From: Gammaproteobacteria bacterium
Lineage (GTDB): Bacteria > Pseudomonadota > Gammaproteobacteria > Pseudomonadales > Pseudohongiellaceae
Reading direction: 5' to 3'
Length of the DNA stretch: 35,783 nt
NCBI GenBank assembly: GCA_029245905.1
Contig: JAQWOJ010000079.1
Location: 1 to 35,783 of the forward strand
Below the pieces are notes generated by a model, which worked only from the letters and a program-made list of their open reading frames with translations, did no database searches and was not told the DNA's origin. Position numbers and translations under genes: made by a program. Shown here piece by piece: positions 1 through 35,783 of the stretch; position 1 is the stretch's first letter, and every line of letters begins with the position of its first letter.

Positions 1-870
1 GGATGGCTTAAAAAGGAGGTAACTTCGGCCTGGCCATTACAGTGGGAAGAAATCCTAAACCACAGTAACTATAGACCGCCCCTAACGCTGCGAGTAAACC
101 TTAAAGAGAAATCTCGGAGAGATGTGCTCACAATGTTGTTAAAGAGCAAAATAGAGGCGATACCCGGCAAGCTAGCGCACTCGGCAATTTATCTTAAAAA
201 GCCGCTGCCAGCTGAAGAAATTCCAGGTCTTCAAGAAGGCTGGGTAAGTATACAAGATGAAGCATCCCAATTGGTCCCTGGCATTTTACGATTAAGCCAC
301 CATCAATCAGTTTTGGATGCCTGTGCTGCGCCAGGGGGCAAAACTTGCGCCATTCTAGAAAGTGAGTACTCACTCACTAAAGTGCTTTCACTCGACCTCT
401 CTTCTTCCAGGCTCCAAAGAGTTGCCGAAAATCTTGACCGTCTACGCTTAAATAGCACTCTGATAGCCGGAGATGCAAGAAAGCCAGATGAGTGGTGGGA
501 TGGTCAGCTCTTCGACAGAATTCTCATAGACGCTCCTTGCTCTGCAACGGGGGTAATTAGGCGGCACCCAGATATAAAAATCGTGAGAACCCCAGATGAG
601 GTTTCGTCGCTTGAAATAATTCAAAGTCAACTTTTAAACTCTTTATGGACTTGTTTGAGAGAAAATGGGCTCTTACTTTATACGACTTGCTCGATACTCC
701 CGCGGGAAAATAGCCTCCAAATAAAACGGTTCTTGGAATCTACTAATAACGCTAAATATGAGGGCATTCCGGCCGATTGGGGGGTAGAATGCGATTACGG
801 CAGACAACTGCTCACTGGAATGAGCGATGGGCCAGATGGCTTTTTTTACTCCTTGCTTCGTAAAAGTTGA
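1..870 (+). CDS. rsmB: 16S rRNA m5C967 methyltransferase RsmB, 3' part (5' end outside the window)
   Basis: This is the C-terminal 289 residues of RsmB, which methylates C967 of 16S rRNA using S-adenosylmethionine. The reading frame is open from base 1, and the family usually has about 430 residues, so the N-terminal NusB-like RNA-binding domain is missing from view. Visible motifs are N-Y-R-P-P-L-T-L-R-V-N before the catalytic domain, the SAM-binding D-A-C-A-A-P-G-G-K-T, D-A-P-C-S-A-T-G (the Cys that helps product release) and T-T-C-S (the nucleophilic Cys). All catalytic signatures are intact. trkA follows 31 nt downstream on the same strand, the same neighbourhood as in Pseudomonas. Identification is firm; only the upstream boundary is unknown. 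Confidence 0.96.
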   Translation, partial: GWLKKEVTSAWPLQWEEILNHSNYRPPLTLRVNLKEKSRRDVLTMLLKSKIEAIPGKLAHSAIYLKKPLPAEEIPGLQEGWVSIQDEASQLVPGILRLSHHQSVLDACAAPGGKTCAILESEYSLTKVLSLDLSSSRLQRVAENLDRLRLNSTLIAGDARKPDEWWDGQLFDRILIDAPCSATGVIRRHPDIKIVRTPDEVSSLEIIQSQLLNSLWTCLRENGLLLYTTCSILPRENSLQIKRFLESTNNAKYEGIPADWGVECDYGRQLLTGMSDGPDGFFYSLLRKS

Positions 871-901
871 TATACCATTTATTGTTGATGACGTAGGCCT
901 A

Positions 902-2275
902 ATGAAAATAATTATCCTCGGCGCGAACCAAATTGGCTGTTCCTTAGCAGAGACGCTAGCCAACGAGTCAAATGACATAACTATCGTCGATTCCAATAAT
1001 GAAAAACTACGCGAGCTTAAAGACCAAATTGACGTGGGTACGATAGTTGGCCAAGCATCTCATCCCGACGTTCTAGCACGCGCGGGAGGCGAGGACGCGG
1101 ATATGATCATCGCCGTTACTGAAAACGACGAAATAAATATGGTTGCATGTCGCGTCGCTTATTCGATGTTTAAGACCCCTAAAAAGATTTGCAGGATAAG
1201 ATCATCTTCGTATCTTGTAAATGACAAACTGTTTGGTAAGCATGGCATCACAGTGGACGATGTGATAAGTCCGGAACTAATTGTCTCAGATTATATGACA
1301 AGACTCATCGATCTTCCGGGCTCTCTACAAGTCCTAGATTTCGCAGAAGGCAAAGTTCAGTTAGTAGCGGTAAAGGCTTTTTATGGCGGTCCTTTAGTTG
1401 GTCAAGAAATTCGTTTGCTAAGGGATCATATGCCAAACATCGAAACACGCGTCGCAGCAATTTTTAGAAAAGACAGACCGATCATTCCAGAAGGTTCGAC
1501 TGTTATCGAAGCCGATGATGAAGTTTTCTTCGTCGCAGCTCAAGAAAACATAAGAAGTTGTATGGGAGAATTGCGGCGCCTAGATAAGCCTTACAAAAGA
1601 TTAATTATTGCTGGCGGGGGAAATATAGGTTTGCGCTTAGCGGAATCGATTGAAGACCGTTACCAGCTGAAAATCATTGAGCATAACCCTGAAAGATGCG
1701 CATATTTGTCAGAACATCTAGATAGAGCCATCATTTTAAATGGCGAGGCATCCAATCAAGAACTCTTACTAGAAGAGAATATAGAGGATACAGACGTTTT
1801 TTTAGCACTAACGAACGACGATGAAGCTAACATAATGTCGTCGCTTCTAGCAAAGAGACTGGGTGCAAAAAAGGTAATGACAATAATAAACAATCCAGCC
1901 TATGTGGATTTAGTTCAAGGGGGAGAAATAGACATAGCCATCTCACCTCAGCAAGCGACAATTGGTAGCCTTTTAACACACGTGAGGCGAGCCGATGTTG
2001 TGAAGGTCCACTCTTTGAGAAGAGGGGCCGCAGAGGCAATGGAAGCTATTGCGCACGGCGACCAAGCGTCCTCCAGAGTTGTTGGTAAGCCTATCGAGGA
2101 TATTGACCTCCCCGAGGGCGCGACGATTGGCGCTATCGTTAGAAACGATAAAGTATTGATCGCCCATGACGCCACAGTGGTAGAACCCGATGATCATGTT
2201 ATTTTATTTCTTGTCGATAGAAGAATGATCCCTAAAGTAGAACGATTATTCCAAGTAGGCTTCAGTTTTTTCTAA
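902..2275 (+). CDS. trkA: Trk potassium uptake system regulatory protein TrkA
   Basis: TrkA is the cytoplasmic NAD(H)-binding subunit that gates the TrkH potassium channel. The protein has two tandem RCK units (each Rossmann fold plus TrkA-C domain) and 457 residues, matching E. coli (458). The frame is open further upstream, to a possible ATG at 827 inside rsmB, but the family starts at M-K-I-I-I-L-G-A, so ATG 902 is chosen. The first Rossmann loop reads G7-A-N-Q-I-G12 where relatives have G-A-G-Q-V-G, so the middle glycine is Asn. The second unit keeps G-G-G-N-I-G. The T-N-D-D-E-A-N-I-M-S stretch and the I-S-P-Q-Q-A-T segment are typical. trkH follows after 10 nt, so the two are very likely co-transcribed. 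Confidence 0.96.
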   Translation: MKIIILGANQIGCSLAETLANESNDITIVDSNNEKLRELKDQIDVGTIVGQASHPDVLARAGGEDADMIIAVTENDEINMVACRVAYSMFKTPKKICRIRSSSYLVNDKLFGKHGITVDDVISPELIVSDYMTRLIDLPGSLQVLDFAEGKVQLVAVKAFYGGPLVGQEIRLLRDHMPNIETRVAAIFRKDRPIIPEGSTVIEADDEVFFVAAQENIRSCMGELRRLDKPYKRLIIAGGGNIGLRLAESIEDRYQLKIIEHNPERCAYLSEHLDRAIILNGEASNQELLLEENIEDTDVFLALTNDDEANIMSSLLAKRLGAKKVMTIINNPAYVDLVQGGEIDIAISPQQATIGSLLTHVRRADVVKVHSLRRGAAEAMEAIAHGDQASSRVVGKPIEDIDLPEGATIGAIVRNDKVLIAHDATVVEPDDHVILFLVDRRMIPKVERLFQVGFSFF

Positions 2276-2285
2276 GTAAAATTAA

Positions 2286-3740
2286 ATGCATGCATCTATT
2301 ATTCTAAAAGTTCTTGGCAGCCTTTTAATGCTGTTTAGCCTACTAGCTAATTTGCCGCCTATAATTGTTTCCCTAATTTATGATGACGGTATGTATCAAG
2401 ATTTTTTGAGCTCGATGTTTATTATTTTTAGTCTAGGCTCAGTATTATTTTTTTCCGCGACAAGTAACAAGAAAGAACTTGGAACGCGGGATGGCTTCTT
2501 AATAGTGACTTTATTTTGGAGCGCCCTAGGTATTGCTGGATGTTTGCCTTTTTTATTCTCTCCTGCTTTGGATCTGTCGATAACTGACGCGGTATTTGAA
2601 TCATTGTCCGGTCTAACCACCACCGGGGCTACCGTAATTTCTGGATTAGATCAATTGCCAAAGTCCATATTATTCTACCGTCAACAATTGCAATGGCTTG
2701 GTGGCATGGGGATCATCGTCTTAGCGATATCGCTATTACCGATGCTTGGTATAGGAGGGATGCAACTTTACAGAGCAGAAAGCCCCGGTCCAGTTAAGGA
2801 CAATAAGCTACTACCTCGGCTTGCAGAAACAGCGAAAGCGCTCTGGTATCTCTATTTAACTCTAACAATAATCTGCGCGCTTTCTTATTGGCTTGCTGGG
2901 ATGAATTTATTCGACGCAATCGGCCATAGCTTTGCGACTATAGCTATTGGAGGATTTTCAACTCACGATGCAAGCATGGCTTATTTCGACAACTCAGTGA
3001 TCGATATTGTTGCTATTGTTTTTATGTTTGTCGCAGGGATCAATTTTGCTTTACATTTTACATCCTGGCAAAGGCGTTCCTTTCGTCACTATCTAAACGA
3101 CCCTGAGTTTCTGTTTTACGCGTTCATTCTAATCCTGGTGTCGATAGTAACCGTTAGTATTTTATACATGTCCCAAATTTACGATGGCGCCTTTGATGCT
3201 TTTAGGAAGGGTGTTTTCCAAGTCGTTTCATTTGCTACAACCACTGGCTTCACAACCGCCGACTTCAATTCGTGGCCTCTTTTTCTTCCTTATCTCCTTT
3301 TATACGCAGCAATTATTGGTGCTTGCGCCGGGTCAACCGGAGGCGGGATGAAAGTCATTAGAATTTTGTTGATATTTAAGCAAGGCTTTCGAGAGGTCCA
3401 ACGATTGATCCATCCAAAGGCCGTTATCCCAGTGAAGCTTGGTCGAAATCCTGTGCCAGACCGCGTTATTGAATCTGTTTGGGGATTTTTTGCTGTATAT
3501 GTAATGGCATTTATGTTGATGCTTCTCGCTTTATTAGCCACAGGCCTGGACATCATTACCGCGTTTAGTGCTGTTGGCGCTTGTATCAACAATTTGGGTC
3601 CAGGACTAGCAAATGTTTCAGAGACTTATGAGCATTTGCCTAGTACAGCCAAGTGGATTCTGTGTATCGCCATGCTTCTTGGGCGTTTAGAGATTTTTAC
3701 CTTGCTGGTGTTGTTTACGCCCATGTTCTGGCGGCGTTAA
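2286..3740 (+). CDS. trkH: Trk potassium uptake transmembrane subunit TrkH
   Basis: This inner-membrane potassium-translocating subunit has 484 residues, the usual TrkH length. The sequence is hydrophobic throughout, with the four pore-loop repeats of the SKT family visible in order: T-T-T-G-A-T-V (near residue 115), A-I-G-G-F-S-T (near 223), T-T-T-G-F-T-T (near 320) and I-N-N-L-G-P-G (near 435). Each carries the selectivity-filter glycine. ATG 2286 lies 10 nt after trkA, so translation of the pair is probably coupled. The gene is convergent with the acyltransferase gene, with only 21 nt between stop codons and no obvious terminator hairpin. Confidence 0.96.
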   Translation: MHASIILKVLGSLLMLFSLLANLPPIIVSLIYDDGMYQDFLSSMFIIFSLGSVLFFSATSNKKELGTRDGFLIVTLFWSALGIAGCLPFLFSPALDLSITDAVFESLSGLTTTGATVISGLDQLPKSILFYRQQLQWLGGMGIIVLAISLLPMLGIGGMQLYRAESPGPVKDNKLLPRLAETAKALWYLYLTLTIICALSYWLAGMNLFDAIGHSFATIAIGGFSTHDASMAYFDNSVIDIVAIVFMFVAGINFALHFTSWQRRSFRHYLNDPEFLFYAFILILVSIVTVSILYMSQIYDGAFDAFRKGVFQVVSFATTTGFTTADFNSWPLFLPYLLLYAAIIGACAGSTGGGMKVIRILLIFKQGFREVQRLIHPKAVIPVKLGRNPVPDRVIESVWGFFAVYVMAFMLMLLALLATGLDIITAFSAVGACINNLGPGLANVSETYEHLPSTAKWILCIAMLLGRLEIFTLLVLFTPMFWRR

Positions 3741-3761
3741 TGATTAAGCCCCTCAGTAAAG

Positions 3762-4745
3762 CTAGTAGAACTTAGTGCCGTCCGGGGTTTTACGAAAGCG
3801 CGTGTATTCCCACTGATACTGTTCAACTGCCTTGTTAATACTACTTTCAATTGTCGCATTTAACGCGACAAGTGATTCATCCAAATTATCTTTATAAACC
3901 CCTAACGCCGCCTCTTCCACAATGATTTTATAACCTTTCGCCTCGGGCAAGCGTTTTGCGAACCCACAAAAGACCTTAGCCCCGGTTTTTTGAACCAACT
4001 TACTTATTAAAGTCATTGTAAGTGCTGGTTGTTTATAAAAAGGTGCGAACTTGCCGCCTTCTCTCGAAGGGACCTGGTCGGGCAGGACTCCGACTACTTC
4101 GCCCCGTTTCAATGCCTTGAAGACCTTTGATACGCCTAAATTATTTGTTGGAGACATAGATATCCCACTGCGCGATCTAGTGCGGGTTATTAAGTGATCT
4201 AGCTGCTTTAATTTGGGTGGCTGATAAAGCCAAGTCGATTCGATGTCGGCACATAAATAGAATCCAAGAACTTCCCAGTTGCCTAAATGAGGCGCTAGCA
4301 AAATAACACCATCGTCAGAATTAACGGCATCACGAAAAATAGACTCTCCCTCGCTATCAACTACCATCTTTAAAGTTTCGGCTATGGGAAGAATCCATGA
4401 TTTGCCTAACTCAAGGGCAGTAGCTGCGGTATGATTTAAACTTTCATGGGTTAGCTGATTAATTTGTTTTTTAGATTTGGTCGGAAAACAAACAGATAGA
4501 TTCTTTCTGGTTCTCCTTTTCGCCCTAGTTGGCAACCAATAGAGGACGGCACCCCAAAATTTTGCGACAACTTGCAAAAAAGATAACGGAAGGTAAGCGC
4601 TGATCCATAGAAACATCTTGAATAAGAAGAACTTTAGCGATTTGATAATATCTAACCTATACGTATTTTTACTGTCTCCTATTTTAGTGTTACTTAGGGA
4701 ATTAGCAATTTTAAGATCAAACTTTTGCGCGGACGTTATGTGCAA
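3762..4745 (-). CDS. LpxL/HtrB-family lipid A (or phospholipid) acyltransferase
   Basis: Members of this family transfer a fatty acyl chain from acyl-ACP to lipid A precursors at the inner membrane. An N-terminal hydrophobic segment (about residues 38-72) is followed by the N-L-x-x-C-F-P motif (82-87), the catalytic H-x4-E motif as H153-L-G-N-W-E158, and G-V-L-P-D-Q (219-224). The gene lies beside glyQ, as does the lipid A secondary acyltransferase PA0011 in P. aeruginosa, which supports a secondary acyltransferase; chain length and position cannot be read. The start is uncertain. The longest frame opens with TTG at 4745 and has no visible Shine-Dalgarno; the first ATG is codon 44 at 4616, also without one. 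The product would have 327 or 284 residues. Confidence 0.85.
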   Translation of the reverse strand: MHITSAQKFDLKIANSLSNTKIGDSKNTYRLDIIKSLKFFLFKMFLWISAYLPLSFLQVVAKFWGAVLYWLPTRAKRRTRKNLSVCFPTKSKKQINQLTHESLNHTAATALELGKSWILPIAETLKMVVDSEGESIFRDAVNSDDGVILLAPHLGNWEVLGFYLCADIESTWLYQPPKLKQLDHLITRTRSRSGISMSPTNNLGVSKVFKALKRGEVVGVLPDQVPSREGGKFAPFYKQPALTMTLISKLVQKTGAKVFCGFAKRLPEAKGYKIIVEEAALGVYKDNLDESLVALNATIESSINKAVEQYQWEYTRFRKTPDGTKFY

Positions 4746-4830
4746 GATATTTGTATGCTATAGATAAGTGTCAAATAATGGAGGATAATTGCGACTCTTT
4801 TTTCGCATAACCAACCCATAAAAACTGTCT

Positions 4831-5757
4831 GTGAATAACAACTACGATTTAGATACATTTCAAGGCTTAATCTTTGCACTACAAGAATATTGGGCAAAAA
4901 AAGGGTGCGTGGTCCTGCAGCCACTAGACATCGAGGTTGGAGCAGGAACGTTCCATCCCGCCACTTTTCTTCGGGCTATTGGGCCAGAAAGTTGGAATAC
5001 CGCCTACGTACAACCATGTCGTCGGCCGACTGACGGTCGTTATGGGGAAAACCCCAACAGATTGCAGCACTATTACCAATTTCAAGTGTTGCTGAAACCG
5101 TCCCCAAAAAATATTCAGGACCTTTATTTAGACTCTCTTGCGACTTTGGGTATAGACATGTCCATTCATGACATACGCTTTGTCGAGGATAATTGGGAGT
5201 CACCGACTCTGGGAGCATGGGGCCTGGGTTGGGAGGTATGGCTAAACGGGATGGAAGTTACGCAGTTCACTTATTTCCAGCAAGCTGGAGGGCTCGAGTG
5301 TCACCCCGTCAGCGGGGAGATTACTTATGGTATTGAAAGAATAGCTATGTATCTGCAGGGAGTAGACAGCATCTATGACATAATTTGGGCGAAGAATTCT
5401 GGTGGGGTTGTGACGTATGGTGATGTTTTCAAGCAAAATGAAATTGAAATGTCCGCGTTCAACTTTGAAGAGGCAGACATTACTTTACTGTTTTCGTATT
5501 TTGATAATGCTGAGTCTCAATGTAATGAACTAATTGGCAAAAATTTAGCGTTGCCGGCCTATGAGCAAGTTCTTAAAGCTTCCCATTATTTCAACTTGCT
5601 AGATGCCAGAAAAGCGATCTCGGTAACAGAAAGACAGCGGTTTATTTTGCGAGTCCGAACGCTAGCAAGAATGGTCGCTGAAGCATACTTAGATAGTCGA
5701 CAAAAATTAGGGTTTCCGTTGGCGTCAGAAAAATTAAGAAAAGAGTATTTGAAGTAA
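4831..5757 (+). CDS. glyQ: Glycyl-tRNA synthetase alpha subunit
   Basis: This is the catalytic, aminoacylating alpha subunit of the heterotetrameric bacterial glycyl-tRNA synthetase, which charges tRNA-Gly in the cytoplasm. It has 308 residues (family about 300). D-T-F-Q-G-L-I at residues 8-14 is the conserved beginning. [16 protein letters not shown] and the Q-P-C-R-R-P[11 protein letters not shown] class II motif region follow. The start is GTG at 4831, chosen because it places D-T-F-Q near position 8 as in relatives. glyS begins 5 nt after the stop, giving the standard coupled glyQS pair. The 85-bp upstream gap is shared with the divergent acyltransferase gene. Confidence 0.97.
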
Positions 5758-5762
5758 AGCCT

Positions 5763-7841
5763 ATGTCGTATCGAGACCTTTTAATTGAAGTAGGGACCGA
5801 AGAGCTACCTCCGCGGACACTAAATTCAATGTCTTTGGCACTGGAAGACCTGTTAACGAAAGGACTAAAAAGTGAAGATCTTCGCTTTGAATCAACGGCG
5901 CCTTTCGCCACTCCTAGAAGGCTTGCTGTGTTAATTAAAGCGCTATCTGAGTCGCAAGCGGATAAGAAGATCTCTCGCATAGGGCCTTCGATAGCCGCTG
6001 CTTTTGATGATTCAGGAAATCCGACTCCGGCTGCAATTGGTTTTGCAAAATCCTGCGGCGTCGACGTCAGCAAGCTTTTGAAGTCAAAACAGAAAGGTAT
6101 AGAAAAACTAGCCTTCAATTCGATCAAGAAAGGCCAAGAAACCATAGAGCTCATTCCTAATATTATTAGAACAGCTTTAAGCTCTCTACCAGCAGAAAAA
6201 AAAATGCGGTGGGGAGACTCAAGAGAGGAGTTTGTTAGGCCCATACATTGGCTTCTTTTGTTGTTTGGTGACCAAGTGGTCGATGTTCAAATCTATAATA
6301 TTAGCTCAAGTAACAAAACCTGGGGACATCGCTTTCACTGCAATGAACGACTATTAGTGGGCAAGGGAAGAGATTATGAGAACTTGCTAGAGAAAAAAGG
6401 TCATGTTGTACCGAGCTTTGAAAAGCGTAAGGAATTGGTCCGGTCTCTTGTGACGGAGGAGGCAAGGAAGGCGAGCGGCCTTGCTATTATAGAAGAGGAT
6501 TTACTAGGCGAGGTAACTAGTTTAATTGAGTATCCGGTAGCATTATTGGGAGACTTTGATCCCGCGTTCTTAAGTATTCCTGCAGAAGCATTGATTTTAG
6601 CGATGAAGTCCCACCAGAAGTGTTTTTACTTAGTAGACCATGCCGGGAATCTCTTACCAAAATTTATAACCGTCAGTAACATCGTTTCTCAGAATCCCGC
6701 CTTGGTGGTCAAGGGAAATGAACGGGTAATCAGGCCTAGGCTTGCTGATGCACAATTCTTTTTTAATACAGATAAAATGCAAACGCTCGAATCTCGCCGA
6801 GACTCTCTGAAGAAGCTGGTTTTCCAAGAGAAACTAGGGAGTGTTTTTCAAAAATCACAGCGCGTCGCATCATTGTCTAAGTCAATGGCAAAACTATTAG
6901 GGTATAACACAGGGCAGTGCGAGAAGGCTGCTCTACTTAGTAAATGTGATTTAGTCACCGATATGGTTAGAGAATTTTCTGACCTACAAGGTGTAGTCGG
7001 GTCCTATTATGCCAAGCACGATGGAGAGCCAGATGAAGTTTGTGAGGCTATCCGAGAACAATATTTGCCAAAATTTTCTGGAGACAAACTTCCAGAGACG
7101 GAGACCGGTTTGGTTTTAGCTATCGCTGATAAGATAGATACGATGGTCGGGTTGTTTGGGATAGGTCAACCGCCCACAGGGTCAAAAGATCCATTTGCGC
7201 TGCGACGCGCTGCAATCGGCGTTTTTCGTATCGTTATAGAAAATAAACTCGATCTGAATATTTTAGAGATAATTAGAGAAGCCTGTGCCACATATTCAGA
7301 AATATCCTTAGCGAATGAGACCGCAAATCTTGTTTTTGAATTTTTGCTTGAGAGGTTTCGATCTTGGTGTCTTGACCGCAAGGTCCCGACAGAAGTGTTT
7401 CAATCTGTCCTTGCAGTTCACCCAAAGCGCCCTTTAGATTTTTATAACCGTATACGAGCAGTTGATAATTTCAGGAAAGAGGCAGAATCAACAGCGTTAG
7501 CAGCGGCCAACAAGCGTGTCGCTAATCTTCTTAGTAAGCACGAAGACAGCGTTAGAAACGAATGCTGCCAGGAAAACCTCTTAAAAATGGGTCCAGAACA
7601 TTCGCTCTATGCTGCGATTCACGAAAAAAAGGTTGAGGTGGCGCCTTATTATAAAAATGGGGATTATACGAGCGCCTTACTAGCGCTGTCTTCACTTGAG
7701 GGGTTGGTCGATAAATTCTTCGAATCAGTTATGGTAATGGATGAAAATATTGCGCTACGCAAAAACCGACTATGCTTATTGCGAGAGCTACGAGACCTTT
7801 TTCTCCAGACTGCGGACATTTCGTTTCTAGATCATACATAG
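5763..7841 (+). CDS. glyS: Glycyl-tRNA synthetase beta subunit
   Basis: The beta subunit of glycyl-tRNA synthetase contains the tRNA-recognition modules that work with the GlyQ catalytic subunit. It has 692 residues against 689 in E. coli. It opens with the family signature L-L-I-E-V-G-T-E-E-L-P-P. Later come K-K-M-R-W-G near residue 147, F-V-R-P-I-H-W, M-K-S-H-Q-K-C-F near 282, and the HD-like region K-C-D-L-V-T-D-M-V-R-E-F near 396. A-D-K-I-D-T-M-V-G and G-S-K-D-P-F-A-L-R-R-A lie in the C-terminal half. No truncation is seen. gmhB starts 13 nt downstream, suggesting one transcript glyQ-glyS-gmhB. Confidence 0.97.
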   Translation: MSYRDLLIEVGTEELPPRTLNSMSLALEDLLTKGLKSEDLRFESTAPFATPRRLAVLIKALSESQADKKISRIGPSIAAAFDDSGNPTPAAIGFAKSCGVDVSKLLKSKQKGIEKLAFNSIKKGQETIELIPNIIRTALSSLPAEKKMRWGDSREEFVRPIHWLLLLFGDQVVDVQIYNISSSNKTWGHRFHCNERLLVGKGRDYENLLEKKGHVVPSFEKRKELVRSLVTEEARKASGLAIIEEDLLGEVTSLIEYPVALLGDFDPAFLSIPAEALILAMKSHQKCFYLVDHAGNLLPKFITVSNIVSQNPALVVKGNERVIRPRLADAQFFFNTDKMQTLESRRDSLKKLVFQEKLGSVFQKSQRVASLSKSMAKLLGYNTGQCEKAALLSKCDLVTDMVREFSDLQGVVGSYYAKHDGEPDEVCEAIREQYLPKFSGDKLPETETGLVLAIADKIDTMVGLFGIGQPPTGSKDPFALRRAAIGVFRIVIENKLDLNILEIIREACATYSEISLANETANLVFEFLLERFRSWCLDRKVPTEVFQSVLAVHPKRPLDFYNRIRAVDNFRKEAESTALAAANKRVANLLSKHEDSVRNECCQENLLKMGPEHSLYAAIHEKKVEVAPYYKNGDYTSALLALSSLEGLVDKFFESVMVMDENIALRKNRLCLLRELRDLFLQTADISFLDHT

Positions 7842-7854
7842 AAAATATTATATT

Positions 7855-8433
7855 TTGACCTTGAAAAAAACAAAAGTAATTGTTCTTGATAGAGACGGCG
7901 TCGTTAATGAGGATTCAGAGAAATATATAAAGTCGCCGAACGAATGGAAGCCGATTAAAGGCAGTATACAAGCGATCGCAGACCTTACTGCCAATGGCTT
8001 TGAAGTTATAATCGCTACAAATCAATCTGGTCTTGCAAGAGGGTACTTTAGTGAGTACGACCTTGCGAATATACATACTAAATTTCTAAGTTTAGTAGAA
8101 GCGTCAGGTGGCTTTATCTCAGCAATATTTTACTGCCCACATGAGCCTGGTGCTGGTTGCGATTGCCGTAAGCCGAAAACGGGCCTCCTTAGAAGAGCGG
8201 AAGCCGAGCTGAAAATTTCCTTGCGAGAGGAATTTTTCATAGGAGACAGCATGAAAGACTTGGAGGCGGCACAAGCTTTTGAAATGCGTCCGATTCTGGT
8301 TAGGACGGGGAAGGGAAGGTATACTGAGGCTGACCTGTGTAGAACTCTCCGCAAATCTATTCCCATTTTTAACGACTTGAGTGCTGCTACTAAGTGGATT
8401 CTTAATAGCAAATCCAATATGAGCACCTCATAG
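7855..8433 (+). CDS. gmhB: D-glycero-beta-D-manno-heptose-1,7-bisphosphate 7-phosphatase (GmhB)
   Basis: This HAD-superfamily phosphatase makes heptose 1-phosphate for the ADP-heptose of the LPS inner core. Motif I is D12-R-D14-G (nucleophile and acid/base), motif II is T55-N-Q-S-G, the motif III lysine is K106 and motif IV is G-D131-S-x-x-D135. The GmhB zinc site is visible as C94-P-H96 with C102 and C104. It has 192 residues, full length. The start is TTG at 7855 without a Shine-Dalgarno; a second in-frame TTG at 7861 is possible. Translation may depend on coupling to glyS, 13 nt upstream. The related histidinol phosphatase fold is an alternative activity, but the zinc motif and lack of his genes favour GmhB. 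Confidence 0.9.
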   Translation: MTLKKTKVIVLDRDGVVNEDSEKYIKSPNEWKPIKGSIQAIADLTANGFEVIIATNQSGLARGYFSEYDLANIHTKFLSLVEASGGFISAIFYCPHEPGAGCDCRKPKTGLLRRAEAELKISLREEFFIGDSMKDLEAAQAFEMRPILVRTGKGRYTEADLCRTLRKSIPIFNDLSAATKWILNSKSNMSTS

Positions 8434-8441
8434 GTTAAAAG

Positions 8442-10874
<2,433 letters not shown>

Positions 10875-10942
10875 TTAGCTCCAGAGAAAACAAAATAGCA
10901 TCCTTTACCCAGCTTATCTTTTTTGGATAAACTAATTATAAA

Positions 10943-12019
10943 TCAATCTCTTATTCTACCACGTTCCACGTGAAACGTCCGCGTTTCAGACAAGTTTTCC
11001 GCAAAACCCTCGAGCGCCAATCGATCAACGCTAGTCACAAAGAGCTGACACTCAAGTTGACAAATTTTTGTAATTATTCTGTCACGATTTTCATGATCTA
11101 GTTCTGCAGGCAAGTCATCTAGCAAATAAATGCATGGATCCCCAATAGCCGTTGAATGAACCAATCCTTGAGCCACCTTTAGCGCGCTCACCAAAACCTT
11201 TTGCTGCCCCCTAGAAAGAAAATCTATAGCAGGTTGATCGCCCAATTTAACCAAAAGATCGGCACGATGCGGTCCGTTTTGAGTCGCCCCATACCTTAGG
11301 TCCCTCTCTCTAGACTCCCTCAAAACCATGTCTAAAGAATCTCCTTCAGGCCAGCCGCGGGAATAGCTCAGAGATATTGAAGCCTCGCCCAACAGAGAGC
11401 TGTAGACCTCCATGAATACCGGCTCCAACAAATCGAAATATTCCTTACGCGCTAAATCGACTCTTTGAGCTGCCTCGGACAACTCTGAATCCCAAGCTCT
11501 GATTTGTCCTGGATCAACGTTCCCTAGTCGAAGAAGCGCATTGCGGTTTGCAATACACTTCCTGCTCGCGCGCCAGTCATCTACAAAATTTCGTTTCACG
11601 TGGAACACGCCCCAATCCAGAAACCTTCGCCTCGCCTTAGGTCCCCCCTCTAAAAGAAGAAACGAGTTAGAGTCCAAAATTTGGATAGGGAGGGCGCGCG
11701 CCACTAAATCCCAGTTTTTTTGGCGTTTTGAGTTTAGTTTTAGCAAGTGCTTTTGGCGATTAACCTTAGAGACGCCGATCTTTGAATCGGCGCCAGTTTC
11801 TCCATAAATCGAAAATTGATTTTGGCCATCAGTAGTCAGGAATCCGCTCTTAGTAGTCCTGAAGGAACGGCCCATGCCGAGCAAATGAATTCCCTCAAGG
11901 ATTGACGTTTTACCGCTGCCGTTCATTCCATGAATGAGGTTGATTTTTGGGCTTAAACCGAACTCAGCATATTCAATATTTCTTACAGAGTTAATTTTGA
12001 GCGTCTTTAGAAAGCTCAT
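10943..12019 (-). CDS. recF: DNA replication and repair protein RecF
   Basis: RecF is an SMC-like ATPase that, with RecO and RecR, loads RecA at single-strand gaps. The 358 residues include Walker A G31-M-N-G-S-G-K37-T, the ABC-type signature F-L-S-R-G-Q-Q-K (267-274) and Walker B I-Y-L-L-D-D-L-P-A-E-L-D (about 297-308). The gene sits in the standard gyrB-recF-dnaN-dnaA order, 26 nt after dnaN. The coding sequence contains two near-consensus parS sites (10962-10977 and 11592-11607), which encode F-H-V-E-R (349-353) and F-H-V-K-R (139-143). The gene therefore appears to carry centromere-like sites as well as encoding RecF. Confidence 0.97.
   Translation of the reverse strand: MSFLKTLKINSVRNIEYAEFGLSPKINLIHGMNGSGKTSILEGIHLLGMGRSFRTTKSGFLTTDGQNQFSIYGETGADSKIGVSKVNRQKHLLKLNSKRQKNWDLVARALPIQILDSNSFLLLEGGPKARRRFLDWGVFHVKRNFVDDWRASRKCIANRNALLRLGNVDPGQIRAWDSELSEAAQRVDLARKEYFDLLEPVFMEVYSSLLGEASISLSYSRGWPEGDSLDMVLRESRERDLRYGATQNGPHRADLLVKLGDQPAIDFLSRGQQKVLVSALKVAQGLVHSTAIGDPCIYLLDDLPAELDHENRDRIITKICQLECQLFVTSVDRLALEGFAENLSETRTFHVERGRIRD
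10962..10977. promoter_or_regulatory. Probable parS centromere site 1 (inside recF 3' end)
   Basis: The 16 bp read CGTTCCACGTGAAACG, matching the bacterial parS consensus TGTTNCACGTGAAACA at all positions but the two outermost. The inner 14 bp are a parS core centred on CACGTG. parB is encoded 12 kb away. ParB would load here and spread. That the site overlaps coding sequence is usual for parS. Confidence 0.85.
11592..11607. promoter_or_regulatory. Probable parS centromere site 2 (inside recF)
   Basis: The 16 bp read CGTTTCACGTGGAACA, one mismatch (first base) from the consensus form TGTTTCACGTGGAACA. It lies 630 bp from site 1 in inverted orientation with respect to the asymmetric C/T position. 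It encodes residues F-H-V-K-R of RecF on the minus strand. Confidence 0.88.
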
Positions 12020-12045
12020 CAGCGCGAGGATAGCAAATTTTCGGC

Positions 12046-13149
12046 CTATAGCCGCATAGGCATGACGACATACAGTGCGTCAGAGCCTTCGCCGGCCTCG
12101 ATTAACGCGCTGCTATTTGCATCTGACAGAGTTATTTTGACGTTTTCGCTATCGAGTGTAGACAGCACGTCAATTAAATAACTGACGTTAAAGCCCATTT
12201 CTAGCGGCTCCGAATCGTAAGAAACAGGAACTATTTCTTCCGCCTCTTCTTGCTCCGGATTGTTGGCAAGAATTTTTAACTCTCCCTCCGATAATATCAT
12301 CCTTACACCGCGATATTTTTCATTCGATAGAATCGATGCTCTATAAAACGCTTGTCTTAACACCTCACGGTCACTAGTTAGCAAGCGATCTCCGCCCTTA
12401 GGTAGCACTCGGTTGTAATCTGGAAATTTTCCATCAACAAGCTTTGACGTAAATGTAGTCTCCGGAATCACCGCTCTAATATGGTTCGGACCGAAGGTTA
12501 ACCGTATATCGCCACCTTCTTCCGCTAGGAGTCGAGTTAACTCAATTATTCCCTTTCGCGGAAGGATGAGTTGCTGGACTTCTTTGATCGAAGTTTCTAA
12601 AGAAAAGGTTTCCATTGCTAATCTATGACCGTCCGTAGAAACCACTCTAAGATAATTTTCACCCACCTCGAAAAGCATGCCATTTAGGTAGTATCGGACA
12701 TCCTGCTGCGCCATAGCAAAACTAGTGGCATCAAGTAGCTCCTTAAGCTTGGACTGCCTTATCTCTATGGAAAAAGAATCCGGCTCCTCATCAACCTTAG
12801 GAAAATCAGCGGCAGCCAACGCCGCTAGCGTGAACCTTGAGCGTCCTGACTTGAGCAGTACCTTGTTTTCCACGACCGTAACCTCTATCAACGAACCCTC
12901 TGGGAGAGATTTGCATATATCCACCAGCTTTCTCGCCGGCACCGTAATAGCCCCAGCAAGCTTAGCGCTGTCGACCTGAACTCTGCCTATCAATTCCACC
13001 TCTAGATCAGTGCCTGTAAGTGAAAGCTCACTTCCTTCCAAAAACATAAGAACGTTGGAAAGAATTGGTAAGGTTTGCCGCCTCTCAACAACCCCGCTGA
13101 CCATTTGAAGCGGCCTCAAAAAAGACTCTCTTGAAATTGAAAATTGCAT
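12046..13149 (-). CDS. dnaN: DNA polymerase III sliding clamp (beta subunit)
   Basis: The beta sliding clamp encircles DNA and tethers polymerase III and many repair proteins. The start chosen is ATG 13149, giving 367 residues (E. coli 366) and the family beginning M-Q-F-S-I-S-R-E-x-F-L. A TTG one codon upstream (13152) is in frame but unnecessary. R-R-Q-T-L-P-I-L-S-N-V near residue 24, the Y-Y-L-N-G-M-L-F-E near 153 and the C-terminal V-V-M-P-M-R-L that lines the clamp-binding pocket are all present. dnaA lies 28 nt upstream and recF 26 nt downstream, so dnaA-dnaN-recF probably form one operon transcribed away from oriC. Confidence 0.98.
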   Translation of the reverse strand: MQFSISRESFLRPLQMVSGVVERRQTLPILSNVLMFLEGSELSLTGTDLEVELIGRVQVDSAKLAGAITVPARKLVDICKSLPEGSLIEVTVVENKVLLKSGRSRFTLAALAAADFPKVDEEPDSFSIEIRQSKLKELLDATSFAMAQQDVRYYLNGMLFEVGENYLRVVSTDGHRLAMETFSLETSIKEVQQLILPRKGIIELTRLLAEEGGDIRLTFGPNHIRAVIPETTFTSKLVDGKFPDYNRVLPKGGDRLLTSDREVLRQAFYRASILSNEKYRGVRMILSEGELKILANNPEQEEAEEIVPVSYDSEPLEMGFNVSYLIDVLSTLDSENVKITLSDANSSALIEAGEGSDALYVVMPMRL

Positions 13150-13177
13150 CAAAAATCCTATATTAATCAGTTATTTG

Positions 13178-14635
13178 CTAACTTGAAAGTGAGCGAAGCA
13201 AGTTGTTGTAATCTTCTTGAATGTCTATCGAAGTGTGTCGCAATTTGTTTATTTGCTTACATGCATGTAACACTGTTGTATGATCCCGTCCCCCAAAGGC
13301 GTCTCCAATCTCTGGTAAACTGTGGTTTGTGAGCTCCTTAGACAAAGTCATAGCAACCTGGCGCGGTCTCGCAATAGATCTGTTTCTCCTTTTAGATAAC
13401 ATATCTGCCATCTTAATTTTATAATATTCAGCGACTGAGCGTTGAATATTGTCAATGCTTACAAGTTTATCTTGGAGTGCAAATAGATCTCTGAGAGCAT
13501 CCTTTATGAGCTCTAGATCGATTTTCTCGCCTTTAAAATTTGAGTGAGCAATTACTCTTTTTAGCGCCCCCTCTAATTCTCTTACGTTAGATCGGAGTCT
13601 CTGCGCGATAAAGAGCGCCGCTTCATAAGGCAGAGTAACGTTAGAAAGTTCCGCCTTGTTCATTAAGATTGCGGCGCGAGTTTCCAGCTCAGGAGGCTCC
13701 ACCGCTACCGTAAGGCCCCATGCGAATCTGGACTTTAAGCGTTCTTCAAGGCCGTTTATTTCCTTGTGAAAGCGATCACACGTTAAGATTATTTGTTGGC
13801 CACCCTCTAACAACGCATTAAAAGTGTGAAAAAATTCCTCTTGTGAGCGCTCTTTCCCAGCAAAAAACTGAATATCATCGATTAACAGAGCGTCTACTGA
13901 TCTGTAAAACCTTTTGAATTCATTTATAGCGTTCAATTGAAGAGCGGAGACCATAGTCGCAACAAAGGTTTCAGAATGAAGATAAACCACTTTGGCATTA
14001 GGTTTTTTTGCAACTAGATGGTTTCCAACAGCGTGCATTAAGTGGGTCTTACCTAGCCCTACCCCTCCATATATGAATAGGGGGTTATAGGCCTGCCCAG
14101 GATTTTCCGCAACCTGGATTGCTGCCGCCCTCGCCAATTGATTAGACTTACCAATGACAAAATTATCAAAGTTATTCTCGTGGTTGAGGGCGCCCCGATG
14201 TCGAAGTTTGCCTTCAATAACGATATCGTTTTCAATTCTTTCTATTTTTAAGTCTGACTTATCTTGGCGCTTTCCTACTGAGAGGACACTTTCCTTAAGT
14301 GCATAGCTGTCTAAAGTGCTCTCTGTTTCAGACCCGCTGGAAGGGTCCTGCTTTGAATTTAACTCACGGGATACACAAGCGTCACCATCAGAAACTTCTA
14401 GGTTTATTCGTATATTTTCACCGCTGGATTCAGCAACCAGTTCCTCAATACGGTTCAGAAACTTACCTCTCACCCAGTCTAGTATAAATCGATTAGGCGC
14501 TAAAATTCTGAGCAGACCCCCTTCAATCTCAACCGTAAGGGGAGCAATCCAAGTATTAAACTGCTGACTTGGGATTTCACGTTTTAAACGGTCGTTACAA
14601 TATTGCCAATCCGATTCTGTCACTATAGTGCCCAT
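13178..14635 (-). CDS. dnaA: Chromosomal replication initiator DnaA
   Basis: DnaA is the AAA+ initiator that binds DnaA boxes and melts the origin. The 485 residues show domain I (1-75, with W-Q-Y-C and F-N-T-W-I-A-P-L), a variable linker (about 80-150), the AAA+ domain with Walker A G190-G-V-G-L-G-K196-T and Walker B L-L-I-D253-D-I-Q, and domain IV with the DNA-binding signature [11 protein letters not shown] at 448-458. ATG 14635 gives the usual N-terminus. A DnaA-box-like TTATCCACT lies 47 bp upstream at 14682-14690, which would allow autoregulation as in other proteobacteria. The gene is transcribed away from the oriC candidate. Confidence 0.98.
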
Positions 14636-14681
14636 TGATATTTACGTTTTCTTAATACAATTCTAGCTATTGCCGGGAAAG

Positions 14682-14690
14682 TTATCCACT
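14682..14690 (+). promoter_or_regulatory. DnaA box (one mismatch)
   Basis: TTATCCACT differs from the consensus TTATNCACA only in the last base. It lies 47 bp upstream of the dnaA start, where bound DnaA could repress its own gene. Confidence 0.6.
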
Positions 14691-14829
14691 GATAGCAAAT
14701 TTAAAAGTAGTTTTTTCTTCGGCATTTAATGCGTTTTTTTTCAATATGTTACAGATTTTTTGTTATTAAACACCGTGTCAAAAATTTACCCTTTTTTGCA
14801 AGTATTAATTCTGCTGTTGATAAATAAAT

Positions 14830-14838
14830 TGTGGATAA
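14830..14838 (-). promoter_or_regulatory. DnaA box (perfect consensus)
   Basis: TGTGGATAA on the plus strand is the reverse complement of TTATCCACA, the strongest DnaA-binding 9-mer. It borders the AT-rich stretch of the dnaA-rpmH gap. Confidence 0.75.
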
Positions 14839-14932
14839 CTTGTTACTAACTCTTGGTTAACTTAAGATAAGGGAGAGCCAAGTCGGTTAGAAGTCTAAAA
14901 TGATTGACGCGCCAATTACAAAAGGGTTTACA

Positions 14933-14961
14933 TTGAAAGTTCATGGCAAACCATCTAGAAT
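14933..14961 (+). promoter_or_regulatory. Sigma-70-type promoter for rpmH-rnpA
   Basis: TTGAAA at 14933-14938 and TAGAAT at 14956-14961 are separated by 17 bp, each one or two bases from consensus. Transcription would begin near 14968, giving a leader of about 50 nt before rpmH. Confidence 0.6.
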
Positions 14962-15018
14962 TCGCCCTCTTTTTTGAACCTATTTGACGTTCGTCAAGAT
15001 ATCATTGGAATTTCCATT

Positions 15019-15153
15019 ATGAAAAGAACTTTTCAACCAAGCGTTTTGAAACGAGCGCGCACTCACGGCTTTCGAGCAAGAATGTCAACAAAAGGCGGGC
15101 GACTCGTCCTTAAGCGGCGACGAGCTAAGGGCCGTGCCAAGTTATCCGCCTAG
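15019..15153 (+). CDS. rpmH: 50S ribosomal protein L34
   Basis: L34 is a small basic protein of the large ribosomal subunit. The 44 residues begin M-K-R-T-F-Q-P-S and continue with the family pattern [12 protein letters not shown], ending R-A-K-L-S-A. It is full length. G-G-A-A at 15008-15011 is a modest Shine-Dalgarno before ATG 15019. It heads the conserved rpmH-rnpA-yidD-yidC-mnmE run transcribed away from oriC. A promoter lies at 14933-14961. The stop is 28 nt before the chosen rnpA start. Confidence 0.97.
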
Positions 15154-15181
15154 TTCATCACTCTTCTGTTTGGGGTTGTGT

Positions 15182-15562
15182 GTGGTTGATTTTGGCTTTC
15201 CTAAAGATTCTCGGCTTCTAACTAGTTCTGACTTTAAGGCTGTTTTTGAAAATGCCAAGTACAAAATATCCTGCCGCTATTTCCTTATGCTGGCGATAGA
15301 TAATGAAGTTGAGCGCGGGAGACTGGGCATGGTCATAGCAAAAAAAAATGTCTCTAAAGCCATCCATCGCAACCGAATCAAGCGCCAAATTAGAGACTCT
15401 TTTCGAAATACCGCGAGAAATCTTTCTGGATTAGATGTCGTTGTTTTGGCACGCAAAAACGCCTCTGAGCTTGATAGTAAAGTATTGTTAAGTAACATCA
15501 ATACGCTTTGGACCGATTTGCAAGCTAAAGTTGGTAGGCAGTTTACTACCCTTAATAAGTAG
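15182..15562 (+). CDS. rnpA: Ribonuclease P protein component
   Basis: RnpA is the protein cofactor of RNase P, which trims the 5' leader of precursor tRNAs. The start GTG 15182 gives 126 residues beginning [14 protein letters not shown], which aligns with known N-termini such as E. coli M-V-K-L-A-F-P. An upstream in-frame GTG at 15134 would overlap rpmH and add an unrelated 16-residue extension. The basic RNA-binding motif [10 protein letters not shown] is present near residue 62. T-G-G-G-G a few bases upstream may act as the ribosome-binding site. yidD follows after 11 nt. Confidence 0.95.
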
Positions 15563-15573
15563 AGTCTTTATTA

Positions 15574-15804
15574 ATGCTCAAGCTACTGTTGATTAAATTC
15601 ATATCTTTATACCAGTTAACGCTAAGCCCATTTATTGGGGGCCAGTGCCGATTCCACCCTACCTGCTCTAGTTATACTAAAGACGCCATTGAAACACACG
15701 GCAGCTTAAAGGGGTCACTTCTTGGGGCAAAACGCATTTGTAAATGCCACCCTTGGCATCAGGGTGGACACGACCCAGTTCCAACATCTAAGGAAAATGT
15801 TTAG
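15574..15804 (+). CDS. yidD: Membrane protein insertion efficiency factor YidD
   Basis: YidD is a small peripheral inner-membrane protein that assists YidC-dependent insertion. The 76 residues show an amphipathic N-terminal helix ([12 protein letters not shown]) and the conserved cysteines in C-R-F-x-P-T-C-S-x-Y, then C-K-C-H-P-W-H-x-G-G-x-D-P-V-P. The gene sits between rnpA (11 nt) and yidC (8 nt), the position seen across bacteria. No anomalies. Confidence 0.95.
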
Positions 15805-15812
15805 GCAAGCAT

Positions 15813-17492
15813 ATGGATCTTACAAAATTCGCACTATACACCTCTCTAGCTGTTATAAGTTATCTTATGCTGCTTGCTTGGCAAGACGACTATCCACCTC
15901 TAGTAGACAACAACGTTTCAGTTGCTGTTCCATCTATACTATCTGAGCCTGATGGCCAACGTGACCCAGATGTGCCAATTAGCTTGCCTGAGGGCTCGGC
16001 AGTTACCAATATAGAGAACTCTGCCTCAAACACGACCGGCGGAAACACAAGAGACCTTATTACTGTAACAACCGACACCTTTGAGATTGTAATTGATTTA
16101 ATTGGTGGTGATATTGTCGAGTTAGCTTTACCTAAGTACCTCAAACAGTTAAATGTACCAGATGACCCCTTCGTCATACTTGAGTCAAGTATGGGTAGAA
16201 CTTACATCGCGCAGAGTGGTTTAATTGGCCAAAATGGTATTGACAATTCAGGGCGCGCTATTTACCAATCCGCCTCAAATTCTTACGAATTGCAAAGTGG
16301 AGAGGGCTCGATATCTATAGATCTCGTCACATCACCATCGGCTGAGATTGACGTTACCAAGCGGTACACTTTTTATAGAGACACCTATTTGGTTGATTTG
16401 GAGTTTCTAATAGACAACCGCTCGTCTTCCCCCTGGCAGGCAAATGCCTACGGGCAACTAAAACGTAATCCATTTGATGACCCAAGCAATGCCGGCGGAC
16501 TGGGGCGCACTTTTTTAGGATTCGTTGCCACCTCAGAAGACGATCCCTACATAAAAATAGATTTTGATGACATCGATGATAGCAGTCAAATCATCGAGAG
16601 AGCCGGCGGCTGGATCGGGTTCAGCCAGCACTATTTCATTTCTGCATGGATACCAGACGCCAGCGAAAACAACCGATTCGCTACTCGTAAACTCGATGGC
16701 GATAACTACGTGGGAGAGTTTACAGGCAGCGCGTTTTCAGTGCTTCCACAATCTGTAGGAAACCATAAAGTCCAATTTTATGCCGGCCCCAAAGATCAGT
16801 ATTCTTTAGCTGAAATCTCACCCGATCTGGACTTAACCATCGACTACGGGTTTCTATGGTTTCTTGCCGCTCCAATTTACTGGTTACTCACTAAAATAGA
16901 TTCCTTCATGAGTAACTTTGGTGTTTCTATTATATTTTTAACTCTTGTAGTAAAAGCTTTCTTTTATAAACTGTCTGAAACCCAGTACAAATCCATGGCC
17001 GGTATGCGCCGCTTGATGCCAAAAATGCAACAGATAAAAGAAAGGTATGGCGATGACCGCATGGGGTTACAAAAAGCCACCATGGATTTGTACAAAAAAG
17101 AAAAGATAAATCCTTTTGGTGGTTGCCTACCGATGTTAGTCCAAATGCCAGTTTTCATCGCGCTTTACTGGGTGCTCCTCGAAAGCGTTGAGTTGCGTCA
17201 TGCTCCATTTGTGGGCTGGCTAACCGACCTGTCTGTGCGCGATCCTTACTTTATTCTTCCCCTTTTAATGGGTGCGACTATGTTTTTGCAAACCAAACTT
17301 AGTCCAGCTCCCGCGGACCCCATGCAAGCCCGTGTAATGCAGTTAATGCCGATTATGATGACAGTAATTTTTCTGTGGTTTCCAGCCGGCCTTGTTCTGT
17401 ATTGGTTAACCAACGGGTTGCTGGGTATTCTTCAACAATGGTACATAACTCGGAAGATTGAAGCCGCGTATGGGGCTGGCAAGAACACCTAA
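15813..17492 (+). CDS. yidC: Membrane protein insertase YidC
   Basis: YidC inserts and folds inner-membrane proteins, alone or with SecYEG; substrates include the ATP synthase subunits encoded downstream. The 559 residues comprise an N-terminal membrane anchor (about 5-23), a large periplasmic beta-sandwich domain (about 70-340) and the C-terminal five-helix core. Core features are the coiled Q-Y-K-S-M-A-G-M-R-R-L-M-P-K loop, the P-F-G-G-C-L-P-M-L-V-Q-M-P segment and F-L-W-F-P-A-G-L-V-L-Y-W. The groove charge, Arg in E. coli (V-R-G-I-M-Y), is Lys381 here (V-K-A-F-F-Y), so a positive charge is kept. The C-terminal tail is short. yidD is 8 nt upstream. Confidence 0.97.
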   Translation: MDLTKFALYTSLAVISYLMLLAWQDDYPPLVDNNVSVAVPSILSEPDGQRDPDVPISLPEGSAVTNIENSASNTTGGNTRDLITVTTDTFEIVIDLIGGDIVELALPKYLKQLNVPDDPFVILESSMGRTYIAQSGLIGQNGIDNSGRAIYQSASNSYELQSGEGSISIDLVTSPSAEIDVTKRYTFYRDTYLVDLEFLIDNRSSSPWQANAYGQLKRNPFDDPSNAGGLGRTFLGFVATSEDDPYIKIDFDDIDDSSQIIERAGGWIGFSQHYFISAWIPDASENNRFATRKLDGDNYVGEFTGSAFSVLPQSVGNHKVQFYAGPKDQYSLAEISPDLDLTIDYGFLWFLAAPIYWLLTKIDSFMSNFGVSIIFLTLVVKAFFYKLSETQYKSMAGMRRLMPKMQQIKERYGDDRMGLQKATMDLYKKEKINPFGGCLPMLVQMPVFIALYWVLLESVELRHAPFVGWLTDLSVRDPYFILPLLMGATMFLQTKLSPAPADPMQARVMQLMPIMMTVIFLWFPAGLVLYWLTNGLLGILQQWYITRKIEAAYGAGKNT

Positions 17493-17533
17493 AACATTGA
17501 CGATCACAGATATATTCCGAGGAAGGTACGCTA

Positions 17534-18934
17534 ATGTCTGTTTTCGATGACGATACTATTTGCGCTATTGCGACCGGTTCGGCTCGGGGTGGCATAGGAG
17601 TTGTAAGAGTTTCCGGCCCAGAGACCCTTAGTATTAGTAAACAGATTCTGGGGTTTGACCCCAAACCTCGTTATGCTCATTCTTGTAATTTCCTTGGTGT
17701 GGATGGGGTGGTGGTCGATAGCGGTATAGCGATTTTTTTTCAAGGTCCCAATTCTTTTACTGGGGAAGATACCCTAGAGCTTCAAGGTCATGGCGGGCTC
17801 TATATCCTTAATGAAATTCTGGAAACTGTCCTCTCACTAAATTCGCGCCTAGCAAGACCTGGTGAGTTTACAGAACGGTCGTTCCTTAATGGTAAGATAG
17901 ATCTATTACAAGCTGAGGCTATAGCTGATTTAATCGATGCCGGCACAAAACAATTAGCACGGTCAGCAACGCGCACATTGCAGGGGGATTTTTCAGGTCG
18001 TATAAAAACCCTCCAAGATCAACTAACTCATACCAGGGTAAACGTTGAAGCGGCTATTGATTTCTCTGATGAAGAAATCACTATAATATCCAGTACCAAA
18101 CTTACCAGAGATTTAAAAAACACCTTAGAAGACCTCGATCGCGTTTTTGAAGAGACCAAACAAGGCATTATTCTTAGAGAAGGACAGCAAGCGGTCATCA
18201 TTGGTAAGCCTAATGTGGGTAAATCTAGTTTGCTTAATACTTTAGCTGGTGAAGAAAGCGCCATTGTCACAAATATTCCCGGTACCACCCGTGACGTTCT
18301 AAAAGTAGAAATGTTGGTAGACGGTGTTCCGATACATTTATCTGATACAGCAGGTCTAAGGCTTACCAGTGATCCAGTGGAACAAGAGGGAATTAATCGC
18401 GCTCGACAAACTATAGAAAATGCAGATCACATTCTTTTAGTAATTGATGCGGGAAGTTTTAGTGGGGGCTCTGAAAAGCTAGCTCTTTTGGTTAACGACT
18501 TTGTTAACGAGTTCTCATTGACCTCAGAACATCTAAAAAATCTAACTGTTATTGTAAATAAGATTGATCTACTTACAACAGGCAGCGGGATCGACTCCTC
18601 TATAGAAATTAGTGGAGAGAAAACTCGCGTTATTAGCCTTTCCGCAAAAATGAAAACTGGCATCGATAAGCTCAGACACCACTTAAAGAGCGTCGGTCAG
18701 AACGTGATAGGGGAGACAGGTAATTATAGCGCACGGATAAGGCATACGGAGGCCTTAGAAGAGGCACGGACCCACATTATCGAAGCTAAAACAAAAGCAA
18801 GTGACCAATTACATTTAGAGTTGGTAGCAGAGGATCTAAGGTTGGCACAAAAAGCACTTGGAATCATTACTGGCGAATTGACCAGCGATGACCTACTAGG
18901 AGAAATCTTTTCAAACTTCTGTGTTGGTAAGTAA
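17534..18934 (+). CDS. mnmE: tRNA-modifying GTPase MnmE
   Basis: MnmE, with MnmG, installs the (carboxymethyl)aminomethyl group on wobble uridine 34 of certain tRNAs. The 466 residues contain the N-terminal tetrahydrofolate-binding domain (D-T-I-C-A-I-A-T; G-R-P-type E-F-T-E-R-S-F-L-N-G-K near 111-121), then a G domain inserted in a helical domain. G1 is G224-K-P-N-V-G-K-S, the switch region is T-N-I-P-G-T-T-R-D (246-254), G3 is D-T-A-G (271-274), and G4 is N-K-I-D. The C-terminus is F-C-V-G-K with the conserved Cys. A strong G-A-G-G-A-A-G-G Shine-Dalgarno lies at about 17518-17525. Its partner mnmG is next, but separated by 362 bp. Confidence 0.97.
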   Translation: MSVFDDDTICAIATGSARGGIGVVRVSGPETLSISKQILGFDPKPRYAHSCNFLGVDGVVVDSGIAIFFQGPNSFTGEDTLELQGHGGLYILNEILETVLSLNSRLARPGEFTERSFLNGKIDLLQAEAIADLIDAGTKQLARSATRTLQGDFSGRIKTLQDQLTHTRVNVEAAIDFSDEEITIISSTKLTRDLKNTLEDLDRVFEETKQGIILREGQQAVIIGKPNVGKSSLLNTLAGEESAIVTNIPGTTRDVLKVEMLVDGVPIHLSDTAGLRLTSDPVEQEGINRARQTIENADHILLVIDAGSFSGGSEKLALLVNDFVNEFSLTSEHLKNLTVIVNKIDLLTTGSGIDSSIEISGEKTRVISLSAKMKTGIDKLRHHLKSVGQNVIGETGNYSARIRHTEALEEARTHIIEAKTKASDQLHLELVAEDLRLAQKALGIITGELTSDDLLGEIFSNFCVGK

Positions 18935-19296
18935 ATAGTAGCACTATGTTGTCATTATTTATTGGTGGACATCCGGTGGAAAAAGAAGCTTATATCTTGG
19001 GTAACTTTTAAAGCTTTTTTCTGCGGTATTTCTATCCCCAAACAGTCAAGAGCTTTTATAGTGTCTTAGCACTGCTTTTGAACTGACTTATATTTTTATA
19101 AATTACTAATATTGATAGTATTATTGGGTTTTGCACAGAAATAACGCTGCATAATAATAATTACATAAATACTATAATATATATCTATACATATTAATTA
19201 TTTATTATTAATTAAATCAAATTGGCTGCGATTCACATTTCGCTAGATCGCTATATACTTCCGTACCTTAAATTTAATCTTAGCTAACGGCCTATT
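18935..19296. other. AT-rich mnmE-mnmG intergenic region
   Basis: This 362-bp gap has no convincing gene. The 80 bases at 19141-19220 contain only 10 G or C by hand count, the most AT-rich stretch of the window. A box-like TTTTGCACA (one mismatch to the DnaA consensus) is at 19129-19137. The right end holds the mnmG promoter. In E. coli the origin lies immediately upstream of mnmG (gidA), so a role in replication unwinding is conceivable but unproven; regulation of mnmG is the simpler explanation. Confidence 0.6.
19232..19259 (+). promoter_or_regulatory. Sigma-70-type promoter for mnmG-rsmG
   Basis: TTCACA at 19232-19237 and TATACT at 19254-19259 are spaced by 16 bp, each one base from consensus. 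Transcription would start near 19266, about 30 nt before mnmG. It lies at the right edge of a very AT-rich stretch. Confidence 0.6.
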
Positions 19297-21204
19297 ATGG
19301 AACACCATAAACACTTTGACGTAATCGTGGTTGGCGGCGGTCACGCTGGCGCTGAGGCTGCGTTGGCTTCAGCCCGTCAGGGAGTTAGCACTTTACTAGT
19401 GACTCATAGTATTGAGACTTTAGGTCAGATGTCCTGTAACCCAGCAATTGGGGGTATCGGCAAGAGTCATTTGGTGAAAGAGATTGATGCGCTTGGCGGA
19501 GCGATGGGGCTGGCTATCGATCGAGCCGGGATCCAATTTAGAATTTTAAATGCGAGTAAGGGCCCTGCAGTTAGAGCTACACGAGCGCAGGCAGATAGGG
19601 TGCTTTATAAATCTGCCATCCGAGGTATTCTAGAAAGCCAAGACAACCTTACTCTATTTCAGCAGAGTGTTGATGATCTCGTGATAGAAGATGGCGAGGT
19701 TAAAGGTGTTACAACACAAATGGGGCTTACGATAAAAGCTCGAAAAGTTGTGTTAACTACAGGAACTTTCCTTGGTGGAAAAATTCACATTGGTATGGAA
19801 AGCAGTTCTGGTGGTCGTGCTGGAGATCCGCCGTCTCTTAAGCTGGCGCAAAGATTAAGGGAGCTGCCGTTTCGCGTAGATCGATTAAAAACTGGGACAC
19901 CACCGCGCATCGATGCAAGATCTGTAGATTTCTCTGTTATGGAAATACAAGAAGGTGATTATCCCTTGCCAGTCATGTCTTTTATTGGGTCTGTGGAGGA
20001 TCACCCTAAGCAAGTAAATTGCTATATTACCTACACAAATGAAGCTTGCCACGACGTAATAAAAAAAGGCCTCGATCGCTCCCCAATGTATACAGGCATT
20101 ATAGAGGGAACTGGGCCTCGATACTGCCCATCTATTGAAGATAAAGTCACGCGTTTTGCAGACAAAAGTTCTCACCAAATTTTTGTCGAACCGGAGGGAT
20201 TGGAAACACACGAACTCTACCCCAATGGAATATCTACAAGCTTACCTTATGACACGCAAGTAGAAATGGTCCAATTAATTAAAGGTTTCGAAAATGCTCA
20301 TATAATTAGGCCCGGTTACGCGATCGAATATGATTTTTTTGACCCTAGGGATTTAGGTTATTCGCTGGAAACTAAATTTATAAAAGGGCTTTATTTTGCT
20401 GGTCAAATTAATGGAACTACGGGCTATGAAGAAGCCGCTGCACAGGGTTTATTGGCAGGTTTAAATGCCGGTTTGGCGGTCCGCGGTATCGAAGCATGGT
20501 GTCCAAGGAGGGACCAGGCATATATCGGTGTGTTAGTTGACGATTTGATTACTCTTGGAACTAATGAGCCCTATAGAATGTTTACTTCGCGCGCGGAGTA
20601 CCGACTAACTCTTCGTGAGGACAATGCGGATTTGCGCCTCACAGAGATTGGTCACTCGCTCGGAATAATTAGCGAAAGACGTTGGGCTTTTTTTAACAAA
20701 AAAGTTGAAAGAATAGAAAAAGACTTAACCCAGCTCAGAAAAACGTGGATCCAACCGGGGTCAGAAGCCGCCTTACGAGTAAACACATTATTAGAAAAGC
20801 CAATCTCTAGGGAATACAATTTAGCTAACCTATTAGCGCGTCCTGGTGTTGAATATAGCGCACTTATGGCCGCCGCAAATGGTTTAAACCCAGCCCCGCT
20901 CTCGCATGCTCCGGAAGACCAAGCGTCAAAACAAGTGGAAATACAATTAAAGTATCAAGGTTATATTGATCGGCAAGCGCAAGAGATTGCAAAGTTAAAG
21001 AAACAAGAAAACACTGTTTTACCGGAAGATTTTAATTACCAAGAAATGCAAGGCCTTTCTAATGAGCTTAAGCAGAAGCTAAAATCGGTCAAGCCTAGGA
21101 ATATTGGGCGAGCGTCTCGGATTCCGGGTATGACACCCGCGGCTATTTCTTTGCTGTTGATTTACCTAAAGAAACAAAACGCCAGCGTCCGTGAAGCCGG
21201 GTAG
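19297..21204 (+). CDS. mnmG: tRNA uridine-5-carboxymethylaminomethyl modification enzyme MnmG
   Basis: MnmG is the FAD-dependent partner of MnmE in wobble-uridine modification. It has 635 residues (E. coli 629). The FAD-binding G-G-G-H-A-G-A-E is at 13-20. Family signatures include [15 protein letters not shown] (near 49), [17 protein letters not shown] near 368, and the C-terminal [16 protein letters not shown] helical domain. The start ATG 19297 gives the usual short N-terminus. rsmG starts 20 nt after the stop, so mnmG-rsmG are likely co-transcribed from the promoter at 19232-19259. Confidence 0.98.
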
Positions 21205-21224
21205 GCGCTAGTTACCAAAACAGT

Positions 21225-21860
21225 ATGAGGGAAGGTATTAGGCACACAATCACAGAAGGCCTTTCTAAGCTTAATCTAGCCTTCGCACCTTATCAAATTG
21301 ATCAATTAGAAAACTATCTCCTTTTGTTGCGAAAATGGAATCAAACTTTTAATTTAGTTGCACATACTAATAGCCAAGAATTAGCCACGCGCCATGTTTT
21401 AGACAGCCTCTCTATAAGTAAACATCTTGAAGGGGGTCATATCCTTGACCTCGGTTCTGGTGCTGGCTTGCCGGGGATCCCCTTAGCGATTTTTAATCCC
21501 GATATTAGATTTACGCTGCTTGATAGTAATGGAAAGAAAACACGTTTTTTGTCGCACGTAAAAACCGATGTGGGTATACAAAATATTGTTATAGAAAATA
21601 GTCGTGCTGAAAACTACCAATACAAAGATCAAATTGATATGGTGGTTTGCAGAGCATTTTCATCCCTTTCGGATATTGTTAAGAAAGCACAGCATTTGTT
21701 TTCACATGAGTGTAAAATTCTAGCGATGAAAGGTCGTTTTCCGAGTGATGAAATTAGTCATTTGCCGCCAGGGTTTAGGGTTGTCAATTCTCTCAAGCTT
21801 GAGGTACCGGGTACTAAGTCAGAGAGGCACCTCATCGAAATCGGCAGAGACGAGAGGTAG
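21225..21860 (+). CDS. rsmG: 16S rRNA m7G527 methyltransferase RsmG
   Basis: RsmG methylates N7 of G527 in 16S rRNA using SAM. It has 211 residues (E. coli 207). Conserved features are L-L-L-R-K-W-N-Q-T-F-N-L-V-A near residue 33, H-V-L-D-S-L near 61, and the SAM loop D-L-G-S-G-A-G-L-P-G-I-P (about 75-86). V-C-R-A-F follows near 139. It is placed between mnmG and parA, as in most Gammaproteobacteria. A 78-nt gap follows before parA. Start ATG 21225; the in-frame ATG fits the family beginning. Confidence 0.96.
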   Translation: MREGIRHTITEGLSKLNLAFAPYQIDQLENYLLLLRKWNQTFNLVAHTNSQELATRHVLDSLSISKHLEGGHILDLGSGAGLPGIPLAIFNPDIRFTLLDSNGKKTRFLSHVKTDVGIQNIVIENSRAENYQYKDQIDMVVCRAFSSLSDIVKKAQHLFSHECKILAMKGRFPSDEISHLPPGFRVVNSLKLEVPGTKSERHLIEIGRDER

Positions 21861-21938
21861 TGTTCTCAGTAAAAAAATGATGTTGGCTAGACCGTGTTTC
21901 AGTTTGATGGCCGAATCAATTAAATAATTGGATTTTTT

Positions 21939-22724
21939 GTGGGTAAAGTTCTAGCGATTGCTAACCAAAAGGGCGGAGTGGGAAAAACCACTACGTCAGT
22001 TAATCTGGCTGCTTCCTTGGCTGTTACCAGGAAAAAAGTTTTGTTAATCGATATGGATCCACAAGGCAATGCAACTACAGGTTCAGGGGTTGAAAAAACT
22101 GAACTCATCGCATCTGTTTACCATTTGCTCGTGGAGGATAAAGAGTTTAAAGAAGTCCTTGTTCAACAAGAGGCTGGCTATGATTTACTGCCGGCCAACG
22201 GTGATCTTGTTGCTGCGGAAGTGGAGTTAATGAGTGGGGTAGACCGGGAAATTAGATTACGGAAAATCATCGATCTAATCCGATCTTCATATGATTTCAT
22301 CGTGGTAGATTGTCCGCCATCTCTAAACATGCTTACCGTTAACGCCTTAGCCTCGGCTGATGGAGTCGTTATACCTATGCAGTGCGAGTACTATGCGCTA
22401 GAAGGGTTGTCAGCCTTGATGGACACCATAAAAGCAATCAGAGACAGTCTGAATCCAAAACTTAAAATCGAGGGCATTCTTCGTACTATGTATGATCCGC
22501 GCAGCAGGTTGACCAGCGAAGTTAATGGACAGCTTTTCAATTACTTTAGGGATGCGGTTTATCGAACAGTTGTGCCGAGAAATATAAGGTTGGCTGAAGC
22601 TCCTAGTTATGGGAAACCAATCATTAAATATGACAAACAATCTCGAGGTGCGATTGCATACCTAGCGTTGGCTGGAGAGCTGTTAAGGCGGAACGACGAA
22701 GCTGCTGCCATTGTTTCGAACTAG
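21939..22724 (+). CDS. parA: Chromosome partition ATPase ParA (Soj)
   Basis: ParA is the Walker-type ATPase that binds nucleoid DNA and moves ParB-parS complexes apart. The 261 residues open with M-G-K-V-L-A-I-A-N-Q then the deviant Walker A K11-G-G-V-G-K16-T-T. Walker A' D-M-D-P-Q-G-N-A-T (near 38), the V-D-C-P-P-S motif (near 123) and P-R-N-I-R-L-A-E-A-P-S-Y-G-K-P are present. The start is GTG 21939 with only a weak T-T-G-G-A upstream. parB follows after about 24 nt. Both act on the parS sites found in recF. Confidence 0.97.
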   Translation: MGKVLAIANQKGGVGKTTTSVNLAASLAVTRKKVLLIDMDPQGNATTGSGVEKTELIASVYHLLVEDKEFKEVLVQQEAGYDLLPANGDLVAAEVELMSGVDREIRLRKIIDLIRSSYDFIVVDCPPSLNMLTVNALASADGVVIPMQCEYYALEGLSALMDTIKAIRDSLNPKLKIEGILRTMYDPRSRLTSEVNGQLFNYFRDAVYRTVVPRNIRLAEAPSYGKPIIKYDKQSRGAIAYLALAGELLRRNDEAAAIVSN

Positions 22725-22748
22725 AACTAGAACCCCAGGTGGGAAATG

Positions 22749-23648
22749 ATGGAAAAGAAGAAGTTAGGCAAAGGACTCAGCGCCCTTTTATCAGGAGGAA
22801 AAACACAAACGGTTACTAGTTTATTAACGCCGCTTCAGTCTGCTGGGCAACCAAACCAAAAACCCGCTGCCCGCGACAGTGAACTCAAAAACATACCTAT
22901 TGATCTTATTCAGCGGGGGAAGTACCAGCCCAGAACGGATATGCATCCAGAGGCGCTTGAAGAGCTAGCAGCGTCGATTAAGGCTCAGGGAGTTATGCAG
23001 CCAATAGTCATCCGCCCGATATCTTCAGAAAAATATGAAATCATTGCGGGTGAGCGGCGTTGGAGAGCGAGTCAGATGGCTGGCCTCGAGGATATACCAG
23101 CAATTATTAAGTCTGTTGGGGATGAAGCGGCAATTGCTATGTCGCTAATTGAAAATATTCAACGAGAAAACCTCAATCCCATTGAAGAGGCAATGGCTTT
23201 GAAGCGCCTCCAGGATGAATTTCGGCTCACCCAGCAAGAAGTTGCCGATGCTGTAGGAAAGTCTCGGGCAGCAGTAACAAATCTTATGCGTCTCATGAAT
23301 TTGCATATCGATGTGCAGGATATGTTGATTAAAGGACAGATTGAAATGGGTCACGCTAGGGCTCTTCTGTCGCTGCCAGACCTTAACCAAATCAATGCCG
23401 CGAAGATAGTGGCTAAGCGAGAGCTTTCTGTCCGCCAGACAGAGTCATTCGTTCGAAGGGAGGCTGAACAAAAAACCACAGAGTTTAAGAAACCAATCGA
23501 TGCAGATATAAAAACCCTAGAGGAAACGCTTGCAGAAAAGCTTGGCGCTAGCGTTCTTATCCAGCATACAGCGAAGGGAAAAGGCCGTGTAGTTTTAAAA
23601 TATAATAGTTTAGATGAGTTGGATGGTATCTTGTCTCATATCAAGTAA
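22749..23648 (+). CDS. parB: Chromosome partition protein ParB (Spo0J)
   Basis: ParB is the CTP-dependent clamp that loads at parS and spreads. The start chosen is ATG 22749 (299 residues), which sits 6 nt after an A-G-G-T-G-G Shine-Dalgarno; the adjacent ATG 22746 is only 3 nt away. Order: K-K-L-G-K-G-L-S-A-L-L N-terminus (ParA-contact region), the ParB/sulfiredoxin domain with Q-P-R near 60 and G-E-R-R-W-R-A near 102, E-N-I-Q-R-E-N-L-N-P-I-E-E-A, a helix-turn-helix (L-T-Q-Q-E-V-A-D-A-V-G-K-S-R-A-A-V near 165), and a C-terminal dimerisation region. Full length. Confidence 0.97.
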   Translation: MEKKKLGKGLSALLSGGKTQTVTSLLTPLQSAGQPNQKPAARDSELKNIPIDLIQRGKYQPRTDMHPEALEELAASIKAQGVMQPIVIRPISSEKYEIIAGERRWRASQMAGLEDIPAIIKSVGDEAAIAMSLIENIQRENLNPIEEAMALKRLQDEFRLTQQEVADAVGKSRAAVTNLMRLMNLHIDVQDMLIKGQIEMGHARALLSLPDLNQINAAKIVAKRELSVRQTESFVRREAEQKTTEFKKPIDADIKTLEETLAEKLGASVLIQHTAKGKGRVVLKYNSLDELDGILSHIK

Positions 23649-23722
23649 ATTACTCTGGTGTTAATAAAAGCTACTGCAAGATTTAAACCTCTGTGAGTTT
23701 TTCAATTGTTAGAAAAGTGCGG

Positions 23723-23751
23723 TTGATACTGCCTTGTAAAGCCCCTATAAT
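23723..23751 (+). promoter_or_regulatory. Near-consensus sigma-70 promoter of the atp operon
   Basis: TTGATA (23723-23728) and a perfect TATAAT (23746-23751) are separated by exactly 17 bp. Transcription would begin near 23758, leaving a leader of roughly 84 nt before atpI. This is the strongest promoter seen in the window and fits a highly expressed operon. Confidence 0.85.
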
Positions 23752-23841
23752 GCGCGAGCTTTTAAGACAGCTATGACAAAAATTTTACTCTTTCGAGAGG
23801 CTTTCTCTCTAGGGAAGAGGTCAATTTAAAAGGCGGAGCTT

Positions 23842-24234
23842 GTGACGAACTTAAGGCCACCGCCAGTCTACAAAGTCATAGCGGCACAATTTGTCGCGAC
23901 AGGTCTTTTGGCGTTAGCGTCACTGTTGTTGATCGGTAAAGTTGTAGCGTATTCTGTTTTTTTGGGAGGCGTAATAAGCGCCTTACCAAATAGCTATTTT
24001 GTTATACAAGCGTTCAGGTTTCAGGGCGCTAGGAACGCTGATAGGGTTGTAAAAAGTTTTATCCGAGGCGAGCTTGGGAAAATTGGTATTACCATCACGC
24101 TTTTCGCTTTGAGCTTCACTTTAATTACTAACCTGAGCGAAATCGCGTTGATACTTGGATTTATAGTGGTCCAGTTTGCCGGAGTGGTAATGTCCGGTTT
24201 GGTAAGCTACAGTTCAAGAGGCAACAACGCCTAA
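23842..24234 (+). CDS. atpI: ATP synthase assembly protein AtpI
   Basis: AtpI is a small inner-membrane protein that aids assembly of the c-ring. The 130 residues contain four hydrophobic segments (about 12-34, 36-55, 78-97, 100-120) with the family's L-G-G-x-I-x-x-L-P-N-x-Y-F near residue 45. Start is GTG 23842 after a strong A-G-G-C-G-G-A-G. It is the first gene of the atp operon. Family sequence conservation is low, so identification rests on position as well as the visible motif. Confidence 0.92.
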   Translation: MTNLRPPPVYKVIAAQFVATGLLALASLLLIGKVVAYSVFLGGVISALPNSYFVIQAFRFQGARNADRVVKSFIRGELGKIGITITLFALSFTLITNLSEIALILGFIVVQFAGVVMSGLVSYSSRGNNA

Positions 24235-24259
24235 ATTTTTTAAAAAGAGTTAGAGCTAA

Positions 24260-25429
<1,170 letters not shown>

Positions 25430-25458
25430 TTTAGCAAACTCACGCAGAGGAAAACGCT

Positions 25459-25929
25459 GTGAATATAAATGCAACCTTTTTAGGCCAAATGATAGCAATG
25501 GCCTTCTTTGTTTGGTTTTGTTCCAAATATGTCTGGCCGCCTTTTATCGCGATAATGGAAGAACGAAGAAAGAAGATTGCCGATGGTTTAGAGGCTGCCG
25601 CCCGCTCTGAAAAGGATTTGGAGCTCGCTCAGGTAAAATCGGCGGAGAAGCTGAATGAGGCCAAGTCAGGCGCTGCCGCGATTATAGACCAGGCTAACAA
25701 ACGCGCGGCTCAGATAGTTGACGAAGCAAAAGAGCAAGCGCGTGAAGAAGGTCAGCGAATTATCGCAGGCGCGAACGCAGAGATTGAGCAAGAAGTTAAT
25801 CGAGCAAAAGAAGCACTGAGATCACAAGTTTCTGCGATCGCGGTCGCGGGCGCAGAAAAGATACTCGAGGGCTCTGTGGACCAAGCGGCGAATGAAGAGA
25901 TGTTAAGCAAACTGGCCGCTGAACTTTAA
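25459..25929 (+). CDS. atpF: F1Fo ATP synthase subunit b
   Basis: Subunit b is the peripheral stalk: one membrane helix (about 5-27) and a long charged coiled helix. The 156 residues match E. coli exactly in length. [11 protein letters not shown] and W-P-P-F-I near residue 26 are family signatures, followed by long Ala/Glu/Lys-rich heptads to the C-terminus. Start is GTG 25459 with A-G-A-G-G 8 nt upstream. Confidence 0.97.
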
Positions 25930-25947
25930 ATTACAAATAAGATAAAT

Positions 25948-26484
25948 ATGGCTGAGACAACTACACTTGCAAGACCCTATGCTAGAGCAGCTTTTGAGGT
26001 CGCTCTTCAAGATAAAGATCTTGAAACATGGTCGAGGACGCTTGCCTTGGCTGCAGCCATAACAGGCCAGCCGACCGTTAATTCTGTGCTGAGAGATCCG
26101 TCTCTCTCCTCTGCCCAAATCGCAGATTCGTTTATCGGAGTTTGCGAAGACGATATACAAGGGAAGGGGCGAAACTTTATTCGTTTGTTAGCAGAGAATA
26201 AGAGGCTGCTTTTACTGTCGGACATTGCAGAGATATATGAAGCGTTGAAGGCTGATCAGCAGCGCTCTGTTGATGTAGAACTGACGACAGCTTTTGAAAT
26301 TAGTCCGGAGGCCTCTGAAAGTTTGGGGGCTGCATTGAGGGCGCGTCTTGAAAGAGATATAAACTTGGCGACAAAAGTTGACCAAGCGCTCATTGGCGGA
26401 GCGATCATTCGCACTGGAGATATGGTTATCGATAGCTCGGTGCGAGGCAAGCTAACTAAATTAGTTGAATCAATTAATTCCTGA
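25948..26484 (+). CDS. atpH: F1Fo ATP synthase subunit delta
   Basis: Delta caps F1 and joins it to the b dimer. The 178 residues begin M-A-E-T-T-T-L-A-R-P-Y-A-R-A-A-F, the family signature. N-F-I-R-L-L-A-E-N-K-R-L near residue 76 and the C-terminal G-G-A-I-I-R-x-G-D-x-V-I-D-x-S-V-R-G-K-L are present. It is full length, 18 nt after atpF. Confidence 0.97.
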   Translation: MAETTTLARPYARAAFEVALQDKDLETWSRTLALAAAITGQPTVNSVLRDPSLSSAQIADSFIGVCEDDIQGKGRNFIRLLAENKRLLLLSDIAEIYEALKADQQRSVDVELTTAFEISPEASESLGAALRARLERDINLATKVDQALIGGAIIRTGDMVIDSSVRGKLTKLVESINS

Positions 26485-26509
26485 TTGGATCAGGAAATAG
26501 GACTTTAAG

Positions 26510-28054
26510 ATGCAACAACTGAATCCATCTGAAATCAGTGAAATTATAAAGCAGCGCATTGACAGCTTAGATGTGTCTGTTCAAGCAAAGAACGAAGGCA
26601 CCATCGTCAGCGTAATGGACGGCATTATCCGTATCCATGGCCTAGCGGATGTGATGTATGGGGAGATGATCGAGTTTGAGGGCGGGATCTATGGAATGGC
26701 TCTTAACCTTGAAAGAGACTCAGTCGGCGCGGTCGTCCTGGGAGATTACCTTCAGCTTAAAGAAGGTCAGACTTGCAAATGTACAGGTAGAATCCTAGAG
26801 GTACCGATTGGGCCTGAGCTAGAGGGCCGCGTGGTGGACGCTTTAGGTAAGCCCATTGACGGCAAGGGTCCAATTGAGGCTAAGCTCACCGATGCAATAG
26901 AAAAAGTTGCCCCTGGGGTAATTGCTCGTCAGTCAGTTTCACAACCAGTTCAGACCGGATTGAAGTCCATTGACTCAATGACTCCTATTGGCCGCGGCCA
27001 GAGAGAGCTAATTATTGGAGACCGAGAGCTCGGAAAGACAGCAGTAGCGATAGACACGATCATTAACCAGAAAGGCAAGGGGGTTAAGTGTGTTTACGTA
27101 GCGGTAGGTCAGAAGGCGAGCTCTATATCTAACGTTGTGCAAAAATTAGAAGAGCACGGCGCTATGGAGTATACCGTCGTGGTGGCTGCGTCAGCGTCAG
27201 ACCCTGCTTCGATGCAGTTTATAGCCCCCTACTCTGGGTGCTCCATGGGAGAATATTATCGAGACAGAGGCGAAGACGCGCTAATTATCTATGATGATTT
27301 GACGAAGCAAGCTTGGGCCTACCGCCAAATTTCCTTGTTGCTACGAAGGCCGCCCGGCCGGGAAGCTTATCCGGGCGACGTATTTTATTTACACTCCCGT
27401 CTTTTGGAGCGCGCAGCCAGAGTAAGCGCTGACTACGTTGAGAAATTCACAGAAGGAAAAGTTAAGGGTAAAACCGGCTCCCTTACCGCCTTGCCAATAA
27501 TTGAGACACAGGCTGGCGATATCTCAGCGTTTGTGCCAACTAACGTGATTTCAATCACCGATGGCCAGATTTTTTTAGAGACTGACTTGTTTAACTCTGG
27601 CATTCGTCCAGCAATGAATCCTGGCGTTTCGGTTTCTCGGGTAGGCGGTGCGGCTCAGACAAAGATTATCAAAAAGTTGGGTGGTGGTATTCGGATTGCG
27701 TTGGCCCAGTATCGAGAACTTGCCGCGTTCGCCGCTTTTGCCTCTGATCTAGATGATGCGACAAGAGCTCAACTAGAACACGGTCAGCGGGTTACCGAAT
27801 TAATGAAGCAGAAGCAGTACTCGCCTCTCTCCATCGCCGAAATGGGGGTCTCGCTTTTTGCCGCTAACGAAGGCTTCCTCGAAGATGTGGACCTTAACAA
27901 GGTGCTGGATTTTGAGGCGGCGCTCTTAGCCTACATGAACAGTGAGCACGGAGATCTATTAGGCAAGATAAATGAAACAGGTGATTATGGCGACGACATT
28001 GAATCACAGTTTAGGTCTGCTCTAGAAAAGTTTAAATCAACTCAAACCTGGTAA
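26510..28054 (+). CDS. atpA: F1Fo ATP synthase subunit alpha
   Basis: This is the non-catalytic nucleotide-binding F1 subunit, 514 residues (E. coli 513). The overall sequence is highly conserved: [12 protein letters not shown], the arginine finger in [10 protein letters not shown], and the C-terminal F-K-S-T-Q-T-W. The P-loop reads G170-D-R-E173-L174-G-K-T instead of the near-invariant G-D-R-Q-T-G-K-T. The GxxxxGKT frame is kept, so nucleotide binding is probably retained. No frameshift is evident around it. Confidence 0.98.
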
Positions 28055-28124
28055 GGTGCCGCATACAACTTTTTAATATATCCTAAAGAATTGTGGAATA
28101 TAGCTTAGAGGCAAAAAGAATATA

Positions 28125-28985
28125 ATGGCCAGCGGAAAAGAAATACGCACTAAGATCGCGAGTATTAATAATACTCAGAAGATCACTAAAGCTATGGAAA
28201 TGGTTTCCGCTAGTAAGATGCGTAAGGTCCAAGACAGGATGAAACTTGGAAAGCCTTATGCCCATCGTATCCGGTCTGTCATCGGACATATCGCAAACTC
28301 AACGTCTGAATATCGTCACCCTTATTTTGATACACGAGAAATAAAGCGTGTTGGCTACATCGTAGTTTCGACCGATCGTGGTCTTTGTGGCGGATTAAAC
28401 ATCAACGCATTTAAGGCTACGGTCTCATCAATGAAAACATGGGCAGATAAAAACGTTGAGATCGATATTTGCACTATAGGCGCAAGAGCAGCGACCTTCT
28501 TTAATAATTTCGGTGGCAGCGTTGTAGCGGCCGTCCGCGATATTGGGGACGCGCCGGAAGTAGCAGATATTATCGGGGCAGTAAAAACAATGTTAGATAA
28601 ATTTGACGATGGTGACATCGATCAGCTGATGATTGTTAGTAACGATTTTGTGAATACTATGACGCATCAGCCAACGGTTAACCAGCTGCTTCCGCTTCTT
28701 CCTTCTGACGAGGAAGAACTTCAGCACCATTGGGATTATTTGTATGAACCAGACGCACAAGAATTACTAGATGGTTTGCTCCTCCGCTTTATTGAGTCGC
28801 AGGTCTATCAAGCTGTGGTTGAGAACAATGCTTGTGAACAAGCAGCAAGAATGATTGCAATGAAGAGCGCGTCAGATAACGCTAGTGATTTGATTGAAGA
28901 ACTAGGACTCGCTTACAACAAAGCTCGTCAAGCTGCTATTACTCAGGAGCTATCAGAAATAGCCGGTGGGGCAGCAGCCGTTTAG
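28125..28985 (+). CDS. atpG: F1Fo ATP synthase subunit gamma
   Basis: Gamma is the central rotor shaft. It has 286 residues (E. coli 287). [23 protein letters not shown] at the N-terminus, [11 protein letters not shown] near residue 82, and the C-terminal [14 protein letters not shown] helix are all typical. A G-A-G-G-C lies about 12 nt upstream of ATG 28125. The 70-nt gap from atpA is the longest inside the F1 gene group. Confidence 0.97.
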
Positions 28986-29007
28986 ATTGTAAAACTTTTA
29001 TTCATAA

Positions 29008-30435
<1,428 letters not shown>

Positions 30436-30466
30436 ATTTCAGAGAAGCACCGAGAGGCGACCACAC

Positions 30467-30880
30467 ATGGACACAAAAATGCATTGCGATATAGTATCCG
30501 CGGAAGAAAGCATTTTCTCGGGAAACGTAGAGATGGTCATTGCGGCAGGCTCACTTGGTGACCTCGGTATTAGTTTTGGCCACGCACCACTATTGACTGC
30601 TCTAATCCCTGGACCGGTTCGATTGATAAAAGATGGTGGTGACGAAGAAGTATTCTATGTCTCGGGCGGCTTCCTCGAAGTTCAACGAGATACGGTTACC
30701 CTGCTTGCCGATACCGCCCTGAGGGCTGCCGATGTAGATGAGGCGGCGGCAGCAAAAGCGGTGGAAGATGCCGAGAATGCCATCGCGAATCAAGGTGCAG
30801 ACTTTGAATATGGCGCCGCCGCCGCGCAGTTAGCGGAAGCGGTTGCACAATTGCGTGCTCTGAAACAAATTAAGAAATAG
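30467..30880 (+). CDS. atpC: F1Fo ATP synthase subunit epsilon
   Basis: Epsilon is the rotor subunit that inhibits ATP hydrolysis. The 137 residues have the N-terminal beta-sandwich ([26 protein letters not shown] near residue 30, and S-G-G-F-L-E-V) and an Ala-rich helical C-terminal hairpin. ATG 30467 is 14 nt after G-A-G-A-G-G; ATG 30479 is a possible alternative. It is the last gene of the operon and is followed by an intrinsic terminator. Confidence 0.96.
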
Positions 30881-30900
30881 ATTGTAATCAAGTAGGTAAG

Positions 30901-30929
30901 AAAAGGTAGCACTTGCTACCTTTTTTTTT
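30901..30929 (+). terminator. Rho-independent terminator of the atp operon
   Basis: A perfect 7-bp stem, GGTAGCA / TGCTACC with a 2-nt loop (30905-30920), is followed by nine Ts (30921-30929). Upstream As can extend the stem by pairing with the T-run, so it may also act on the opposite strand. Confidence 0.95.
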
Positions 30930-30971
30930 GATACTCTTTTCTAAACAACTTAAGATAGGTAGGTGAGGCAT

Positions 30972-32357
30972 ATGGAGGTGGTTATTCTGGCGGCCGGAAA
31001 AGGCACCAGAATGTTTTCAAAAAAACCGAAGGTGCTGCACACGATTGCTGGCACGCCTTTAATCGGGCACGTTTTAGAGAGCGCCTTGATGCTGGCCGCC
31101 CAAAAAATCCACATTGTCGTTGGCTACGGTTCTGATCAAATCTATACTTATTTTAAGGAAAATAGACCACAACAAAACGTCATTTGGTCTGTTCAAGATG
31201 AACAACTTGGAACCGGGCACGCCGTCCAACAGGCTTGCCCAAATATCGACCATGATGCAACCAATAATCAAGTGCTTATCCTATATGGTGACGTGCCCTT
31301 AATTAGGCCCGAAACCTTGGCTTCTTTGTTATCCGATGCGGACGACAAAACAGTCTCGCTGCTTACACTAATTACCACAAAGAATAGGGGCTTAGGGCGA
31401 ATACTCAGAAACGATTCTGATGAGGTGATCGCCATAATAGAGGAGAAAGACGCTACTGACGCACAAAAGAAGATTACTGAAGTAAATAGTGGCATTATGG
31501 CTGTACCAGCATCGTTGCTAGAGCCCTTTCTACGGCGTATCGAAAACAAAAACAAGCAGTCAGAGTACTACTTGACTGACATAATTGAACTTGCTGTAGC
31601 GGATGGCTATAAAATTAATGCACTAACGATCGATGACGAAATAGAAGTTCAAGGGATTAACGATAAAACTCAATTGGCACTGTTGGAGCGTCATTATCAG
31701 ATGGAAACTGTAGATAGATTGGCAGAAGAAGGGGTAACTCTAAGAGACCCAAGAAGGGTCGATGTTCGAGGCGAACTTATTTGTGGAGAGGATGTTGTTA
31801 TTGACGCGAATGTCCTTTTTGAGGGATCGGTTACCCTGGGGAATAATGTGATAATAGGCCCTAATGTATCAATAAAAGACTCAACGATAGGTCCAGACAC
31901 AAAAATTCTATCTGGCACTATAATCGAAAACTCAAAAGTAGGGAGTGAAACAATTATTGGTCCTTACGCAAGACTTAGACCTGGCACTATTTTGAAAAAT
32001 AAAGTTAAAGTTGGGAACTTTGTTGAAACGAAGAAAGTTGTAATAGGCGAAGGATCAAAAGCAAGCCATCTAGCCTATATTGGTGACGCCGAAATTGGAG
32101 AGAATTGTAATATAGGGGCGGGTACCATATTTTGTAATTATGATGGAGCAACTAAGCATAAAACTATCCTGGGGGATAATGTCTTTATCGGGTCGAACAG
32201 CACCCTCGTAGCGCCGGTGACCCTCTCGGATAATGCTTTCGTAGCAGCCGGATCCACAGTTACTGTCGAAGTTCCTGAAGGAAGCCTGGCTGTAAGTCGG
32301 GTTAAGCAGAGAAACATTAGTGGGTGGAAGAGGCCTAAAAAGCCATCTGGTGGCTAA
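30972..32357 (+). CDS. glmU: Bifunctional UDP-N-acetylglucosamine pyrophosphorylase / glucosamine-1-phosphate N-acetyltransferase
   Basis: GlmU acetylates glucosamine-1-phosphate and uridylates it to UDP-GlcNAc, the precursor of peptidoglycan and LPS. ATG 30972 gives 461 residues beginning M-E-V-V-I-L-A-A-G-K-G-T-R-M; a GTG at 30963 would add three residues, but A-G-G-T-G-A-G-G is well placed for the ATG. The N-terminal pyrophosphorylase part (K-P-K-V-L-H; G-T-G-H-A-V) is followed from about 250 by left-handed beta-helix hexapeptide repeats. R-L-R-P-G and N-Y-D-G mark the acetyltransferase site. glmS follows after 5 nt. Confidence 0.97.
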   Translation: MEVVILAAGKGTRMFSKKPKVLHTIAGTPLIGHVLESALMLAAQKIHIVVGYGSDQIYTYFKENRPQQNVIWSVQDEQLGTGHAVQQACPNIDHDATNNQVLILYGDVPLIRPETLASLLSDADDKTVSLLTLITTKNRGLGRILRNDSDEVIAIIEEKDATDAQKKITEVNSGIMAVPASLLEPFLRRIENKNKQSEYYLTDIIELAVADGYKINALTIDDEIEVQGINDKTQLALLERHYQMETVDRLAEEGVTLRDPRRVDVRGELICGEDVVIDANVLFEGSVTLGNNVIIGPNVSIKDSTIGPDTKILSGTIIENSKVGSETIIGPYARLRPGTILKNKVKVGNFVETKKVVIGEGSKASHLAYIGDAEIGENCNIGAGTIFCNYDGATKHKTILGDNVFIGSNSTLVAPVTLSDNAFVAAGSTVTVEVPEGSLAVSRVKQRNISGWKRPKKPSGG

Positions 32358-32362
32358 CCATT

Positions 32363-34198
32363 ATGTGTGGAATTGTCGGAGCGATAGCTGAACGAGATGT
32401 ATCTAGAATTTTGCTAGAGGGCCTGAGACGACTTGAGTATCGAGGTTATGACTCCGCTGGAATGGCACTTTTGCCCGCCGCCGGAGGACACCTCAATCAT
32501 CTTAGGACCGTCGGAAAGGTAAACAAGCTCTCCGACTCACTCACGAAATCAAAAATTCAAGGTAGCTTGGGTATTGCCCATACCCGGTGGGCTACACATG
32601 GTAAGCCAAGTGTAAAAAACGCACATCCTCACACGTCCTCTAATGAGGTTGCGATAGTGCACAACGGTATTATCGAAAACTATACGTCTTTGCGTACCGA
32701 CCTCGCTAAGGATGGGTACGCAGCCAAGACCGATACAGATAGTGAAATAATCGCTCATTTAATACACAAGGAAAGAAAAGGCGGGAAAACCTCCTTGCTG
32801 AACGCGGTAAAGAAGTCGGCAAAAAAGCTCCAAGGCGCGTATGGAATTTGCGTAATCGATAAGCTAGAACGAAATGAGGTTATTGTGGCGCGGAGCGGCT
32901 CACCCTTGGTCATCGGACTTGGTCTTGGTGAAAATTTCGTCGCTTCAGATCCCCTTGCTCTGGGTCACGTGACCGACCGCTTTATTTATCTACAGGAAGG
33001 GGATATCGCGAAGGTTTCCAAAAGCCAAGTTGAAATTTGGAACGGACCTATAAAAGTCACTCGGAAAGCTACGACCTTGAAGGCCATCATTGCGGATGCC
33101 GATAAAGGACATTACAAGCACTTTATGCTCAAAGAAATTAACGAGCAAGCCGTAGCAGTCAAAAATACTCTGGACGGTCGAACCACCACCAACAAAATTT
33201 TAGAAGAAGCCTTTGGAGTAAAAGCAAAGCAAATATTTAATAAAGTCCAGAATATTCAAATTGTGGCATGCGGCACTAGTGCTCATGCGGGATTAGTTGC
33301 TAAATATTGGATGGAGACTATCGCAAAGACTACCTGCCAAGTAGATATAGCTAGCGATTATAGATACAGAGATATTATTGTTCGTCCCGGAACTTTGCTT
33401 GTAACGATCTCCCAATCCGGAGAGACCGCTGACACGCTTGCAGCATTGCGCTACGCTAAGAAAAAAGACTATATCGGAAGTCTTGCTATTTGTAATGTGC
33501 CAACTAGTTCCCTTGTTAGGGAGTCGGATTTCTGTATTCTTACAAGAGCGGGACAAGAAATAGGGGTTGCTTCAACTAAAGCGTTTACCACGCAGTTAGT
33601 GTTGCTGTTAGTCCTATCCATCGTGCGTGCTCGAAGGAATGGTTTAACCCGTGGCAAGGAGGCAAAGCTAGTAAAAGATTTACTCAAACTGCCGGAGTTG
33701 ATTGACCGAGCTTTAGGCTTAAACAAAGAAATAAAAAAAGTATCTAAACAATTTTCAAATAAAAATCATTGTCTATTTTTGGGAAGGGGCATTCAGTATC
33801 CGGTAGCGAAAGAGGGTGCGTTAAAGCTAAAAGAAATTTCCTATATTCATGCTGAGGCCTACCCTGCCGGGGAGCTAAAGCATGGCCCCTTAGCTCTGGT
33901 CGATAACAAGATGCCCGTAATAGCAGTCGCCCCAAATAACGACTTGCTAAGCAAACTCCGCGGAAACCTTTCCGAGGTCAGCGCTAGGGGTGGCAAGCTT
34001 TATGTTTTCGCAGATGAAAGCATTAAGTTTGAAAGTGACAAGCGTTGTAAGGTTATAAATGTGCCTAATTGCCCTGAGGCTTTAGCTCCCATTGTTTTTA
34101 CTATACCCCTTCAATTTCTTGCATATCATGTGGCTATTATGAAAGGAACCGATGTGGATCATCCGCGTAATCTAGCTAAATCAGTCACCGTGGAGTAG
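32363..34198 (+). CDS. glmS: Glutamine-fructose-6-phosphate aminotransferase (isomerizing)
   Basis: GlmS makes glucosamine-6-phosphate from fructose-6-phosphate and glutamine. It has 611 residues. M-C-G-I-V-G at the start exposes the N-terminal nucleophilic Cys after Met removal. The glutaminase domain (R-R-L-E-Y-R-G-Y-D-S-A-G; H-T-R-W-A-T-H-G near 73; H-N-G-I-I-E-N) is followed by two SIS sugar-isomerase domains (C-G-T-S near 300; S-Q-S-G-E-T-A-D-T near 350). The C-terminus is R-N-L-A-K-S-V-T-V-E, the conserved sequence whose DNA is the Tn7 target-recognition site in other bacteria. The last codons plus stop recur twice downstream. glmU is 5 nt upstream. Confidence 0.98.
   Translation: MCGIVGAIAERDVSRILLEGLRRLEYRGYDSAGMALLPAAGGHLNHLRTVGKVNKLSDSLTKSKIQGSLGIAHTRWATHGKPSVKNAHPHTSSNEVAIVHNGIIENYTSLRTDLAKDGYAAKTDTDSEIIAHLIHKERKGGKTSLLNAVKKSAKKLQGAYGICVIDKLERNEVIVARSGSPLVIGLGLGENFVASDPLALGHVTDRFIYLQEGDIAKVSKSQVEIWNGPIKVTRKATTLKAIIADADKGHYKHFMLKEINEQAVAVKNTLDGRTTTNKILEEAFGVKAKQIFNKVQNIQIVACGTSAHAGLVAKYWMETIAKTTCQVDIASDYRYRDIIVRPGTLLVTISQSGETADTLAALRYAKKKDYIGSLAICNVPTSSLVRESDFCILTRAGQEIGVASTKAFTTQLVLLLVLSIVRARRNGLTRGKEAKLVKDLLKLPELIDRALGLNKEIKKVSKQFSNKNHCLFLGRGIQYPVAKEGALKLKEISYIHAEAYPAGELKHGPLALVDNKMPVIAVAPNNDLLSKLRGNLSEVSARGGKLYVFADESIKFESDKRCKVINVPNCPEALAPIVFTIPLQFLAYHVAIMKGTDVDHPRNLAKSVTVE
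34181..34198 (+). repeat. glmS 3'-end repeat, copy 0 (within glmS)
   Basis: TCA GTC ACC GTG GAG TAG encodes the last five residues and stop of GlmS. Two more sequences encoding the same five residues and a stop occur at 34862-34879 and 35267-35284, with only synonymous differences and a different stop codon each time. Confidence 0.8.
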
Positions 34199-34217
34199 AA
34201 CATAACAGTTAATTAAC

Positions 34218-34835
34218 ATGGATATATTGTTATCAATTCATATATTAGCTGGAACAATTGCTCTTCTTTGTGCTGCCCTTGCAGTTTCATCTGAGAAAGG
34301 AAAAAAATTCCATGTTCTTTCAGGTAGAACATATTTCTGGTGCATGGTTGGTATTTTCTTAACAGCTATTCCAATGTCAATTATTAACAGCAATACCTTT
34401 TTATTCCTAATAGCAATTTTTTCTTTCTATTTAGCTTTTGCAGGCATGCGTTTTGCTAAAAATAGAAAAGGCATAGCGACGACAATTGATTGGATCGCGG
34501 TTAGTTTAATGATTTTATCGGGATTGGGGATGTGGGCATTGGCTATAACTTACTTCATAAATAACAATTCTCAATACATAACACTTCTCGTTTTTGGATT
34601 TATTGCACTAGCGCTTGGATATGGAGACTATAGAAGTCACAAAAATAAAGCAGCAACAGGAAAAGAGAGAATTGCAAAGCATCTAACCAATATGATGGCT
34701 GGAACCATAGCTGTTATTACTGCTGTTTTAGTCGTCAATGTTAATATTGAACCTATATGGATATGGTGGATATTACCGACGGTGGTGATTACGCCAATCA
34801 TCTCTTACTGGAATAAAAAAACATTGTCACCGTGA
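34218..34835 (+). CDS. Predicted multi-pass membrane protein, DUF2306-like
   Basis: This protein of 205 residues has about seven hydrophobic segments (near 3-24, 36-56, 60-77, 92-113, 119-136, 157-175, 181-197). H8 in I-H-I-L-A-G, H32 in K-F-H-V-L-S-G-R-x-Y-F, and H141/H155 resemble the pattern of DUF2306-type membrane proteins; I am moderately sure of the family and propose no function. ATG 34218 lies 19 nt after glmS and has no Shine-Dalgarno, unlike most genes here. The region is visibly richer in A/T than glmS. Its stop codon overlaps a 9-mer (GTCACCGTG) also found at the glmS 3' end. It appears to be acquired cargo at the glmS insertion site. Confidence 0.75.
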   Translation: MDILLSIHILAGTIALLCAALAVSSEKGKKFHVLSGRTYFWCMVGIFLTAIPMSIINSNTFLFLIAIFSFYLAFAGMRFAKNRKGIATTIDWIAVSLMILSGLGMWALAITYFINNNSQYITLLVFGFIALALGYGDYRSHKNKAATGKERIAKHLTNMMAGTIAVITAVLVVNVNIEPIWIWWILPTVVITPIISYWNKKTLSP

Positions 34836-34842
34836 AAAAGTT

Positions 34843-34895
34843 ATTCACTGTTTCAATACACTCCGTTACTGTCGAGTAAGTTTGAGTGCAGAATT
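34843..34895 (+). repeat. 53-bp direct repeat unit A with glmS 3'-end mimic
   Basis: This unit starts ATTCACTGTT, contains TCC GTT ACT GTC GAG TAA at 34862-34879 (S-V-T-V-E-stop) and ends TGCAGAATT. It matches unit B (35248-35300) without gaps at 39 of 53 positions by hand count. It lies between the two small accessory genes. Confidence 0.85.
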
Positions 34896-34915
34896 AAAAA
34901 TTTTAGAATCATAGA

Positions 34916-35248
34916 ATGAACAAACTCTACTTTCTATTACTTCCTCTAATTATTATTTTTTTTGGTTTGCAAGCACAAAATCAGGAAACATTAATTCTAC
35001 AATGCCCGATGGATGATGTAGGTTTAACCGCAATATATACAATTAACTTTGAAAAAAAATCCGTTGTTCTATCAATGAAAGGTTTTGGTTCATCGCAGTC
35101 TTATTCATTTACCATTAAGGGCAACAAAGTTTATATACCACCCTCTGAATTTGGGGAAGAAATAATCGACCTATCTCTTTATGAGGTTAGCACAAGAGCA
35201 GGTTATGAAAGCGCAAGATGGAAAGTATACAAGTGTTCAAAAATCTAA
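34916..35248 (+). CDS. Small predicted secreted protein of unknown function
   Basis: The product has 110 residues and I do not recognise the family. A Sec signal peptide is likely: short K-containing N-terminus, hydrophobic run L-L-L-P-L-I-I-I-F-F-G, and a probable cleavage after L-Q-A, before Q21. The ending F-G-L-Q-A-Q is common in signal peptides of Bacteroidota. There is no lipobox Cys. The mature part of about 90 residues has two cysteines (C30 in L-Q-C-P and C107 near the C-terminus) that could form a disulfide, and a beta-rich look (alternating polar and hydrophobic residues). No Shine-Dalgarno is seen. It is bracketed by 53-bp repeat units A and B, which suggests a gene cassette. Confidence 0.7.
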   Translation: MNKLYFLLLPLIIIFFGLQAQNQETLILQCPMDDVGLTAIYTINFEKKSVVLSMKGFGSSQSYSFTIKGNKVYIPPSEFGEEIIDLSLYEVSTRAGYESARWKVYKCSKI

Positions 35249-35300
35249 TTCACTGTTCGAACTTAGTCAGTAACGGTAGAATGAATTTGAATGCAGAATT
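35248..35300 (+). repeat. 53-bp direct repeat unit B with glmS 3'-end mimic
   Basis: This unit starts ATTCACTGTT at the last base of the preceding gene's stop codon, contains TCA GTA ACG GTA GAA TGA at 35267-35284 (S-V-T-V-E-stop), and ends TGCAGAATT. As in unit A, the shared TTCACTGTT lies exactly 18 nt before the S-V-T-V-E codons. The nine bases just before those codons differ almost completely between units. Confidence 0.85.
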
Positions 35301-35303
35301 GAT

Positions 35304-35372
35304 ATGAAAACAATACTTTTTATTTGGTTTATCTTCTTTTCCATATTTACATTAACTAACAACAAACACTAG
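35304..35372 (+). pseudogene. 22-codon ORF, probable remnant of a signal-peptide gene
   Basis: ATG 35304 opens a frame of 22 codons encoding a Lys-containing start and a hydrophobic run (I-L-F-I-W-F-I-F-F-S-I-F-T-L-T), then stops at TAG 35370-35372. It stands at the same place behind repeat unit B as the secreted-protein gene behind unit A, and its N-terminus has the same character. I read it as the 5' remnant of another secreted-protein gene, cut off by the junction with the oxygenase gene. It could instead be a true small membrane peptide; the sequence alone cannot decide. Confidence 0.4.
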
Positions 35373-35382
35373 GCCAATCAAA

Positions 35383-35783
35383 ATGCGAAACGACGCGGAA
35401 CTCCTTGATCATATCCTTAACCATATAGATAACAATACAACAGATCTAGGTGATGAAGATTGGTTCGAGCCAGTTGAAAACTATGCTTCACAAACTCGCT
35501 TTGATGCGGAACGGCGCCTTATGCGACGACTTCCGATACCGTTTTGTCCTGTCGCAGCTCTGCCTGAGCTAGGTTCATACGTCGCGCGAAGTTCGGCTGG
35601 CGTACCGATTGTTGTTGTTCGAGACCTGGAAGGCGAGATCCGCGCATTTCGTAATGCCTGCCGTCATCGCGGTATGCAATTGGCGGATGGCGCAGGATGT
35701 ACAAAAATCTTTCGTTGTAATTACCATGGTTGGGCGTACCGACTCGATGGTCGATTAGAGTATGTGCCTCATGAGCATGGTTT
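35383..35783 (+). CDS. Rieske non-heme iron oxygenase large subunit, 5' part (continues past the window)
   Basis: The frame runs from ATG 35383 to the end of the window, 133 full codons. The Rieske 2Fe-2S ligands are C-R-H-R-G-M (Cys-x-His) and C-N-Y-H-G-W (Cys-x2-His), spaced 17 residues apart as in aromatic ring-hydroxylating dioxygenases and related demethylases. P-V-A-A-L-P-E-L-G and I-V-V-V-R-D-L-E-G-E-I-R-A-F-R-N precede the cluster, the usual layout. The catalytic iron domain lies beyond the window, so the substrate class is unknown. Base composition is richer in G/C than the two small genes before it, so it may belong to the chromosome backbone beyond the insertion, or be another acquired gene. 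Confidence 0.88.
   Translation, partial: MRNDAELLDHILNHIDNNTTDLGDEDWFEPVENYASQTRFDAERRLMRRLPIPFCPVAALPELGSYVARSSAGVPIVVVRDLEGEIRAFRNACRHRGMQLADGAGCTKIFRCNYHGWAYRLDGRLEYVPHEHG

Follow-up and report, generated by a model that had tools for sequence, protein, structure and literature searches.

The glmS gene of the studied gammaproteobacterium (Pseudohongiellaceae) is very probably followed by an array of integrase-less cassettes that stem from a mobile-element family in which the attB of the large serine integrases (LSRs) is the 3' end of glmS. In the window, i.e. the whole analysed stretch of 35,783 nucleotides (contig JAQWOJ010000079.1), we are confident in recognizing two integrase-less single-gene cassettes and a remnant of a third, with an SCC-like mechanism and an integron-like layout.

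The glmS locus

A sequence-only reading of this DNA had claimed that the last five codons of glmS with the stop codon (S-V-T-V-E-stop) are present in three copies, at 34181, 34862 and 35267, followed after 19, 36 and 19 nt by small open reading frames. Both the letters of the copies and these distances were confirmed, the reading frames being of 205 aa, 110 aa and, in the remnant, 22 codons. The features of the locus are as follows.

32363..34198, forward strand: glmS, 611 aa, host target gene; Pfam SIS and GATase domains; C-terminus LAKSVTVE-stop
34181..34198, forward strand: core 1 (S-V-T-V-E-stop), the last 18 nt of glmS, putative attachment-site core and current functional gene end
34187-34188, forward strand: predicted crossover dinucleotide AC of core 1
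34199..34215, forward strand: left inverted arm of cassette 1, AACATAACAGTTAATTA; dyad score 7.5 (cut 8), axis 7.5
34218..34835, forward strand: cargo of cassette 1, a hydrophobic protein of 205 aa that matches no Pfam family above cut-off
34841..34861, forward strand: right inverted arm of cassette 1, TTATTCACTGTTTCAATACAC
34862..34879, forward strand: core 2, AC at 34868-34869; a hybrid of two half-cores in the proposed model
34880..34896, forward strand: left arm of cassette 2, GTTTGAGTGCAGAATTA, diverged; weak dyad, score 6.5, axis 8.5
34916..35248, forward strand: cargo of cassette 2, a protein of 110 aa without a Pfam family; its N-terminus looks signal-like by eye
35246..35266, forward strand: right arm of cassette 2, TAATTCACTGTTCGAACTTAG; shares nucleotides with the stop codon of the cargo
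35267..35284, forward strand: core 3, AC at 35273-35274
35285..35372, forward strand: third-cassette remnant, as read from the sequence; left arm ATTTGAATGCAGAATTG (35285-35301), then the 22-codon reading frame (35304-35372)

No right end of the third cassette was found ahead of the Rieske gene, which begins at 35383, and the mini-cassettes of the window encode no integrase. The degenerate 18-mer corresponding to S-V-T-V-E-stop is found three times in the window and in 0 of 100 dinucleotide-preserving shuffles, the kind of test by which the motif could have proved to be common; the whole 2.2-Mb genome (85.92% complete) contains just these three copies, every one at glmS, and 0 copies of the reversed control pattern. 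The repeat exceeds the pentapeptide: over 61 nt, the surroundings of copies 2 and 3 are 72% identical. The G+C content of the two cassettes is 35% and 33%, versus 45% in glmS and 44% in the part of the window upstream of it.

Attachment sites and position of the exchange

Judging by sequence comparison, the core copies are attachment-site cores of mobile cassettes. Many cassettes are bounded by inverted arms, and the two arms of one cassette match each other. In 33 cassettes, delimited by core pairs with at most 1 mismatch, 60-9000 nt apart and behind a readable glmS end (G072, locus L040, was left out because its glmS is on a separate contig), the mean arm match within the own cassette was 9.62 versus 6.32 (sd 0.34) after swapping, with a maximum of 7.94 in 10,000 permutations; this test is optimistic, as the near-duplicates L087/L088 and window/L035 were kept. 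A left arm occurs within 20 nt past the glmS core at 16 of the 69 glmS loci surveyed, versus 40 of 21,495 background windows, and a right arm precedes 14 of the 28 downstream cores, the other half being without a right arm of this type. The core pair of G016 has no clear arms. The second core of G081 (S-E-T-V-E; L102), counted among the 19/69 in the 69-locus survey, lacks arms as well and may be due to chance.

A strong dyad was detected in 16 of the 33 cassettes, and in all 16 its axis, one of 35 axes tried, falls at core position 7.5, between A and C; the remaining 17 have no strong dyad, and the two dyads of the window itself are below the threshold. An attP in the form of a dyad of about 50 bp with the exchange at its centre is thus seen in these 16 cassettes and in L375, whose attP has perfect 16-bp arms; the arms of several cassettes are near-perfect. 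The position of the exchange can also be read from the genomes G123 and G064, which are one insertion apart and whose flanks are 94% identical over 800 nt downstream. Here the empty TCAGTTAC-TGTGGAGTAA corresponds to TCAGTTAC-GGTAGAGTAG plus TCGGGTAC-TGTGGAGTAA, and this swap of half-cores places the exchange between core positions 5 and 9. The pair G115/G076 is consistent with this placement except for one change; more distant empty-site pairs, with flanks of 69-78% identity, gave no matching half-cores. The close pair and the dyad axes thus move the crossover, previously supposed to lie just before S-V-T-V-E, into the motif, between A and C of the Thr codon. With this placement the two cassettes themselves are retained, and their bounds shift from 34181-34861 and 34862-35266 to about 34188-34868 and 34869-35273.

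Large serine integrases and the proposed mechanism

The integrase of G075 (551 aa) has the domain composition of an LSR, namely Resolvase (PF00239), Recombinase (PF07508) and Zn-ribbon (PF13408), and a core begins 37 nt past its stop codon. Among its 14 relatives in genome_contigs (at least 28% identity, at least 500 residues), 12 have a core 40-170 nt past the match, and two, L242 and L247, have none. The family with the same core 40-177 nt past the matched gene extends over Gamma-, Beta- and Alphaproteobacteria and Verrucomicrobiota. Complete LSR elements with glmS upstream (L248, L250, L251) exhibit the same anatomy as the cassettes; in L244 the upstream sequence is a glmS-like end of 22 codons only (59%, E 0.004), with no whole glmS. 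The circular metagenomic contig L376, which has a 123-bp terminal repeat and an LSR gene running across its ends, has the glmS core enclosed in a perfect attP. Some LSR elements encode, in addition, a small resolvase or a small tyrosine recombinase. The identity of the LSRs tracks the similarity of the arms (Mantel rho 0.44 for 17 LSRs, exceeded in 0 of 5000 permutations; L271, L245, L246, L242, L247 and L268 left out), the test being optimistic, as the near-identical LSRs L240/L270/L272 and L249/L250 were kept.

These observations make an LSR a likelier recombinase than TnsABCD, for which a search had been advised earlier, since LSR genes adjoin the cores. The window encodes no recombinase, in line with the former proposal of action in trans; the search for one elsewhere gave no family LSR in the genome from which the window comes (85.92% complete). 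An LSR match was present in 7 of 137 family genomes, only G075 having a core beside it, and the class genomes (n=369) yielded none at E<=1e-50 in a search run without a positive control. The mobiliser was also sought in viral contigs by LSR alignments, arm pattern and cargo protein; no LSR with arms of the window's ACAGTGAATTA type was found, the arm scan giving 5 matches, 0 of them beside a core. A search with the LSR of L251 retrieved 42 phage and 15 plasmid records, at most 28.6% identical among the matches listed.

The mechanism that we propose is as follows. The attP of a circular cassette would consist of two inverted arms and, between them, the cassette's own version of the five terminal glmS codons with the stop. 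The LSR would join this attP to the glmS end, exchanging strands at the AC of the Thr codon, a dinucleotide that is invariant because the Thr codon is ACN. Then glmS would keep its own 5' half and gain the 3' half of the cassette core, leaving the protein unchanged, and the 5' half from the cassette together with the old 3' half of glmS would form the new core left downstream. Since only 2 bp of identity would be needed, the cores could freely differ at synonymous sites. Insertions should stack, the newest cassette adjoining glmS, and the cassettes, mostly in the orientation of glmS, could be read from its transcript. We infer in this way the movement of the window's cassettes by an LSR in trans, the 2-bp overlap, the read-through expression and any benefit that the cargo may bring.

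Arrays and cargo in related genomes

At least two exact tandem cores on one contig and strand, with variable spacing, are present in 17 of the 84 genus genomes; most host genomes are fragmented assemblies. Comparison of the regions downstream of glmS, which had been advised as a check, revealed in relatives empty sites of this specific attB and different small cargo. Such presence/absence variation supports the earlier idea of repeated insertion of small cassettes, each restoring glmS and pushing the older end downstream. The glmS loci of G068 and G055 encode homologues 87-90% identical to the cassette 1 protein, and homologues of 73-82% adjoin copies of the guaA end in G083, G089 and G059; the twin array at guaA has cargo in common with the glmS array, and one cassette is common to several species with different neighbours. 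An array element of G067 retains a C-terminal LSR remnant, in which 29 of 42 residues are identical to those of the G075 enzyme. The cassette 1 protein was found neither in the phages nor in the viral contigs searched, and the 10 cargo proteins tested matched no PADLOC family.

Alternative explanations

The array might be a dead relic, its cassettes having been deposited long ago, inherited vertically and no longer moving, which would fit the imperfect arms of the window, the truncated third cassette and the failure to find an LSR in the genome. We consider this unlikely, as species have one cassette in common amid different neighbours, G123 and G064 are one insertion apart beside nearly identical flanks, and several cassettes retain near-perfect arms.

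Tyrosine recombinases are widespread in the genus (75 of 84 genomes), small ones being encoded by part of the LSR elements and also close to certain guaA cores; a tyrosine integrase could thus move the window cassettes, the glmS LSR elements merely having the same target. This is improbable, since tyrosine recombinases need about 6-8 bp of identity between the exchanging sites and the cores differ at every wobble position. The dyad axis, arm architecture and crossover placement agree with the LSR elements and speak against a tyrosine integrase, and the array genomes G055, G065 and G120 gave no PF00589 match, although these genomes are incomplete and even their Xer proteins were apparently missed.

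Three other candidates were rejected. Small (~200-aa) tyrosine recombinases were not tied to glmS cores. The IS110/IS1111 domain PF02371 was detected in 14 of 84 genomes and, of the 17 array genomes, only in G072. A ~226-aa resolvase-domain protein, considered as a standing recombinase, has the DRLxR motif replaced in the 17 homologous stretches aligned, three of which also lack YxRxS, and is present in genomes with and without arrays.

That the locus is a chromosomal integron with IntI moving the cassettes is very improbable. Its layout is integron-like, and G057, G072, G084, G088 and G090 contain integron integrase genes on the downstream side of glmS and a FemAB-like gene (those of two of these five genomes were checked and are over the TIGR02249 cut-off). 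However, the pair RYYYAAC...GTTRRRY, the attC consensus, searched for as a simple pattern rather than with an attC finder, occurs at 0 of 33 junctions versus 22 of 3300 shuffles, the arms belong to both cassette ends, and the exchange is between A and C of the Thr codon.

As to targeting of the Tn7 type (TnsABCD), glmS is indeed the attachment gene of Tn7; but Tn7 inserts downstream of the glmS stop without duplicating the coding end, whereas here the exchange falls within the coding end, with LSR genes beside the core, which makes this explanation hardly credible. A tandem duplication of the glmS end by coincidence or slippage would account for the repeats themselves and can practically be dismissed in view of the differing cargo, the arms, the empty sites, the presence/absence variation and the shuffles.

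Relation to known systems

No description of glmS LSR cassette arrays was found in the open-access literature searched; the system is not wholly new, because SCC/ECC elements work on the same principle. Integrase-less pseudo-SCC and tandem SCC arrays exist. The best NCBIfam match of the G075 LSR is staphylococcal CcrB, nearly full length (2.5e-34), although its scores with the CcrB and CcrC models (118.9 and 59.7 bits) are far below the cut-offs of 900, and it is not assigned to ccrAB or ccrC; the L251 LSR gave no match to Ccr models. The CcrAB large serine recombinases of SCC/ECC act at the 3' end of rlmH; the att repeats are of ~50 bp, attR and the circular site contain inverted repeats, and there is a circular form (PMC6222049). 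Both systems have an LSR, the 3' end of a conserved gene as target, att sites in direct repeat and a circular site that contains inverted repeats. They differ in the target, which here is glmS, in the hosts, which here span Proteobacteria and Verrucomicrobiota, in the size of the cassettes, as small as ~177 bp with one gene, and in the small resolvase or small tyrosine recombinase added by several glmS elements.

The PLE of Vibrio cholerae is a small anti-phage island that an LSR inserts at a VCR repeat of the chromosome, its integrase and directionality factor being encoded in separate genomes (PMC6002521). It resembles the cassettes as a small LSR-integrated island and differs in the VCR target and in having no stacked single-gene cassettes. 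GIsul2 and the CR2-sul2 unit, at the 3' end of guaA and thus of a gene other than glmS, show gene-end insertion with tandem att sites and movement of a unit by the integrase of another element (PMC9376610). The site given there, GAGTGGGA, falls in the core of the guaA arrays found here.

Integrons consist of tandem single-gene attC cassettes, mostly in one orientation, on which the IntI recombinase acts in trans. The glmS arrays share with them the tandem single-gene cassettes, the prevailing orientation and, presumably, the recombinase in trans; they differ in the probable use of a serine instead of a tyrosine enzyme, in a palindromic attP centred on a codon, in the restoration of an essential gene and in the lack of an attC signature.

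Implications

The textbook means of collecting single genes in bacteria is the integron. Should serine integrases serve the same end at glmS, this would be an overlooked gene-capture system of environmental bacteria, and the duplicated gene ends offer a search handle that would expose more such systems. We tentatively suggest that there may be a second integron-like economy of gene cassettes, run by serine integrases, with standing arrays at the 3' termini of essential genes (glmS, guaA), expression from the host gene, cargo exchanged between arrays and species, and integrases supplied by visiting small circular elements. Genome engineering might profit from an LSR family whose conserved target, the glmS end, is predictable and whose natural attP sites have a known axis. 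The system would also illustrate how a coding constraint, here the invariant ACN codon, may provide the overlap required by the enzyme across distant hosts.

Core copies in the window and in the genus

Re-reading of the window confirmed the positions at which the sequence-only reading had placed three copies of the S-V-T-V-E-stop core, the 18-nucleotide 3' end of glmS:
34181, forward strand, core forming the glmS end
34862, forward strand, core after cassette 1
35267, forward strand, core after cassette 2

The rarity attributed to the motif was borne out by a shuffle test (3 degenerate-pattern matches in the window vs. 0 in 100 shuffles), and a degenerate-pattern search found no further copies elsewhere in the 2.2-Mb genome (85.92% complete). 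The two downstream copies each lie within a 61-nt repeat (72% identity); the G+C content of the cassettes is 35 and 33% vs. 45% for glmS.

Exact cores were matched in 69 of the 84 genus genomes (G-numbers denote genomes, L-numbers loci or stretches fetched), the assemblies of which are mostly fragmented. In 17 of the 84, two or three exact cores lie on the same contig and strand less than 3 kb apart, the spacing of exact tandem cores in the genus being 177 to 2885 nt. With one mismatch allowed, a further core occurs within 10 kb in 19 of the 69 loci whose glmS end is readable (G081 being doubtful among the 19), and G067 has the most, up to five. G016, from another genus of the family, has one pair 1429 nt apart, at which no clear arms (inverted sequences flanking a cassette) were found. 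Contig C6 of G075 ends at a core, which is compatible with repeats or mixed populations. Downstream copies in L043 (G089, oriented 2411) and L102 (G081, oriented 2289) resemble more of the glmS end than the core alone (LAKSVTVE, LAKSETVE), as if some elements carried more of glmS.

Empty sites and the exchange point

The empty sites expected from the proposed repeated insertion at glmS do exist in relatives: the sequence 3' of an array's final core corresponds to that immediately 3' of glmS in G115 vs. G076, G123 (inner core) vs. G064, and G072 and G089 vs. G082, G101, G094 and G069. In three of these, which were mapped (G082, G069, G094), a convergent ORF of 285-288 aa lies within 15 nt past glmS and is followed by a FemAB-like gene (an assignment from the G088 homologue, the one on which Pfam was run); G072 and G089 have the same pair after the last core. 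Separately, integron integrase genes were observed 3' of both glmS and a FemAB-like gene in L051, L052, L108, L109 and L040 (G084, G057, G088, G090 and G072; in G072 in pieces), part of the genus having a chromosomal integron near this locus.

The core of the empty site in G064 is TCAGTTAC-TGTGGAGTAA, while G123 reads TCAGTTAC-GGTAGAGTAG, a 192-nt cassette and then TCGGGTAC-TGTGGAGTAA, with 94% identity to G064 across the next 800 nt. This comparison assigns the 5' half of copy one and the 3' half of the final copy to the host, and the other halves to the incoming cassette; it places the exchange point between core positions 5 and 9 and shows that glmS is adjoined by the newer cassette. The G115/G076 pair is consistent with this crossover save one change at position 3; in more diverged pairs (69-78% flanks) the half-cores are not preserved.

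Cassette anatomy and cargo

A cassette opens with a core and a left arm; the cargo follows, then the right arm and, ~4 nt further on, the next core. The most frequent arm type has TTYANAACAGTGAATTA as left arm and its inverse as right arm; the former lies within 20 nt past the glmS core in 16/69 loci vs. 40/21,495 background windows, and the latter precedes 14 of 28 downstream cores. Other self-complementary types occur within the same arrays, e.g., in G059 (second cassette). The match between the two arms of a cassette averages 9.62, vs. 6.32 (sd 0.34) for arms swapped between cassettes (n = 33; maximum of 10,000 permutations, 7.94). In an ungapped dyad search with a pass score of 8, 16 of 33 cassettes passed, and in every one of them the axis fell between the A and the C of the threonine codon ACN (core position 7.5); 224 of 6600 shuffled-arm controls passed, with scattered axes. 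Cassette 1 of the window scores 7.5 with the axis at 7.5; the dyad of cassette 2 is degraded (score 6.5, axis 8.5).

An ORF of at least 30 codons is present in 27 of the 29 cassettes read, and in 22 of these 27 the longest one is co-directional with glmS. Ten cargo proteins were run against Pfam; four, a 42-aa peptide among them, matched no family.

Pfam families of cargo proteins
GFA: G059
Short-chain dehydrogenase: G065
MBOAT: G114
Lumazine-binding-like: G067
EamA: G067
DUF2306: G071

By eye, further cases were recognised of GFA (G120), the dehydrogenase (G067) and a DUF2306-like cargo (G119), and a hydrophobic peptide of 36-42 aa is found in G065, G072, G083 and G102. The cassette-1 gene of the window also stands at glmS in G055 and G068, where the material behind it differs. 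MORN-like repeat proteins were seen by eye as cargo of glmS elements in L250:10141-11265 (SAR116) and L267:1165-3567 (a metagenomic contig).

Large serine integrases and complete elements

Since the cores have a common axis despite differing at all wobble positions, a serine recombinase was sought. A Resolvase scan of the 84 genus genomes gave matches in 69, including a 551-aa large serine integrase (LSR) of G075 with Resolvase, Recombinase and Zn-ribbon domains, 37 nt past whose stop codon a glmS core starts; no core was found near the other LSR-sized genus proteins (G058, G090, G108, G126, G127) in the stretches fetched. At the order level, homologues at E<=1e-15 were found in 12 of 390 genomes; a core adjoins the homologue in four (G075, G175, G267, G311), and none was found in the stretches fetched from the other eight. 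A scan of the genome-contig database yielded 22 loci, and in 12 of the 14 with at least 28% identity over at least 500 residues a core lies 40-170 nt past the match (counting cores with one change in L244 and L250 and two in L241); none follows the match in L242, L247 and the weaker L252-L258. Hosts of core-linked LSRs include Seongchinamella, Limnohabitans, Pseudidiomarina, Oxalobacteraceae, SAR116, other Alpha- and Gammaproteobacteria and one Verrucomicrobiota bin. In IMG/VR a core follows the LSR in 6 of 52 loci; in L268, from this set, the LSR faces a glmS end on the opposite strand. Behind the core of L270, the beginning of a cassette of the 42-aa-peptide type was recognised by eye. LSR identity correlates with right-arm similarity (rho 0.44, 0/5000 permutations, n = 17). 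No LSR with the arm type of the window was found among family genomes, class genomes (a scan without positive control) and viral contigs.

Complete elements with glmS upstream and the same anatomy, 5.9-8.4 kb between cores, are present in L248, L250 and L251, and L244 repeats it with a glmS-like end of 22 codons upstream. A small resolvase is present in all four; in G075, L239 and L267 its place is taken by a small tyrosine recombinase. A replication-protein-like domain was detected in L250 (below cut-off) and L251. In L376 (10,388 bp) the termini share a direct repeat of 123 bp, as expected of a circle; its LSR gene spans the contig ends, and its intact attP has perfect arms of 16 bp on either side of GTAA and the glmS core. 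An array element of G067 retains an LSR C-terminal remnant (29/42 residues identical to the G075 LSR). A small protein at the left end, similar to a portion of the Recombinase domain, is found in LSR elements and some integrase-less ones and is a candidate directionality factor.

Left-end Recombinase-domain-like proteins
L251:2465-2656
L248:1497-1700 (below cut-off)
L250:3829-4188
L267:892-1104
Also L038, L086

A resolvase-domain protein of ~226 aa (L204:3106-3783), observed in the genome of the window beside an FtsX/MacB-domain (LolC-like) gene, has similar-sized matches in many of the 69 Resolvase-positive genus genomes; its DRLxR motif is replaced, and it is possibly a domesticated serine recombinase.

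Arrays at guaA

Copies of the guaA end (I-E-W-E-stop) adjoin homologues of the cassette-1 gene in G059, G083 and G089, and exact copies occur in tandem in at least 7 of 84 genomes. These arrays are a second cassette-array type, having the cassette-1 family in common with those at glmS, as well as GFA, judged by eye.

Tandem T-I-E-W-E-stop arrays at the guaA 3' end
L333, L335, L337, L356, L370, L372 (G083, G059, G089, G123, G114)

The guaA core includes GAGTGGGA, given as the GIsul2 site in a passage of PMC9376610, and hairpin-like AAACCC...GGGTTT sequences stand ahead of many copies. Tyrosine recombinases of ~200 aa were observed near guaA cores in L368 (G121), L366 (G129) and L367 (G075); in G121, 164 nt lie between the end of the recombinase and a right core of degenerate sequence, at a distance of 7.8 kb from the guaA end. 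Such an enzyme is a candidate for the recombinase of the guaA arrays.

Relation to known systems and proposed mechanism

Membership of the glmS arrays in integrons, Tn7 or IS110 was rejected on the features compared, and none of the papers listed by our open-licence literature search was recognised as describing LSR elements that target glmS, or arrays of this kind. Among known systems, the staphylococcal and enterococcal cassette chromosomes (SCC and ECC) come closest; according to passages of PMC6222049, they have LSRs, a gene-end target, att repeats of ~50 bp and inverted repeats in the circular site. The G075 LSR is a distant relative of CcrB, its top NCBIfam model (2.5e-34, 118.9 bits vs. 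a cut-off of 900); the LSR of L251 matched no Ccr model. As target, cassette size and LSR scores are unlike those of SCC, we call the glmS elements SCC-like, not SCC.

In the mechanism that we propose, an LSR binds both the glmS end and the arms of a circular attP, and strand exchange takes place at the AC of the core, presumably with a 2-bp overlap. The glmS sequence would remain unchanged because the cassette brings the missing codons, and the displaced half-core would serve as the entry point for the next cassette. The cassettes of the window, having no integrase, would need an LSR supplied in trans, and their cargo may be expressed by read-through.
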